64,000 nt of DNA from positions 1,612,001 through 1,676,000 of the forward strand of contig NZ_JAKZHW010000001.1 of the NCBI RefSeq assembly GCF_022568775.1. Direction: 5' to 3'. Positions within the stretch are counted from its first letter, which is position 1. Each line of letters opens with the position of its first letter. This DNA is from Sphingomonas telluris (GTDB lineage Bacteria > Pseudomonadota > Alphaproteobacteria > Sphingomonadales > Sphingomonadaceae). The notes under the pieces were generated by a model. It made no database searches, was not told where the DNA came from, and was given only the letters and a program-made list of their open reading frames with translations. The translations under genes were made by a program, and so were the position numbers. Shown here piece after piece: positions 1-64,000 of the stretch.

Positions 1-554
1 ACCGTCTGAAGGTCTTCGTCACCGATCGCCCCGGCGCTATGCGCGCCCACCGCCTCGAACACGTCCTGGATGGTGATCGCCTTGGCCCCGATATGGCCCG
101 GCATGATCGAGCCGCCGTAGAGGATGACGCTCGGCAGATCGAGGCGCGCCGCGGCCATGGCGGCGGCGGGAATCGTCTTGTCGCATCCGACGATGAACAC
201 CACCGCGTCGAGCGAATGGCCCCGCACCGCGAGCTCAGCCGAATCCGCGATCAGGTCCCTGCTCATCAGCGAGGCGCGCATTCCTCGCGTGCCCATGGCG
301 ATGCCGTCGGTGACGACGATCGTGTTGAACTCGATCGGCGTTCCGCCCGCCTCTTCGACCCCGCGCGCGGCGTGCTGGGCGAGGTCGCGAAGATGCATGT
401 TGCAGGGCGTGACGGTCGAGAAGCTGTGGACGATCGCAACGAGCGGCTTCGCAAGGTCGGACGCATCGAATCCTGCCGCGTGGAGCATCGCCCTTGCGGG
501 CGCTCGGGCGGGCCCTTCGACCATTTCGCGGGACGGCAGCGGCTTCGACGTCAT
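1..554 (-). CDS. ilvD: Dihydroxy-acid dehydratase, N-terminal part (cut by window edge)
   Basis: Dehydrates 2,3-dihydroxy acids to 2-keto acids, the third common step of valine, isoleucine and leucine synthesis, in the cytoplasm. About 184 N-terminal residues are visible; the rest lies beyond position 1. Two of the three iron-sulfur cysteines of the IlvD/Edd family can be seen: Cys51 in STVTPCNMH and Cys124 in IVGCDKTIPA. The DGIAMG motif lies near residue 83. The ATG at 554 has AGGTG about 6 nt upstream. The gene is divergent from the attenuated ilvC operon, so both halves of the pathway share a roughly 200-bp control region. Identity is certain; the C-terminus cannot be assessed. Confidence 0.96.
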   Translation of the reverse strand, partial: MTSKPLPSREMVEGPARAPARAMLHAAGFDASDLAKPLVAIVHSFSTVTPCNMHLRDLAQHAARGVEEAGGTPIEFNTIVVTDGIAMGTRGMRASLMSRDLIADSAELAVRGHSLDAVVFIVGCDKTIPAAAMAAARLDLPSVILYGGSIMPGHIGAKAITIQDVFEAVGAHSAGAIGDEDLQT

Positions 555-653
555 TCGGTGCACCTGTACAGTTTTGGATACAATCAGTTCTCTGAAGCAC
601 GGCGGGGAGAGCAAGAAAAGAGGCGAATTCTGCTCTGTGTTGCCGTTTTACGC

Positions 654-682
654 TTGCCTGACTTATCGCGATGCAGCATAAC
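654..682 (+). promoter_or_regulatory. Candidate sigma-70 promoter of the ilv leader transcript
   Basis: TTGCCT (654-659), a 17-nt spacer and CATAAC (677-682) form a plausible but weak promoter about 85 nt upstream of the leader peptide start. An overlapping alternative is TTGCCG (640-645), 17 nt, TTATCG (663-668). The rest of the 555-768 stretch holds no recognisable gene. It must also contain the ilvD promoter on the other strand, which I could not pinpoint. Confidence 0.3.
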
Positions 683-768
683 CATCCTCAGATGGGATCC
701 CAAAGTGGGCTCCTGCGCAGGCGGTTCGATCGATGCTTCTCAATTCGAAGCTCAATACGACGGACATT

Positions 769-843
769 ATGAACACGTCGAACGACGTGCGCATCGCCTT
801 GCTTACTATCGTACTTATTACCCGACATAGGGGAGCGGCCTAA
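769..843 (+). CDS. ilvL: ilv leader peptide (24 aa, Leu/Ile/Val-rich)
   Basis: This small ORF starts at ATG 769 and stops at TAA 841-843. Residues 7-17 read VRIALLTIVLI, so eight of eleven are the branched-chain amino acids made by the downstream operon. It is followed after 36 nt by a strong intrinsic terminator. This is the classical arrangement of transcription attenuation: ribosome stalling at scarce Leu, Ile or Val codons favours an antiterminator. The function is regulatory rather than enzymatic. The start is inferred from the ATG; the ribosome-binding site is weak. Confidence 0.88.
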   Translation: MNTSNDVRIALLTIVLITRHRGAA

Positions 844-891
844 AGTTCCGAAAAGTCCGGAAGGACCAAGGAACCAGAACCCCCGCTCCCC
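830..891 (+). promoter_or_regulatory. Predicted antiterminator of the ilv attenuator
   Basis: Nine bases, GGGGAGCGG at 830-838 (last codons of the leader peptide), are perfectly complementary to CCGCTCCCC at 883-891, which is most of the 5' arm of the terminator. Between them lies an inner hairpin: GTTCC 845-849 with GGAAC 870-874, and GTCC 855-858 with GGAC 863-866 closing a GGAA tetraloop. A ribosome finishing at the stop codon (841-843) would mask 830-838 and let the terminator fold. A ribosome stalled earlier, for example at the Leu codons 799-804, would leave it free. The pairing is read directly; the mechanism is inferred from known attenuators. Confidence 0.75.
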
Positions 892-914
892 AACCGGAGC
901 GGGGGTTTTCTTTT
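880..914 (+). terminator. Intrinsic terminator of the ilv attenuator
   Basis: A 10-bp perfect stem, CCCCCGCTCC (880-889) with GGAGCGGGGG (896-905), encloses a 6-nt loop and is followed by TTTTCTTTT (906-914). It lies between the leader peptide and ilvC, so it must act conditionally. Confidence 0.92.
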
Positions 915-933
915 GCGCGAAAGGAAACCTCGA

Positions 934-1974
934 GTGGAACGGATCTACACCGACGAAGACGCCAAGCCCGAAGCCCTGAAGGGAGCGACCATTGCCGTGG
1001 TCGGCTATGGCAGCCAGGGCCGGGCGCACTCCCGCAACCTTCGCGACAGCGGCTTCAACGTCATCGTAGGCGCCCGGTCCGGCGGCGCTGCCGGGAAGAA
1101 GGCGGAGGCGGACGGCTTCCGCGTAGTCTCGCCGGCGGATGCCGCGCGTGAAGCGCAGCTCGTTGCTCTCCTCACGCCCGACATGAGCCACCGCGAGGTC
1201 TACGCCCGCGACATCGAGCCTAACCTGTCGGCAGGCGACACCTTGCTCGTCGCGCACGGCTTCTCGGTTCTCTACGGCGAAGTGAAGCCGCGTCACGACA
1301 TCGACGTGGTCCTCGTCGCCCCGAAGGGCCCCGGCGACCTCGTGCGGCGCGAATATGAGATCGGCCGCGGCGTCCCCAGCCTTTTCGCGGTCTACCAGGA
1401 TGCGACGGGGTCGGCCCGCGACAAGGCGTTGGCGTACACGCGCGGCAACGGCGGCACCCGCGCCGGTGCGATCGAGACGACGTTCAAGGAAGAGACCGAG
1501 ACCGACCTGTTCGGCGAGCAGGCCGTCCTGTGCGGCGGCGCGACGGAGCTCGTGGCTTCCGGATTCAAGACGCTCGTCGACGCCGGATACAAGCCGGAAG
1601 TCGCCTATTTCGAGTGCCTTCACGAGCTCAAGCTGATCGTCGACCTGATGTACGAGGGCGGCTTCAAGAAGATGCTGCACTTCGTGTCGGAGACCGCAAA
1701 GTACGGCGACTTCGTTTCTGGTCCGCGGGTCATCAACGATGAGACGCGCGCCCGGATGCAAGAGGTTCTGAAGGACATTCAGGACGGGTCGTTCGCACGC
1801 CAATGGATCGCCGAGAATGCCGCCGGCAAGCCTGAGTACAAGCGCCTGTGGGACGAGGATCTCGCGCAGCCGATCGAGAAGGTCGGTGCCGAGCTCCGCC
1901 AGCACATGGCCTGGCTGCAGTCGGAACAGCCCGCCGAGCAGCCTGCGGCTCAACCCCAGTCACAGGCGGCGTAG
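934..1974 (+). CDS. ilvC: Ketol-acid reductoisomerase, class I (346 aa)
   Basis: Isomerises and NADPH-reduces acetolactate or acetohydroxybutyrate, the second common step in branched-chain amino acid synthesis. The Rossmann GYGSQG is at residues 24-29, catalytic-region His108 in VAHGF and Lys131 in APKGPGD. The metal-binding Asp191 and Glu195 lie in DLFGEQ. Length fits the short class I form; a Gln/Ala/Pro-rich tail of about 20 residues is extra. I chose the GTG at 934 because AAGGAAA precedes it by about 8 nt and the protein then begins as family members do. An in-frame TTG at 913 lies inside the terminator U-tract and is unlikely. This is the first structural gene after the attenuator; ilvB follows after 2 nt. 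Confidence 0.97.
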
Positions 1975-1976
1975 CC

Positions 1977-3668
1977 ATGAGCAGCGCCGCCCAAGCTTCT
2001 TCCCGGCCTCAGCCGCAGCCCGTTTCGGGCGCGCGGCTGGTGGTCGAGGCCCTGGAACGTGAAGGCGTCAAGCACGTCTTCGGCTACCCGGGCGGCGCCA
2101 TTATGCCGGTTTACGATGCGCTGACCGGCTCATCCCTCAAGCACATTCTCGTCCGTCACGAGCAGGCGGCTGCGCTTGCGGCCGACGCCTACGGGCGGGT
2201 GACGGGCAAGCCAGGCGTATGCATCGCAACCTCCGGCCCGGGCGCGACGAACCTCGTCACCGGCATCGCGAACGCTTTCCTCGACAGCGTTCCGATGGTC
2301 GCCATCACTGGCCAGGTCGCCTCCCCGCTGATGGGCACCGACGCGTTCCAGGAAGTCGACATCTTCGGGATCACGCTGCCGATCGTGAAGCACAGCTTCC
2401 TGATCCGCAGCACAGCCGACATCCCGCGCGTCTTCGCGGAGGCGTTCCGCATCGCGACGTCGGGACGACCCGGCCCGGTCCTGATCGACCTGCCGAAGGA
2501 CGTCGGCGTCATCGCCGCGGTCCCGCATGAGGTCGATCTCCCGGAAGAGCCCGAGGTCGAGATCGACGAAGCAGCGCTTGCGGTCGCCAATGCCCTGATC
2601 GCGGAGGCGAAGTCTCCGGTCCTCTATTTCGGCGGGGGTGTGGCGATTGCCCGCGCCGAACGGGCCGTGCGCGAGTTCGCCAAGCGCAGCGGCATTCCGG
2701 CAGTCGCGACGCTGAAGGGCCTCGGCGGAATTCCGACGGACGAGGCGAACTTCCTGGGCATGCTCGGCATGCACGGAACGCGCGCGGCCAACATGGCCGT
2801 CGACAATTGCGACCTGCTGATCTGCGTCGGCGCGCGCTTCGACGACCGGGCGACCGGCAAGCTCGACAGCTTCGCCCCGGGCGCGAAGGTCATCCACATC
2901 GACGCCGACGCTGCGGAGGTCGGCAAGCTGCGCGTCCCGCAGGTCGCGCTGATCGGCGACATGTCGACCATCGTCGATCGCATGACGGCGAAGCCGAATA
3001 TTGCCGAATGGGCCGAGCAGTGCCGCGCGCAGAAGGAAATCTGGGCAGCGCGTTACGACGCTCCGGGCCAGGGCATTTATGCGCCCGCTCTGCTGAAGGA
3101 GCTTTCGGAAGCCGCCGGCGACGGCGCTATCTTCACCTGCGACGTCGGCCAGCACCAGATGTGGGTCGCCCAGCACTGCCGCTTCAGCCGCCCGCAGGCG
3201 CATCTGACCAGCGGCGGCCTCGGCACGATGGGCTATGGCGTTCCGGCCGGAATGGGCGCGGTGCTCGCCGAGCCGGAAGCGACCGTGATCACCATCTCCG
3301 GCGACGGCTCGTTCATGATGAACGTGCAGGAGCTGGCGACCCTGCGCCGCTATCGCCTGCCGCTGAAGATCGTCCTCATAGACAATTCGCAGCTCGGCAT
3401 GGTCCGCCAGTGGCAGGAGCTCTTCTTCGAGGAGAATTTCTCGGAGATCGACCTCAGCGACAATCCGGACTTCTCGGAAGTCGCGCATTCGTTCGGCATC
3501 GAGGCGTTCACGATCGACCATCGGGCGCAGGTTGGCCCCGCAATCCGGCGGCTGCTGAGCACCAACGGGCCGATCCTGATGCACGTGCGGATCGATCCGC
3601 GCGAGAACGTCTGGCCGCTCGTCCCGCCCAACAGCTCCAACGTCCAGATGATGGAGAAGGGCTGGTGA
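1977..3668 (+). CDS. ilvB: Acetolactate synthase, large catalytic subunit (563 aa)
   Basis: TPP-dependent condensation of pyruvate with pyruvate or 2-ketobutyrate, the committing step for valine, leucine and isoleucine. The N-terminal TPP domain contains the activating Glu62 in VRHEQAAA. The central FAD/DHS-like domain is intact. The C-terminal TPP-binding motif starts with GDGSF near residue 442. Length is normal. The ATG at 1977 follows the ilvC stop by 2 nt, and the extension upstream of it is only ilvC in another frame. Its 3' end overlaps the small-subunit gene by GTGA, implying coupled translation of the two subunits. It could equally be called ilvG or ilvI. Confidence 0.96.
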   Translation: MSSAAQASSRPQPQPVSGARLVVEALEREGVKHVFGYPGGAIMPVYDALTGSSLKHILVRHEQAAALAADAYGRVTGKPGVCIATSGPGATNLVTGIANAFLDSVPMVAITGQVASPLMGTDAFQEVDIFGITLPIVKHSFLIRSTADIPRVFAEAFRIATSGRPGPVLIDLPKDVGVIAAVPHEVDLPEEPEVEIDEAALAVANALIAEAKSPVLYFGGGVAIARAERAVREFAKRSGIPAVATLKGLGGIPTDEANFLGMLGMHGTRAANMAVDNCDLLICVGARFDDRATGKLDSFAPGAKVIHIDADAAEVGKLRVPQVALIGDMSTIVDRMTAKPNIAEWAEQCRAQKEIWAARYDAPGQGIYAPALLKELSEAAGDGAIFTCDVGQHQMWVAQHCRFSRPQAHLTSGGLGTMGYGVPAGMGAVLAEPEATVITISGDGSFMMNVQELATLRRYRLPLKIVLIDNSQLGMVRQWQELFFEENFSEIDLSDNPDFSEVAHSFGIEAFTIDHRAQVGPAIRRLLSTNGPILMHVRIDPRENVWPLVPPNSSNVQMMEKGW

Positions 3669-3915
3669 CCGAGCGCCTGACCGTCACTCTCGCGCCGGCC
3701 GAAGGCGCCATCGTCCGGGTCCTCGGGCTCGTTGAACGGCGCGGCTACGTCCTGCGCGGCCTGTCGATGAAGGAGAAAGCAGACAGCGCTTCGCTCGTCA
3801 TCGACGTCGAGCCGCGCGACGGCAGCCGCCGGACGCCCGTCCTCGCCCAACAGCTCGCCCGTCTGATCGACGTCCGCGCCGTTTCCCTTGCAACCCGCGA
3901 TGCAGGATCGCTCGC

Positions 3916-3919
<4 letters not shown>
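3665..3919 (+). CDS. ilvM: Acetolactate synthase small subunit, short IlvM type (84 aa)
   Basis: A single ACT-like domain protein that partners the upstream catalytic subunit. The start is GTG 3665, which overlaps the ilvB stop; the stop overlaps the leuA start (ATGA). The pattern of residues 3-60 (RLTVTLAPAEGAIVRVLGLV, then RRGYVLRGLSM) fits the ACT fold of IlvM/IlvN/IlvH. At 84 residues it matches enteric IlvM (about 86) rather than the two-domain IlvH (about 160) that is the usual alphaproteobacterial form. The valine-feedback behaviour cannot be read from sequence. Confidence 0.85.
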
Positions 3920-5492
<1,573 letters not shown>

Positions 5493-5496
<4 letters not shown>

Positions 5497-6590
5497 TCAA
5501 CATCGTCGTACTGCCGGGCGATGGCATCGGGCCGGAAGTCACCGCCGAAGCGGTCGCCTGCCTTCGACAGCTGTCGACAGAGCGCGACCTCGGGCTGCGC
5601 TTCACGGAGCATGATTTCGGCGGCGTGGCGATCGACAAGCACGGGCATCCGCTGCCCGAGGCGACGCTCGAGGCCTGCCGCAACGCCGATGCCGTGCTGC
5701 TCGGCGCAGTCGGCGGCGACAAGTGGAACGACGCTGCGGTCAGGCCCGAAGCCGGGCTCCTCAGAATTCGGGAAGAGCTCGGCCTCTTCGCGAATCTGCG
5801 TCCCGCGAAAGTGCTCGAAGGCATGCAGGACATATCCCCCCTGCGCCCCGACATTTCGCGGGACGCAGACATCCTCGTCGTTCGCGAGCTGATCGGCGGC
5901 ATCTATTTCGGCGAGCGCACGCGCGGGGACCACTCGGCCTCCGACCTGTGCACCTACAGCCGCGACGAGATCGAGCGGATCGCGCACGTTGCTTTCCGGG
6001 CGGCGACCCACCGCCGGCAGAAGGTGACATCCGTCGACAAAGCCAACGTCCTCGCAACTTCGAAGCTGTGGCGCGAGACGGTGACCGAAGTCGCGAAGTC
6101 CTATCCGGGCATCGAGCTGGAGCACATGTACGTGGACGCCTGCGCGATGGCCGTGATGACCCATCCGCGGCGTTTCGACGTCATCCTGACCGAGAATTTG
6201 TTCGGCGACATCCTGTCCGACGAGCTTTCAGTGATCGGCGGATCGATCGGTCTGCTCGGCTCGGCGAGCGTCGGCTCAGGCGGACCGGGGCTGTTCGAGC
6301 CGATCCACGGTTCCGCGCCGCAGATAGCAGGGCTCAACGTCGCCAATCCCGCAGGCGCGATCGCCAGCGCGGTGATGATGCTCGACGAGCTGGGGCTCAG
6401 CGACAGCGGACGCCTGCTCTCCTCAGCGCTCGACGTCACATTGCTCGAGGGATGTCGGACGGGCGATCTCGGCGGAAGCGCAACGTGCACCGAGTTCGGC
6501 GCGCGCGTCCGTGAGAACCTGCGCTCCGGCCTCACCCGCGTCGACGCCTATCGCGAGCTGATCGCAATGAACCGCGGTTGCTGCGGATGA
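5493..6590 (+). CDS. leuB: 3-Isopropylmalate dehydrogenase (365 aa)
   Basis: NAD-dependent oxidative decarboxylation of 3-isopropylmalate. The start is GTG 5493, overlapping the leuA stop; the product begins [15 protein letters not shown], the family N-terminus. The substrate and metal motif [17 protein letters not shown] (about 231-247) and the NAD-binding [12 protein letters not shown] segment are intact. The stop overlaps leuC (ATGA). The order leuA-leuB-leuC-leuD is retained. Confidence 0.97.
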
Positions 6591-8041
6591 GCGAGAGGCC
6601 GCGCACCCTCTACGAGAAGATCTGGGACGCGCACGTCGTCGAGCGGCGCGAAGATGGAACGTGCCTGATCTACATCGATCGGCATCTCGTCCACGAAGTG
6701 ACCTCGCCTCAGGCGTTCGAGGGGCTCCGCCTCGCCGGCCGCGAGGTCCGCCGCCCCGACCTGACCCTGGCGCTTGCGGATCATAACCTTCCGACGACGC
6801 CGCGCCTGAAGGGCAATGGCGGCCCGATCCTGATCGAGGATCCGGCAAGTGCGGCGCAGCTTGCGGCGCTTGAGCAGAATGTCGCCGAATTTAGCGTGCC
6901 CTACATCGACGCCCTCGCCGCCGAGCAGGGCATCGTCCACGTCGTCGGCCCCGAACAGGGCTTCACCTTGCCCGGAACGACCGTGGTTTGCGGCGACAGC
7001 CACACGGCGGCGCACGGGGCGCTCGGCGCCCTCGCCTTCGGCATCGGCACGAGCGAAGTCGAGCATGTGCTCGCCACGCAGACCCTGCTGATGAAGCCGT
7101 CGAAGACGCTGGAAATCCGGGTGGACGGAGAGCTCGGCTTCGCGGTCACGCCCAAGGACTTGATTCTCGCCATCATCGCCAAGATCGGCGTCGGGGGCGG
7201 TGCCGGACATGTCATCGAATATCGCGGCAGCACCTTCTCGGCGATGAGCATCGAGGGTCGCCTGACGGTCGCCAACATGTCGATCGAAGCCGGCGCGCGC
7301 TCAGGCCTGTTCGCGCCCGACGAGAAGACCTTTGCCTATCTGAAGGATCGCCCGATGGCGCCAAAGGGTGCCGCGTGGGACCGTTCCGTCACAGCCTGGC
7401 GCGCTCTGGCCACCGACGAGGGCGCTCGCTTCGACCGCTCCGTTCGCTTCGATGCGAGCGAGGTCGCACCAACGGTGACCTGGGGCACGACGCCGGAGGA
7501 CGCGCTGCCGATTACGGCGACCGTGCCCGATCCCGACGGCTTCGAAAGCGCTTCGAAGCGCGAATCCGCGCGGCGGGCGCTCGACTATATGGGCCTCGAA
7601 GCCGGTCAGCGGCTGCAGGACATCCAGGTCGAGCACATCTTCATCGGCAGCTGCACCAACAGCCGCATCGAGGATCTGCGGGCGGCAGCTGCCGTGATCG
7701 ACGGCCGCAAGGTCCACGACCGCATCAAGCAGGCGCTGATCGTCCCCGGCTCGGGCCTCGTGAAGCGCCAGGCCGAAGCCGAAGGACTCGACCGAATCTT
7801 CATCGACGCTGGCTTCGACTGGCGCGAGCCGGGTTGTTCGATGTGCCTGGCCATGAACCCGGACAAGGTCCCACCGCGCGAGCGCTGCGCCTCGACCTCC
7901 AACCGCAATTTCGTCGGGCGGCAGGGTCCGGGCTCGCGGACGCACCTGATGTCGCCCGCGATGGCTGCCGCGGCTGCCGTAACCGGCAAGCTCACGGACG
8001 TGCGCGATCTCGTTGGCAATGTCGGGGAACTGGCGGCATGA
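6587..8041 (+). CDS. leuC: 3-Isopropylmalate dehydratase, large subunit (484 aa)
   Basis: An aconitase-family subunit that, with LeuD, interconverts 2- and 3-isopropylmalate. The three 4Fe-4S ligands are visible: Cys356 in IGSCTNSR, and Cys417 and Cys420 in GCSMC. The substrate-channel motif [10 protein letters not shown] is near residue 139. ATG 6587 overlaps the leuB stop; three codons upstream are open but lack support. Overlaps leuD by ATGA. Confidence 0.97.
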
Positions 8042-8601
8042 CCCCGTTCACCCGCGTCGAAGGCCGCGCTTATGTGCTGCCGCTCAGCAACGTCGACACC
8101 GACCTCATCATTCCGGCCGAGCATCTCAAGACGATCCGCCGGTCGGGACTCGGCTCGCATGCGTTCGAGGCGCTCCGCAGCGTTCCGGGCAACACGTTCG
8201 ACGATCCAGTGAACGCAGACGCACCCATCATCGTGGCGCTCGACAATTTCGGCTGCGGATCGAGCCGCGAGCATGCCGCCTGGGCGCTTGCCGATCTCGG
8301 CGTCCGCGCAGTCATCGCACCGAGCTTTTCGGACATCTTCGCCGGGAATGCGTTCAAGAACGGCATCGCCGCCGTGGAACTGGACCATTCCGCCGTGGAG
8401 ACCTTGCTCCATGCCGCCCGCAAGCACAGCATCGCCGTGGACCTGGAGGCCATGACGGTGACTTCCTCGGCAGGCGATCATTTCACCTTTTCCATGGATC
8501 GATTCCGGCGTGAATGCCTGCTCGCCGGACTCGACGAAATTGCCCTGACGCTCACGCACGAGCCGGCGATCCGGGCCTATGAACAGAGAGTGGGGATCTG
8601 A
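8038..8601 (+). CDS. leuD: 3-Isopropylmalate dehydratase, small subunit (187 aa)
   Basis: The swivelling-domain partner of LeuC. It shows the family signatures NVDTDLIIP (18-26) and [11 protein letters not shown] (about 66-76), which line the active site. ATG 8038 overlaps the leuC stop (ATGA). The next gene begins one nucleotide after its stop, or overlaps it if an upstream gltB ATG is used. Length is typical. Confidence 0.96.
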
Positions 8602-8602
8602 C

Positions 8603-13204
<4,602 letters not shown>

Positions 13205-13210
13205 AGTCCG

Positions 13211-14680
13211 ATGGGTAAGCCGACTGGGTTCCTGGAAGTCGAGCGGCGCGACCGGAGATATGCGCCGGTCGCGGATCGCGTGCAGCACTTCAAAGAGTTC
13301 GTCGAAGAGCCGGGGCCGGAGGCGGTCGCCAAGCAGGCGTCGCGCTGCATGGATTGCGGCATTCCCTTCTGCCATTCGGGATGCCCGGTGAACAACCTCA
13401 TCCCGGACTGGAACGACCTCGTCTATCAGGATGACTGGCAGGCAGCGATCGACCGCCTGCACCAGACCAACAACTTCCCGGAAGTGACCGGCCGCATTTG
13501 CCCAGCCCCGTGCGAAGCGGCCTGCACGCTCAACATCGACGATGCTCCTGTGACCATCAAATCAATCGAGGCGGAGATTGCCGACCGCGCCTTCCGCGAA
13601 GGCTGGGTGAAGCCGCACTCCGCGCCGCGAGGAACCGGCAAGCGCATCGCCATCGTCGGCTCCGGCCCTGCGGGGCTCGCCTGCGCGCAACAGCTAGCGC
13701 GCATGGGCCATGCGCCGACCGTGTTCGAAAAGTCTGACCGGATCGGCGGCCTGCTCCGCTACGGCATTCCGGACTTCAAGCTCGATAAATCCATCCTGGA
13801 TCGCCGAATGGAGCAGATGGAGGTCGAGGGGGTCATTTTCCGCACGAATATGGAAGTCGGCGCGACCGTGTCGGTCGAGCGCCTGCTCGACGACTATCAC
13901 ATCCTGGTGCTCGCCGGAGGTGCCGAGCAGCCGCGCGACCTGCCCGTGCCGGGCCGCGACCTCAACGGCGTTCACTATGCGATGGATTTCCTCACGCAGC
14001 AGAACAAGCGCAATGCCGGCGACGCCGAGGAAAAGGCGGCTCCCACCGGAGCCATCACCGCGCACGGCAAGCATGTCGTCGTCATCGGCGGCGGCGACAC
14101 CGGCTCCGACTGCATCGGCACCTCGTTCCGCCAAGGCGCCGCTTCGGTGACGCAGCTTGAAATCCTGCCGCAGCCGCCGCTGCACGAGAACAAGGCGCTG
14201 ACGTGGCCGAACTGGCCGATGAAGATGCGCACCTCCTCGTCGCAGGAAGAGGGCGCGGAGCGCGAGTTCTCGGTCCTGACGACCGCGTTCGAGGGCGAGA
14301 ACGGCCAAGTGACGGCGCTGCGCTGCTCCCGCTCGGAAATGGTCGCCGGCCCTGACGGACGGATGGTGATCCAGCCGATCCCGGGTACGGAGTTCGAAAT
14401 CAAGGCCGACCTCGTCCTGCTGGCGATGGGCTTCGTCGGCCCGCGCAGGGCGGGTGTCGTCGACGGATCGCAAGTGGCACTTACGCCCGCCGGGAACGTG
14501 AGGGCGGCGATGACCGACTACCGCACCAGCGGCGAGCGCATCTTCGCCTGCGGTGACATGAGGCGCGGACAATCGCTGGTCGTCTGGGCGATCCGCGAGG
14601 GCCGCGACTGCGCTGCAGCCGTGAACGCCTTCCTCGAAGCCGAGCAGAAATCCGAACCCGCGCTGGCCCGCTCGGCCTAG
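13211..14680 (+). CDS. gltD: Glutamate synthase small beta subunit (489 aa)
   Basis: Feeds electrons from NADPH through FAD and iron-sulfur clusters to GltB. N-terminal cluster cysteines: 46, 49, 54, 58 ([14 protein letters not shown]) and 97, 101, 105 (CPAPCEAAC). The FAD-binding [10 protein letters not shown] is near residue 150 and the NADPH-binding [10 protein letters not shown] near 292. Starts 6 nt after gltB. Its TAG stop shares the palindrome CTAG with the stop of the convergent lrp gene, so there is no terminator between them. Confidence 0.96.
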
Positions 14681-15135
14681 CCCGCCGTCACCGGATAGGC
14701 AGTCGTGTACTTCACGCGCTCCATGGCGAAGCGCGAAGTCACATTCTTGAGCGGCACCATCGCGATCAGGCGCTGATAGAAGGCGTCGACCGCGGCCATG
14801 TTCGGCACGGTGATCCGAAGCATATAGTCGACGTCGCCGGCCATGCGATAGATTTCCATGACCTCCGGCATCTGGGTGACGGCAGCCGCGAAGCCGTCCA
14901 GCCAATCCTTCGAATGATCGCCGGTCTCGATCTCCACGAACACCGTCAGGCCCAGGCCAAGCGCGTCCGGGTCGACCAGAACGACGCGTTTGGTGATGAT
15001 GCCGGCGTCCTGAAGCTTCTGGATCCGGCGCCAGCAGGGCGTTTGCGACAGGTTCACTCGCTTGGCGATGTCGGCGACCGACATGGAAGCGTCGTCCTGA
15101 AGGATGGCGAGGATTTTTCGGTCGGTTGAATCCAT
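14677..15135 (-). CDS. lrp: Lrp/AsnC-family transcriptional regulator (152 aa)
   Basis: A feast/famine regulator. An N-terminal winged HTH (about 3-50, with [20 protein letters not shown] as recognition unit) is followed by an alpha/beta RAM ligand domain (about 65-145). Length and architecture are typical of global Lrp or one of its amino-acid-specific paralogues. Its location beside the ilv-leu-glt operon and divergent from the cys operon makes amino-acid sensing likely. A near-perfect Lrp-consensus-like site lies 20-34 bp upstream of its start (see 15155-15169), suggesting autoregulation. The specific ligand cannot be assigned. Confidence 0.9.
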
Positions 15136-15154
15136 CTGTCGTTCCCGCGTGTCG

Positions 15155-15169
15155 TGGAAGATTATTCTA
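15155..15169. promoter_or_regulatory. Lrp-like binding site, copy 1 (upstream of lrp)
   Basis: TGGAAGATTATTCTA. Its complement, TAGAATAATCTTCCA, matches the E. coli Lrp consensus YAGHAWATTWTDCTR at 12 of 15 positions. It lies just upstream of the lrp start codon and is repeated with one mismatch 147 bp away before cysH. Binding is inferred. Confidence 0.5.
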
Positions 15170-15217
15170 CATTTCCAATGCTGCTGTGCAACATCGGTTT
15201 TTTCTTGTGCGTGTCCG

Positions 15218-15246
15218 TTGAAGCTTAAGACTCCCCTCTATATCTC
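15218..15246 (+). promoter_or_regulatory. Candidate promoter of the cys operon
   Basis: TTGAAG (15218-15223), 17-nt spacer, TATCTC (15241-15246), about 80 nt before the cysH start. The intervening leader holds no gene I can support. The lrp-cysH gap (15136-15325) otherwise holds the two Lrp-like repeats and AT-rich tracts. Confidence 0.4.
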
Positions 15247-15301
15247 GCGCCCGGATGCTGTCGGGGAGACATGTGCCGCCGCATATGGTCAGCGTCGCTA
15301 A

Positions 15302-15316
15302 TGGAAGATTTTTCTA
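15302..15316. promoter_or_regulatory. Lrp-like binding site, copy 2 (upstream of cysH)
   Basis: TGGAAGATTTTTCTA differs from copy 1 (15155-15169) at one base and also matches the Lrp consensus at 12 of 15 positions on the complement. It ends 9 bp before the cysH start codon, downstream of the candidate promoter, a position where binding would block transcription or loop with copy 1. Confidence 0.48.
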
Positions 15317-15325
15317 AGGTGCGCA

Positions 15326-16090
15326 GTGGCCGACGCGGATTTCCCCAAGATCAGACCGGCGAACGCGGTTCTCCCGGCGCTCGAGTCCGCTAGCGCGACC
15401 GACATTCCGGGGCGCCTCCGCGCCGCCGCGGACCTGATCTCCGGCCGTATCGTCTTCACGACCAGCTTCGGCATCGAAGACCAGCTGATTGCGCACCACA
15501 TCTCCTCGGAACGGCTGCCTATCGACGTCGTCACGCTCGACACCGGTCGCCTGTTCCCGTCGACCTACAACCTCTGGCAGGAAACCGAGGAGCGCTACGG
15601 CGTCCGCATCCGCGCCTTTTATCCCGACGCGCACGCGGTGGCGGCAATGGTCGCCGACCAGGGCATCAACGGCTTCTACTACTCCAAGGACGCCCGCCTT
15701 TCCTGCTGCCACGTCCGCAAGGTCGAGCCGCTGAACCGCGCGCTCGCGGGCGCTTCGGGCTGGATCACCGGCCTTCGCGCGGACCAGTCGCAGCAGCGCT
15801 CCGCAGTGAGCTTCGCCGATTTGGATGCGGAGCGCGGGCTGGTGAAAATCGCCCCCTTGTTCGACCGCAGCCGCGACGACGTCGCGGCGGAGTGCGCCGA
15901 GCTCGGTGTGCCGATCAACGAGCTTCACGCGAAGGGCTATCTGTCCATTGGTTGCGAGCCGTGCACGCGCGCGCTCCAGCCGGGCGAGCCCGAGCGCGCC
16001 GGCCGCTGGTGGTGGGAAACCGACAACGCTCGCGAGTGCGGCTTGCACGTCGGCGCCGACGGCAAGCTGGTCCGGAGTGTGGCGGCATGA
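15326..16090 (+). CDS. cysH: Assimilatory adenylyl-sulfate (APS) reductase (254 aa)
   Basis: Reduces activated sulfate to sulfite. It carries both cysteine pairs that bind a 4Fe-4S cluster in APS-type CysH, Cys127-Cys128 (SCCHVRK) and Cys210/Cys213 (GCEPCTR), plus the catalytic Cys238 in ECGLH. PAPS-specific enzymes lack the cluster cysteines. That agrees with the absence of an intact APS kinase here. The GTG start at 15326 has AAGGTG upstream and gives the usual length. The stop overlaps cysG (ATGA). First gene of cysH-cysG-cysD-cysN-cysJ-cysI. Confidence 0.93.
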   Translation: MADADFPKIRPANAVLPALESASATDIPGRLRAAADLISGRIVFTTSFGIEDQLIAHHISSERLPIDVVTLDTGRLFPSTYNLWQETEERYGVRIRAFYPDAHAVAAMVADQGINGFYYSKDARLSCCHVRKVEPLNRALAGASGWITGLRADQSQQRSAVSFADLDAERGLVKIAPLFDRSRDDVAAECAELGVPINELHAKGYLSIGCEPCTRALQPGEPERAGRWWWETDNARECGLHVGADGKLVRSVAA

Positions 16091-17445
16091 GCGGGACTGC
16101 ACGCATAGCTCCGCTCCCGAACCTGCCGCTGTTCCACAAGCTGGCGGGCCGCAAGGCCGTGGTCGTCGGCTCGTCCGAAGGCGCACGGTGGAAGGCCGAG
16201 CTTCTGGAAGCAGCCGGCGCGAACGTTGTTCGCAGCGACCGCTGGACGGCGGACGAGCTTCAGGGCGCCGCGGTCGCCATCGCCGATCTATCCGACCGGG
16301 AAGAAGCATTGCGCTTCGTGGCGGCGGCCCATCAGGCGGGCGCGATCGTCAATATCATCGACCAGACGGACCTGTGCGACGTCACCTTCGGAACGATCGT
16401 CAATCGTTCGCCGATCGTCGTCGGCATCTCAACCGACGGTGCCGCGCCGGTGCTCGGCCAGTCGATCCGCGCGCGCATCGAAAGCGTGCTGCCGCTGGGT
16501 CTGTCCGCGTGGGCCAAAGCAGCGAAGCAATGGCGGAGCCAGCTGAAGCAGCGGGTAGGCGACTTTTCCGCACGGCGCGCCTTCTGGCAGCGCTTCGCCG
16601 GTGCCGCATGGGCGGAGCCCGATCGCGCTCTGACCCGCGACGATTTCGAGACGCTGCTGAGCACTGCGCCTGCAACGACTGGCCGCGTCACGCTCGTCGG
16701 GGCTGGTCCCGGCGATCCCGAGCTGCTGACGCTCAAGGCCGTTCGCGCGCTGCAGTCGGCGACGGTCATCCTCCACGATCATCTCATCGGCCCGGAGGTG
16801 CTGGAGCTTGCACGCCGCGAGGCCCGGCGCATCCCGGTCGGGAAGAGCGGCCATGGCCCGTCGTGCAAGCAATCCGACATCAACGAAATGATCGTCCAGC
16901 TGGCGCGTGCCGGCGAGAACGTGGTTCGGCTGAAGGGCGGGGACCCGATGATCTTCGGCCGCGCCACGGAAGAGATCGACGCCTGCCGCGCCGCCGGCGT
17001 CGAAGTCTCCGTCATCCCGGGCATCTCGGCCGCTCAGGGTGCAAGCGCCTCGCTCCTTACCTCGCTCACCGAACGCAGGCACGCCCGCCGCGTCCAGTTC
17101 GTCACCGGACACGGCGCGGACGGAAAGCTGCCCTCGGACATCGACTGGATCAGCGTCGCCGACCGCAACGTCACGACCGTGCTCTACATGCCGCGCAAGA
17201 CGCTGGGCGAGTTCGTCCGCAAGGCGCTCGGCAAGGGGCTGGATCCTGCGACGCCGGCGATCGCCATCGCCTCCGCCACGCTCCCGGGTGAAACCCACGT
17301 CGCGGCCACGGTCGCCGAAATCGATGCGCTCGCGGCGGAGCTGCCGCCGGGCGCGCCCGTCACCATCGTCATCGGCTGGGTCGGCCGCCGCCACGTCCGC
17401 GCCGCCTCCGAGCCCCTACCCTTCCCGAAAGCCATCGCATCATGA
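16087..17445 (+). CDS. cysG: Siroheme synthase, multifunctional (452 aa)
   Basis: Makes the siroheme cofactor of sulfite reductase from uroporphyrinogen III. N-terminal precorrin-2 dehydrogenase/ferrochelatase domain (about 10-200) and C-terminal SAM-dependent uroporphyrinogen-III methyltransferase (about 203-445, with [15 protein letters not shown] and RLKGGDP). The usual NAD-binding GGG motif near residue 25 reads [12 protein letters not shown], so this end is divergent. ATG 16087 overlaps the cysH stop and the gene's own stop overlaps cysD (ATGA). Confidence 0.94.
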
Positions 17446-18368
17446 ACGCGCCCGTTGAGTTCACCACGCGCAGCCTCAATCACCTCGAACAACTCGAGGC
17501 GGAGAGCATCGAAATCTTCCGCGAGGTGGTCGCAGAAACCGAGCGGCCGGTGCTGCTCTATTCGATCGGCAAGGACAGCGCCGTCATGCTGCACCTAGCG
17601 AAGAAGGCCTTCTTCCCGGGTCCGCTCCCCTTTCCGCTGCTGCACGTCGACACCGGCTGGAAGTTCCAGGACATGTACGCGCTCCGCGACAAGGTCGGCG
17701 CGGAGCCAGGCATCGACTTGCTCATCCACAAGAACCCGGAGGCCGAGCGGCTGAGCATCAATCCGTTCGACCACGGTCCGCTTCACACCGACATGTGGAA
17801 GACGGAGGGGCTGAAGCAGGCGCTCGACAAGTATGGGTTCGACGCAGCGTTCGGCGGCGCGCGGCGCGACGAGGAGAAGAGCCGCGCGAAGGAGCGCGTG
17901 TTCAGCTTCCGCGACAGGAACCACCGCTGGGACCCGAAGAACCAGCGGCCGGAGCTGTGGTCGCTCTACAATGCGAAGAAGGGCGCGAAGGAGTCGATCC
18001 GCGTCTTCCCGCTGTCCAATTGGACCGAGCTCGACATCTGGCAGTACATCTATGCGGAAGGGATCGAGATCGTCCCGCTGTACCTGTCCGCGCCCCGCCC
18101 CACGGTCGAGCGCGACGGCCTGCTGCTGATGGTCGATGACGGCCGCTTCCCGCTCCAGCCTGGTGAAGTGCCGGTCGATCGTTCGGTGCGCTTCCGGACC
18201 CTCGGCTGCTACCCGCTGACCGGCGCAGTCGAAAGCGAAGCGACCACGCTCGCCGAAGTCATCCAGGAAATGCTCGTCGCCACCACGTCGGAGCGGCAGG
18301 GCCGCGTCATCGACAAGGACGGCGGCGCCGCAAGCATGGAGAAGAAGAAGCAGGAGGGCTATTTCTGA
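17442..18368 (+). CDS. cysD: Sulfate adenylyltransferase subunit 2 (308 aa)
   Basis: Forms APS from sulfate and ATP together with the CysN GTPase. An ATP-pyrophosphatase-type P-loop, [16 protein letters not shown], is at about 34-49, and [20 protein letters not shown] is characteristic of CysD. Length is standard. It overlaps cysG (ATGA) and cysN (TGATG). Confidence 0.96.
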
Positions 18369-20014
18369 TGGCCACCCTGCTGAAGCCCGTCGACGCCGCC
18401 GAGGCCGCGCGCGAAGAGCTGGAACGCTGGATCGACGCGACGCAGAAGAAGTCGCTTCTGCGCTTCATCACCTGCGGCTCGGTCGACGACGGCAAGTCCA
18501 CGCTGATCGGCCGGCTGCTGTACGATTCCAAGATGCTGTTCGAGGACCAGCTTTCGACGCTGGCGAGCGACAGCAAGAAGCAGGGAACGCAGGGCGAAGC
18601 TCTGGACTTCGCGCTGCTCGTCGATGGCCTCGCCGCCGAGCGCGAGCAGGGCATCACCATCGACGTCGCCTACCGCTTCTTCGCGACCGAGAAGCGCAAG
18701 TTCATCGTCGCCGATACGCCCGGCCATGAGCAGTACACGCGCAACATGGTGACTGGCGCGTCGACCGCCGACCTCGCCGTCATCCTGATCGATGCTCGCA
18801 AGGGCGTGCTGACGCAGACCAAGCGACACAGCTTCCTCGTCCACCTGCTCGGTATCCGAAACGTCGTTCTGGCCGTGAACAAGATGGACCTGGTCGGCTA
18901 CGACCAATCCGTCTTCGACCGCATCGTCGACGACTATGCCGCCTTCGCCGGGGAAGCAGGCATCGCGGCGTTCACCGCGATTCCCGTGTCGGGCCTCAAC
19001 GGCGACAACATCACGGCTCGCTCGGACGCAATGGAGTGGTACGCCGGCCCTGCCCTGCTCGAGCACCTCGAGACGGTACCGGCGGCACAGCGCGAAGCCG
19101 TGGACGAGCCCTTCCGGCTGGCCATGCAATGGGTTAGCCGCCCGAGCCAGAACTTCCGCGGCTACACCGGCCGGATCGCCAGCGGGCGCGTGCGCATCGG
19201 TGACGCGGTCGCAGTCCTTCCGGCGGGCCGCACGTCCTTCGTCGAGCGCATCGTAACCTTCGAGGGCGACTTGGACCAGGCGGTGGCCGGACAGTCGGTG
19301 ACGCTGACTTTGACCGACGAAATCGACTGCTCGCGCGGCGACCTCATCGCCGCGGCGGACGATCCGTCGGAGCCAGTCGGCCGCATCGGTGCGAGCCTCG
19401 TCTGGATGTCGGACGAGAAGCTCGTTCCGCACCGTTCCTACTGGCTGAAGGTGGGCACGCAGACGGTCTCGGCGAGCGTCGATGTCGTCGACTCCATCAT
19501 CGACGTGAACACGCTGGAGACACGCGGCGGCGATCGGCTGGACCTCAACGACATCGGCAAAGTCAGCATCGATCTCGACCGCGCCATTCCGGGCGTGCGT
19601 TACGCCGACAACCGCAAGCTCGGTGGCTTCATCCTGATCGACAAGATGAGCCACGCGACCGTGGCTGCCGGCCTCATCGAGAGCTTCCCGGCCAACGCGG
19701 TGAAGGCCTCGCGGGGCGGCGCTGCATCGAGCACGATCACCTGGGTGACAGGTGCCGCGCGAAACCAGTGGGCTTCGAACGCGGCGGCGCAGCTGAAGGG
19801 TCAAGGGCGCCACGTCTCGATCATCGACGAGGCCGCGATCGCGGCTTTCCCGAAGGGCGACCCGGTCACCACCGCGCGCGAAGCCGCGAAGCTGCTCTCC
19901 GCAGCCGGAGTGCAGGTTCTGGTGACGATCGAAGCGATACGCGACGAGGCCCGTCCCGGCCGGATCGTCGAGGCATCGCATGAAGAAGACGGAGGCGGCG
20001 AATGGGTCATCTGA
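18368..20014 (+). CDS. cysN: Sulfate adenylyltransferase subunit 1 with degenerate APS-kinase tail (548 aa)
   Basis: The GTPase subunit that drives APS synthesis. G1 GSVDDGKSTL, G3 DTPGHEQYTRNMVTGAS and G4 NKMDLVGYD are intact, followed by two beta-barrel domains. From about residue 452 the protein continues where plain CysN would stop. This tail resembles the core of CysC (APS kinase) as found in CysN/C fusions (TITWVTG..., HVSIID..., AREAAKLLSAAGVQVLV...). However, the Walker A GLSGSGKST is replaced by GAARNQWAS, the DGDNVR motif is gone and only about 95 of some 200 residues remain. The kinase is therefore probably dead. Overlaps cysD by TGATG. Confidence 0.93.
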   Translation: MATLLKPVDAAEAAREELERWIDATQKKSLLRFITCGSVDDGKSTLIGRLLYDSKMLFEDQLSTLASDSKKQGTQGEALDFALLVDGLAAEREQGITIDVAYRFFATEKRKFIVADTPGHEQYTRNMVTGASTADLAVILIDARKGVLTQTKRHSFLVHLLGIRNVVLAVNKMDLVGYDQSVFDRIVDDYAAFAGEAGIAAFTAIPVSGLNGDNITARSDAMEWYAGPALLEHLETVPAAQREAVDEPFRLAMQWVSRPSQNFRGYTGRIASGRVRIGDAVAVLPAGRTSFVERIVTFEGDLDQAVAGQSVTLTLTDEIDCSRGDLIAAADDPSEPVGRIGASLVWMSDEKLVPHRSYWLKVGTQTVSASVDVVDSIIDVNTLETRGGDRLDLNDIGKVSIDLDRAIPGVRYADNRKLGGFILIDKMSHATVAAGLIESFPANAVKASRGGAASSTITWVTGAARNQWASNAAAQLKGQGRHVSIIDEAAIAAFPKGDPVTTAREAAKLLSAAGVQVLVTIEAIRDEARPGRIVEASHEEDGGGEWVI

Positions 20015-20042
20015 CCGCCTCGGCAGCGACTGGAGCAAAGCA

Positions 20043-21851
20043 ATGACCGTCCAGCTTCCCCTCCACGAAGGCGCGCTGAGCCTTGAGCAGTGGCGGCTTG
20101 TCGAAGGGCTCGCACAGACGCTGACGCCCGAACAGGCGCGCTGGATCAGCGGTTATTTCGCTGGTCTCGACGCCGGCCTGATGCGTGCGGGCGGCACCGC
20201 GATCGCGCCGCTGCAGGCGCCGCAGGGCCGGACGCTGACGATCCTCTACGGGACCGAGACCGGCAACAGCCGCGACCTCGCTAAGGCCTTGGCGGCGAGC
20301 GCGACCGAGCGCGGCCTTGCTCCAAAGGTGTCGGACCTCTCCGACTACAAGGTGCGGCAGCTGAAGGACGAGGAGGACGTTCTCTTCATCATCAGCACCT
20401 ATGGCGAGGGCGATCCGCCGCAGCCGTCCGTCGCCTTCTTCGAATTCCTCGAAGGTCCGCGCGCGCCGAAGCTCGATGGCGTCCGCTTCTCCGTGCTCGC
20501 GCTCGGAGATTCGACCTACGAGAAATATTGCGAGGCCGGGAAGCGTATCGACCAGCGTTTCGAGGAACTGGGCGCGACGCGCCTCAGTCCGCGCGTCGAT
20601 TGCGATATCGATTATGACGAGTCAGCGGCGGGGTGGAGCCAGTCCATCGTCGAACTGCTCGCCGCGGATCTCGTGACCGTTGCTGCGCCGACTGTTGCCG
20701 CGAGCGCCCGGGTCTCGACGGCCACCCCCGCCAAGCACGACAAGCGCAATCCGTTCAGCGCGAGGGTGCTGGAGAACATCCAGATCGTCGGCCGCCATTC
20801 GACCAAGGAAACGCGGCACGTCGAGCTCGACCTCAGCGACTCGGGCCTGACCTATCAGCCTGGGGATTCGCTCGGCTTCACGGCATCGAACGATCCACGG
20901 GTCGTCGAAGAGCTTCTCGAAGCGACGGGCCTCGCGGCCGACGCGCAGGTGACGGTGAAGGACGCCGAACTGCCGCTTGCCGATGCGCTCGCCGAGCGGT
21001 TCGAAATCACCATCGGCAGCCCGCGCTTTATCGAGCAGTGGGCGAACCTGACGGGTGCGCGCGAGCTTGAGGCGCTGACGGGTCCGGAGGTGGCCGCGGA
21101 GCGTGTGAAGTTCCTGTACGAACACCACATCGTCGACATCATCCGCCGCTTCCCCGTAAAGGGCGTCGAGGCGGCGAGCCTGCTTGCCGGGCTCCGGCCG
21201 CTGCAGCCGCGGCTTTACTCGCTCGCATCCAGCCAGGCGCTCGTCGGCGACGAAGCCCACCTGACCGTCGCTCCTGTGCGCTACGAGCTTCACGGCACGG
21301 CCCGCGGAGGAGTAGCCACGACACAAATCGCCGATCGGCTCGACATGGGCTCGGCCATTCCCGTCTACGTGCAGGAGAACCCGCACTTCCGCCTGCCCGG
21401 CGACGACGTTCCCATCGTCATGGTCGGTCCGGGCACAGGCGTCGCGCCGTTCCGCGCCTTCCTTCAGGAGCGCGAGGCACGGGCTGCCGCTGGCCGATCC
21501 TGGCTCTTCTTCGGCGAGCGGAATTTCCGCAGCGACTTCCTGTACCAGGTCGAATGGCAGAAGTGGCTGGAGGAAGGCGTCCTCAGCCGCCTCGACGTCG
21601 CCTTCTCACGGGACGCCGGCGCCAAGACCTACGTGCAGCACCGCATGCAGGAACAGTCACGCGACCTCTTCGCATGGCTGGAAGAAGGCGCTCATTTCTA
21701 CGTCTGCGGAGACGAGAAGGCGATGGCGCGCGACGTTCACGAAGCGCTCATCCAAGTCGTCGAGCGCGAAAGCGGGCGCTCCCGTGAAGCGGCCGAAGAC
21801 TATGTCCGCAACCTGGCCGCCGAGCATCGCTACCAGCGCGACGTCTACTGA
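20043..21851 (+). CDS. cysJ: NADPH-sulfite reductase flavoprotein subunit (602 aa)
   Basis: Transfers electrons from NADPH via FAD and FMN to CysI. Flavodoxin domain with LTILYGTETGNSRDLAKALA near residue 66 and STYGEGDPP; FAD-binding domain with RLYSLASS near 392; NADPH-binding MVGPGTGVAPFRAFLQ near 460; it ends in the family-typical DVY. I chose ATG 20043 because an upstream in-frame ATG (19980) lies within cysN. The gap to cysN is 28 nt and to cysI 8 nt. Confidence 0.95.
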   Translation: MTVQLPLHEGALSLEQWRLVEGLAQTLTPEQARWISGYFAGLDAGLMRAGGTAIAPLQAPQGRTLTILYGTETGNSRDLAKALAASATERGLAPKVSDLSDYKVRQLKDEEDVLFIISTYGEGDPPQPSVAFFEFLEGPRAPKLDGVRFSVLALGDSTYEKYCEAGKRIDQRFEELGATRLSPRVDCDIDYDESAAGWSQSIVELLAADLVTVAAPTVAASARVSTATPAKHDKRNPFSARVLENIQIVGRHSTKETRHVELDLSDSGLTYQPGDSLGFTASNDPRVVEELLEATGLAADAQVTVKDAELPLADALAERFEITIGSPRFIEQWANLTGARELEALTGPEVAAERVKFLYEHHIVDIIRRFPVKGVEAASLLAGLRPLQPRLYSLASSQALVGDEAHLTVAPVRYELHGTARGGVATTQIADRLDMGSAIPVYVQENPHFRLPGDDVPIVMVGPGTGVAPFRAFLQEREARAAAGRSWLFFGERNFRSDFLYQVEWQKWLEEGVLSRLDVAFSRDAGAKTYVQHRMQEQSRDLFAWLEEGAHFYVCGDEKAMARDVHEALIQVVERESGRSREAAEDYVRNLAAEHRYQRDVY

Positions 21852-21859
21852 GAGTTTCA

Positions 21860-23566
21860 ATGACCACCCGCACCATCGATAGAAGCACCGACCTCTCGCA
21901 GTCGCTCGACAAGCTCGGGCCCGACGAGACGCTGAAGCACAATAGCGATTACCTGCGCGGACATATCGCCAGCGACCTGCTCGACCGCATCACTGGCGGA
22001 GTGACCTTCGAGAGCAACAAGCTCATGAAGTTCCACGGCATTTACCAGCAAGACGACCGCGACATCCGTGACGAGCGGCGGCGCCAGAAGCTGGAACCCG
22101 CGCTGACCTTCATGGTCCGTGTGCGCCTTCCCGGCGGCGTCTGCACGCCCGAGCAATGGCTGAAGATCGACGAACTCGCACAGGCCCACGGCGGAAACAC
22201 GATCCGCCTGACCACGCGTCAGACCTTCCAGTTCCACTGGATTGTCAAGGAGGACATCAAGCCGACGATCGAAGGCCTGCACGATGTGCTGCTCGACACG
22301 ATCGCGGCGTGCGGAGACGATTCACGCGGCGTGATGGCGACGGCCGATCCGGCGGATTCGGACGTGCACGCGGAGGTCGCGGCGCTTTCGAAGCAGCTCA
22401 GCGATCACGTCATCCCGAAGACGCGCGCCTACCACGAGATCTGGTACGGTGAGGAACGCGTCGCCACGAGCGAGAACGAAGAGCCGTTCTACGGGAAGCA
22501 GTACCTGCCCCGTAAGTTCAAGATCGGCTTCGTCGTCCCGCCGTCGAACGACATCGACGTCTACACGCAGGACCTCGGGTTCATCGCCATAACGGGTCCG
22601 AACGGCATCGAGGGCTTCAACGTCACCATCGGCGGCGGCATGGGGCGCACCGACAACGAACCGACGACCTATCCGCGACTTGCCGACGTCGTGGGCTTCA
22701 TTCCGGAGGATCGACTGCTCGCCTGCGCCGATGCGGTGATGAGCGTTCAGCGCGATTACGGCAACCGGCTGATCCGCGCCCGCGCGCGCTTCAAATATAC
22801 CATCGACGACAAGGGCCTGGACTTCATCAAGGCCGAGATCGAGCAGCGGATGGGTGCGCCGTTCGAACCTGCGCGGCCGTTCGAGCTGACCACCAACGGC
22901 GACGGCTTCGGCTGGCGCCAGACCGACCGCGGTACCTGGAACTACGGCCTGTTCATCGCAAACGGGCGCGTGTCCGACCTGCCCGGGCGCGACATCATGA
23001 GCGGCCTGCGCGAGATCGCGAAGGTGCTCAAGGGCCACTTCCGGCTGACCCCGAACCAGAACCTCATCATCGCCGGCGTTGCGCCGGAGGACAAAGCGCA
23101 GATCGAGGCTCTGCTCGACGCGCATGGACTGTCCGCGAACGCGCGGACGAGCGCACTTCGCCTCAACTCGATCGCCTGCGTTGCTCTTCCCACCTGCCCG
23201 CTCGCGATGGCGGAGGCCGAGCGCTACCTCCCGGACCTCATCACGAAGATCGAGGGCATTCTCGACCGGAACGGACTGGCCGAGGAGCCGATCACCATCC
23301 GCATGAGCGGCTGCCCCAACGGCTGCTCGCGCCCCTACGTAGCGGAGATCGCGCTGACCGGCCGCGCCCCGGGCAAGTACAATCTCTATCTCGGCGGGGG
23401 CTTCCACGGGGAGCGGCTGAACGCTCTCTATGCGGAGAATCTCGGCGAGGAGCGCATCCTCGAAATCCTGTCCGAAAAGCTGTCGGCCTATGCCCGCGAT
23501 CGGGCGCCGGGCGAACGCTTCGGCGATTTCGTCACGCGCACGATTGACCGGCCGCAAGCGGCGTAG
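21860..23566 (+). CDS. cysI: Sulfite reductase hemoprotein subunit (568 aa)
   Basis: Six-electron reduction of sulfite to sulfide at a siroheme-4Fe-4S centre. Cluster and siroheme ligands: Cys440 and Cys446 (CVALPTC), Cys485 and Cys489 (GCPNGC). The siroheme-binding TIRLTTRQTFQFH is near residue 114. Last gene of the cys operon. Its stop is followed almost at once by the trp leader region, whose candidate promoter lies inside the end of this gene. Confidence 0.96.
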   Translation: MTTRTIDRSTDLSQSLDKLGPDETLKHNSDYLRGHIASDLLDRITGGVTFESNKLMKFHGIYQQDDRDIRDERRRQKLEPALTFMVRVRLPGGVCTPEQWLKIDELAQAHGGNTIRLTTRQTFQFHWIVKEDIKPTIEGLHDVLLDTIAACGDDSRGVMATADPADSDVHAEVAALSKQLSDHVIPKTRAYHEIWYGEERVATSENEEPFYGKQYLPRKFKIGFVVPPSNDIDVYTQDLGFIAITGPNGIEGFNVTIGGGMGRTDNEPTTYPRLADVVGFIPEDRLLACADAVMSVQRDYGNRLIRARARFKYTIDDKGLDFIKAEIEQRMGAPFEPARPFELTTNGDGFGWRQTDRGTWNYGLFIANGRVSDLPGRDIMSGLREIAKVLKGHFRLTPNQNLIIAGVAPEDKAQIEALLDAHGLSANARTSALRLNSIACVALPTCPLAMAEAERYLPDLITKIEGILDRNGLAEEPITIRMSGCPNGCSRPYVAEIALTGRAPGKYNLYLGGGFHGERLNALYAENLGEERILEILSEKLSAYARDRAPGERFGDFVTRTIDRPQAA

Positions 23567-23572
23567 CATGCT
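23544..23572 (+). promoter_or_regulatory. Candidate promoter of the aroF-trpE-trpG operon
   Basis: TTGACC (23544-23549), 17-nt spacer, CATGCT (23567-23572). Transcription would start near 23579-23580, which is the A of the leader ATG. That would make the leader peptide leaderless, as reported for Rhizobium/Sinorhizobium trpL. The -35 box is good and the -10 weak. Confidence 0.45.
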
Positions 23573-23579
23573 GCACGAA

Positions 23580-23657
23580 ATGATTCAGGTTCGCACCGCA
23601 ACGACTTGGTGGCGCTGGTCCCCAGCCATCGATGCGGCGCGCCCAGTGAACGGATAG
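23580..23657 (+). CDS. trpL: trp leader peptide 1 (25 aa, WWRW)
   Basis: A short ORF with the run TATTWWRWSP: three Trp codons within four (23607-23618), overwhelmingly unlikely by chance directly upstream of DAHP synthase and trpE. A terminator hairpin follows 38 nt after its stop. I start it at ATG 23580, which would coincide with the inferred transcription start. ATG 23568 is in frame and would add four residues. No Shine-Dalgarno sequence is visible for either, consistent with leaderless translation. Confidence 0.85.
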   Translation: MIQVRTATTWWRWSPAIDAARPVNG

Positions 23658-23704
23658 CCGGAAGACAGCCTCTTCCCGCCAGAAGTCTCCAAGGACCCGC
23701 CGCA
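23633..23704 (+). promoter_or_regulatory. Predicted antiterminator of trp attenuator 1
   Basis: TGCGGCG (23633-23639, within the leader ORF downstream of the Trp codons) is complementary to CGCCGCA (23698-23704), which overlaps the terminator 5' arm. An inner hairpin GGAAGA (23660-23665) with TCTTCC (23671-23676) is enclosed. This mirrors the ilv attenuator: outer pairing, inner hairpin, competing terminator. Confidence 0.55.
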
Positions 23705-23723
23705 ACCCGGCGGGTTTTTCTTT
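23695..23723 (+). terminator. Intrinsic terminator of trp attenuator 1
   Basis: An 8-bp stem, ACCCGCCG (23695-23702) with CGGCGGGT (23708-23715), loop CAACC, followed by a TTTTCTTT tract to 23723. It lies 24 nt before the DAHP synthase start. Confidence 0.88.
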
Positions 23724-23747
23724 GCCCTCAGCACATGGAATTCGAAA

Positions 23748-24764
23748 ATGATCATCGTTCTCAAGCGTGAAGCCACCGAGGAAATCGCCCAGGAGATCCT
23801 CGCGCGCATCGAGGAGAAGGGCCTCAAGCCGCTCTACATGCCCGGCAGCGAGCGCGTTGTCCTCGGCGCCCTCGGCGACGAGCGCGTGCTCTCGGAACTC
23901 GGTCTCGACGGCCACCCGATGGTGGAATCGCTGAAGCCCATCCTGTCGCCCTACAAGCTGGTCAGCCGTGAGATGCATCCGCACGACACGGTCGTGCGCT
24001 TCGGCAAGGCCAACATCGGGGGGGGCGGTTTTGCCGTCATCGCCGGGCCCTGCGCCGTGGAGACGGAGGAGCGCCTGCGCGACAGCGCGAAGGCGGTCGC
24101 GTCCGCCGGAGCGATCGCCATCCGCGCCGGCGCCTACAAGCCGCGCAGCAGCCCCTACTCGTTCCAGGGCCACGGTCCCGAAGGCCTCGCGACCCTGCGC
24201 AAGATTGGCGATGAGCTCGGCCTTCCGGTCGTCACCGAAGTGATGGACACGGCGGACGTCGATGCGGTCGCCGAAAGTGCCGACATGCTGCAGGTCGGCG
24301 CGCGCAACATGCAGAACTTCTCGCTGCTGAAAGCCCTCGGGAAGGTGCGCAAGCCGGTGCTTCTCAAGCGCGGGCTGGCGGCGAAGGTCGAGGACCTGCT
24401 GCTCGCCGCCGAATATCTCCTCGCGGCTGGCAATGAGCAGGTCATCTTGTGCGAGCGCGGCATCCGAACGTTCGAAACCGTCACGCGCAACACGCTCGAC
24501 CTCAACGCGGTCGCCTACATGAAACAGAAGACGCACCTGCCCGTCGTCGTCGATCCGTCGCACGGCACTGGCGTGCGCGACCTCGTCGTTCCGATGTCGC
24601 TGGCAGCTGCGGCGTGCGGTGCGGACGGCCTGCTGGTCGAGGTTCACGAGAATCCCGTCGAGGCATGGTCCGATGGCGCACAGTCGCTTTATCCGCATCA
24701 ATTCGAAGCGCTGATGGCCGGTCTCCAGCCGGTGCTCGCCGCCGTGGGCCGGGAGCTGGCGTGA
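23748..24764 (+). CDS. aroF: DAHP synthase, type I-beta with N-terminal ferredoxin-like domain (338 aa)
   Basis: Condenses phosphoenolpyruvate and erythrose 4-phosphate, the entry to the shikimate pathway. Residues 1-70 look like the regulatory FL domain found on Thermotoga-type I-beta enzymes of the same 338-residue length. The barrel contains VIAGPCAVE, AGAYKPRSSPYSFQG and the metal-site region VDPSHGTG. It is the first structural gene behind the trp attenuator, so the pathway entry responds to tryptophan supply. The trpE start (GTG) overlaps its stop. Symbols aroA, aroG or kdsA-like names are also used for this family. Confidence 0.92.
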   Translation: MIIVLKREATEEIAQEILARIEEKGLKPLYMPGSERVVLGALGDERVLSELGLDGHPMVESLKPILSPYKLVSREMHPHDTVVRFGKANIGGGGFAVIAGPCAVETEERLRDSAKAVASAGAIAIRAGAYKPRSSPYSFQGHGPEGLATLRKIGDELGLPVVTEVMDTADVDAVAESADMLQVGARNMQNFSLLKALGKVRKPVLLKRGLAAKVEDLLLAAEYLLAAGNEQVILCERGIRTFETVTRNTLDLNAVAYMKQKTHLPVVVDPSHGTGVRDLVVPMSLAAAACGADGLLVEVHENPVEAWSDGAQSLYPHQFEALMAGLQPVLAAVGRELA

Positions 24765-26293
24765 ACGTCAACGGCACTGCGCGGGCGATCACTCGTCGCC
24801 TGTCGAGCCCGGTCGACCTGCTCGCGCTGTACGCGCAGCTGAGCGATCAGGGCCGGCGGCGTGACACCATGATGCTCGAAACGACTGCGGGAAAGAGCAT
24901 CATTCTAGACCGCGCCGCGGTGCGGATCGAATGCCGGAGCGGTGAAGTCGTTCTCGAAGCGCTCGGCGTCGGCGGACAGCCCGTGCTCGAATTCGTGCGG
25001 TCCAACCTGGCCGACCGCGTCACCTCGAGCGCCGACGATCGCCTTACGCTCTACTACCCGCGTTCCGAGGAAGTGGATGCGGAGAAGCGGCTAGTCGCGC
25101 CCTCGCCCTTCGATGTCCTTCGCGCGATCAGCACCGGTTTCGTGAACGAGACGCCCGAAGAAGCGATGACCGTCTGCCTCGTCGGGGTGATCGCCTTCGA
25201 TCATGTCGAGCTTTTCGAAGAGCTTCCTCCTTATGCCGAGGACCGGACCCGCTTCCCCGATTTCGTCTTCTGGCTGGCGGAATCGGCCGTGGTCAGCGAT
25301 CCGCGCCTCACGCCGCGCCTGGTCTGCACGTCCTTCGGCCTCGGCGATGCGGAACAGCAGAAGCGCGCGCAGAACAGCGCCATCGAGCGCCTCGGCGACC
25401 TGTCGTTCCGCGCATCCGACGTGCACGCATTGCATGCGGAGCCCGGCAAGCCCGTCGATGTCGCAGTCGACCTCGACGACGGAGCCTTCGCGTCGGCAGT
25501 GTCGCAGCTCAAGGAGCATATCCTGGCGGGTGACGTGTATCAGATCGTCGCGTCCCGCACGTTCAGCGCAGCGTGCCCGGACCCGCTGTCGGCGTTTGCT
25601 CGGGTGCGTGCAATCGACCGCAGCCCGTACATGTTCTTCGTCTCGGGCGGTGACTTCGCCCTCTTCGGCGCATCGCCCGAAACCTCCGTCCGCGTCACGC
25701 GCGATGGGGGCAAGCCGATCCTCGAAGTGAAGCCGATCGCCGGGACGCGGCCGCGCGGAAGCGACGGCGACCAGGACGACCGGATGGAGGCGGACCTGCG
25801 CCTCGACGAGAAGGAAGCGGCCGAGCACATGATGCTCGTCGACCTGGCACGCAACGACGTCGCACGGATCAGCGAGCCGGGCACGCGCCATGTCGCGCAG
25901 CTGATGACGCTCGAGAAATACGCTCGGGTCATGCACCTCGTCAGCTCCGTGAAGGGCGTCCTCGCGGAGGCTTATGACGCGGTTCACGCGCTGCAGGCGT
26001 GCCTCAATCCGGGAACGCTGTCCGGTGCTCCGAAGCTGCGCGCGACGCAGCTGCTCCGCCGCTACGAACGCACTCGGCGCGGGCCGTATGGCGGAACGAT
26101 CGGCTGGCTGAATGGCGAAGGATCGATGGACACCGGGATCGTGATCCGATCGGCGCTGGTGAAGGACGGCACCGCCTACGTTCGCGCGGGTGCGGGCGTC
26201 GTCCACGATTCCGATCCCATGGCCGAAGCGGACGAAACGAGAAGGAAGGCGTCGGCGGTCCTGTCCGCCATCGCCGGGGAGCAGGGCCGATGA
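24761..26293 (+). CDS. trpE: Anthranilate synthase component I (510 aa)
   Basis: Converts chorismate to anthranilate with ammonia from TrpG. GTG 24761 overlaps the DAHP synthase stop. The C-terminal chorismate-binding domain shows PIAGTRPRG, EHMMLVDLARND, VMHLVSSVKG, LNPGTLSGAPKLRA and IVIRSALVKDGTAYVRAGAG. The segment order and wording of these motifs resemble enterobacterial TrpE more than the alphaproteobacterial TrpE or TrpEG forms. That is a visual judgement. Overlaps trpG by ATGA. The ORF is open further upstream, but only as a shadow of the previous gene. Confidence 0.95.
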   Translation: MNVNGTARAITRRLSSPVDLLALYAQLSDQGRRRDTMMLETTAGKSIILDRAAVRIECRSGEVVLEALGVGGQPVLEFVRSNLADRVTSSADDRLTLYYPRSEEVDAEKRLVAPSPFDVLRAISTGFVNETPEEAMTVCLVGVIAFDHVELFEELPPYAEDRTRFPDFVFWLAESAVVSDPRLTPRLVCTSFGLGDAEQQKRAQNSAIERLGDLSFRASDVHALHAEPGKPVDVAVDLDDGAFASAVSQLKEHILAGDVYQIVASRTFSAACPDPLSAFARVRAIDRSPYMFFVSGGDFALFGASPETSVRVTRDGGKPILEVKPIAGTRPRGSDGDQDDRMEADLRLDEKEAAEHMMLVDLARNDVARISEPGTRHVAQLMTLEKYARVMHLVSSVKGVLAEAYDAVHALQACLNPGTLSGAPKLRATQLLRRYERTRRGPYGGTIGWLNGEGSMDTGIVIRSALVKDGTAYVRAGAGVVHDSDPMAEADETRRKASAVLSAIAGEQGR

Positions 26294-26865
26294 GCCGCAA
26301 CGTCCTGATGGTCGACAATCACGACAGCTTCACGTTCAACATCGTCGAAGCGCTCGAACGGCTCGGCGCGACGGTGCGCACGGTGCGCAACGAGATCGCT
26401 GCCGCGGATGCACTCGACATGGCGCTTCAATCGAACGCGCTGATCCTGATTTCACCCGGTCCAGGACGTCCGGAAGATGCCGGTTGCTGCATGCAGCTGA
26501 TCGCGCTCGCGAAGAGCAAGGCGCCGCTGTTCGGCGTATGCCTGGGGCAGCAGGCGATCGTGCTCGAGGCAGGGGGCGAGGTCGTTCGCGCGCCGAACGC
26601 GGTCCACGGCAAGGCGTCCGTGCTGGAGCATGACGGAAGCGGGCCGTTCGAAGGCGTGCCCAACCCGCTCAAGATCGGTCGCTACCATTCGCTGTGCACT
26701 CCCAACCCACCCGCGCGCTTCAAGGTGCACGCGTCGATAGGCGACATGGCGATGGCGATCAGCGACGCGGAAGCGAAGCAGGTCGGCGTGCAGTTCCATC
26801 CGGAGTCCGTGCTGACTCCGGCGGGGCAGCGGATCCTAGCGAACGTACTAAAGAGCCTAGTTTAG
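26290..26865 (+). CDS. trpG: Anthranilate synthase component II, glutamine amidotransferase (191 aa)
   Basis: A class I glutamine amidotransferase supplying ammonia to TrpE. Nucleophile Cys84 in GVCLGQQA, oxyanion region SPGPGRPEDAG (55-65), and catalytic His/Glu in QFHPESVLTP near residue 170. No TrpD fusion is present, unlike E. coli. The stop TAG shares three bases with the stop of convergent trpA, so the two trp operons collide at 26862-26865. Confidence 0.95.
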   Translation: MSRNVLMVDNHDSFTFNIVEALERLGATVRTVRNEIAAADALDMALQSNALILISPGPGRPEDAGCCMQLIALAKSKAPLFGVCLGQQAIVLEAGGEVVRAPNAVHGKASVLEHDGSGPFEGVPNPLKIGRYHSLCTPNPPARFKVHASIGDMAMAISDAEAKQVGVQFHPESVLTPAGQRILANVLKSLV

Positions 26866-27662
26866 GCGGAGACGGTCGGGCGCGTTGCCGCCTTCATCTC
26901 GGCGACGAATTGGCGCACCGCCCCCGGCCCTTGCTCAAGGCCGAGGCGGACGATGGCCGAACCGCTGATAACGCCCGCCGCGCCACTTGCGACTGCGCTG
27001 CGCACATGTTCGGGGGTCGAGATGCCGAAGCCGAGCACGGCCGGTGGAGCGCCGATGCTGCGGAGCGTGGAAAACAGCTGATCGTGGTCCAGCGCCAGCT
27101 CCTGCCGCTCGCCGGTGACGCCCGCCCGAGCCACGCAATAAGTGTAACCGGAGCAAAGACGCGCGATGCGGGTCAGCGTTTGCCCGGGGGTGTTCGGCGC
27201 CGCGATCATCACCAGGTTGATACCGACTTCGCGCGCCGTGTCGGCATAGGGCTGCGCCTCGAGCGAGGGCACGTCGGCGATGAGCAGGCTGTCGACGCCC
27301 GCGGCCGCGGCGTCCGCAAAGAAGCGCTCGCGTCCGCGCGCAGCGACAAGGTTCGCGTACGTTAGGATGCCGACCGGCACGTCCGCATGGCGTGAACGGA
27401 ACTCGGTCAGCAGGCGAAAGCAGTCGTCGACGCGCGTTCCTGCTTCGAGCGCGCGAACGGCCGCGGCCTGGATGACGGGTCCGTCGGCTACGGGATCGGA
27501 GAAGGGAATGCCGACCTCGACCATATCCGCTCCGCCCTCGACCAGCGCGTCGAGCAGCTTCGCGCACGTTTCGAGATCGGGATCACCGAGCATCAGGAAG
27601 CCACCGAACGCCGCCTCGCCGCGCGCTCCCAACCGTTCGAACATCGTGGCGTAGCGGCTCAT
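26862..27662 (-). CDS. trpA: Tryptophan synthase alpha subunit (266 aa)
   Basis: Cleaves indole-3-glycerol phosphate to indole. A TIM barrel with catalytic Glu in [10 protein letters not shown] and Asp in [10 protein letters not shown]; the phosphate-binding glycines GFGIST and ISGSAIV are present. Begins with an ATGA overlap with trpB and ends by sharing stop bases with trpG on the other strand. Last gene of the trpD-trpCF-trpB-trpA operon. Confidence 0.96.
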
Positions 27663-28828
27663 GCCACCGCTCCGAGCAGGGCTTGGGCCTGGGCCACATC
27701 CTTGTCGCCGCGGCCCGACAGGTTGACCACCAGCACCTCGGCTTCGCCCGCCTCGGCCATCTTCAGCGCCCGCGCGAGTGCGTGGCAGGATTCGAACGCG
27801 GCGATGATCCCCTCGCCCCGCGCCAACTTCACGAAAGCGTCGAGCGCTTCCTCGTCGGTGCTCCCAACATAATCGGCACGGCCGATGTCGCTGAGGTGCG
27901 CGTGCTCGGGTCCCACCGCGGGGTAATCGAGGCCCGCGGAGACCGACCAGGTGTCGTTCACCTGGCCGTCCTCGTTCTGGAGCACCAGAGTCTCGGCGCC
28001 GTGCAGGATACCGTGCGTCCCGCGCTGTATGGTGGCGCCATGCTCTTGGCCGTTGAGCCCCTTCCCCGCCGCCTCGACGCCGATGAGCTTCACGCCCTCG
28101 TCCGGAACGAAGTCAGCGAACATCCCGATCGCGTTGGATCCGCCCCCCACGCAGGCGAGCACGGCATCCGGCAGGCGCCCTTCGGCATCGAGAAACTGCG
28201 CCCGCGCTTCCTTGCCGATCACGCGCTGAAACTCGCGAACCATGGTGGGGAACGGGTGCGGCCCGGCGGCGGTGCCGAGCAGATAGTGCGTGTTCTCGAA
28301 GCTCGCGCTCCAGTCGCGCAGCGCTTCGTTGATGGCGTCCTTGAGCGTCCGGCCGCCGCTTTCGACGGGTACGACCTTCGCCCCCATCAGCTCCATCCGG
28401 AAGACATTGAGCCTCTGCCGCTCGACGTCCTCGGCGCCCATGTAGACGACCGTCTCGAAGCCGAAGAGCGCACCGACGATCGCAGTCGCCACGCCATGCT
28501 GGCCGGCACCGGTCTCCGCGATCAGGCGGCGCTTGCCCATGCGGCGTGCAAGCAGTGCCTGCCCGAGCACCTGGTTGGTCTTGTGGGCGCCGCCGTGGAG
28601 CAGATCCTCGCGCTTGAGATAGATGCGCGCCTTGCCGCCGAGGTTGCGGCACAGCGTCAGGGGCGTTGGCCGCCCGGCATAATTGGCGAGAAGCTCGTCG
28701 AGCTCGGCGCGAAACGCCGCGTCGCCTTCCGCATCGAGGAACGCTGCCTCGAGCTGTTCGAGCGCGGGTACGAGAATTTCAGGAACGAAGCAGCCGCCGA
28801 AGCGGCCAAAGCGGCCATCCTGGCGCAT
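27659..28828 (-). CDS. trpB: Tryptophan synthase beta subunit (389 aa)
   Basis: PLP enzyme joining indole and serine. PLP lysine Lys83 in [18 protein letters not shown] and the phosphate-binding GGGSNA loop are intact; the COMM-domain region is present. Its ATG overlaps the trpCF stop (TGATG) and its stop overlaps trpA (ATGA). Length is normal for TrpB1. Confidence 0.97.
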
Positions 28829-30192
28829 CAGGCAGTCCTCCGGCAGGCCGGGCGCGCGGCCTCGAAGAGCGCCGCGACTTTCTCTGGATCCTTACGCCCA
28901 GGGGAAGCCTCGACACCGGAACAGACGTCGATCCCATAGGCGCCGACAGCCTGCGCATCCCGCGCGTTAGCTGGGCCAATGCCGCCAGCGATGAACGCGT
29001 CCGGCAGTTCGGGGCGACCGGCGAGAAGACTCCAATCGAACATCTGTCCCGTACCTCCGGTGCGCCCATTCGCCTTCGTGTCGTAGAGGATTCGGTCCGC
29101 GCCCGGCCGTTCGGGCGAAACCTCGTTCGTCACCGCGCTCACAGCCCAAATCTCGCAATCCTCAGGAAGCTTTTCGCGCAATTGGTGCAGGTCGGACTCT
29201 TCGCCGTGAAGTTGCACTGCGGCGAGGCCGATCTCGTTGGCCATTCCAGCGACGAAGTCGAAGTCCTGATCCTGAAAGACGCCGATCGGCTTGGCCCCTG
29301 CGCTTCGCGCCGCATTTGCGATCACGTCCGCTCGATCGGTGACCTCACGAGGGCTGGCGTCGGCGAAGATGAGGCCGGCATGCGTCGCCTTGCCCGCCGC
29401 CATCGACGCATCGTCCTCGCTCGTCAGGCCGCAAATCTTGATGTTGCCGTAGACCAGCGCACGGGCGGCGTGCGCCACGTCCGACGAGGCCATGAGCGAG
29501 GAGCCGACGAGGAACGCGTCGACGTTCTTGGCGAGCCGCTCGACGTCGCGCCGGTCGCGGACGCCGGACTCGCTGATCACCAGCCTGTCGTCGGGCACTC
29601 CGGTCACTAGCCGCTCCGTCACCGCGAGGTCGGTCTTCAGCGTGCGCAGGTCGCGGTTGTTGATGCCGATGATTTGCGCGCCGAGGGCCAGCGCCCGGTG
29701 CAACTCAAGCTCGTCGTGCACTTCGACGATGACGTCCATGGCGAGGCGGTGAGCTTCGGCCATGACCGCCGCTGCTGCCGCGTCATCGAGCATGGCCATG
29801 ATCACCAGCGCCGCGTCTGCGCCGTGCAGGCGCGCTTCGGCGACCTGCCGCGGATCGACGATGAAGTCCTTCGCGAGGATCGGTCCGTCGAACCGTCCGC
29901 GCACTGTCCGCAAGTCGTCCAGGGAGCCGCTGAAATAGGGTGTGTCGGTGAGGACGCTGATCGCATCGGCGACCGGCGCGTAGGCGGCGACCGCCTGCTC
30001 GACGCTGAAGCTGCTACGATGGCCCGAGGGAGACGCCTTCTTCACCTCCATGATGAAACGTGCGCCGGGCTTCGCCAGCGCCTCGCGCAGGCTGCGCCGG
30101 GTCGGCTCCGGGTCGAAGCTCGTGCCCGCCAGGCGATCGGCAACATCGCGTCGCTTGCGCTCGGCGATTTCGGCAAGAACGCCTTCAGCCAT
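28828..30192 (-). CDS. trpC: Bifunctional indole-3-glycerol phosphate synthase / phosphoribosylanthranilate isomerase (454 aa)
   Basis: One continuous frame joins TrpC (about 1-248; [29 protein letters not shown]) to TrpF (about 249-454). The TrpF half begins [13 protein letters not shown] with its catalytic cysteine at 254 and carries GGIGPANA near the end. TrpC-TrpF fusion is typical of enterobacteria and some other lineages, whereas alphaproteobacteria usually keep separate genes. I chose ATG 30192, which overlaps the trpD end by 8 nt and gives the usual [15 protein letters not shown]-terminus. An in-frame extension to 30213 exists. Confidence 0.94.
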
Positions 30193-31249
30193 TGCTCGCC
30201 TCGACGTAGGCATCGAGAAGCTTGCCGGCCTTGCCAGAGGCGAGAGCTTGACGAGCCTGCTCAGCTCCTTCGCGAAGGCTCGCGGCCTTTCGGGCCGTTT
30301 GCAGCAAGGCGGCGGCGTTGAGGATCACCATGTCCTGCTCCGACTCCGCGCCAGCGCCGTCCATGAGCGCTCGAAAGCGGGCAGCGTTCTCCGCAACGTC
30401 CCCGCCGGTCACGACCTGCAGCGGCGCACGCTCCAGACCCGCATCTTCGGGCGTGATGGTTTCTTCCGTCAGCTCGTGGTTGGAGAGGCGCACCGCGCGC
30501 GTTTCGCCATGAAGCGCCACTTCGTCCAGACCCGATCCGTGAACCACGAGCGCCTCCTCCACGCCCATCGCATCGAGCGTCTGCGCAATCCTCCGCAGCA
30601 TGCGCGGGTCGGCCACGCCCAACAGCTGAACCGGCGGCCGCGCGGGATTGATGCAGGGCCCGAGCAAATTCATCACCGTCCGCACCGAAAGCTGCCGGCG
30701 GACGAGCGCCGCATGCTTCATCCCTGGGTGATAGGCGGGCGCGAACAGGAAGCAGAAGCCGGTCTTGTCGAGCAGCTCCCGCGCCTTTGCCGGACCGACG
30801 TCGATGCGCGCGCCGAGGGCTTCCAGCACATCCGCCGATCCGCAGCGCGAGCTGACGCTTCGATTGCCGTGCTTGGCGACAGGCAGCCCGGCTGCGGCCG
30901 CGACGAACGCGACGGCCGTCGAAATGTTGATCGATCCGGACGAGTCGCCTCCCGTCCCGCAACAGTCGGCGAACAGATAGTCGGGCCGCTCGAACGGCTG
31001 CGCCGCCGCGAACAGGCCGCGCGCGGCGCCGATCATTTCCTCGGCGGTCTCGCCCTTCATCCGGAGTGCGACGAGCGTCGCGGCGATTTCCGCCGGCTCC
31101 AGCTTGCCGAGCACGAGGCGTTCGAAAAGATGCTCCGCCTGTTCGAGCAGGAGGTCTTCGCCGTCGAGCAGGCGCGGAAGCGGATTGGGCACGGGCCCGG
31201 TGTCGGCAACGGGGTGGCGTACCGGTGTGACGTCTTGAGGCTGAAGCAT
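30185..31249 (-). CDS. trpD: Anthranilate phosphoribosyltransferase (354 aa)
   Basis: Transfers phosphoribose from PRPP to anthranilate. Glycine-rich PRPP motif CCGTGGDSSGSINIST near residue 97; KHGNRSVSSRCGSAD; NLLGPCINPA. ATG 31249 has GAGG 7 nt upstream; the in-frame TTG at 31270 is less likely. First structural gene of the reverse trp operon, directly behind trp attenuator 2. Confidence 0.95.
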   Translation of the reverse strand: MLQPQDVTPVRHPVADTGPVPNPLPRLLDGEDLLLEQAEHLFERLVLGKLEPAEIAATLVALRMKGETAEEMIGAARGLFAAAQPFERPDYLFADCCGTGGDSSGSINISTAVAFVAAAAGLPVAKHGNRSVSSRCGSADVLEALGARIDVGPAKARELLDKTGFCFLFAPAYHPGMKHAALVRRQLSVRTVMNLLGPCINPARPPVQLLGVADPRMLRRIAQTLDAMGVEEALVVHGSGLDEVALHGETRAVRLSNHELTEETITPEDAGLERAPLQVVTGGDVAENAARFRALMDGAGAESEQDMVILNAAALLQTARKAASLREGAEQARQALASGKAGKLLDAYVEASNG

Positions 31250-31267
31250 GGTGATCCTCGCGAATGG

Positions 31268-31293
31268 CAATAAAAAACCCGCCGGTGGCGGGT
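31268..31293 (-). terminator. Intrinsic terminator of trp attenuator 2
   Basis: On the minus strand, ACCCGCC (31293-31287), 3-nt loop, GGCGGGT (31283-31277), then a TTTTTT-ATT run. It lies between leader peptide 2 and trpD. The stem sequence closely resembles that of trp attenuator 1. Confidence 0.85.
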
Positions 31294-31333
31294 CGATGGT
31301 CGGTTGGAAGTTGGTCGGTTTCCCGGTGTCAGC

Positions 31334-31426
31334 TCACCAGCCGCGCCATCGCGCCGCAAGAATCGTGTCGCGCCACCAGGTCCCAGCCTGCTGCTGATTT
31401 TCAGTGAGGGCGCGTACGAAGGTCAC
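31334..31426 (-). CDS. trp leader peptide 2 (30 aa, four Trp)
   Basis: Starts at GTG 31426 with GAGGAA six nucleotides upstream (31433-31438). It contains Trp17-Trp18, Trp27 and Trp30, the last sense codon before TGA (31334-31336). A terminator follows before trpD. Unlike leader 1 it has a good Shine-Dalgarno sequence. GGTGGCG formed by the Trp17/18 codons (31371-31377) is complementary to CGCCACC in the terminator (31284-31290). A conventional antiterminator downstream of the Trp codons is less obvious than in leader 1, so the folding path is uncertain. Confidence 0.82.
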   Translation of the reverse strand: MTFVRALTENQQQAGTWWRDTILAARWRGW

Positions 31427-31514
31427 GCGCTATTCCTCGCGTTTGGGATCCCTTATGTCAAGGCAATCCACCGCCCAGCTTGACCCTTTGGGCGGCGTTG
31501 CCCATCGCGGGCCG

Positions 31515-32303
31515 ATGGACGTCCCCGCCGACCTGATGGCCTTTGCCGAAGAGCTCGCGGCCGCAGCGCGTGGGGAAACGCTCCATCGCTGGACCGCGAC
31601 GGTCGCGGCCGACGACAAGGGCAACGACGCCTACGATCCGGTGACCGACGCCGACCGCGAGGCGGAGCGGGTCATGCGCGACCTCATCCGGAGCCGCTAT
31701 CCCGACCATGGCGTGACCGGGGAGGAATGGCCAGATCAGCCAGCGAACGGTCCCTTCGGCTGGTCGCTGGATCCCGTGGATGGGACTCGGTCCTTCATCT
31801 GCCGCCTTCCAAATTGGGTGACCCTCGCGGGGCTATTGCACGACGGGCGGCCTGTTCTTGGACTGATCGACGCACCGTGCCTGGACGAACTCGTCGTCGG
31901 TCACGGCGCAGAGGCATGGCTGATCTCCGGCGGAGGGCGAACGCCTATCCGCACGAGCGGCTGCATAGACCTCACCGACGCGCGACTGTCGACGACGGAC
32001 CCCTTCCTCTTCGACGGCGGGTCGGCGGAAGCCTTCGACACGGTTCGCCGGGCCGTCCGCGTCACGCGATACGGGCACGACGGCTACGCCTACGCACGGC
32101 TTGCGGCCGGCTCGATCGATCTCGTTGTCGAGAGCGACCTCAAGCCGCACGATTACAACGCGCTGATCCCGGTCGTTCGCGGCGCCGGCGGGGTCATCGG
32201 TGACTGGCGCGGCGGCGGCGATTTCGCGCGCGGCAAGGTCATCGCGGCGGCAAGCCGTGAGCTCTACGAAGTCGCCGTCCGGTCCTTCGAAGCCTTCGCG
32301 TGA
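31515..32303 (+). CDS. hisN: Histidinol-phosphatase of the inositol-monophosphatase family (262 aa)
   Basis: Metal-dependent phosphatase fold: DPVTDADREAE, GEEWPD, the signature SLDPVDGTRSFI and LKPHDYNALIPVVRGAGG. HisN-type enzymes remove phosphate from L-histidinol phosphate. The assignment is supported by context, because the HisB part of the adjacent his operon lacks the HAD phosphatase domain and no other candidate is in the window. I chose ATG 31515 because residues before it look non-conserved; ATG 31455 is in frame. Its 3' end overlaps hisIE on the opposite strand by 40 nt. Another inositol-monophosphatase-type substrate cannot be excluded. Confidence 0.82.
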   Translation: MDVPADLMAFAEELAAAARGETLHRWTATVAADDKGNDAYDPVTDADREAERVMRDLIRSRYPDHGVTGEEWPDQPANGPFGWSLDPVDGTRSFICRLPNWVTLAGLLHDGRPVLGLIDAPCLDELVVGHGAEAWLISGGGRTPIRTSGCIDLTDARLSTTDPFLFDGGSAEAFDTVRRAVRVTRYGHDGYAYARLAAGSIDLVVESDLKPHDYNALIPVVRGAGGVIGDWRGGGDFARGKVIAAASRELYEVAVRSFEAFA

Positions 32304-32923
32304 CGCGCCCTCAATAAGGCGACAACGTCGTCCCAACTGAAGCCGCGCGCCTCCATCAGGACGGCGACGTGGTAGAGCAGGTCGGCGACCTCCTCGACGC
32401 AGCCCTTAGCGTCGCGCCCGACGCCGGCGAGGGCCACTTCCACGCCTTCCTCGCCGATCTTCTTGCCGATGCGCTCCGGCCCCTCGTCGAGGAGCTTCCG
32501 CGTGTAGCTGCTTGCGTCGCCCAAAGCTGCCCGCTCGCTGATGATGTCGGACAGTTCCGACAGCCAGCCTGGCCCCGTCGGTTCGGCGCCGAAACAGCTT
32601 TGCGTGCCGAGATGGCAAGTCGGTCCCTCCGGATCGGCCAGCACCAGCAAAGAATCGTCGTCGCAATCGGCGAAGACCCCGTGCACCTTGAGACGGTTGC
32701 CGCTCGTCTCCCCCTTTTGCCACAGCCTCTCTTTGGAGCGGCTGTAGAAGGTCGCAAGGCCCGTTCCGAGCGTACCCGCCAGCGCTTCGGAGTTCATATA
32801 GCCGAGCATCAGCACTTGGCCGGTCCGGCGGTCCTGGACCAGTGCAGGCAGCAGCCCGTCCATCTTCTCCCAGTCGAGGGAGGCGACGTCGGCCTCGGTC
32901 AGCGGCGCACTTCGATCCCGCAT
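32264..32923 (-). CDS. hisI: Bifunctional phosphoribosyl-AMP cyclohydrolase / phosphoribosyl-ATP pyrophosphatase (219 aa)
   Basis: HisI domain (about 1-115; [49 protein letters not shown]) fused to a HisE domain (about 120-210; [29 protein letters not shown]). This HisIE fusion is the enterobacterial and Bacteroidetes arrangement; alphaproteobacteria usually have separate hisI and hisE. ATG 32923 overlaps the hisF end by 25 nt. Last gene of the his operon, with its 3' end antisense to hisN. Confidence 0.95.
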
Positions 32924-33663
32924 GTCGCGAGGAACTCCTTCAGCTCGGGGATGGCGATCAGCCGGTCGTGGAAGACGGTCGCGGCGAGCGCGCCGCTGGC
33001 GCCAGCATCGAATGCCTCACGGAAATGTTCGGGCGCACCCGCGCCGCCCGATGCGATCACCGGCACGGTGACGGCGTCGACTACCTCTTTCGTGTGCGCG
33101 ATGTCGTAGCCAGTCCGGACGCCGTCGTTGCGCATGCAGTTGAGCACGATCTCGCCAGCGCCGCGGTCGACCGCCTCGCGCAGCCAGTCGAGCGTGCGAC
33201 GCCCGGTGTCGCGGCTGCGGTCCGGGCGGCCAGTATATTGCTGGACGAAGTAATCGCCATCGCGCGAGTAGGTGTCGACGCCGATCACGACACACTGGCT
33301 CCCGAAGGCGCTGGCGAGTTCGTCGATTAGCTCGGGCCGCTCCAGCGCGGGCGAATTGATTGACACCTTGTCCGCGCCCGCGGCGAGCCACGCGGAAGCC
33401 TCGTCACGGCTGCGCAAACCGCCCGCGACGGCGAAGGGAATGTCGATCACCGCCGCGATGCGGTGAACCCACTCGCTCGACAGCGAGCGGCCCTCCGCAC
33501 TCGCGCTGATGTCGTAGAAGACGAGCTCGTCCGCGCCTTCCTCACGGTAGCGCAGCGCCTGCTCGACAATGTCGCCGGCGTCGCGGTGGTCGCGGAACTT
33601 TACGCCTTTGACTACGCGGCCGTCCTTCACGTCGAGGCAGGGGATGATCCTACGCGCGGGCAA
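32899..33663 (-). CDS. hisF: Imidazole glycerol phosphate synthase, cyclase subunit (254 aa)
   Basis: TIM-barrel cyclase working with His[16 protein letters not shown] (6-20) with a catalytic Asp; [43 protein letters not shown]. The only sensible start is TTG 33663, with a strong GAGGAGG 9 nt upstream, overlapping hisA by 14 nt. Wording such as INSPAL, QYTG and TLDWLREA matches gamma/Bacteroidetes-type HisF rather than the alphaproteobacterial form (visual judgement). Confidence 0.95.
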
Positions 33664-34369
33664 GGCCGAGAGCCTCCTCGAGCGCGATGCGGCCTTCCCA
33701 CAGCGCCTTGCCGATGATCGCGCCGTCGGTGTTGAGCCGCTCCAGGTCGCTCAGCGACGAAACCCCGCCTGACGCTTGCACCGCCAGCTGCGGCAAACGC
33801 CGTCCAATCTCTTCGTACAGGTCGACGTTCGGGCCCTGGAGCATGCCGTCCCGGCCGATGTCGGTCACGAGGAGGTGCCGCACATCCGGGTAGAGTGCGG
33901 CGACGTCCCAGAGGCTCTGACCGGTGTCCTCGGTCCAGCCTGCGACGGCCACAAGCGGCGTTCCTTTGACAAGGCGTACGTCAAGCGAAAGCACGATGCG
34001 ATTGGCGCTAAAGTCGTCGATCCAGGCACGAACCACGTCCGGACGCTTCACCGCAAGGCTCCCGACCACGATCCGGGAGACACCAGCGTCGAACATGCGC
34101 GCAAGCTGGTCGCGCTCGCGGTAGCCACCGGCAACCTGCAGCCTCAGCGGCGCGGAGCGCGCGAGCTCCGCAATGACGTCGTGTTGCACCGGCTGCCCGG
34201 CCTTCGCTCCATCAAGATCGACGACGTGCGCCCACTCGGCACCGGCGGCGGCAAAGCTCCGCAACGCCTCTAGCGGCTCGGTCGGATACGCGGTGACCTC
34301 GTCGAAGCGCCCCTGCTGAAGGCGCACTGCGCGGCCACCGATCAGGTCCATCGCGGGATAGATGATCAT
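33650..34369 (-). CDS. hisA: ProFAR isomerase (239 aa)
   Basis: Phosphoribosylformimino-AICAR phosphate isomerase, a TIM barrel. [17 protein letters not shown] with catalytic Asp8; VVGSLAVK; second catalytic Asp in [20 protein letters not shown] 34369 overlaps the hisH stop (ATGA); a 24-codon upstream extension lies within hisH. Order hisH-hisA-hisF is the conserved core of his operons. Confidence 0.96.
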
Positions 34370-34944
34370 GCGACGAACGCCTGAAGAAACCGCGATCCGA
34401 CGACCCCGGAGCGCTCGGGGTGAAACTGCGCGCCGAGCCAATTGCCCTGCCGGACCACGGCCGGAATCCTGGTCCCGTAATCAGCGGTGGCGACTGTCGC
34501 CGGACCGTCCTCGCACGCATAGCCATGAGCGAAATAGACGTAGTCCCCGCTGTCGACTCCCAAGTCCGGATCGGTCACCTTGACCTTGCTCCAACCCATG
34601 TGCGGCACGGGCATGCCCGGTGCGGGCCGAAGCTGCCGGACCCTGCCGGGGATGATGCCGAGGCATTCGGTCTCGGCTTCCGCGCTGCGGTCGAACAGCA
34701 ATTGCATGCCGAGGCATATCCCGAGCGCAGGCTGTTCCAGCGAGCGCAAGCAATCGCGAAGGCCGCGTTCCGCAAGCCGCTCCATCGCATGACCCGCCGC
34801 ACCTACGCCGGGAAGAACCACGCGGTCGGCGCCCGCGATCTCCCCGGCGTCAGCGGTGACCATCGGCGACACGCCGAGCCTCTCGAAGGCCAGCTGGATC
34901 GAACCGATGTTTCCGTACGCCAGATCGACGATGGCCAGTTTCAC
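34366..34944 (-). CDS. hisH: Imidazole glycerol phosphate synthase, glutaminase subunit (192 aa)
   Basis: Class I glutamine amidotransferase delivering ammonia to HisF. N-terminus KLAIVDLAYGNIGSI, oxyanion-region LPGVGA, nucleophile Cys77 in GICLGMQLL, and QFHPERSG near residue 173 supplying His and Glu. It overlaps hisCB and hisA by ATGA. Confidence 0.96.
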   Translation of the reverse strand: MKLAIVDLAYGNIGSIQLAFERLGVSPMVTADAGEIAGADRVVLPGVGAAGHAMERLAERGLRDCLRSLEQPALGICLGMQLLFDRSAEAETECLGIIPGRVRQLRPAPGMPVPHMGWSKVKVTDPDLGVDSGDYVYFAHGYACEDGPATVATADYGTRIPAVVRQGNWLGAQFHPERSGVVGSRFLQAFVA

Positions 34945-36596
34945 AACACGCCCTTGGTGCTGGGCAGCGCATCGCCCTCACGGCGAATGGCGTCGCGCAG
35001 CGCACGGCCGAACGCCTTGAAGCAGGCTTCGGTCTTGTGGTGGTCGTTCTCGCCGTCGACCTTGACGTGGATCGCGGCGCCCATGCTGTCCGCAAGCGAG
35101 CGGAAGACGTGGCGCGTCATCTGCGTCGGATAATCGCCGATGCTTGGCTGGGCGAACTCGCCCTCGAAGCGGCAATAAGGGCGTCCTGACAGGTCGATGA
35201 GGACCTGGGCCTCCGCTTCGTCCATCGGCAAAGTGAAGCCGAAGCGACGGATGCCGCGCTTGTCCCCGAGCGCTTGGGAGAGCGCCGTTCCGAGGGCGAT
35301 GGCGCAATCCTCGATGCTGTGGTGGGCATCGATTTCCGTGTCGCCGTCGCAATCGAGGACGAGGCTGAATCCGCCATGGGCGGCGACCTGGTCCAGCATG
35401 TGATCGTAGAACGGAACGCCCGTGTCGATCTTGCGCGGAGCGGCGCGGTCGAGGTCCACCGCGACGGCGATTTCCGTTTCCTTGGTGTCGCGAACGACTT
35501 CCGCACGGCGCGATGCGGAGGCCTCCAGGTTCACGCCGAATGCGCTGAGGAGCGCATCATTCTCCGCATCCGCACCGATGGTGATGCGAACGCCGCCTGG
35601 CGCAGCATTAGGGCGAAAGCGGACGCGGATACCGAGCGCGCGAAGCCTCGCCGCCAGCGCCGGGGCGTCGTCGACTTCCAGGAAGAGGAAGTTGCCGCCA
35701 CTGCCATGCACCCGGCGCACGATGGGCGAGCTTTGGAGCGCCTCCGCAAGCCGGTCGCGATCGGCTTTCAGCCGCTCGATGCGCTCCTCATGAACCGAAC
35801 GACGCGAGGGTGAGAGCGCCGCCATGGCGGCGTCCACGGAGAGGCTGGGCATCGGATAGGGCGGCAGGGCGCGGGCTGCGATTTCGATGAGGCCGGGCTC
35901 GCCGATTGCGCAGCCCACGCGCGCACCCGCCAGGCCAAAGGCCTTCGACAGGGTCTTCAGGACGACGAGATTGGGCCGACGAGTGGCCTCTGTCGCGAGA
36001 CTCGGCGTGGTCGAGAAGTCGAGATAGGCCTCGTCCGCGACGATGATCGTGTTTGGAAGCGCGTCGGCGATTTTCAGGATCGCGGCGGGATCGACCTCGT
36101 TCCCGGTCGGGTTGTTCGGCGTGCAGATGAAGGCGAGCCTGAGGTTCTGCTCCTCTCCCACCGCGGCCAGAAAGGCATCGGCATCGAAGTCGAAGCCGTT
36201 CGTCAGCTTCGCCTCGACCAGGCGCGCGCCCTGAAGCCGGACGAAGTGCGCATAGGCAGAGAAACTCGGCGTGCAGATGGCGACGGCGTCCGTGCCCGGC
36301 CGGCAGTAGGAGCGGATGAGTATGTCGATCGCGTCGTCGGCACCGCGCGTGATGACGAGATTTGCGGGTTGGACGCCGTAGAGCGCAGCCAGCGCTGCCT
36401 TCAGCTTCGACGGCTGCGGCTCGGGATAGCGGTTGACGCTGGCCGCGAGCGGTCCCTCGACGAGCGGCGGAAAGGGGTTCTCGTTCGCGTCGAGACGGAT
36501 GGCGTTCGGATTCGCCAGCGCATTGTTGGCCGCGATGTCGAACGGCTCGAGAGCGAGCACTTCGGGACGGGCGAGGCGTTCGGCGAGCGAAGTCAT
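34941..36596 (-). CDS. hisC: HisC-HisB fusion: histidinol-phosphate aminotransferase + imidazoleglycerol-phosphate dehydratase (551 aa)
   Basis: A single open frame. Residues 1-355 form a complete class I/II aminotransferase (LDANENPFPPL 35-45, TPNNPTGNEV about 159-168, PLP Lys218 in TLSKAFG, GVRIT near the end). Residues about 362-551 form a complete IGP dehydratase (FYDHMLDQVAAHGG about 396-409, DAHHSIEDCAIALG about 423-436, ENDHHKTEACFK about 516-527). The linker is only about a dozen residues (VNLEASASRRAEV). The HAD phosphatase half of enteric HisB is absent. All metal and PLP residues are present, so both activities are expected. ATG 36596 overlaps hisD. Confidence 0.93.
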   Translation of the reverse strand: MTSLAERLARPEVLALEPFDIAANNALANPNAIRLDANENPFPPLVEGPLAASVNRYPEPQPSKLKAALAALYGVQPANLVITRGADDAIDILIRSYCRPGTDAVAICTPSFSAYAHFVRLQGARLVEAKLTNGFDFDADAFLAAVGEEQNLRLAFICTPNNPTGNEVDPAAILKIADALPNTIIVADEAYLDFSTTPSLATEATRRPNLVVLKTLSKAFGLAGARVGCAIGEPGLIEIAARALPPYPMPSLSVDAAMAALSPSRRSVHEERIERLKADRDRLAEALQSSPIVRRVHGSGGNFLFLEVDDAPALAARLRALGIRVRFRPNAAPGGVRITIGADAENDALLSAFGVNLEASASRRAEVVRDTKETEIAVAVDLDRAAPRKIDTGVPFYDHMLDQVAAHGGFSLVLDCDGDTEIDAHHSIEDCAIALGTALSQALGDKRGIRRFGFTLPMDEAEAQVLIDLSGRPYCRFEGEFAQPSIGDYPTQMTRHVFRSLADSMGAAIHVKVDGENDHHKTEACFKAFGRALRDAIRREGDALPSTKGVL

Positions 36597-37888
36597 GCCG
36601 CCACCTGCAGCCGCGCGTCGGCGGCCCGTGCATGGGCTTCCAGCGCTTCCATGCGCGCCAGCACGGCGGCAGGGCGCGCAATCTTGCTCGCGGCGTCCGC
36701 AGTCACGGTCTGGACGCTCATCGCCTTGAGGAACGTGTAGACGGAGACGCCTCCCCAAGCGCGCGCCGCGCCGTCTGTCGGAAGGACGTGGCTCGAGCCG
36801 GCGAGATAGTCGCCGAAGGTCTCGGCGGCGAAGGGACCTGCGAAGACTGCTCCGGCATTGCGAATGCCGGCGATGAGGGCTGCGCTAGGCTCGACGGCGA
36901 GCGACAGGTGTTCGGGCGCGTAGGCGTTGGCGACTTCCACGGCTTGGTCGAGGTCAGCCACTTCGATGATCCGGGATCGCTTGAGCGAAGCCTCGGTGAT
37001 GTCACGGCGAGGCAACGAACGCGCTCGGTCCTCGACGATCGTTGAAACCGTGTCGGCCAGCGCCGACGAGCAGCTGACCAGCAAGACCTGAGCGCTGGCA
37101 TCATGCTCGGCCTGACTCAGCAGATCGGCGGCTACGAGTTGGGCGTCCGAGCTGTCGTCCGCGATCACCAATAGTTCACTTGGTCCGGCAGGCATGTCGA
37201 TTGCCGGGCCGCCGACCTCACCCGAGACGAGGCGCTTGGCCTCGGCGACCCAGGCGTTGCCGGGACCGCAGATCTTGTCGATCTTCTTGATACCGCCCGC
37301 ACCGTAGGCCAGCGCAGCAATCGCCTGCGCGCCGCCGACCGTCCAGATCCGCCGAATGCCCGACAAATCCGCCGCGAGGGCGATTAGGTCATCGAGCCCG
37401 CCCTCCGGTCGTGGCGGGGTGACCGCCACGATCTCGCGAACGCCGGCGGCGCGCGCAGGAATTGCGAGCATCAGGAGCGATGAGAAGAGCGGAGTCCTTC
37501 CGCCCGGAATATAGAGACCGACGCGATCGATCGCCCGCCAGGTCTTCGTCACCGTCAATCCGGGAACCGTCTCCAGTGAGAAATCTTTCGGGAGGCTTGC
37601 CTCGTGGAAACCGCGGATGCGCTCGGCCGCGAATTCCATGGCCTCGACTTGTTCGGGGGAGAGACGCTGGCGGGCGGCTTCCGCGAGCGGAGCGACTTCG
37701 ACTTCGCGGGGCTCCTCGCCGTCCAGCTCGAAGGCAATCTCGGCGAGGCCCGCCCAGCTGCGCGTGCGCACTTCCTCCACGATTGAGCGGACCTTCGCCT
37801 GCAGCTGCTCGTCAACGCGCTGCAACGGCCGCGCAAGCGCTTCGCTACGCCCGTCCGCGTCCAGGTCCTTCCAGACGAGCCGCTTCAC
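36593..37888 (-). CDS. hisD: Histidinol dehydrogenase (431 aa)
   Basis: NAD-dependent Zn enzyme for the last two oxidations to histidine. GLYIPGGRTPLFSSL, GGAQAIAALAYG, CGPGNAWVAEAKRLV, DMPAGPSE; Zn-ligand region LLSQAEHDASA and catalytic Glu-His in AYAPEHLSL. GTG 37888 overlaps the hisG stop; a long upstream open frame is a shadow of hisG. The stop overlaps hisCB by ATGA. Confidence 0.97.
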   Translation of the reverse strand: MKRLVWKDLDADGRSEALARPLQRVDEQLQAKVRSIVEEVRTRSWAGLAEIAFELDGEEPREVEVAPLAEAARQRLSPEQVEAMEFAAERIRGFHEASLPKDFSLETVPGLTVTKTWRAIDRVGLYIPGGRTPLFSSLLMLAIPARAAGVREIVAVTPPRPEGGLDDLIALAADLSGIRRIWTVGGAQAIAALAYGAGGIKKIDKICGPGNAWVAEAKRLVSGEVGGPAIDMPAGPSELLVIADDSSDAQLVAADLLSQAEHDASAQVLLVSCSSALADTVSTIVEDRARSLPRRDITEASLKRSRIIEVADLDQAVEVANAYAPEHLSLAVEPSAALIAGIRNAGAVFAGPFAAETFGDYLAGSSHVLPTDGAARAWGGVSVYTFLKAMSVQTVTADAASKIARPAAVLARMEALEAHARAADARLQVAA

Positions 37889-38775
37889 AGCATCATCTTT
37901 TCGATCGGCACGACGAGAATGGCTGAGGCCCCTGCGCCCTTCAGCTTCTGGAGCGTCTCCCAGAAGACCGATTCCTGGCACACCGCGTGCACCGCAAAGT
38001 GACCGGGCCGGCCATGCAGCGGCAGGATCGTCGGCGCCTCCGCCCCGGGCAGAAGCGAGGTGATGCGCTCCAGCGCCTCCTCGCTCGCGTTGAGCATGAT
38101 GTATTTGGATTCCTTGGTCGCCAGCACGCCGTCGATGCGGCTCAGGAGCTGACCGGCAATCGCCTCGCGCTCCTCGTCGAGCGGCTTGCGCGTGCGGATC
38201 AGCACCGCCTGGCTGTTCAGGACAGTCTCGACCGGGCGGAGGCCATTGGCCTCCAGGGTCGCGCCGGTCGACACGAGGTCGCAAATATAAGGCGCGATCT
38301 CTAGGCGGGGAGCCAGCTCCACGGCGCCTTTCATCTGCACCACCTCGGCGTCGACCTTCCGCTCGTCGAGGAAGCGGCGAAGGAGGCGCGGATAGGAGGT
38401 CGCGATGCGCTGGCCCGAGAGCGATTGGACGCCCTCGTACGGAAGGCGCTCCGGCGCGGCGATGCGCAGGCTGCACTGCCCGAACCCGAGTTCCGCCAGC
38501 ACGTCGAACCCCCGCTCGTTGGAGCCAAGGGCGAATTCCTCGAGCACGTTCTGGCCGACGATGCCGAGCTCGCAGGCGCCGTCGCTGACGAAGGTCGGGA
38601 TGTCGTCGTCGCGCACGAACATCAGGTCCGCGGGGAAGTTCGCCGCCCTCGCGCTGAGGCTGTTCTTCCCGGCTTCGATGCGCAGGCCCGACTCCCGGAG
38701 CAGGTCGCGGCTGAGGTCGGACAGGCGGCCCGATCTCTGGAGCGCGATGTGGAGACGGCTGCGATCAACGAGCAT
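37885..38775 (-). CDS. hisG: ATP phosphoribosyltransferase, long form (296 aa)
   Basis: First enzyme of histidine synthesis. The catalytic part (RLHIALQRSGRLSD, VRDDDIPTFVSDGACELGIV, the PRPP loop LVSTGATLEANG) is followed by the ACT-like histidine-sensing domain (about 225-296, ending IEKMML). This is the long HisG found in enterobacteria and Bacteroidetes. Many alphaproteobacteria instead use a short HisG with HisZ. ATG 38775 overlaps the TrpR-like gene by 11 nt; an ORF extension to 38880 lies within that gene. Confidence 0.96.
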   Translation of the reverse strand: MLVDRSRLHIALQRSGRLSDLSRDLLRESGLRIEAGKNSLSARAANFPADLMFVRDDDIPTFVSDGACELGIVGQNVLEEFALGSNERGFDVLAELGFGQCSLRIAAPERLPYEGVQSLSGQRIATSYPRLLRRFLDERKVDAEVVQMKGAVELAPRLEIAPYICDLVSTGATLEANGLRPVETVLNSQAVLIRTRKPLDEEREAIAGQLLSRIDGVLATKESKYIMLNASEEALERITSLLPGAEAPTILPLHGRPGHFAVHAVCQESVFWETLQKLKGAGASAILVVPIEKMML

Positions 38776-39094
38776 TGGACTTGCCCAAAGCATCGATGGC
38801 GCTGCGATAGCCCTGATGCGGCTCCTGCCGCAGGAAACGCCCGACCCGCACGATCGTCGTCGTGCTGACGCCGGTCCCATCGTGGATATCCCGATAGGAA
38901 AGGTCGGTGCCGTCGAGCAGGCGCGCGACGTGCCAGCGTTCCGCCAGCGCGCGAAGCTCCGACGGCGTGCACAGGTCCCGCAGCAGCCGTCCCATCTCTT
39001 CGCGAGTCCGCGGCGTCAGCAGCGCATCGCACAGCTGATCCGTCAGCTTCTCCACGTCCTTGGTGGGCGCCAATGCTGTCGTCGTTACGGCCAT
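38765..39094 (-). CDS. TrpR-like (YerC/YecD family) DNA-binding protein, candidate his regulator (109 aa)
   Basis: A small helical protein. The segment EMGRLLRDLCTPSELRALAE and the HTH SYRDIHDGTGVSTTTIVRVG (about 71-90) match the Trp-repressor superfamily's YerC/YecD group. It is the first gene of the his operon and overlaps hisG. Members of this group have been proposed as histidine-pathway repressors, so local autoregulation is plausible. An inverted repeat straddles the -10 box just upstream (39098-39123). Whether it senses histidine, tryptophan or nothing cannot be told. ATG 39094 is chosen over an upstream in-frame ATG at 39136. Confidence 0.85.
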   Translation of the reverse strand: MAVTTTALAPTKDVEKLTDQLCDALLTPRTREEMGRLLRDLCTPSELRALAERWHVARLLDGTDLSYRDIHDGTGVSTTTIVRVGRFLRQEPHQGYRSAIDALGKSNAR

Positions 39095-39097
39095 TTT

Positions 39098-39123
39098 GTT
39101 CCAACGTGTTAATATAGTGGAAC
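39098..39123 (-). promoter_or_regulatory. Inverted repeat over -10 box of his operon promoter (candidate operator)
   Basis: On the minus strand GTTCCA and TGGAAC (6-bp perfect arms) flank 14 nt containing TATATT (39116-39111), a good -10 hexamer. The site ends 4 bp before the regulator's start codon. This position would suit repression by the TrpR-like protein. The -35 box (perhaps TTTCGT, 18 nt upstream) is weak. Confidence 0.55.
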
Positions 39124-39187
39124 GCTGATAGCGCACGAAACGGAGGAGTCAACCACGACCCCGCTGCGTCAGCGATGGGTGGCGCGG

Positions 39188-39637
39188 CTAGCTGTTGCGG
39201 TCGCAGAGGAAACGGACCGCGTACCGGTATCCTTCGACCCCGAGCCCGGAGATGACGCCCACGGCCGCAGAGGTGGTCAGCGTCTCCGCCCGCCAGGATT
39301 CGGCACGCGCGTGAATATTGCTGATGTGCACCTCGACGACCGGTGCGGTGCAGGCTTTCAGAGCATCGAGGACGGGCACAGAGTAGGAGCAGCCCGCCGG
39401 ATTGATGACGATGCCTGCGGATTTGCGGGCAGCCTGGATCTGCCCGATCAGTTCCGCCTCGCTGTTGGTCTGGCTGAAGGTCAGCCCGATGCCCGCGCCT
39501 TCGGCGGCTTCGCGGCAGAGGGCCTCGACGTCGGCGAGCGTCGCCGTGCCGTAGATCTCCGGCTCCCGCTCGCCGAGCAGGTTCAGGTTCGGGCCGTTCA
39601 GAACGTGAATCGCTTGCCCGCCTTTGTTCTCCGCCAC
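39188..39637 (-). CDS. aroQ: 3-Dehydroquinate dehydratase, type II (149 aa)
   Basis: The third step of the shikimate pathway. VLNGPNLNLLGEREPEIYG carries the family Asn, Arg and Tyr; NPAGCSYSVPVLDALK and VHISNIHARAESWR complete the active site. GTG 39637 is favoured: the GAGGGCGAGA purine stretch precedes it and it gives the usual length of about 150 residues. The open frame continues to 39706. Lies 93 bp upstream of the TrpR-like gene, same strand, and is divergent from lysA. Confidence 0.94.
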   Translation of the reverse strand: MAENKGGQAIHVLNGPNLNLLGEREPEIYGTATLADVEALCREAAEGAGIGLTFSQTNSEAELIGQIQAARKSAGIVINPAGCSYSVPVLDALKACTAPVVEVHISNIHARAESWRAETLTTSAAVGVISGLGVEGYRYAVRFLCDRNS

Positions 39638-39657
39638 TCTCGCCCTCGTTTCCGTCG

Positions 39658-39690
39658 AATTGGATCCCGAACAGTGTCGGGTATCCGATT
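39658..39690. promoter_or_regulatory. Strong hairpin in the aroQ-lysA intergenic region
   Basis: A 13-nt left arm (39658-39670, ending GGATCCCGA) pairs with TCGGG-T-ATCCGATT (39677-39690), with one G-U pair and one bulged base and a six-base ACAGTG loop. No U-tract follows on either strand, so it is not a terminator. It may be an operator or a leader structure for either divergent gene. Confidence 0.4.
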
Positions 39691-39733
39691 CCACTTGGCA
39701 ATCCATGCTGCGGTGCAGCGATTCGCTTGCATC

Positions 39734-39755
39734 CCAAACGCAAGCATGCGTTTGG
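39734..39755 (+). promoter_or_regulatory. Hairpin immediately upstream of lysA
   Basis: CCAAACGC (39734-39741) and GCGTTTGG (39748-39755) form an 8-bp stem ending 7 nt before the lysA ATG. A competing pairing, GCTTGC (39725-39730) with GCAAGC (39740-39745), is mutually exclusive with it. The lysA ribosome-binding site is not otherwise obvious, so folding could affect translation. Confidence 0.4.
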
Positions 39756-39762
39756 CGTTCGG

Positions 39763-41034
39763 ATGGACCATTTCCAGCTGCGAAACGGCGAGCTCTACTG
39801 CGAAGACGTGCCGCTCGCAGAGATCGCGGAAGCCGTCGAAACGCCGGCCTATATCTATTCCACGGCCACGCTCGTCCGCCACGTGGAAGTGCTCCAATCG
39901 GCGCTCCATGGGATACCGAATCCGCTGATCGCCTATGCGGTGAAGGCCAATCCCAACGCAGCAGTGCTGGCGACTCTCGCGCAGCTCGGGCTGGGCGCGG
40001 ATGTCGTCTCCGGAGGAGAGATACAGCGGTCGCTCGCGGCGGGTATCCCTGCCGAGAAGATCGTGTTTTCCGGCGTCGGCAAGACGGAAGCGGAGATGCG
40101 GTACGCGCTCGAGGTCGGCGTCTTCCAGTTCAATCTAGAATCGCTCGACGAGGCAGACACGCTCTCGAGCGTCGCGACGTCGACGGGCGTCCGTGCACCC
40201 GTCGCGTTCCGCGTGAACCCGGACGTCGCCGCCGACACGCACGCGAAGATCACGACCGGCGTTGCGGAGAGCAAGTTCGGAATCGCCATCGACGATGCGC
40301 CGGCCGCCTACGCTCACGCCTCGGCCCTGCCCGGCCTGTCGATCCAGGGCGTCGCGGTGCACATCGGCAGCCAGCTCACAAACCTTGCGCCGCTCGAACA
40401 GGCGTTCACCAAGGTCGGCGAGCTGATCGCCAAGCTGCGTTCCGAAGGCCGCGACATCCGCGTGGCCGATCTCGGCGGCGGTCTGGGCGTTCCGTATAAT
40501 CCCGATCTGCCGCACCCGCCGTCGCCGGAAGACTATGGAGAGATGGTCCGCCGCATCACGCGCGATTGGGACGTACGGCTGCTGTTCGAGCCCGGCCGGC
40601 TCATCGTGGGCAATGCCGGCGTCCTCCTGTCGCGGGTGGTCCGCGTGAAGCCCGGCGCCGCGCATCCGTTCGTCATCGTGGACGCGGCCATGAACGATCT
40701 CATGCGGCCGGCGCTTTACGACGCGTGGCACAAGATCGACGCCGTGCGCCCGACCGGCGAACAATGGACCGCGAACGTGGTCGGGCCCGTCTGCGAGACC
40801 GGCGATACGTTCGCCACCGCCCGGAAGATGGACCGCACATCAGCCGGCGATCTCGTCGCCTTCAAGACGGCAGGCGCCTACGCCGCGGCCATGTCGAGCA
40901 CCTACAACTCCCGGCCGCTGACGCCAGAGGTGCTCGTCGACGGGTCAAGCTGGGCGATCATCCGCCCGCGGGTCGGCATTGAATCCCTCATCGCTGCGGA
41001 CCGCATTCCCGACTGGTTGAAAGCCACAGCGTAG
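39763..41034 (+). CDS. lysA: Diaminopimelate decarboxylase (423 aa)
   Basis: PLP enzyme for the last step of lysine synthesis. Fold III barrel: PLP-lysine Lys61 in AYAVKANPNA, HIGSQLTN, DLGGGLGVPY, EPGRLIVGNAG; substrate-contact cysteine in VCETGDTFA; AAMSSTYNSRP near the C-terminus. ATG 39763 gives the usual length; a TTG 36 nt upstream falls inside the hairpin region. It stands alone, with a 176-bp gap before the efflux genes. Confidence 0.96.
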   Translation: MDHFQLRNGELYCEDVPLAEIAEAVETPAYIYSTATLVRHVEVLQSALHGIPNPLIAYAVKANPNAAVLATLAQLGLGADVVSGGEIQRSLAAGIPAEKIVFSGVGKTEAEMRYALEVGVFQFNLESLDEADTLSSVATSTGVRAPVAFRVNPDVAADTHAKITTGVAESKFGIAIDDAPAAYAHASALPGLSIQGVAVHIGSQLTNLAPLEQAFTKVGELIAKLRSEGRDIRVADLGGGLGVPYNPDLPHPPSPEDYGEMVRRITRDWDVRLLFEPGRLIVGNAGVLLSRVVRVKPGAAHPFVIVDAAMNDLMRPALYDAWHKIDAVRPTGEQWTANVVGPVCETGDTFATARKMDRTSAGDLVAFKTAGAYAAAMSSTYNSRPLTPEVLVDGSSWAIIRPRVGIESLIAADRIPDWLKATA

Positions 41035-41107
41035 AGAGGAACCCAGACGAAGATCATCGCCTTGTAACAATCGGCGTTAGATTTGCGTTGGATTTTTCCA
41101 GGTCCGC

Positions 41108-41132
41108 GTTTCGATTAGTTGTTTGTCGAAAC
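41108..41132. promoter_or_regulatory. Inverted repeat upstream of RND efflux operon (candidate operator)
   Basis: GTTTCGA (41108-41114) and TCGAAAC (41126-41132) are 7-bp perfect arms around an 11-nt spacer, about 80 bp before the adaptor gene. Spacing of arm centres suits a dimeric repressor. No regulator gene is adjacent. The remaining gap 41035-41210 holds no gene. Confidence 0.42.
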
Positions 41133-41210
41133 TGATAGGCCATCCGTCGAACGAAGGGACCTAACCCTGCTTGCAACTCAGGTTAAATCTGCCCAGAGCC
41201 CCGCGTCCGC

Positions 41211-42464
41211 ATGACTCGAAAAGACAATCAGGCGCGCAGCCGCGCACGCCAGGGGAATTCTTTCGTGCCGCCGAAGGCCGGAAGCATCGTCGCAATCGCC
41301 GCCGCACTCATGCTGGCGAGCTGCGGCAGCAGTGACGAAAAGGCAGGCGGCGCAGGGGGCCGGGGTCCCCAGGGACCGATCAAGGTCGGCTATGTCGTCA
41401 TTCAGCCGGGCAGCGCTCCGCTTCAGCAGACGCTCCCCGCGCGCGTATCCGCCTTCCAGGTCTCGGAAGTCCGCCCTCAGGTTTCCGGCGTCATCCTTCG
41501 CAGGCTGTTCCGCGAAGGTTCGGTCGTGAAGCAAGGGCAGACGCTCTATCAGATCGACCCGAGCCTCTATCAGGCTTCGGCGGCTCAGGCCGCTGCGAAC
41601 GTCCAGGCCGCGCGCGCTACCGCCGAAGCAGCCCGAACCCGCGCTTCCCGCTACAAGCCCCTCGCCGAGATGGAAGCGGTGTCGAAGCAGGATTACACCG
41701 ACGCGCTTGCGCAGGCGCGCCAGGCCGAGGCCACCGTCGCCCAGAATCGCGCGGCGCAGCGCACCGCTGAGATCAACCTCAAGTACACCCGGGTTCCGGC
41801 GCCGATCTCGGGCCGCATCGGCCTGTCGAACTTCACGGAAGGCGCGCTCGTCACCGCCAACCAGGCCGAGCCGCTGACGACCATTACCCGGCTCGATCCG
41901 GTCTTCGTCGACATCCAGGAGTCCGCCGCAGACCTCATCGCGCTACGCGAAGCGCTGGCTCGCGCCGGCGTCGAGCCGCGCACCGCACAGGTCCGTCTCA
42001 AGCTGCCCGGCGGATCCGATTACGGCTACACCGGATCAGTCGAATTCAGCCAGGTGATCGTCGACCAGGGCACCGGAAGCGTCACCATTCGCGCGCGCTT
42101 TCCCAACCCGCAGTCGATCCTTCTCCCCGGCATGTTCGTGACCGCCGAGTTCGCGCAGGCGGTGGACGTTTCGGCTTTCCTAGTACCGCAGTCCGCCGTG
42201 TCCCGCGATCCGAAGGGCAATGCCACGGTATGGGTCGTTGGTCCGGGCAATCGCGCCGTGCAGCGCACCGTGGTCGCCGAGCGCACGACCGGAGAATATT
42301 GGGTCGTCACCCAGGGGCTGGCGGCGGGCGAAAAGGTCATCACGCAGGGCATCGCGAACCTCAAGGACGGTGCGCCGATCAAGCCCGTGCCCGCCACCGC
42401 ACCACAGAAGCTGCAGGCTCCGCCGGCCGGCGCGAACAGCAATCCGGCAGCGCGGCGGCCGTAA
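41211..42464 (+). CDS. RND efflux periplasmic adaptor lipoprotein (417 aa)
   Basis: AcrA/MexA-family membrane-fusion protein linking the inner-membrane pump to the outer-membrane factor. It has a hydrophobic signal with lipobox LMLASC (Cys38), then a barrel-sandwich/lipoyl half (VRPQVSGVILRRLFREGSVVKQGQ), a long coiled coil (about residues 125-185, rich in QAAANVQAARA-like heptads), and YTRVPAPISGRIGLSN closing the lipoyl domain. The ATG at 41211 lacks a clear ribosome-binding site. GTG 41265, with AGGGG upstream, would give a cleaner 20-residue lipoprotein signal and may be the true start. Confidence 0.93.
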   Translation: MTRKDNQARSRARQGNSFVPPKAGSIVAIAAALMLASCGSSDEKAGGAGGRGPQGPIKVGYVVIQPGSAPLQQTLPARVSAFQVSEVRPQVSGVILRRLFREGSVVKQGQTLYQIDPSLYQASAAQAAANVQAARATAEAARTRASRYKPLAEMEAVSKQDYTDALAQARQAEATVAQNRAAQRTAEINLKYTRVPAPISGRIGLSNFTEGALVTANQAEPLTTITRLDPVFVDIQESAADLIALREALARAGVEPRTAQVRLKLPGGSDYGYTGSVEFSQVIVDQGTGSVTIRARFPNPQSILLPGMFVTAEFAQAVDVSAFLVPQSAVSRDPKGNATVWVVGPGNRAVQRTVVAERTTGEYWVVTQGLAAGEKVITQGIANLKDGAPIKPVPATAPQKLQAPPAGANSNPAARRP

Positions 42465-42470
42465 CCCTTT

Positions 42471-45400
42471 ATGTCGCGCATCTTCATCGAGCGCCCAATC
42501 TTCGCTTGGGTGATCGCGATCATCATCATGCTGATGGGGATTGGGGCGATCACGGCCCTGCCCGTCGCTCAATATCCGGATGTCGCACCGACCCAGATCA
42601 ACGTCCGAGCCACCTACCCCGGCGCATCGGCCGCGACCCTCGAATCCAGCGTCACGCAGGTGCTCGAGCGGCAGCTGACGGGCATCGACGGCCTGCTCTA
42701 CTTCCAGTCGTCATCGACCGCGCGCGGACAGGTGAACATCTCCGCGACGTTCCAGAAGGGCATCGACCCGGACATCGCGCAGGTTCAGGTCCAGAATAAG
42801 ATCCAGCAGGCTATCTCGCGGCTGCCGCAGCAGGTGCAGCAGCAGGGCGTCACGGTCACCAAGGGTGCGCCCGACCTGCTGCTGATCGTCGGCATCTATG
42901 ACGAGACCGACAAGAGCACGAACTTCGACGTTTCCGACTGGCTGACGACGAACATGCAGGACGAGCTGTCGCGCGTCCCCGGCGTCGGCGACGTCAACGT
43001 GTTCGGATCGTCCTACGCGATGCGCATCTGGCTCGACCCGCAGAAGCTGGCGAGTTTCCACTTGATGCCCGGCGACGTAATCACGGCCATTCAGAACCAG
43101 AACACGGAAGTCGCGGCGGGCGAGATCGGCGGATTGCCGCAGCCCGAGGGCCAGATGATCAATGCGACGGTGACGGCGCAGTCGCGCTTGCAGACGCCCG
43201 AGCAATTCCGCGAAATCATCGTGAAGTCGGACCCCTCCGGCGCGCGCGTTCGACTTGCCGATATCGGGCGGGTCGAGCTTGGCGCGGAGAACTATTCCGC
43301 GCTGATCCGCGCGAACGGCCACCCGGGCGCCGGTATCGGCATCAGCCTGGAGCCCGGAGCCAATGCGCTGCGCACCGCGGAGCTGGTGAAGGCCAAGGTC
43401 GAGCAGCTCGCGCCGCGCATGCCCGAAGGCTTCCACTACGCGTACGCGAACGACACGACCAACTTCATCAAGCTGTCGGTGAAGGAAGTGGTGAAGACCT
43501 TGTTCGAGGCGATCATCCTGGTGGTGATCGTGATGTTCGTCTTCCTGCAGAGCTGGCGGGCAACCCTGATCCCGTTCATCGCGGTGCCGGTGGTCCTGCT
43601 CGGCACGTTCGCGATCCTCTACGTGCTCGGATTCTCGATCAACACGATGACACTGTTCGGGCTGGTTCTGGCGACCGGCCTTCTCGTCGACGACGCCATC
43701 GTAGTCGTCGAGAATGTCGAGCGGCTCATGCACGAGAATCCGGACATGTCGCCGCGTGAAGCGACGATCGAGTCCATGAACCAGATTCAGATGGCGCTGG
43801 TCGCCATCGCGCTGGTGCTGTCCGCAGTGTTCCTGCCAATGGTCTTCTTCGGCGGATCAACGGGCGTCATCTACCGCCAGTTCTCGGCGACCATCGTGTC
43901 CGCGATGGCGCTGTCCGTCTTCATCGCGCTCACGCTTAGCCCGGCGATCGCGGCGAACCTTCTGAAGCGCAATCACGCCACGGTGGAAGAGACATGGCTT
44001 GGACGGTCCGCGCCGCGCGTAGCGCATACGGTCGAGCGCGGACGCGTGAAGTTCAACGAGGGGTTCGACCGACTAGTCCACTGGTACGTCGGGACCGTTC
44101 AACGGCTTGTCGACCGCAAGTGGATTGTCCTCGGCGTCTACGGCCTCGTCTGCATCATCCTCGCTTTGCTGTTCGTGAGGCTTCCGACGGGCTTCCTGCC
44201 GACAGAAGACCAAGGCGCGGCGCTCGTCCAGTTTCGTCTTCCGGCAGGCGCGACCATGACACGCACCCGCGAGGTGCAGCTGGCCGTCGAGGATTACTTT
44301 CTGCGCGGGCCCGAAAGGAAGAATGTGAAGACCTACTTCACTGTAGCCGGCGGCGGCCAGGGCGCGGCGGGGCAGAACAGCGGCCAAGCCTTCATCAATC
44401 TCGCCGATTGGGACGAGCGTTCGGGCAAGGAAAATTCGGCCGACGGCATCGTGCAGCGGGCGTCGGGAGCCTTCCGCAACCTCCGCGACGCGCAGGTCTT
44501 CGCGCTCGTGCCCGGCGCGATCCGCGGCCTCGGCCAGTCGACCGGCTTCACCATGGAGCTGCTGAACACCGGCGGCATGGGCGAGGAAGAGTTCCAGGCG
44601 GCACGAGACCAGCTTCTCGCGCAGGCCGCGACGGACAACACGCTGACCTCGGTTCGCCAGAGCGAATTGCCGGACGTCGCGAGCCTGAAGGTGGACTTCG
44701 ACCAGGAGAGGCTGTCCGCGCTCGGCCTCAATTCCGCGGACGTGAACAGCACGCTGTCGACGGCGTGGGGCGGTAGGTACGTCAACGACTTCATCGATCG
44801 CGGGCGCGTGAAGCGAGTCTATGTGCAGGGCGACGCGGCTTATCGCGCGGCTCCCGGCGACATCGACCAATGGTTCGTGCGGAACAACACGGGCGGAATG
44901 GTGCCGTTCTCGGCCTTCTCGCAGACCTCGTGGATGACGACACCCACCAGCGCGTCGCGCTTCCTTGGCTACCCGTCGTACGAGATCCAGGGCCAGGGCG
45001 CTCCGGGCGTGAGCTCGGGACAGGCGATGGAGCGGATCGAGGAAATCGCAGCGAAGATCCCCGGAATCGACGTCGCCTGGGCCGGCCAGTCGTACCAGGA
45101 GCGGCTCTCGTCGGGTCAGGCGCCGATCCTCTACGGCGTCGCGCTGCTCGTCGTCTTCCTCTGCCTCGCCGCTCTGTACGAGAGCTGGTCGATTCCGGTC
45201 GCCGTGCTGCTCGTCATTCCGCTCGGCCTCGTCGGGTCCATCTTCGCAGTCACGCTGCGGGGCATGGAGAATGACGTCTACCTGCAGGTGGGACTCATCA
45301 CGACCATGGGCCTGTCCGCGAAGAACGCCATCCTGATGGTCGAGTTCGCCGAGCGTGCCGAGCGCGAGGGCAAGCGCGTCATCGACGCGGCGATCGAAGC

Positions 45401-45659
45401 GGCGCGTATCCGGCTGCGGCCGATCCTGATGACCAGCTTCGCCTTCATCTTCGGCGTGCTTCCGCTGGCGCTGGCGACCGGCGCCGGCGCGAACAGCCGC
45501 GCAGCTATCGGCACCGCAGTTGTCGGCGGCATGCTGACCGCGACTATCCTCGCCGTCTTTTACATTCCCTTCTTCTTCGTACTGGTTCGCCGGAGCGTTC
45601 GAGACGGCCTGATCACCGTGCGCGAGCGGATGCGGAAGCGGCGGGGGGCCCAGGCATGA
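42471..45659 (+). CDS. RND multidrug efflux pump, HAE-1 type (1062 aa)
   Basis: AcrB/MexB-like proton-driven transporter of the inner membrane. N-terminus SRIFIERPIFAWVIAIIIML; twelve expected membrane spans; proton-relay Asp407 and Asp408 in GLLVDDAIVVVENVER, at the same numbers as AcrB, and the matching Lys in GLSAKNAILMVEFAERA. Two large periplasmic loops are present. Starts 6 nt after the adaptor and overlaps the outer-membrane factor (ATGA). Substrates cannot be predicted. Confidence 0.96.
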   Translation: MSRIFIERPIFAWVIAIIIMLMGIGAITALPVAQYPDVAPTQINVRATYPGASAATLESSVTQVLERQLTGIDGLLYFQSSSTARGQVNISATFQKGIDPDIAQVQVQNKIQQAISRLPQQVQQQGVTVTKGAPDLLLIVGIYDETDKSTNFDVSDWLTTNMQDELSRVPGVGDVNVFGSSYAMRIWLDPQKLASFHLMPGDVITAIQNQNTEVAAGEIGGLPQPEGQMINATVTAQSRLQTPEQFREIIVKSDPSGARVRLADIGRVELGAENYSALIRANGHPGAGIGISLEPGANALRTAELVKAKVEQLAPRMPEGFHYAYANDTTNFIKLSVKEVVKTLFEAIILVVIVMFVFLQSWRATLIPFIAVPVVLLGTFAILYVLGFSINTMTLFGLVLATGLLVDDAIVVVENVERLMHENPDMSPREATIESMNQIQMALVAIALVLSAVFLPMVFFGGSTGVIYRQFSATIVSAMALSVFIALTLSPAIAANLLKRNHATVEETWLGRSAPRVAHTVERGRVKFNEGFDRLVHWYVGTVQRLVDRKWIVLGVYGLVCIILALLFVRLPTGFLPTEDQGAALVQFRLPAGATMTRTREVQLAVEDYFLRGPERKNVKTYFTVAGGGQGAAGQNSGQAFINLADWDERSGKENSADGIVQRASGAFRNLRDAQVFALVPGAIRGLGQSTGFTMELLNTGGMGEEEFQAARDQLLAQAATDNTLTSVRQSELPDVASLKVDFDQERLSALGLNSADVNSTLSTAWGGRYVNDFIDRGRVKRVYVQGDAAYRAAPGDIDQWFVRNNTGGMVPFSAFSQTSWMTTPTSASRFLGYPSYEIQGQGAPGVSSGQAMERIEEIAAKIPGIDVAWAGQSYQERLSSGQAPILYGVALLVVFLCLAALYESWSIPVAVLLVIPLGLVGSIFAVTLRGMENDVYLQVGLITTMGLSAKNAILMVEFAERAEREGKRVIDAAIEAARIRLRPILMTSFAFIFGVLPLALATGAGANSRAAIGTAVVGGMLTATILAVFYIPFFFVLVRRSVRDGLITVRERMRKRRGAQA

Positions 45660-47086
45660 AGCACGTGACTGCTCTCGTCGCACTGCTCGCGACGTCCTGT
45701 GCGTCGATGGAGCCGGCATATGTTCGTCCGAATCCGTCGATCCCGGCAAGCTGGCCGGCGGGCGACCCGTATTTGCGGCAATCCGAAGCGACGCTCCCCG
45801 CCGTCACCTACCAGCAGATATTCCGCGACGCCCGGCTGCAATCGCTGATCGAGCAGGCTCTGGCGAACAATCGCGACCTGCGCATCGCCGCTGCGAACAT
45901 CGCCGCGGCGCAAGAGCAGGTCCGTATTCAGCGGGCGCAGCAATTCCCGCAGGTCGACGGCGGCGCGGGCGCGACCGTTACCGGATCGCGGTCGGAGGGC
46001 GGCGGCTCGAACATCAACGCCAACTATAATCTGGGCCTGTCAGTCCCGCGCTGGGAAGTCGACTTGTTCGGACGGCTCCGTTCGCTGACCAGCGTCGAGT
46101 TCAGCCGCTATCTCGCGACCGAAGCCGGTGCCCGCGCGACGCGCCTGACGCTCGTCGCGAACGTCGCGGATGCGTGGCTCAACTATGCTGCGGACGCCAG
46201 CCTGCTGCTTATCTCGCAGCAGACGGTCGCGAGCGCTCAGAAGAGCGTGCGGCTGACGCGTGCGCGGCTGGAAGGCGGCGTCGCGCCGCGGACCGACCTG
46301 CGCCAAGCCGAGCAGATTCTCAGCGCCGCCCAAGCCGACGTCGCACAACAGCGAACGGCGCTCGCGCAGGACGTGAACCTGCTGCAGCTGCTCGTCGGCG
46401 CGCCGTTCGATCCGAAGCTTCTACCGGCCTCGATCGACCAGGCCGCGCCGACCATTGCCGAGCTTCCGGCCGGCATCGATTCCTACGTACTGTTGCGGCG
46501 GCCCGACGTGGTCGAAGCGGAGTACCAGCTGCGCGCCGCCAATGCGCAGATCGGCGCCGCGCGTGCGGCGCTCTTCCCGCGCATCACGCTAACGGGATTG
46601 CTCGGCCTTGCGAGCACCGCGCTCGGCAGCCTGTTCAGCGGCGGAGCTTTCGGCTTCAGCGCAGGCGCCGACGCGACACAGACGATCTTTGATGCCGGCG
46701 CTCGCCGAGCGACGGTTCGCCAGACGGAGGCTCAGCGCGAGGCCGCGGTCGCCACTTATCAGCGCACGGTTCAAACGGCCTTTCGGGAAGTCGCCGACGC
46801 GCTCGCCCGCCGCGGCACCATGATGGACGAGATCGCCGCACGGCAGCGGCAGCAGGCGGCCTCAGGCGACAACTACATGCTGTCGGAAGCGCGCTATCGA
46901 AACGGCGTCGACACCTTCCTCAGCGTGCTCGATTCCCAGCGGTCCTACTACGCGGCGCAGCAGTTGCACGTACTCGCCCAGCGGACAGCCGCGTCGAACC
47001 TCGTAGATTTGTATCAAACGCTCGGCGGAGATTCACTTTACCCCGTGGAGACGCCGACGACCGGAGCGCCGACGCCTCAGCGCTAG
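45656..47086 (+). CDS. Outer-membrane efflux factor, NodT/OprM-type lipoprotein (476 aa)
   Basis: TolC-like channel completing the tripartite pump. Signal with lipobox LLATSC (Cys15). Two homologous helical-repeat halves are visible: LIEQALANNRDLRIAAANI with YNLGLSVPRWEVDLFG, and VEAEYQLRAANAQIGAARAA with QTIFDAGARRATV. The stop is 2 nt from the convergent cyoD stop, so no terminator fits between. Confidence 0.94.
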   Translation: MKHVTALVALLATSCASMEPAYVRPNPSIPASWPAGDPYLRQSEATLPAVTYQQIFRDARLQSLIEQALANNRDLRIAAANIAAAQEQVRIQRAQQFPQVDGGAGATVTGSRSEGGGSNINANYNLGLSVPRWEVDLFGRLRSLTSVEFSRYLATEAGARATRLTLVANVADAWLNYAADASLLLISQQTVASAQKSVRLTRARLEGGVAPRTDLRQAEQILSAAQADVAQQRTALAQDVNLLQLLVGAPFDPKLLPASIDQAAPTIAELPAGIDSYVLLRRPDVVEAEYQLRAANAQIGAARAALFPRITLTGLLGLASTALGSLFSGGAFGFSAGADATQTIFDAGARRATVRQTEAQREAAVATYQRTVQTAFREVADALARRGTMMDEIAARQRQQAASGDNYMLSEARYRNGVDTFLSVLDSQRSYYAAQQLHVLAQRTAASNLVDLYQTLGGDSLYPVETPTTGAPTPQR

Positions 47087-47088
47087 GA

Positions 47089-47478
47089 TCAGTGCTGCAT
47101 CTGCAGGTTCGTCATCTCCGGACCCGGCATCATGTTCGCGTTCATATGCGACATGATCCAGATGGTCCCGACCATCACCAGGAAGACGATGAGCACGCCG
47201 AAGGCGAGCGCCAGCACGTTGTTCGTGTTGTCCGGGCCGCTGGTGATGTGAAGGAAGAAGACGAGGTGCACGCCCATCTGCGCGATGGCCAGCACGACGA
47301 GCCCGACCGCGACGCCCGGACCCCACAACACGCCCGTCGAAGCGACCCAAAAGGACACGCCGGTCAGGATCAGCGCCAGCGCAAGGCCGATGACGTAGGC
47401 GAGCGTCTCGCTGAGAATGTTGCTGTGCGGCTGCCCCGGGGCGACGTCGAGCAGATGGTCTTCTTGCGGTTCGGTCAT
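47089..47478 (-). CDS. cyoD: Cytochrome o ubiquinol oxidase subunit IV (129 aa)
   Basis: A small subunit with three predicted membrane helices (ETLAYVIGLALALILTGVSF, GPGVAVGLVVLAIAQMGVHL, NNVLALAFGVLIVFLVMVGT). It helps assemble the CuB centre in subunit I of the bo3 oxidase. ATG 47478 overlaps the cyoC stop (ATGA); the longer open frame upstream is a cyoC shadow. Last gene of cyoABCD; no heme O synthase gene (cyoE) follows. Confidence 0.95.
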   Translation of the reverse strand: MTEPQEDHLLDVAPGQPHSNILSETLAYVIGLALALILTGVSFWVASTGVLWGPGVAVGLVVLAIAQMGVHLVFFLHITSGPDNTNNVLALAFGVLIVFLVMVGTIWIMSHMNANMMPGPEMTNLQMQH

Positions 47479-48113
47479 GGAAGCGTCCCGATCAGGTAGA
47501 CGATCGTGAAAATGGCGACCCAGATGATGTCGAGCGCGTGCCAGAAGATGCTGAGGCAGAGCAGCCGGCGGACGATGTGCTCCTTGAAGCCCTTGGCCCA
47601 GATCTGAGCCATCATCGTGCCGATCCACAGCAGGCCGGCCGTGACGTGCGCGCCGTGGCATCCGACGAGGGTGAAGAAGGACGACAGGAACGCGCTGCGC
47701 TGCGGCGGCGCCCCTTCGCCAATCATGTGAGCGAACTCGTAGAACTCGATGAACAGGAAGACGGCGCCGAGCAGGCCGGTCACGAGCAGCCAGATCTGCG
47801 TCAAGTTCATGTTCTTGCGCTTCGCCGCGATCATCGCGAGACCACAGGTGAAGCTCGACAGGAGCAGCGCCAGGGTCTCGATGGCAACCAGAGTGCGGTC
47901 GAACAGCTGGTTGGTCGTCGGTCCGCCGTCGGTCGCATTCACCAGCGAAGCGTAGGTGGCGAACAGGGCCGAGAAGAGGACCATGTCCGAAAGGACGAAA
48001 AGCCAGAAGCCGTACGGGACGACGATGCTCTTCGATTCCGGACCACGATGGCCGAGACCCGTGTCTTCCGATCCGCTGTGCGTCAGTCCGATTGTTGCTG
48101 CTTCGGTTGTCAT
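47475..48113 (-). CDS. cyoC: Cytochrome o ubiquinol oxidase subunit III (212 aa)
   Basis: Heme-copper oxidase subunit III with five hydrophobic helices. Visible features include [20 protein letters not shown] near residue 31, [11 protein letters not shown] with the conserved Glu, and [13 protein letters not shown]. Length matches the cyo type (about 204) rather than the longer aa3 type. It overlaps cyoB and cyoD by ATGA. Confidence 0.95.
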
Positions 48114-50125
48114 GTGGACTGGCTCAGACTGTGAAGATGTTCCATGCGGATGCGGCGGCGCTCGCGAGCGTTCGTCCGGACTTCGTCGACCGGGACGATA
48201 TGCTCATGCTCGTCCTGCCAGGCGTACCAGACGAAGACCGCGAAGGCCCCAATGAGTCCGAGGATGGCCAGCCACCAGATGTGCCAGATGACCGCGAACC
48301 CGCAGACGGACGCGAAGAAGGCGCAGATCACTCCGACGGGCGTGCTCACGGGCATTTCGATCGGCTGATAGTCCGGCTCCTTAATGAGCTGGTCCATCTT
48401 GATGGCCGTCTGCTTGCGCGTCCAATAGGCCTCCTCGCCATGGACGTCGGGCAGCACCGCAAAATTGTAGTGCGGCGGCGGCGATAGGGTCAGCCACTCG
48501 AGCGTGCGTCCGTCCCACGGATCGCCGGTGACATCCAAGCGCTGCTCGCGCGTCTTGATCGAATAGAGCAGCTGCACGACGGTCAGGACGATGCCCGCGC
48601 CGATGATCACCGCTCCGAAGAGCTCGAGGTGGAGCCAGGGCGCCCAGCTGGGGTCCGGGATGTGCTGCATGCGCCGCGTTGCGCCGTAGAAGCCGAGCAG
48701 GTAGCTGGGCATGAAAGCCAGGTGGAAGCCGATGAACCAGCACCAGAAGACGGCCTTCCCGAGCCGCTCGTCGAGCGTGAAACCAAAGGCCTTCGGGAAC
48801 CAGTATGTGTAGCCCGCCATCAACGCGAAAACGACGCCGCCAATGATGACCTGATGGAAGTGGGCAACCAGGAACAGGCTGTTGTGCACGACGAAATCGA
48901 CGGGCGGGATCGCCAGCAGGACGCCCGTCAATCCGCCGACGACAAAGGTCAGCATGAAGCCGATCAGGTAATGCATCGGCACGGTGAAACGCACGCGGCC
49001 GCCGTACATCGTGAACAGCCAGTTATAGATCTTCACGCCGGTCGGAATGCCGATGACCATGCTGGCGATGCCGAAGATCGCGTTGATGTTCGCGCCCGCC
49101 CCCATCGTGAAGAAGTGGTGCAGCCAGACCATGAACGAGATGATGCAGATCGCGAGCGTAGCGAAGACCATCGACCGATAGCCGAAGAGCGGCTTGCCCG
49201 AGAAGGTCGCTGCGACTTCCGAGTAAATCCCGAATGCCGGCAGGGCAAGGATGTAGACCTCCGGATGCCCCCAGACCCAGATCAGGTTCATGTAGAGCAT
49301 CGAGTTGCCGCCGCCGTCGTTCGTGAAGAAGTGGAAGTCGAGGTAGCGGTCGAGCATCAGCAGGCCGAGGGTGACGGTCAGCACCGGGAAGGCAGCGAGG
49401 ATCAGCAGATTGGACGCAAGCGACGTCCAGCAGAATACGGGCATCCGGAAATAGCTCATTCCGGGTGCACGGATCTTGAGGATCGTGGTGACGAAATTCA
49501 CGGATGTTAAGACCGTCCCGACGCCGGATATCTGAAGCGCCACAAGATAGTAGTCGACCCCGACACCAGGAGAGAATTCCTTCTCGCTGAGGGGTGGGAA
49601 CGCCAGCCAGCCCGTCCGGGCGAACTCGCCGATGAAAAGGCTGAGATTGATGAGCAGCGCGCCCGAGGCGGTCAGCCAAAAACTGACGTTGTTCATCGTC
49701 GGAAACGCGACGTCACGGACGCCGAGCTGAAGCGGGACGACGAAGTTCATGAATCCGATCACGAACGGCATCGCCACGAAGAAGATCATGATCGTGCCGT
49801 GGGCGGAGAAGATCTGGTTGTAGTGCTCCGGCGTCAGATAGCCCTGCGACGCTCCGATCGCCATCGACTGCTGGAGGCGCATCATGATGGCGTCGGCGAA
49901 ACCGCGAACCAGCATCAGAAGCGCGAGCACGATGTACATGATGCCGATGCGCTTGTGGTCGGTGGAGGTGATGTATTCGTCGCGCAGGTACGGCCACCAG
50001 CCGTTGCGCCATACCCAGACGGCAATTGCCGCAACCGCTGCGAGTACCACCGCCGACGTAATGAGCGGAATCGGCTCGTGGAACGGGATCGCGTCCCAGG
50101 TCAGCTTGCCGAAAATGACACTCAT
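48110..50125 (-). CDS. cyoB: Cytochrome o ubiquinol oxidase subunit I (671 aa)
   Basis: Catalytic subunit reducing oxygen with a heme b/heme o-CuB centre and pumping protons. Heme and copper ligands are visible: the first low-spin heme His in [11 protein letters not shown], CuB His and cross-linked Tyr in [12 protein letters not shown], the two adjacent CuB histidines in WLHHFFTMG, and the heme ligands in [13 protein letters not shown]. Fifteen helices are expected at this length. It overlaps cyoA and cyoC by ATGA. Confidence 0.97.
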
Positions 50126-51015
50126 CCCGCGGGACTTTCAGCTTGTGGGTTGTGCGGCAGCTGCTGGGTCGGCGCCTTCCCGGCCACGATCGCGTCGAAC
50201 AGGCCCGGCGCGACGGCGCCGTAGGTTGTCGGCTTTACGTAGCTGCTTGGCTTTGAGAGTTCGGCATAGGTCTTGCCGTCGAGGGCGGCACCCTGGCCGC
50301 GAGCGCCTTGGGCCCACATTGCGAACTGGTCAGGCGGCAGCACCTCCGCCTTGAACCGCATCCCGGGGAAGCCGTCGCCGCTGAAATGCGCGGACTGGCC
50401 AACATAAGCGCCGGGCCGATCCGCCTGCAGGTTCAGGCGGGTCGTCATCCGCGGCATGGTGTAGATCATCGTTCCGAATTGCGGGACGAAGAAGACGTTC
50501 CACACCGTCGCGGACGTCAGCCGGTAATTGACCGGCGTACCCTGCGGAACGACGAGCTGGTTGACGGTCGCAATGCCCTGGTCGGGGTAAATGAACAGCC
50601 ATTTCCAGTCGAGCGAGACCACCTCGACGTTGACCGGCGGCTTCTGCGATACGAGCGGCTTGCTGGGCTCGAGGTCGTGACTCCCGATCCAGGTGATGCC
50701 GCCGAGCAGCATGATCGTCAGCGCGGGGATCGACCAGACGACAAGCTCCACCGCACCCGAATATTCCCAGTCCGGGCGATATTCGGCCTTGGGGTTGCCG
50801 CGCCGGAACCACCAGGCGAAGGCGACGGTCGCGATCATCGTGGGGATGATGATCGCCAACATAATCGCAGTGGAATTGATGAGGATGGTCTTCTCGGCGG
50901 CGCCGACCGGACCGACGGGGTCGAGGATGCCGCGATCGCACCCGGCGAGGAGCGGAAGCAGTCCGACAAGAAGCGTCGCACGAACCGGATTCACCGGCCG
51001 CAACCGGCTGCGCAT
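50122..51015 (-). CDS. cyoA: Cytochrome o ubiquinol oxidase subunit II (297 aa)
   Basis: Lipoprotein with lipobox LLAGC, two membrane helices and a periplasmic cupredoxin domain ([21 protein letters not shown]). The CuA ligands of cytochrome c oxidases are missing, as expected for a quinol oxidase. I chose ATG 51015, which gives a compact 22-residue signal; GTG 51045 is in frame with a G-rich ribosome-binding site and cannot be excluded. First gene of cyoABCD, divergent from the GH31 gene. Confidence 0.94.
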
Positions 51016-51165
51016 ACCTTCGTCATGACACTCGGGTGAGTTCACGAGCCCCCGCCGACATGATTGGGTCAAAGCCCAGACGAACGCACAAAGGACGAGT
51101 TCCCATAGGACTCGGCATTCCTGCGGGCAATAAGGCAAAGCTGTCCCGGGTGTATCGTGATTTCC

Positions 51166-51201
51166 CCCTAGCCATTGCAGCCGCGCGGAGGTCGGCTAGG
51201 G
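51166..51201. promoter_or_regulatory. Inverted repeat in the cyoA-GH31 divergent region
   Basis: CCCTAGCC (51166-51173) and GGCTAGGG (51194-51201), 8-bp arms with a 20-nt spacer, end 13 bp before the GH31 start codon. It could be an operator or a leader hairpin. The remainder of 51016-51214 shows no gene and no confident promoter. Confidence 0.35.
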
Positions 51202-51214
51202 TCGAAATCGCCCT

Positions 51215-53650
51215 ATGAAAAAGACCATCCTTCTCCTCGCCGCTGGCCTCGCCGCGCTCGCTTCACCCGCACAGGCACAGGCGCGAGCGGAGTGTGACAC
51301 GGTTACCGAATTTCTCCGGACCGGAGTCGAAGTCCGCAACTGCCCGATGAGCCTGCGGGTCACGGCCGTTACGGACTCGATCCTGCGCGTCCGCGTGGCG
51401 CCGGATGGCAAGTTTCCGGAAGACGCGAGCTGGGTCGTCCCGCAGGCGCTTCGCTCGAGCAGCAAGGCCGCGGTCAAGCCCATGGACGGCGGCTTCGAAA
51501 CCGCGGCCTTGTCGGTGACCGTCAACCCGCTGACGCTGCAGGTGACCGTCAAGGACCGCCAGGGTCAGGTCATTGTCGCCGACACGGAAGAGCCCGTCAT
51601 CGTCGCGGGCACGAGGTTTGCGATCCGGAAGCTGATGCCGGCCAGCGAGCATTATTACGGCCTCGGCGACAAGACCGGCCCGTTCGACCGTCGCGGCGCC
51701 AGCTACATCAACTGGAATACCGATGCGTACGGCTTCGATCGCGGCACCGACCCGATCTACAAGTCGATTCCCTTCTACATCGCGACCGGCGGTCCCGCGG
51801 GAGCGTACGGACTCTTCCTCGACAACACATGGCGCAGCGGGTTCGACTTCGGCCATCGGGTCGAGGGAACGCTCATGGTTGGCGCCGACGCGGGGCCGAT
51901 CGACTATTACATCATTGCCGGCCCAAGCGTGGCGGACGTCGTTCGGCGCTACACGGACCTGACTGGGAAGGCCCCTCTGCCGCCGCGCTGGGCCATGGGT
52001 TTTCAACAGTCGCGCTACAGCTACATGAGCGAGACGGAGGTGCGCGAAATCGCCGGTCGCCTCCGCTCCGATCGGATTCCAGCGGACGTCATCTGGCTGG
52101 ACATCGACTTCCAGGACCGCAACCGGCCGTTCACGACCAATCCGCAGACCTTCCCGGACCTGAAGGGGCTGGCCAAGGAAGTCGGACAGCAGGGCTTCAA
52201 GCTGGTCACGATCACCGACCTGCACATCGCCCATGCCCCCAACCAGGGCTACGCGCCCTACGACAGCGGCGTCGCGAGCGACCAGTTCCTCAAGAACGCG
52301 GACGGAAGCACCTACGTCGCGCCGGTATGGCCCGGGCCGTCGGTCTTCCCCGACTTCACCCGCAAGACCAGCCGCGATTGGTGGGGCTCGCTCTACAAAA
52401 CATTCGTCGACGACGGCATCGCAGGCTTCTGGAACGACATGAACGAGCCGGCGATCTTCGAAACGCCGACCAAGACGATGCCGCTCGACACCGTCCACCG
52501 GATCGAGGGCGACGGATTCGCCTCACGCACCGCGACCCATGCCGAGATCCACAACGTGTATGGAATGGAGAACGGCCGGGCGACTTACGAGGGTCTCCTG
52601 AAGCTCCGCCCAAACGTCCGGCCCTTCGTTATGACGCGCGCAAGCTTTGCCGGCGGACAACGTTTCGCAGTGACCTGGACTGGCGACAACAACTCGACCT
52701 GGGACCATTTGAAGCTGGCGGTGCAGCAGATGCTGAACCTCGGCCTGTCGGGCTTCGCCTGGTCGGGTGCGGACATCCCCGGGTTCACTGGCGGAGCGAG
52801 CCCGGAGCTCGCCACCCGCTGGTATGAGATCGCGGCGTTCACGCCGGTCTATCGCAGCCACGCCGCCAAGAACACGCCACGCGGTGAGCCATGGGTCGAC
52901 GGCCCTGAGCATCTCGCGATCCGTAAGCGCTTCATCGAGGAGCGCTACCGGCTGCTCCCCTATTTCTACGCTCTCGCCGAGCAGTCCTCGCGCACCGGCG
53001 ATCCCGTGATGCGGCCGGTCTTCTACGATTATCCGGCGCTGGCGAAGGCGCCGTGCGATCCGGCCATGGCCTTCACGGTTGGCCGTGACCTTCTCGTCGC
53101 TCCATCGCCCAAGCCGGAATCCACGCATCCCTACGACGTCTGCATGCCGGGCGCAGCCTGGTTCGATTACTGGTCCGGGCTTCCAGTGAATGCGGCGCAG
53201 AAGGAAGGCCCCTCCTTCGAAGTCGTCACGGAAACGCCGCGCCTCGATCGCCTGCCCGTCTTCGTCCGCGCCGGCGCCATCGTGCCGCGCCAGCCGCTGG
53301 TCCAGAGCACGGCGGAGACGCCGAACGGACCGCTTGATCTGCACGTCTATCCGGGCCAGGATTGCCAGGGCACGATCTACTGGGACGACGGCGTCAGCGT
53401 TCGCGGGCCGAGCCTTCGTCAGACCGTTCGCTGCACCTTGGGCAAGGACGGGATCATGCTGCACTTCGACAAGCGCGAAGGCACGTACAAGCCGTGGTGG
53501 AAGCAAATCGCGGTCACGGTTCACGGCTGGAGCGGCCCTGCTCGCGTTCGCGGGCTGAGTGACGTCCAGACGGACGCCCAGGCGCGCACCGTTCGCTTCG
53601 TTCTCCCCGACCAGAAGCGTCCGGCCGACTACGTGCTCAGCCGCTTCTGA
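51215..53650 (+). CDS. Secreted glycoside hydrolase family 31, alpha-glucosidase-like (811 aa)
   Basis: Signal peptide (MKKTILLLAAGLAALASPAQA) for export. N-terminal galactose-mutarotase-like barrel, then a TIM barrel: WLDIDFQDRNRPFTTN, nucleophile Asp408 in GFWNDMNEPA, acid/base Asp491 in TWTGDNNSTWDHL, then C-terminal beta domains (VFVRAGAIVPRQ). Motifs match GH31 alpha-glucosidases; alpha-xylosidase or related specificities remain possible. The stop overlaps the start of the sugar symporter gene (TGATG), implying coupled use of its product. Confidence 0.92.
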   Translation: MKKTILLLAAGLAALASPAQAQARAECDTVTEFLRTGVEVRNCPMSLRVTAVTDSILRVRVAPDGKFPEDASWVVPQALRSSSKAAVKPMDGGFETAALSVTVNPLTLQVTVKDRQGQVIVADTEEPVIVAGTRFAIRKLMPASEHYYGLGDKTGPFDRRGASYINWNTDAYGFDRGTDPIYKSIPFYIATGGPAGAYGLFLDNTWRSGFDFGHRVEGTLMVGADAGPIDYYIIAGPSVADVVRRYTDLTGKAPLPPRWAMGFQQSRYSYMSETEVREIAGRLRSDRIPADVIWLDIDFQDRNRPFTTNPQTFPDLKGLAKEVGQQGFKLVTITDLHIAHAPNQGYAPYDSGVASDQFLKNADGSTYVAPVWPGPSVFPDFTRKTSRDWWGSLYKTFVDDGIAGFWNDMNEPAIFETPTKTMPLDTVHRIEGDGFASRTATHAEIHNVYGMENGRATYEGLLKLRPNVRPFVMTRASFAGGQRFAVTWTGDNNSTWDHLKLAVQQMLNLGLSGFAWSGADIPGFTGGASPELATRWYEIAAFTPVYRSHAAKNTPRGEPWVDGPEHLAIRKRFIEERYRLLPYFYALAEQSSRTGDPVMRPVFYDYPALAKAPCDPAMAFTVGRDLLVAPSPKPESTHPYDVCMPGAAWFDYWSGLPVNAAQKEGPSFEVVTETPRLDRLPVFVRAGAIVPRQPLVQSTAETPNGPLDLHVYPGQDCQGTIYWDDGVSVRGPSLRQTVRCTLGKDGIMLHFDKREGTYKPWWKQIAVTVHGWSGPARVRGLSDVQTDAQARTVRFVLPDQKRPADYVLSRF

Positions 53651-54975
53651 TGGAGGCCCGCCGTCCGTCCCGGCCGCGCCTGTTGCTGTTCGCCTTCGGG
53701 GACTTCGCATTCAATCTCTACTGGCAGAGCATCATGCTCTTCCTGCTGTTCTACTACACGGACGCGCTGGAGCTGCCGATCGGAGTCGCGTCGACGACCT
53801 ACCTGATTGCGTCCGTTTGGGACGGGATCGCGAGCTTCGTCGTCGGAATCCTGGTCGACCGGCGGCATGCCACGTTGCGCTATGGCGCGATCCTGATCGC
53901 CGGCGCCATCCCGCTCGGCCTCTGCTTCATGCTCACCTACATGCCGCCTCTGACGACCGGCAGCTGGGCGATCGCGAGCATCCTCGGCGCGCATCTGCTG
54001 TTCCGCACCGCCTACGCCGCCGTGAACGTCCCCTATCTGGCCATGACCGCGCGGATCAGCGCCGACACGGACGACCGGGCCTTTGTTGCGGGAACGCGCA
54101 TGCTCTTCGGAACTGCCGCGGCGGTGACGGTGGCGCTGGCGACCGTCCCGGTCGGACGTTGGCTGACAGGCTCTACCGCGTCGGAGGCCTATTTCGGCGC
54201 GGCCGTACTCTTTGCCGTCGTCGGCACGATCATCCTGATGTTCGTCGGAGCGACCTACCGCGAAGCCACGACCATCGAGCGTCCGCTGCCGGGGAGCGTT
54301 CGCGCGGCGCTCGTCAGCCTCGCCCGCAACCGCGCGTTTGTGACGCTGAGCGCTGCGATGATGGCGATGATCGTGGCCATCACCGTGCTCAACAAGTCGG
54401 TCCTCTATTACTTCAAATATCTGCTGAACGATCCCGAGGCCGGGCAGCTTGCGCTGGCGTCCATGGGCATCGTCAGCGGCATTGCGATCCCGCTTTGGAT
54501 GGTGTTCGGGCGGGTCATCGGGCTGCGCGCCCTGTGGCTGATCGCCGCCGGACTGGGCATGGCTACGCTGCTCGTCTTCGCGGCGATCGACGTGCACGAG
54601 TCCGGCCTGATGCAGATCTTCCTGATCATGATGCAGGTCATGATCGTCGGGCTGAACTTCGTTTTCTGGGCGATGCTTCCGAACACGGTCGAATATGGCG
54701 AGCGTGAAACCGGCCTCCACGTTGAAGGCACGGTGTTCGGCGTCGCAGCGCTGCTGCAGCGGATTGCCATCGGGATTGCGACCGCAATCCTCGGCTGGGG
54801 TTTCGCCGGGGCAGGCTATGTCGCGAACGTGCAGCAGAGCGCGGGGACGCTGAGCGGCATGCGCGCGACGATCGTTATCGTTCCGCTAATCTTCCTCGCA
54901 CTGTCCTGCGTGGCGATGCTCGCCAATCCGCTCGGCCGCGCACCGCACGGCCGAGCCGATCCGGAGCCCGCTTAA
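53650..54975 (+). CDS. GPH-family sugar:cation symporter, MelB-like (441 aa)
   Basis: Twelve-helix inner-membrane carrier of the glycoside-pentoside-hexuronide family. Typical N-terminus LLLFAFGDFAFNLYWQS; helix-loop SVWDGIASFVVGILVDRR corresponds to the conserved cation-site Asp region; NFVFWAMLPNTVEYGERETG is the family's central signature. Probably imports the mono- or disaccharides released by the neighbouring glycosidases. Its TAA stop overlaps the convergent GH3 stop within TTAA. Confidence 0.9.
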   Translation: MEARRPSRPRLLLFAFGDFAFNLYWQSIMLFLLFYYTDALELPIGVASTTYLIASVWDGIASFVVGILVDRRHATLRYGAILIAGAIPLGLCFMLTYMPPLTTGSWAIASILGAHLLFRTAYAAVNVPYLAMTARISADTDDRAFVAGTRMLFGTAAAVTVALATVPVGRWLTGSTASEAYFGAAVLFAVVGTIILMFVGATYREATTIERPLPGSVRAALVSLARNRAFVTLSAAMMAMIVAITVLNKSVLYYFKYLLNDPEAGQLALASMGIVSGIAIPLWMVFGRVIGLRALWLIAAGLGMATLLVFAAIDVHESGLMQIFLIMMQVMIVGLNFVFWAMLPNTVEYGERETGLHVEGTVFGVAALLQRIAIGIATAILGWGFAGAGYVANVQQSAGTLSGMRATIVIVPLIFLALSCVAMLANPLGRAPHGRADPEPA

Positions 54976-57257
54976 GCCGCCAGGTCGAACGATCCGCCCA
55001 CGCCGGGAGCTTCCGCCGACGGCGCGATCCACACGTCGAACCTGCCCGGCTCGACGATCGGCTTGTTCTGCAGGCCGTAGAAGCTGAGATCCGAGGGACG
55101 AAGCACGAAGCGGACGACTTCCGACTGGCCCGGCTCGAGCTTGATCTTGCGGAATGCCTTCATCTCGCGAACGGGGCGCGTGACGCTCGCGACGCGATCA
55201 TGCGTGTAGAGCTGAACCACCTCTTCCGCGGCGCGCGTACCGCGATTGGTGATGCGCGCACTGACGGCGATCTCGCCGCTGCCGGAGAGCGTCGGCGCGC
55301 TCAGCGCGAACTCGCTGTACTCGATCTTGCCGTAGGTGAGGCCGTGGCCGAACGGATAGAGCGCGGTGTTCGTGATGCCGCGGAAGTGCGCCTTGTACTC
55401 GTCGAGCTTGGGGTCCGGGTTGGGACGGCCCGTCGGCTTGTGCGCGTAATAGTAAGGCTGTTGACCAGCGAGACGCGGGAAACTGAGCGGCAGGCGGCCA
55501 GACGGGCTGTACGCTCCGAACAGGACGTCCGCGATCGAGTTGCCCGTTTCCGTTCCCAGGAACCAGGTGACGAGGATCGCCGGCGCATTCGCGACAGCGC
55601 CGTCGAGCGCGAGTCCGCGGCCGTTCTTGAGAACCACGACGATCGGCTTGCCGGTCTTCGCGATGGCCTCCGCAAGCTCCTGCTGCGGCTTCGGCACCGT
55701 GATGTCGGCGCGCGACTGCGCCTCGCCCGACATGTTCTGCGCTTCGCCGATCGCAAGCACGACAATGTCCGCTTGCTGCGCAGCCGCAACGGCCTGCTCG
55801 ATGCCGCCCGGGATCACCGTTTCGACGCCCGAACCCTCTGCGATGATGATGCTGTTCTTGTCGGACACAGCGGCGCGAACGCCAGTGGCGAGATCGACGG
55901 AATTGTCGTCGGAACCGTAGACGACCCAGGGACCGACGAGGTCGTGCTGTCCGGACGCGAACGGACCGATCAGCGCGATCTTCTTGCCCGACTTCGGCAG
56001 CGGCAGGAGATCGCCGTCGTTCTTGAGGAGGACGATCGACTTGCGACCGGATTCGCGCGCGATCGCACGGTTGCGTGGCAGAAGTGAACGCGCCTGCTCA
56101 CGCTTCTCGTCAATGCGGCCAAAGGGATTGTCGAACAGGCCGAGCATGGCCTTCATCGCCAACACGCGGCGAACGGACGTGTTGAGGGTTTCCTCCGGCA
56201 CTTCGCCGCTGCGGACGAGATCCGGGAGGTATTGGCGGTAGAGGCCGCTCTGCATGCTCATGTCGACGCCGGCGAGGAAGGCGAGCCTTGCGGCGTCGCG
56301 ACCATCCTTGGCGTAGCCATGTTTGATCATCTCTTCGTCGCCCGTGTAGTCGGACACGACGAAGCCTTCGAAGCCCCACTCGCCCCGCAGCACGTCGGTC
56401 AGCAACCAGTGATTGCCGGTCGCTGGAACGCCGGAAATCTCATTGAACGAGGCCATCGCCGATAGAGCGCCCGCGTCGAACGCGTCCTTGTACGTCTTGA
56501 GGTAGACCTCGCGCAGCGTGCGTTCCGACATGTCGACGGTGTTGTAGTCGAGGCCGGATTCCGCTGCGCCGTAAGCCGCGAAATGCTTCACGCAGGCGAG
56601 GAAATGCTCGTTCGATCGGAGGTTCGGGCCCTGGAAGCCCTTCACCCGCGCAGCCGCGAACAGGCCGCCGAGCAGCGGGTCTTCGCCGCCGCCTTCGACG
56701 CCGCGGCCCCAGCGCTGGTCGCGCGCGACGTCGACCATCGGTGCGAAGTTCCAGTCGATGCCGGCACCGGCGGCTTCGAACGCCGCGACTTCGGCCGTGC
56801 GGCGGGCAAGGTCGGGCTCGAAGCTCGCCACTTCGGCGAGCGGCACCGGGAAGATGGTGCGGTGGCCGTGGATGATGTCCGCCGCGAAGATCAGCGGGAT
56901 CTTCAGCCGTGATTCCTTGACGGCCGCATTCTGCATGATGCGTGCCATGCGAGCGCCGTTGCCGTTGAACACGCCGGTCAGCTGACCGCGGCGCGCCTCC
57001 TCGACCTGCTGCGGGAAGTTGCTGTTGCTCGGGGGATTGAGAGCCGCGGCCTTTCCGCCTCCCCAGGCCGACGCCATCAGGCTCAGCTGGCCCGCCTTCT
57101 CCTCCAGCGTCATGCGCGAAATCAGCGTGTCCACGAAGCCCGGGACTTCCAGCTTGCCTGCCGTCTGCAACAAGGCGCGAGCAGGACTCGCAAGCCAGGC
57201 CGCCACAGCGCCCGCACCCATGAGCGCGGCCCTGCGCGAAATGCGCGTATCGAGCAT
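54972..57257 (-). CDS. bglX: Exported glycoside hydrolase family 3, beta-glucosidase (761 aa)
   Basis: BglX-like enzyme. A Tat-type signal (RISRRAALMGAGAVAAWLAS, about 5-24) suggests export as a folded protein. GH3 N domain with KHFAAYGAAESGLDYN and nucleophile Asp303 in FVVSDYTG (SDW in most homologues); GH3 C domain (IVLLKNDGDLLPLP, AIGEAQNMSGEA); C-terminal FN3-like domain. ATG 57257 has GGGAGAGGGAGA upstream; a GTG 24 nt upstream is in frame. Divergent from the lacI gene across a palindromic operator. Linkage specificity (beta-1,2, -1,3 or -1,4) is not readable. Confidence 0.93.
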   Translation of the reverse strand: MLDTRISRRAALMGAGAVAAWLASPARALLQTAGKLEVPGFVDTLISRMTLEEKAGQLSLMASAWGGGKAAALNPPSNSNFPQQVEEARRGQLTGVFNGNGARMARIMQNAAVKESRLKIPLIFAADIIHGHRTIFPVPLAEVASFEPDLARRTAEVAAFEAAGAGIDWNFAPMVDVARDQRWGRGVEGGGEDPLLGGLFAAARVKGFQGPNLRSNEHFLACVKHFAAYGAAESGLDYNTVDMSERTLREVYLKTYKDAFDAGALSAMASFNEISGVPATGNHWLLTDVLRGEWGFEGFVVSDYTGDEEMIKHGYAKDGRDAARLAFLAGVDMSMQSGLYRQYLPDLVRSGEVPEETLNTSVRRVLAMKAMLGLFDNPFGRIDEKREQARSLLPRNRAIARESGRKSIVLLKNDGDLLPLPKSGKKIALIGPFASGQHDLVGPWVVYGSDDNSVDLATGVRAAVSDKNSIIIAEGSGVETVIPGGIEQAVAAAQQADIVVLAIGEAQNMSGEAQSRADITVPKPQQELAEAIAKTGKPIVVVLKNGRGLALDGAVANAPAILVTWFLGTETGNSIADVLFGAYSPSGRLPLSFPRLAGQQPYYYAHKPTGRPNPDPKLDEYKAHFRGITNTALYPFGHGLTYGKIEYSEFALSAPTLSGSGEIAVSARITNRGTRAAEEVVQLYTHDRVASVTRPVREMKAFRKIKLEPGQSEVVRFVLRPSDLSFYGLQNKPIVEPGRFDVWIAPSAEAPGVGGSFDLAA

Positions 57258-57327
57258 TTTCTCTCCCTCTCCCTGCACCACTTCGGCGACCCGAGCTCGT
57301 CACCCGATCAGAGTGCTTGACGCAAAC

Positions 57328-57341
57328 TGTAACCGGTTACA
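57328..57341. promoter_or_regulatory. Perfect palindrome, likely LacI-family operator
   Basis: TGTAACCGGTTACA is a perfect 14-bp palindrome with the central CG typical of LacI-family sites. It lies in the 155-bp region between the divergent GH3 and lacI genes. A TTGACG (57317-57322) immediately precedes it on the plus strand, so bound repressor would block at least the lacI promoter. Confidence 0.75.
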
Positions 57342-57412
57342 TGAACGAGGTGGGAACCGAATGCAATCGCCTGACGGATGCATTCGAGACAATGGCCGTT
57401 CATAGGAGATGC

Positions 57413-58393
57413 ATGCGAGACGCAACGATCCGAGATGTGGCCCGCCGGGCACAAGTTTCGGTCGCGTCCGTCTCCCGCGCGCTCAATAATCTCGATAACG
57501 TCAGCGAGAAGACGCGGGCGCGCGTCGCCGACGCCGTGAAGGAACTTGGCTACGTCCCGCACGCGGGCGCCCGCAGCCTCAGCCTCGCGCGGACCAATGC
57601 CATCGGCGTCGTCCTTCCGGACCTTTACGGCGAGTTCTTCTCCGAAATCGTGCGCGGCATGGATCGTGAGGCGAGCCGCCGCGGATACCTCCTTCTGCTG
57701 TCGAACATGCACGCCGGTCATCCACAATCGGAAAGCGCCGTTCGCGCCATGCGAGGCCGTGTCGACGGGCTGATCATGATGGCGCCGCACCTGAGCGACG
57801 CCGAGGTAGCCGAAGCGCTTCCTGCCGGAATGCCTGCCGTCCTCGTCAACACGCATAGCGACGCTCATGCAGGTATCCGCCTGGACAATGCAGCGGGCGC
57901 CAAGGCCGTTGCGCAACACTTTCTCGCGACAGGCAGGAAGCGGATCGTGCATATCGCCGGCCACGTGGGCAACATCGATGCGGAGGAACGTGCCGAGGCC
58001 TTCTCGAAGGCGATCGAGGGCACGTCTGCCCGGCTGCAAACCCTGCAGGGCGACTTCAGTGAAGAGTCCGGGGTGGTCGCGATCGAAACCCTGCTGGCGA
58101 AGGGCGCAACGTTCGATGCCGTGTTCGCCGCAAATGACATGATGGCCAGCGGGGTGCTCCAGGCCCTCCGGAAAGCCGGTCTGCGCGTTCCGGAGGAAGT
58201 CGCGGTTGCGGGGTTCGACGACATCCCACTGGCCAGTCATCTAGGCCTGACGACGGTGCGCGTGCGCATTGCGGAGCTCGGCGAACGAGCGCTCGATCGT
58301 CTCTTCGACATGCTCGATTCCAACACGGATTCCGCCGGGCGGGAGCTTCACGCACCCGAGCTTGTCGTGCGCGACACCACCGCCTCCGAATAG
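57413..58393 (+). CDS. LacI-family transcriptional regulator (326 aa)
   Basis: N-terminal HTH and hinge (ATIRDVARRAQVSVASVSRA at 4-23, then RSLSLARTNAIGVVLPDL) followed by a periplasmic-binding-protein-like sugar-sensing domain (about 60-320; VFAANDMMASGVLQAL, VAGFDDIPLASH). ATG 57413 preceded by AGGAG is the family-like start; upstream in-frame codons extend across the operator. It probably represses the flanking glycosidase genes until a glucan-derived sugar binds. The stop is 8 nt before the next gene. Confidence 0.93.
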   Translation: MRDATIRDVARRAQVSVASVSRALNNLDNVSEKTRARVADAVKELGYVPHAGARSLSLARTNAIGVVLPDLYGEFFSEIVRGMDREASRRGYLLLLSNMHAGHPQSESAVRAMRGRVDGLIMMAPHLSDAEVAEALPAGMPAVLVNTHSDAHAGIRLDNAAGAKAVAQHFLATGRKRIVHIAGHVGNIDAEERAEAFSKAIEGTSARLQTLQGDFSEESGVVAIETLLAKGATFDAVFAANDMMASGVLQALRKAGLRVPEEVAVAGFDDIPLASHLGLTTVRVRIAELGERALDRLFDMLDSNTDSAGRELHAPELVVRDTTASE

Positions 58394-58401
58394 GACTGAC
58401 C

Positions 58402-59835
58402 TTGATTTCTCTCGATCGCCGTTCGCTTCTCAAGAGATCCACTTTGCTTGCAGCGGGAAGCGCCCTCCCCGGCTGCGTTACCGCTCCGCTGACTTCAGGA
58501 TCGCCCGCACTTCCCGCATTCTACGAGGACATCGAGCAGCGCACGTTCCGCTGGTTCTGGGACACGGTGAACCGGAAGAACGGTCTCGTCCCCGACCGTT
58601 GGCCGACGCCATCATTCTCGAGCATCGCAGCGGTGGGATTCGCCCTCCCAGCCTATGCGATCGGAGCGGAGCGTGGCTGGTGCACGCGGGCGGAAGCGCG
58701 CGACCTGACCCTGACGACCCTGCGCTTTTTCTGGAACGCGCCGCAGGGCCCGGAGACTAGCGGAACGGCCGGCAACAAGGGCTTCTTCTACCACTTCCTC
58801 GATATGGAAACGGGTGAGCGGTACCGGGACGTCGAGCTGTCGAGCGTCGATACGACGATCCTGCTGCTCGGCGTGTTGTTTGCAGGCGAGTATTACAGCG
58901 GCTCCGACGCCAGCGAGCGGGAGATCCGCGACCTCGCGCAGAAGCTCTACGCCCGCGCCGACTGGAATTTCTTTCGCTCCGACGGACGCGCGGCGATCTC
59001 CATGGGCCAGCATCCCCAGAAAGGCCTGATCGACGCCAATTGGGTCGGCTACAACGAAGGAATGATGGTCAATGTGCTGGCGCTTGGTGCGCCCGTGCAT
59101 TCGGCGCCGTCCAACTTGTGGGAACAGTGGACCGCGAACTACGATCGGTTCTGGCGTGGCGAAGGTCCGACGCGGCGCCTCGCCTTCGCGCCGCTGTTCG
59201 GTCACCAATACAGCCACATGTTCATCGATTTCCGTGGCATCTTCGACGCGCCGATGCGCGTCGCTGGCTTCGACTATTTCGAGAACAGCCGCCGCGCGAC
59301 CTATGCCAACCGCGCCTACTGCTCGGCGAACCCGACGGGGTGGATCGGCTATTCGGATCGCGTCTGGGGCCTGACCGCCTGTGACGGACCAGGCAATTTC
59401 CGGCTCCCGTTCAAAGGTGAGGAAAGGCAGTTCTACGGCTATGCCGCGCGTGGGCCTCTGGGCGAGCCTGACGAGCGCGACGACGGAACACTAGCGCCGA
59501 CGGCGGCGCTCGGCTCCCTGCCTTTCGCGCCGGAGATCGTCATTCCGGCGGCAGAGGCGATGATTGCCGAACACGGCTCACGCATCTTCATGAAGTACGG
59601 CTTCCTGGACAGCTTCAATCCAAGCTTCAGATTCACCGACCAGCGCTTGGAAACGGGTACCGTCGATGCGACGCACGGCTGGGTAGCGCGCGACTATCTC
59701 GGCATCGATCAGGGGCCGATCCTCCTTCAGGCGGCGAATTATCGCGACGACTTCGTGTGGAAATACATGCGGCGCTCGCCCGCGATCCGGCTCGGCCTGA
59801 AGCGAGCCGGATTCACCGGCGGCTGGCTTGGCTGA
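58402..59835 (+). CDS. PF10091 glucoamylase-like/GH144-type exported lipoprotein (477 aa)
   Basis: Starts at TTG 58402 with AGGA 6 nt upstream; no ATG is possible without losing the signal. The N-terminus DRRSLLKRSTLLAAGSALPGC combines a twin-arginine motif with a lipobox (Cys25). The mature protein shows an (alpha/alpha)6-type pattern with RTFRWFWDTVN, GMMVNVLALG, FGHQYSHMFIDFRG, WGLTACDGPGN and DQGPILLQAANYRD, typical of PF10091. Characterised members are endo-beta-1,2-glucanases (GH144). In operon-like position behind lacI; its stop abuts the convergent GH43 stop (TGATCA). Substrate is inference. Confidence 0.82.
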   Translation: MISLDRRSLLKRSTLLAAGSALPGCVTAPLTSGSPALPAFYEDIEQRTFRWFWDTVNRKNGLVPDRWPTPSFSSIAAVGFALPAYAIGAERGWCTRAEARDLTLTTLRFFWNAPQGPETSGTAGNKGFFYHFLDMETGERYRDVELSSVDTTILLLGVLFAGEYYSGSDASEREIRDLAQKLYARADWNFFRSDGRAAISMGQHPQKGLIDANWVGYNEGMMVNVLALGAPVHSAPSNLWEQWTANYDRFWRGEGPTRRLAFAPLFGHQYSHMFIDFRGIFDAPMRVAGFDYFENSRRATYANRAYCSANPTGWIGYSDRVWGLTACDGPGNFRLPFKGEERQFYGYAARGPLGEPDERDDGTLAPTAALGSLPFAPEIVIPAAEAMIAEHGSRIFMKYGFLDSFNPSFRFTDQRLETGTVDATHGWVARDYLGIDQGPILLQAANYRDDFVWKYMRRSPAIRLGLKRAGFTGGWLG

Positions 59836-61668
59836 TCAGCGCATCTTCACGACGCGGCTGAGCTTCGATACGCCGGTCTCGTTGAACGCCTCAATCGCGA
59901 CATAATAGGGCACGCCGACGTTCAGGGAGCGCAGCTCCTTCGTGAGCGTCGCCCCATTGCCGAGTTCGTCTGAAAACAGCTGATGCGTGAGTGTCAGGCG
60001 ATCCGGCCGGATGCCGAAGCGGATGTTGTAGCCGACCGCGCTTGGCACCTTGGCCCAGCGGATCGTCGCGTCGCGCTGATCCTGATGGCGCTGGCCGACC
60101 ACGCCCGACGGCTGCACCGGCACCCGTCCCTCCGCATTGCCAAACACGCGCAGGTCGCTGATCGCTAGGTTCGCGCCGCCGACATGGCCGTGAACGTAGC
60201 GGACGTAGCGCGTGCGCACAGGCTGCGGCAGTTCGAGATAGGCGTTCGCGCGGTCGCGCCGTGACCCGTCGGGCTTGGCGAGCGGCTGCCAGGTCTTGCC
60301 GTCCACCGAGTGCTGCAGCTCGAACTCCGTATAGATGTCGGGCGCGTCGGCGAAGCGGCCGGACTTGTAATCCGCATAGTTCACCTGGACGGCGTGGACG
60401 GCCTTCACCGCGCCCAGGTCCAGGGTCAGAGTCTCGCCGGGCTTGTTCGCGGCCGCGACCCAAAAGGTCCGCGGATTCTCGTCCGTGACGCGATCAGCGG
60501 CAAACTCGCCCATCGTCGAAGATGCGCTTGCGGCCTTGCGGTAGGACAGCAGCATCCAGCCGGTGAACAGGCTGTCGATGTCGTCGACCTTCTTCTTCGG
60601 CATGTATTGGGGGAAATCCTGGAAGCGCGACGAGGCGTGAAATTGTCCATCCGCTTCGAACTTCGCCGGGAACATGTTGATCCGCCGCTCGAACGTCCAG
60701 TTGTAGCCGATCCACGGCGTACCGGTGTTCCAGTAATTGCCGTAGGCGTCCTCGAACGTGGACCCGTGGCCGGCGCCCTGCACGAAGCCGCCGGGCTTGT
60801 ACGCAATCGGGTTGTACTCGGCATATTTGAACGGCCCCAGCGGCTTGTCGGACACGTAGGTGCCGTTCGCGTAGGCGTTGAACTCGGTCCCGGGCGCTCC
60901 GTACTGGAGATAGTATTTGCCGTCGTGCTTGGTGACCCACGCGCCCTCGACATAGGGCTTCGTGGGCTGGCCGTTGGCGAGCAGGCCACTGTGATCCTGG
61001 CCGAAACGCTCCCAGCCATGCTGCTCGGGGTGCAGGGTAAAGAGCGGCTTCGCCTCGCCCTTGTACACGACGGTCCCGTCCTTGAACTCGATCTCGATGC
61101 CGTAGATCGGGAAGACGTTGCTGCTGTTCCAATAGAGGTACCAGCGGCCGTCATCGTCCTTCAGCAAACCCGGGTCCCACGGCCCCGGCGGAATGTCGCC
61201 GGGCTTCATCTTCTCAAGATACCGGTCGTCGACCGCGTGCGGCAGGTCCGGCATGGTGCGGACGAGGAAGTCGAGCTTGCCGGTCTCTGGAGCGGTGGTG
61301 ACGAGGATCGAGCCCGGACGCGTGAAGGACATCGACGGCCAGATGATCAGGCGGTCGCCATCGGAAGCGACCGCAGGAGCGACGATACCGCCGAACGGCC
61401 AGCGCGACGGCGTGATGAAGTTCCAGTCGATGAGGTTGGTCGAGCGCCAGTAACCGTCGGCCAGAGTCTGGAAGAGGTAGTATGCGCCCTTGTGCCGCAC
61501 GATCGCGGGATCGGCGCCGGTGCGGTAGCTGACGCCGTTGTTCGTCTGCTCCCAATTGTAGCGGTAATCCAAGTCGATCGGGTTGATGTAAGTCCTCTTC
61601 TGGGCATGCGCCGGCGTACCCGCCAGCAGAGCCGCACCGCACGCCAACAACAAGCCGATCTTGCGCAT
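59836..61668 (-). CDS. Secreted GH43-like beta-propeller glycosidase with discoidin and FN3-like domains (610 aa)
   Basis: Signal peptide (MRKIGLLLACGAALLAGTPAHAQ). Five-bladed propeller (about 25-365) with the three GH43-type acidic positions: Asp in TGADPAIVRHKGAYY, Asp in GPWDPGLLKDDDGRWYLYW, Glu in YVEGAWVTKHDGKYY. It is followed by an F5/8-type C (discoidin/CBM32-like) module (about 370-500, AADRVTDENPRTFWVA) and a C-terminal FN3-like domain (about 515-610). ATG 61668 has AGAGAGGA upstream. Lies downstream of the DUF6445 and TonB-receptor genes on the same strand. Sugar specificity is unknown. Confidence 0.85.
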   Translation of the reverse strand: MRKIGLLLACGAALLAGTPAHAQKRTYINPIDLDYRYNWEQTNNGVSYRTGADPAIVRHKGAYYLFQTLADGYWRSTNLIDWNFITPSRWPFGGIVAPAVASDGDRLIIWPSMSFTRPGSILVTTAPETGKLDFLVRTMPDLPHAVDDRYLEKMKPGDIPPGPWDPGLLKDDDGRWYLYWNSSNVFPIYGIEIEFKDGTVVYKGEAKPLFTLHPEQHGWERFGQDHSGLLANGQPTKPYVEGAWVTKHDGKYYLQYGAPGTEFNAYANGTYVSDKPLGPFKYAEYNPIAYKPGGFVQGAGHGSTFEDAYGNYWNTGTPWIGYNWTFERRINMFPAKFEADGQFHASSRFQDFPQYMPKKKVDDIDSLFTGWMLLSYRKAASASSTMGEFAADRVTDENPRTFWVAAANKPGETLTLDLGAVKAVHAVQVNYADYKSGRFADAPDIYTEFELQHSVDGKTWQPLAKPDGSRRDRANAYLELPQPVRTRYVRYVHGHVGGANLAISDLRVFGNAEGRVPVQPSGVVGQRHQDQRDATIRWAKVPSAVGYNIRFGIRPDRLTLTHQLFSDELGNGATLTKELRSLNVGVPYYVAIEAFNETGVSKLSRVVKMR

Positions 61669-61679
61669 TCGATCCTCTC

Positions 61680-62366
61680 TCAATGCCCGCGCACGAAGAT
61701 GTTGGCCGTCAGGCGGCCCACACGCGGGTCTGTGCTGAAATTCATGCCGGGCGGAATGATGCCCGAATGGAGCAGGCTGCCCTGGTAGATGACGAGCCGG
61801 TCGGGAACGGCTTCCACCGCGCCGATCTGCTCGAAGAAGTCGTTAGAGCTGCGAATGTATCCGGAGTTGAGCGGCATCTGCTTCACCTCCGACTGGGCAG
61901 CGCGGATGAAGTCGGCCCGGTTGTCATCCGTCACCATTTCGATGTTCGTCGATCGCTGACGGTAAAACGCGGTGCCCGTGCCTTCCGGAACGCGCAGATA
62001 GTGCAGCAGCGCGAGGTATTTCGGGTCGGTGGAATCGAAATGGGGCATTCGTTGCGGTTCTGACAGGCGCGGCGGATCGGTGGTGACGATCGAGAAGCTC
62101 GCCTCGGCCAGATCAAAGCTGTCGTACTCGAACGCGCCGGCGATGAACTGCGCGGCGTCGTTGCAAAGCCGCTCGACGTAAGCGTCCGCTTCGCGGTCTC
62201 CCCTGCGAATAAGCTGGCGGACGCCGGGATAGTAACTGTCGCGGATGAAGGGGTAAGGCGCGAGCGCGTCCGCGAGGCGGGCGACCGCTTCCGCGTCGCC
62301 CGTAAAGTCATCGATGACGACGACGGGGCTCTGCAGCACTCCGACGCGGCGCAGTTCAGGTCTCAC
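61680..62366 (-). CDS. DUF6445-type putative 2OG-Fe(II) oxygenase-like protein (228 aa)
   Basis: A cupin/jelly-roll pattern with a plausible iron triad, His109-x-Asp111 (MPHFDSTD) and His200 (LLHSG), plus Arg218 positioned like the 2-oxoglutarate-binding arginine. This resembles the DUF6445 family often seen beside TonB-dependent receptors and sugar enzymes in sphingomonads and xanthomonads. No signal peptide. GTG 62366 is chosen; the preceding TTG is also open. The biochemical role is unknown. Gap of 11 nt to the GH43-like gene. Confidence 0.7.
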   Translation of the reverse strand: MRPELRRVGVLQSPVVVIDDFTGDAEAVARLADALAPYPFIRDSYYPGVRQLIRRGDREADAYVERLCNDAAQFIAGAFEYDSFDLAEASFSIVTTDPPRLSEPQRMPHFDSTDPKYLALLHYLRVPEGTGTAFYRQRSTNIEMVTDDNRADFIRAAQSEVKQMPLNSGYIRSSNDFFEQIGAVEAVPDRLVIYQGSLLHSGIIPPGMNFSTDPRVGRLTANIFVRGH

Positions 62367-62396
62367 CAACCCGTCTCCAGCCCCCGTCGATAGACG

Positions 62397-62425
62397 AAAA
62401 TCGGCGGGGCCCGAAGACCCCGCCG
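62397..62425 (-). terminator. Probable terminator downstream of the TonB-receptor gene
   Basis: Read on the minus strand, CGGCGGGG (62425-62418), an 8-nt loop and CCCCGCCG (62409-62402) are followed by ATTTT. The U-run is short, so it may only attenuate transcription into the DUF6445 and GH43 genes rather than end it. Confidence 0.65.
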
Positions 62426-62432
62426 TACTTGC

Positions 62433-64000
62433 TCAGAACTTGTAGCGCAGACCCGCCTGGAAGGCGCGGGCGTCGTTGCTCACTTGGTCGTCGAAAGTCC
62501 TCGGCGGATTGGCGCCGCCACCGGCGTCCCACGACGGATAGTTGCGGTTTAGCCAGTTGAAGACGTTGAACGCCTCGAACTCGGCCGTGAACTCGTGACC
62601 CCAGGGCAGCTTGAAGGTCTTCGCAACGCGCAGGTCGAGACGCTTGTAGGCAATGTCTTTCTTCGGCCACAGCGGTCCGCCAAGGTTGGCGTAGCAGCAC
62701 GATCCGTCGGGATTGTTGCCGAAGATGATGTTGCCAAAGGCCGGACCCGAGTTCAGCGTCAGGATGCCCGACAAAATGATGTCGTACGGCGCGCGCCAGG
62801 TACCCGAGGTCACCCAGTTCCATTTCGGAACGCCGTTGACGTTGTTCCACCCGTAATCATCCAGCGCCACGCCGTTGTAGAACTCGTCGCTGTTCAGCTC
62901 CTGCGCGACGTTGCTGCGGGCGCGCTGCAGCGTAAGCGCCGTTGTGAAGCCCCAGGTCGACGCGTCCGTGAACGGCTTTTCGGCCGTGACGTAGATCGCG
63001 TTGTACCGCGCCTTGCCGTTGTTCAGCATGCGGTTGAGCTTGCCGTTGAAGCCGGCGAGTTGTCCGTTCTGAGCAGCGCAAATGCTGGTCGGAACCGGCG
63101 AGCCGTCCTGGTTCGTCAGGCCGCCCGGAATCGAGTCCTGGATCCAAGCATCGCCGCCATTGGTGCAGCCCGTCACGTTCCCGTTTGCGTCACGAGTGAC
63201 GAAGCGGGTGTACCAACCGTTCTCGAAGAAGTTCGCGCGAGCGAACATCGAGATGTTGTGCGAACTGATGTGCGAGAATGTTAGCGAGGTCTGGATCTGG
63301 CCGAAGCGCTTCCGGACGCCGATGTCGAACTGGTCCGAGAACGGAGTCTTCATCTTGTTGTCCAAGAGGAAGACGGAGTTTCCAATTCCCTGACTCGCCG
63401 CAACCGCGCGAAGCAGTTCCGGATTGCTCAGCATCGCCGGGTCGAACGCCGCGCAGTTCGCTGTCGACGAACCGTTGCCGCCCGCGGGAGCAGCAGTCCC
63501 CGGCGGGCAGAAAACCACCGGCGTAATGTAGTTCTCGTTCGTGATCGTCTCGATCGCGCCTTGGATGAACAGGTTGCGGTCATAGTAGCGGCCAAGTCCG
63601 CCAAAGATCACGATGTCGCGGTCGCCGTGTACGTCGTAAGACACGCCCAGGCGCGGCGCGAACGCTCCGTAGAACGGATCGCGGTTGTTGCCCGTGGAGA
63701 TGTAATCTTCCGGATCGATGCCGCGGGCAGCCCACCCAGGATATGCGCGCAGAGCATCGGCAATGCGCTGCGGCGTCACATAATCGTTGTTGTTGGCGTT
63801 GCTCTCGAAGTCCCACCTGATGCCGGCGTTGATGGTCCAGTGCTGGTCCGGCTTCCATTCGTCTTGGATGTAGACACCGATCTGGGTGTCCTTGAGGCTC
63901 AATTCCGGATTGGGTCCGGTCGCAATCACGCCGACGTCAGGCTGCTGCGTGAACTGGTCGAAGGTGCCCGTCGGGCCCGGGTTGAAGTAGAAGAAGCCCG
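62433..64000 (-). CDS. TonB-dependent outer-membrane receptor, C-terminal part (cut by window edge)
   Basis: At least 522 residues of beta-barrel, ending in the outer-membrane signature ...AFQAGLRYKF with a terminal Phe. Barrel-strand wording (QIGVYIQDEWKPDQHWTINA, APRLGVSYDVHGDRDIVIFG, SLTFSHISSHNISMFAR, FEAFNVFNWLNRNYPS) fits the Oar-like/carboxypeptidase-regulatory TonB receptor group. The plug domain and start lie beyond 64000. Likely takes up the oligosaccharides processed by the neighbouring GH31, GH3, PF10091 and GH43 enzymes. Confidence 0.92.
   Translation of the reverse strand, partial: GFFYFNPGPTGTFDQFTQQPDVGVIATGPNPELSLKDTQIGVYIQDEWKPDQHWTINAGIRWDFESNANNNDYVTPQRIADALRAYPGWAARGIDPEDYISTGNNRDPFYGAFAPRLGVSYDVHGDRDIVIFGGLGRYYDRNLFIQGAIETITNENYITPVVFCPPGTAAPAGGNGSSTANCAAFDPAMLSNPELLRAVAASQGIGNSVFLLDNKMKTPFSDQFDIGVRKRFGQIQTSLTFSHISSHNISMFARANFFENGWYTRFVTRDANGNVTGCTNGGDAWIQDSIPGGLTNQDGSPVPTSICAAQNGQLAGFNGKLNRMLNNGKARYNAIYVTAEKPFTDASTWGFTTALTLQRARSNVAQELNSDEFYNGVALDDYGWNNVNGVPKWNWVTSGTWRAPYDIILSGILTLNSGPAFGNIIFGNNPDGSCCYANLGGPLWPKKDIAYKRLDLRVAKTFKLPWGHEFTAEFEAFNVFNWLNRNYPSWDAGGGANPPRTFDDQVSNDARAFQAGLRYKF

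Follow-up and report, generated by a model that had tools for sequence, protein, structure and literature searches.

A HisC-HisB fusion protein in the his operon of Sphingomonas telluris and its lysine-less and remnant counterparts

In textbooks, the his operon exemplifies how genes fuse and operons evolve; channelling or coordinated expression is the usual explanation for fused consecutive enzymes. Described fusions include the E. coli-type HisNB, in which a HAD phosphatase (HisN) precedes imidazoleglycerol-phosphate (IGP) dehydratase (IGPD, HisB), as well as hisIE, HIS7/hisHF, HIS4 and TrpCF. The fused his genes named in the part consulted of a 2023 review are hisD, N, B, H, F, I and E, hisC not being included there (PMC10138114), and hisC has 0 occurrences in PMC1963479. 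In the share of the literature covered, we found no report of a HisC-HisB fusion or of its dead forms. The N-terminal sheet of the plant IGPD 24-mer is external, according to the portion seen of PMC10978614, and Balneolota HisB has a short domain of unknown kind at its N-terminus, according to the portion seen of PMC8305728. Here, we analyse a HisC-HisB fusion in 64,000 nucleotides of S. telluris DNA (the window).

A complete HisC and a complete IGP dehydratase in one frame

The hisCB gene runs from an ATG at 36596 to a stop at 34941-34943 without internal stop, and joins a complete histidinol-phosphate aminotransferase (HisC) and a complete IGP dehydratase in one frame (Table 1). The HisC part passes the TIGR01141 equivalog cut-off (294.8 bits against 276.55; positions 1-346 of 349 in the model). 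The HisB part passes that of NF002111 (252.3 bits against 231, over the whole domain) and contains PF00475 at residues 392-533 (203.2 bits, cut-off 27). The original prediction of an uninterrupted 551-residue fusion is thus confirmed, both domains standing above curated cut-offs, and its retained catalytic residues are all found. K218, Y57, N162, D188, Y191, R226 and R337, which we take to be functional HisC residues (the PLP lysine and those surrounding it), are invariant in 40/40 aligned fused proteins and also across 30 loci of the window's genus. K218 is kept in 119 proteins from the 120 listed of 4424 matches, one shorter protein being omitted. Equally invariant in the 40 aligned proteins are H399, H425, H426, E429, H496, H519, H520 and E523, the Mn ligands, assigned by motif order from the two-Mn ligand list in the available part of PMC10978614. 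That a HisC-IGPD pair is not a standard arrangement agrees with the consulted part of PMC10138114. The predicted linker is present; its length is 8 residues between the matches and not about twelve.

Table 1. Features of the his locus in the window
Feature	Positions	Strand	Basis and remarks
hisCB, fused histidinol-phosphate aminotransferase / imidazoleglycerol-phosphate dehydratase	34941..36596	-	551 aa, 58,975 Da
HisC domain, residues 10-353, PLP lysine K218	35538..36569	-	TIGR01141; K218 invariance
Linker, residues 354-361, between HisC and HisB matches	35514..35537	-	Gap between matched stretches
IGP dehydratase (HisB) domain, residues 362-551	34944..35513	-	PF00475 and NF002111 above cut-offs
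Possible HisR operator, immediately upstream of YerC gene	39097..39116	-	3 mismatches to alpha/gamma HisR motif in the part consulted of PMC9413887; weak
YerC/YecD TrpR-family gene, operon head, candidate HisR histidine repressor	38765..39094	-	TIGR02531 above cut-off, PF01371
hisG, long form with HisG_C domain	37885..38775	-	TIGR00070 and TIGR03455 above cut-off, PF08029; start uncertain
hisD, histidinol dehydrogenase	36593..37888	-	TIGR00069 451.7 bits; presumed GTG start
hisH	34366..34944	-	TIGR01855
hisA	33650..34369	-	TIGR00007 218.1 bits, below cut-off 228.95; PF00977; presumed start
hisF	32899..33663	-	TIGR00735 above cut-off
hisIE fusion	32264..32923	-	NF002747 251.9 vs cut-off 187
Inositol-monophosphatase-type HisN candidate (histidinol phosphatase), convergent with hisIE	31482..32303	+	TIGR02067 250.7 bits, below cut-off 275.15; PF00459; start uncertain

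The operon has the order yerC-hisG-D-CB-H-A-F-IE. The hisD stop and the hisCB start overlap by four bases (ATGA), and hisH and the hisCB stop by another 4. Gene order, long HisG, hisIE and the YerC gene are gammaproteobacteria-like traits; a YerC gene lies upstream in 5/32 HisNB loci (L106, L107, L111, L113 and L116) and was not found in the other 27, which include the gammaproteobacterial L110 and L115. For HisR, described in the portion seen of PMC9413887, the motif gave 2 matches in 64 kb against 0.53 expected, and at least 2 matches in 11/100 shuffles. Twelve named loci from a wider locus search have an inositol-monophosphatase-type HisN close to the operon. A single further family, PF08645, which matches in E. 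coli, was searched and not found in the window's own genome; the control matches in 2/14 genomes. No HAD domain was found in hisCB, either in the Pfam scan or among 25 listed of 79 families, residues 10-353 being HisC, and the protein scores 290.5 bits against the HisNB model PRK05446, below its cut-off of 443.

Distribution and ancestry of the fusion

hisCB is intact, its frame open across the junction, in 47/71 genomes of the window's genus, the own genome included; this count omits G398, where the gene is in three pieces, and an extra copy with stops (G432:C85). These 47 genomes and G398 are the 48/71 that contain hisD. Within the genus, the fused HisC is the sole strong match to this family: all TIGR01141 matches at E <= 1e-60 fall at the fused locus, except those in G422, which has no fusion, and in the second, broken copy of G432. 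G422 itself (30% match, no hisD) was not counted as a fusion. Genome G743 has an intact fused HisC plus a stand-alone HisC above cut-off, and in G649 a stand-alone HisC reaches 242 bits, below cut-off. A database check of the domain pair gave both Pfam domains in all 120 listed of 4424 protein matches; SAR116 and further alphaproteobacteria carry the fusion as well. In-phase spans in Streptomyces/Kitasatospora and Desulfosporosinus were rejected as fusions, with at least one stop between hisC and hisB, as was L087 as a junction case (its two parts lie in different frames and the HisC match is partial).

Phylogenetically, the IGPD domain of hisCB belongs to the HisNB lineage and not with the separate alphaproteobacterial HisB. 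The HisB tree splits 22 separate rows (17 alphaproteobacterial, 4 actinobacterial, 1 Firmicute) from the 63 rows that include every HisNB and every fused form (support 100/92), and a group of the fused forms with the 17 separate alphaproteobacterial HisB is rejected (AU p 0.002), as the topology tests show. L161, a separate HisB from an alphaproteobacterium, is placed on the HisNB side, as are two Balneolales rows. Since this HisB is of the HisNB lineage, HisC probably replaced the HisN phosphatase. In the HisC tree, fused HisC groups with gammaproteobacterial HisC (100/95), five stand-alone alphaproteobacterial HisC sharing its group; fused and all stand-alone alphaproteobacterial HisC together are not rejected (p 0.104).

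Three other readings of the locus can be weighed on these data. An assembly or sequencing artefact, such as an indel at the junction, has a negligible probability and is ruled out by the open frame in 47/71 genomes and the two domains in the 120 listed matches. Neighbouring hisC and hisB genes overlapping by ATGA, which would have spoken against the fusion, were not found in the genus; in HisNB-type operons, 8/14 loci have a 4-base overlap between the hisC stop and a candidate hisNB start. Very improbable, too, is that a separate HisB arises via internal initiation or linker proteolysis: V355 is encoded by GTG in the window and some ATG, GTG or TTG lies within codons 348-364 in 17/30 genus loci, but 13/30 have none, GTG at position 355 is found in 8/30 and no start codon position is kept throughout. 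As to ancestry, the AU test does not reject a HisNB clade that excludes the fused forms (p 0.217), which leaves room for HisCB and HisNB as sister fusions. That the two fusions arose independently on one IGPD lineage, the HisCB ancestor never having had HisN, nevertheless seems to us unlikely, given the similarity of the two operon types and the best HisB tree, in which the fused forms lie among the HisNB rows, next to the gammaproteobacterial HisNB L106 (weak support, 87/64).

Lysine-less and remnant forms

In the Brevundimonas-type fused HisC, the PLP lysine is absent from 118/118 proteins (Leu in 117, Met in 1), the tally covering 118 of 120 listed proteins with shorter ones omitted. Against TIGR01141 (cut-off 276.55) this domain reaches 97.4 bits (P0189) and 90.4 bits (P0121). 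In L078, a MAG that carries the label Brevundimonas, the lysine is present. A full-length stop-free match to the dead domain is present in 109/131 genomes, counted row by row. Omega was taken from the best-scoring loci, 32 for the dead type and 30 for the window's genus. Its median is 0.33 for the dead HisC domain against 0.30 for the active one, with HisB at 0.13 and 0.19, respectively, so that, measured against HisB, the dead domain is under looser constraint than the active one. Among the 15 closest pairs omega is 0.06-0.34, and none of the 32 loci has a stop. Judged from substitution ratios, the lysine-less domain is shown to be under purifying selection. Of the 131 Brevundimonas-genus genomes, 129 have a stand-alone HisC. 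It occurs in 12 of the 13/131 that do not have the fused gene and is missing from G940, where the fused gene is present, so that its role in histidine synthesis is only putative.

The HisC part measures ~350 aa when active, ~280 aa in the Brevundimonas type and ~200 aa in the Maricaulaceae type. A profile of Maricaulaceae-type N-domains, built from 90/99 rows, matches the HisC profile with a score of 46.7 (probability 85.5%; maximum 22.5 in 200 column shuffles) and gives a second, weaker colinear HisC match (17.9%); the match falls to 27-37% with less diverse HisC or only Brevundimonas rows. No aminotransferase match was obtained in a Pfam/NCBIfam scan of 3 Maricaulaceae-type proteins. Profile comparison shows the Maricaulaceae-type HisB to carry what reads as a HisC remnant only. 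These N-domains diverge fast (median identity 0.33 versus 0.80); within the type, the G523 family is a single genome. The dead forms, Caulobacteraceae-type rows together with L155, may have a single origin (not rejected, p 0.442).

Retention of the fusion and comparison with known systems

We consider it likely that hisCB yields one polypeptide with an active HisC placed N-terminally of an active, 24-mer-forming IGPD, that it arose by HisN loss from hisNB, and that IGPD later came to depend on its partner, these steps being taken jointly. The IGPD part would most likely form the usual 24-subunit shell, ~1.4 MDa with HisC, the HisC domains lying outside the shell and pairing into dimers, and the two enzymes would carry out steps 6 and 7 independently of each other. 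The compact gammaproteobacteria-like his operon may have spread into several alphaproteobacterial groups. In-frame loss of the HisN (HAD phosphatase) part from hisNB most likely fused the hisC end to IGPD, and the phosphatase step would then be supplied by the inositol-monophosphatase-type HisN. After joining, IGPD folding or assembly could have come to need an N-terminal partner. Where a second HisC exists, the fused HisC may lose catalysis, even the PLP core, yet stay attached. HisC domains covering the surface of a 24-mer core would be unusual but no problem. In this respect, the unusual large assembly announced by the original prediction stands as unusual, with less force than stated: the IGPD lineage already bears HisN N-terminally, and the plant sheet is external (in the part consulted of PMC10978614).

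The reason for keeping the fusion can be sought in channelling, in decay or in structure. Channelling of imidazole-acetol phosphate from IGPD to HisC, also put forward in the original prediction, has not been supported so far. The two steps are consecutive, the fused HisC is the sole strong match in the genus, the fusion is intact in 47 of the 48 hisD-bearing genomes, and linker length is near-constant within each type: 8 residues in 30/32 sphingomonad-type rows and 10 in 8/8 SAR116-type rows of the 40-row alignment, with variable sequence. Such constancy could reflect an ordered arrangement or just shared ancestry. However, partner order follows the operon and not the reaction, and the Brevundimonas type keeps the tie with a dead HisC, beside a separate one in 129/131 genomes, so that we think channelling improbable as the reason for retention. 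Persistence of the HisC-IGPD tie after loss of catalysis speaks for structural entrenchment rather more than for channelling. The pseudo-HisC domains could instead be functionless, decaying baggage on its way to being lost. Shrinkage, the low identity of Maricaulaceae-type N-domains and the relaxation relative to HisB would agree with it, but the omega values, the stop-free loci and the full-length matches in most Brevundimonas-genus genomes speak against it, and we hold this reading to be rather doubtful. Somewhat better placed, and still tentative, is the proposal that the fused HisC became a structural component of IGPD, without enzymatic function, on which shell assembly depends; in Brevundimonas, related Caulobacteraceae-type genera and Maricaulaceae, the lysine and then the PLP core would have been lost, leaving an obligatory scaffold (or regulatory, ligand-sensing) domain.

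The fusion is found in three natural states: intact (sphingomonads, SAR116), dead but conserved (Brevundimonas type) and remnant (Maricaulaceae type). With three states of one fusion, why fused enzymes stay fused becomes testable with a single protein family, and, if our reading is true, active and dead versions would separate catalytic from architectural reasons for gene fusion. A warning on annotation also follows, as databases name Brevundimonas-type proteins HisB or HisC/HisB, yet their sequence has no PLP lysine; the window-type protein is labelled a histidinol-phosphate transaminase.

Among known systems, HisNB is the closest. It shares with hisCB the IGPD lineage, operon order, an N-terminal partner on IGPD and two active sites per chain; the partner is the HAD phosphatase HisN in HisNB and the aminotransferase HisC in hisCB. 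hisIE, HIS7/hisHF, HIS4 and TrpCF resemble hisCB in fusing same-pathway enzymes, usually from neighbouring genes, and differ in the partner, hisC being absent from the fused his genes of PMC10138114 in the part consulted. Balneolota HisB is like the fused forms in that IGPD bears an N-terminal domain lacking recognised activity. The HAD motif is absent by eye from two such sequences (L114 and L117); in contrast to hisCB, this N-terminal domain may be a HisN remnant rather than HisC.

The fused gene and its operon

The original prediction placed HisC and IGP dehydratase (IGPD, or HisB) of the window in one uninterrupted frame, and this was borne out. By profile search, a complete HisC domain (residues 10-353) and a complete IGPD domain (362-551) score above their curated cut-offs. 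hisCB shares four bases with hisD upstream and another four with hisH downstream, in a compact operon that runs YerC/YecD TrpR-family gene, long hisG, hisD, hisCB, hisH, hisA, hisF and hisIE. A convergent inositol-monophosphatase (IMPase)-type HisN candidate lies at its far end; this candidate and hisA score below their respective equivalog cut-offs. The YerC gene probably corresponds to HisR, which has been reported from Xanthomonadales, Rhodobacterales and Caulobacterales (PMC9413887), and the possible operator gives a weak hint that it is autoregulated. TrpCF and TrpD lie a short distance from the operon. The TrpCF fusion is present in E. coli. C. glutamicum has the same fusion as well (PMC3896937), so the proximity gives no more than a hint that the two were acquired jointly.

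Features of the histidine region in the window
Feature	Position	Strand	Remarks
hisCB ORF	36596 to 34941	minus	551 codons + stop; internal stops 0
Possible HisR operator	39097-39116	minus	3 mismatches to published motif; directly before YerC gene
hisIE / convergent IMPase-type gene	32264-32303		tail-to-tail overlap, 40 bases
TrpCF, bifunctional	28828-30213	minus	NF006945 478 bits, cut-off 380; next to TrpD
TrpD	30185-31270	minus	

Conservation and spread of the intact fusion

The fusion is real and old. An artefact, such as the junction indel considered in the original prediction, does not account for it: the same open frame is intact in 47 of the 71 genomes of the genus, the window's own included (one more, G398, has it in pieces), and the two-domain architecture (527-552 aa) is present in all 120 listed of 4424 protein matches. 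In the numbering of the window protein, the PLP lysine K218 is found in 119 of these 120, the remaining one being shorter and left out, and K218 and all other tallied residues are unchanged in the best-scoring 30 loci of the genus. In each of the 47 genomes the fused locus is the sole HisC-model match at E <= 1e-60, barring a broken extra copy in G432, while G422 has such a match elsewhere and no fusion; paralogues that score more weakly may be present. Broken or fragmented copies (G432:C85, G398:C1) come from assemblies that are 70% and 86% complete.

Histidinol dehydrogenase occurs in 48/71 genomes of the genus, the same ones as the fusion when handles were compared by hand. The other 23 lack hisD and the fusion alike (for example G112, G120, G141, G154, G166, G176, G237, G261, G289 and G300); among good-quality genomes, hisD is absent from 16/53. 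These 23 have probably lost the pathway and may be histidine auxotrophs.

Of 80 loci retained in the genome scan, 25 have HisC and HisB in one open frame. These belong to sphingomonads (Sphingosinicella and Sphingorhabdus soli among them), to SAR116/Puniceispirillum and other alphaproteobacteria, to Peiella sedimenti and to L078, a MAG that bears the label Brevundimonas; the last two keep the lysine. The fused HisC of L078 groups with that of P. sedimenti; either L078 may be mislabelled or the genus may be mixed. Of the 385 genomes sampled across the class, at least eight other than the window's own carry a match that runs without a break along almost the entire query (G738, G554, G649, G655, G815, G658, G570, G743), and HisC and HisB also share a frame in G500, G713 and G525, the last of them truncated. 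Among 396 genomes sampled from the order, the best-scoring 30 IGPD loci have a HisB 42-50% identical to that of the window, and no HisC was found in their flanks, which cover at most 1.5 kb per side. Fusions in Streptomycetaceae and Desulfosporosinus were rejected, hisC and hisB being neighbours there with a stop between them.

Origin of the fusion

The HisB tree (85 rows) splits with support 100/92 into 22 separate HisB (17 alphaproteobacterial, 4 actinobacterial, 1 Firmicute) versus 63 rows holding every fused form and every HisNB, the E. coli-type bifunctional HAD phosphatase (HisN)/IGPD. Three rows labelled separate fall on the latter side, the alphaproteobacterial L161 and the Balneolales L114 and L117. 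Grouping the fused forms with the 17 separate alphaproteobacterial HisB was rejected (AU p 0.002); a single clade of all fused forms was not (p 0.408). In the 61-row HisC tree, from which L182 was left out for its short length, fused HisC groups with gammaproteobacterial HisC (100/95) together with five stand-alone alphaproteobacterial HisC, and the stand-alone HisC of the Brevundimonas genus stands apart (100/100). Constraining fused HisC to form a clade with all stand-alone alphaproteobacterial HisC gave p 0.104, and fused HisC alone p 0.239. HisC of L156 and L157 (G456, G587), which have no detected HisB neighbour, groups with fused HisC of L147/L151 (96/80), possibly because the HisB part was split off or lost.

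In HisNB operons, HisN measures about 160-185 residues, and in 8/14 loci the hisC stop has a four-base overlap with a candidate start of hisNB. In-frame loss of HisN from such a gene would leave exactly a HisC-HisB fusion. Because HisNB as a clade of its own is not rejected (p 0.217), we can only infer this route. IMPase-type HisN is reported to be general in Sphingomonadales and Caulobacterales (PMC5516325), and therefore loss of the HAD phosphatase would be affordable. In 5/32 HisNB loci (L106, L107, L111, L113, L116) the YerC gene stands ahead of the his genes, and it was detected at 30/72 fused loci, many of these 72 being short or repeated.

Decayed HisC domains and comparison with known systems

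In family f70, which from the names of related records appears to be Caulobacteraceae, 11 of 60 genomes have an in-frame two-part HisB, 44 match over the HisB part only and 5 do not match. In genus g146, identified as Brevundimonas by the names that databases give to near-identical and related proteins, 118/131 genomes match, 109 of them at full length without a stop (hand count). In all 26 aligned proteins the aminotransferase part is missing its N-terminal arm, which includes N38/E39, and also N162, Y191 and K218. R326 and F112 are lost too; D188, S217, R226, R84 and G85 are retained in 26/26, Y57 in 23/26 and R337 in 22/26. The IGPD ligands checked are all intact. The lysine position holds Leu in 117/118 proteins and Met in one; by eye, related genera g370 and g365 have Phe, Tyr or Leu. 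Stand-alone HisC occurs in 129/131 g146 genomes. It may serve other pathways too, since 12 of the 13 genomes that lack the fused gene have it and fusion-bearing G940 does not. Median Nei-Gojobori omega, which disregards codon bias and nears saturation in distant pairs, is 0.33 for the dead domain versus 0.13 for its HisB (495/496 pairs, 32 loci), and 0.30 for active HisC and 0.19 for HisB in the window's genus (393/435 pairs, 30 loci). The dead domain is thus under purifying selection close to that on working HisC, though more relaxed relative to its HisB.

Redundancy alone does not lead to such decay, since G743 keeps an intact fused HisC beside a stand-alone one. Direct evidence for the channelling suggested in the original prediction was not seen. 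As the tie outlives the death of HisC, we think that IGPD has come to depend on its partner, a new regulatory use being less likely. Plant IGPD is a 24-mer of 432 symmetry with an external N-terminal sheet, described as conserved across kingdoms (PMC10978614). By analogy, HisC on this N-terminus would sit outside, and the 12 two-fold positions per 24 subunits could accommodate 12 HisC dimers without linking particles. The near-constant linker (8 residues in 30/32 sphingomonad-type rows, 10 in 8/8 SAR116-type rows) may reflect such an ordered arrangement, or common descent.

A further remnant is found in Oceanicaulis, Marinicauda, Glycocaulis, Woodsholea and Hyphobacterium, which we take to be Maricaulaceae. 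Most of their HisB proteins are 375-405 aa long, and the N-domain makes up about 200 aa of this. PF00475 is the sole family shown on the listed proteins, and three scanned gave no aminotransferase match. The N-domain profile aligns with two colinear stretches of HisC, 231-356 (score 46.7, probability 85.5%) and 61-93 (31.0, 17.9%). Shuffling the columns 200 times gave scores of 22.5 at most, and a reversed template gave 15.2; the PLP core between them was not found in the profile. A less diverse HisC set or Brevundimonas-type rows gave best probabilities of 27-37%. Pairwise identity among 99 proteins has a median of 0.33 over the N-domain versus 0.80 over HisB.

Our searches, mainly of titles and covering few subscription journals, found no paper on the HisC-HisB fusion or the Brevundimonas domain. 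In the portions available, hisC does not occur in PMC1963479, the fused his genes named in PMC10138114 omit it, and the fusion is absent from PMC11237513 and PMC3896937; hisC-hisB appears within the name of an operon in PMC6432763 and PMC7696456, and hisCBHAFI names a deletion in PMC3485032. Names in the source records show that automatic annotation has already registered both domains in one protein, although the searches above turned up no discussion of the fusion. Among HisN-IGPD proteins, the 543-aa P0341 carries two near-identical tandem IGPD copies, which may be an assembly artefact. Balneolota HisB has a short N-domain without similarity to HisN (PMC8305728), a possible parallel to the HisC remnant. 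In L114 and L117 the N-domain of HisB spans about 135-150 aa without a HAD motif, and it may be a decayed HisN, just as HisC has decayed in the fused forms.
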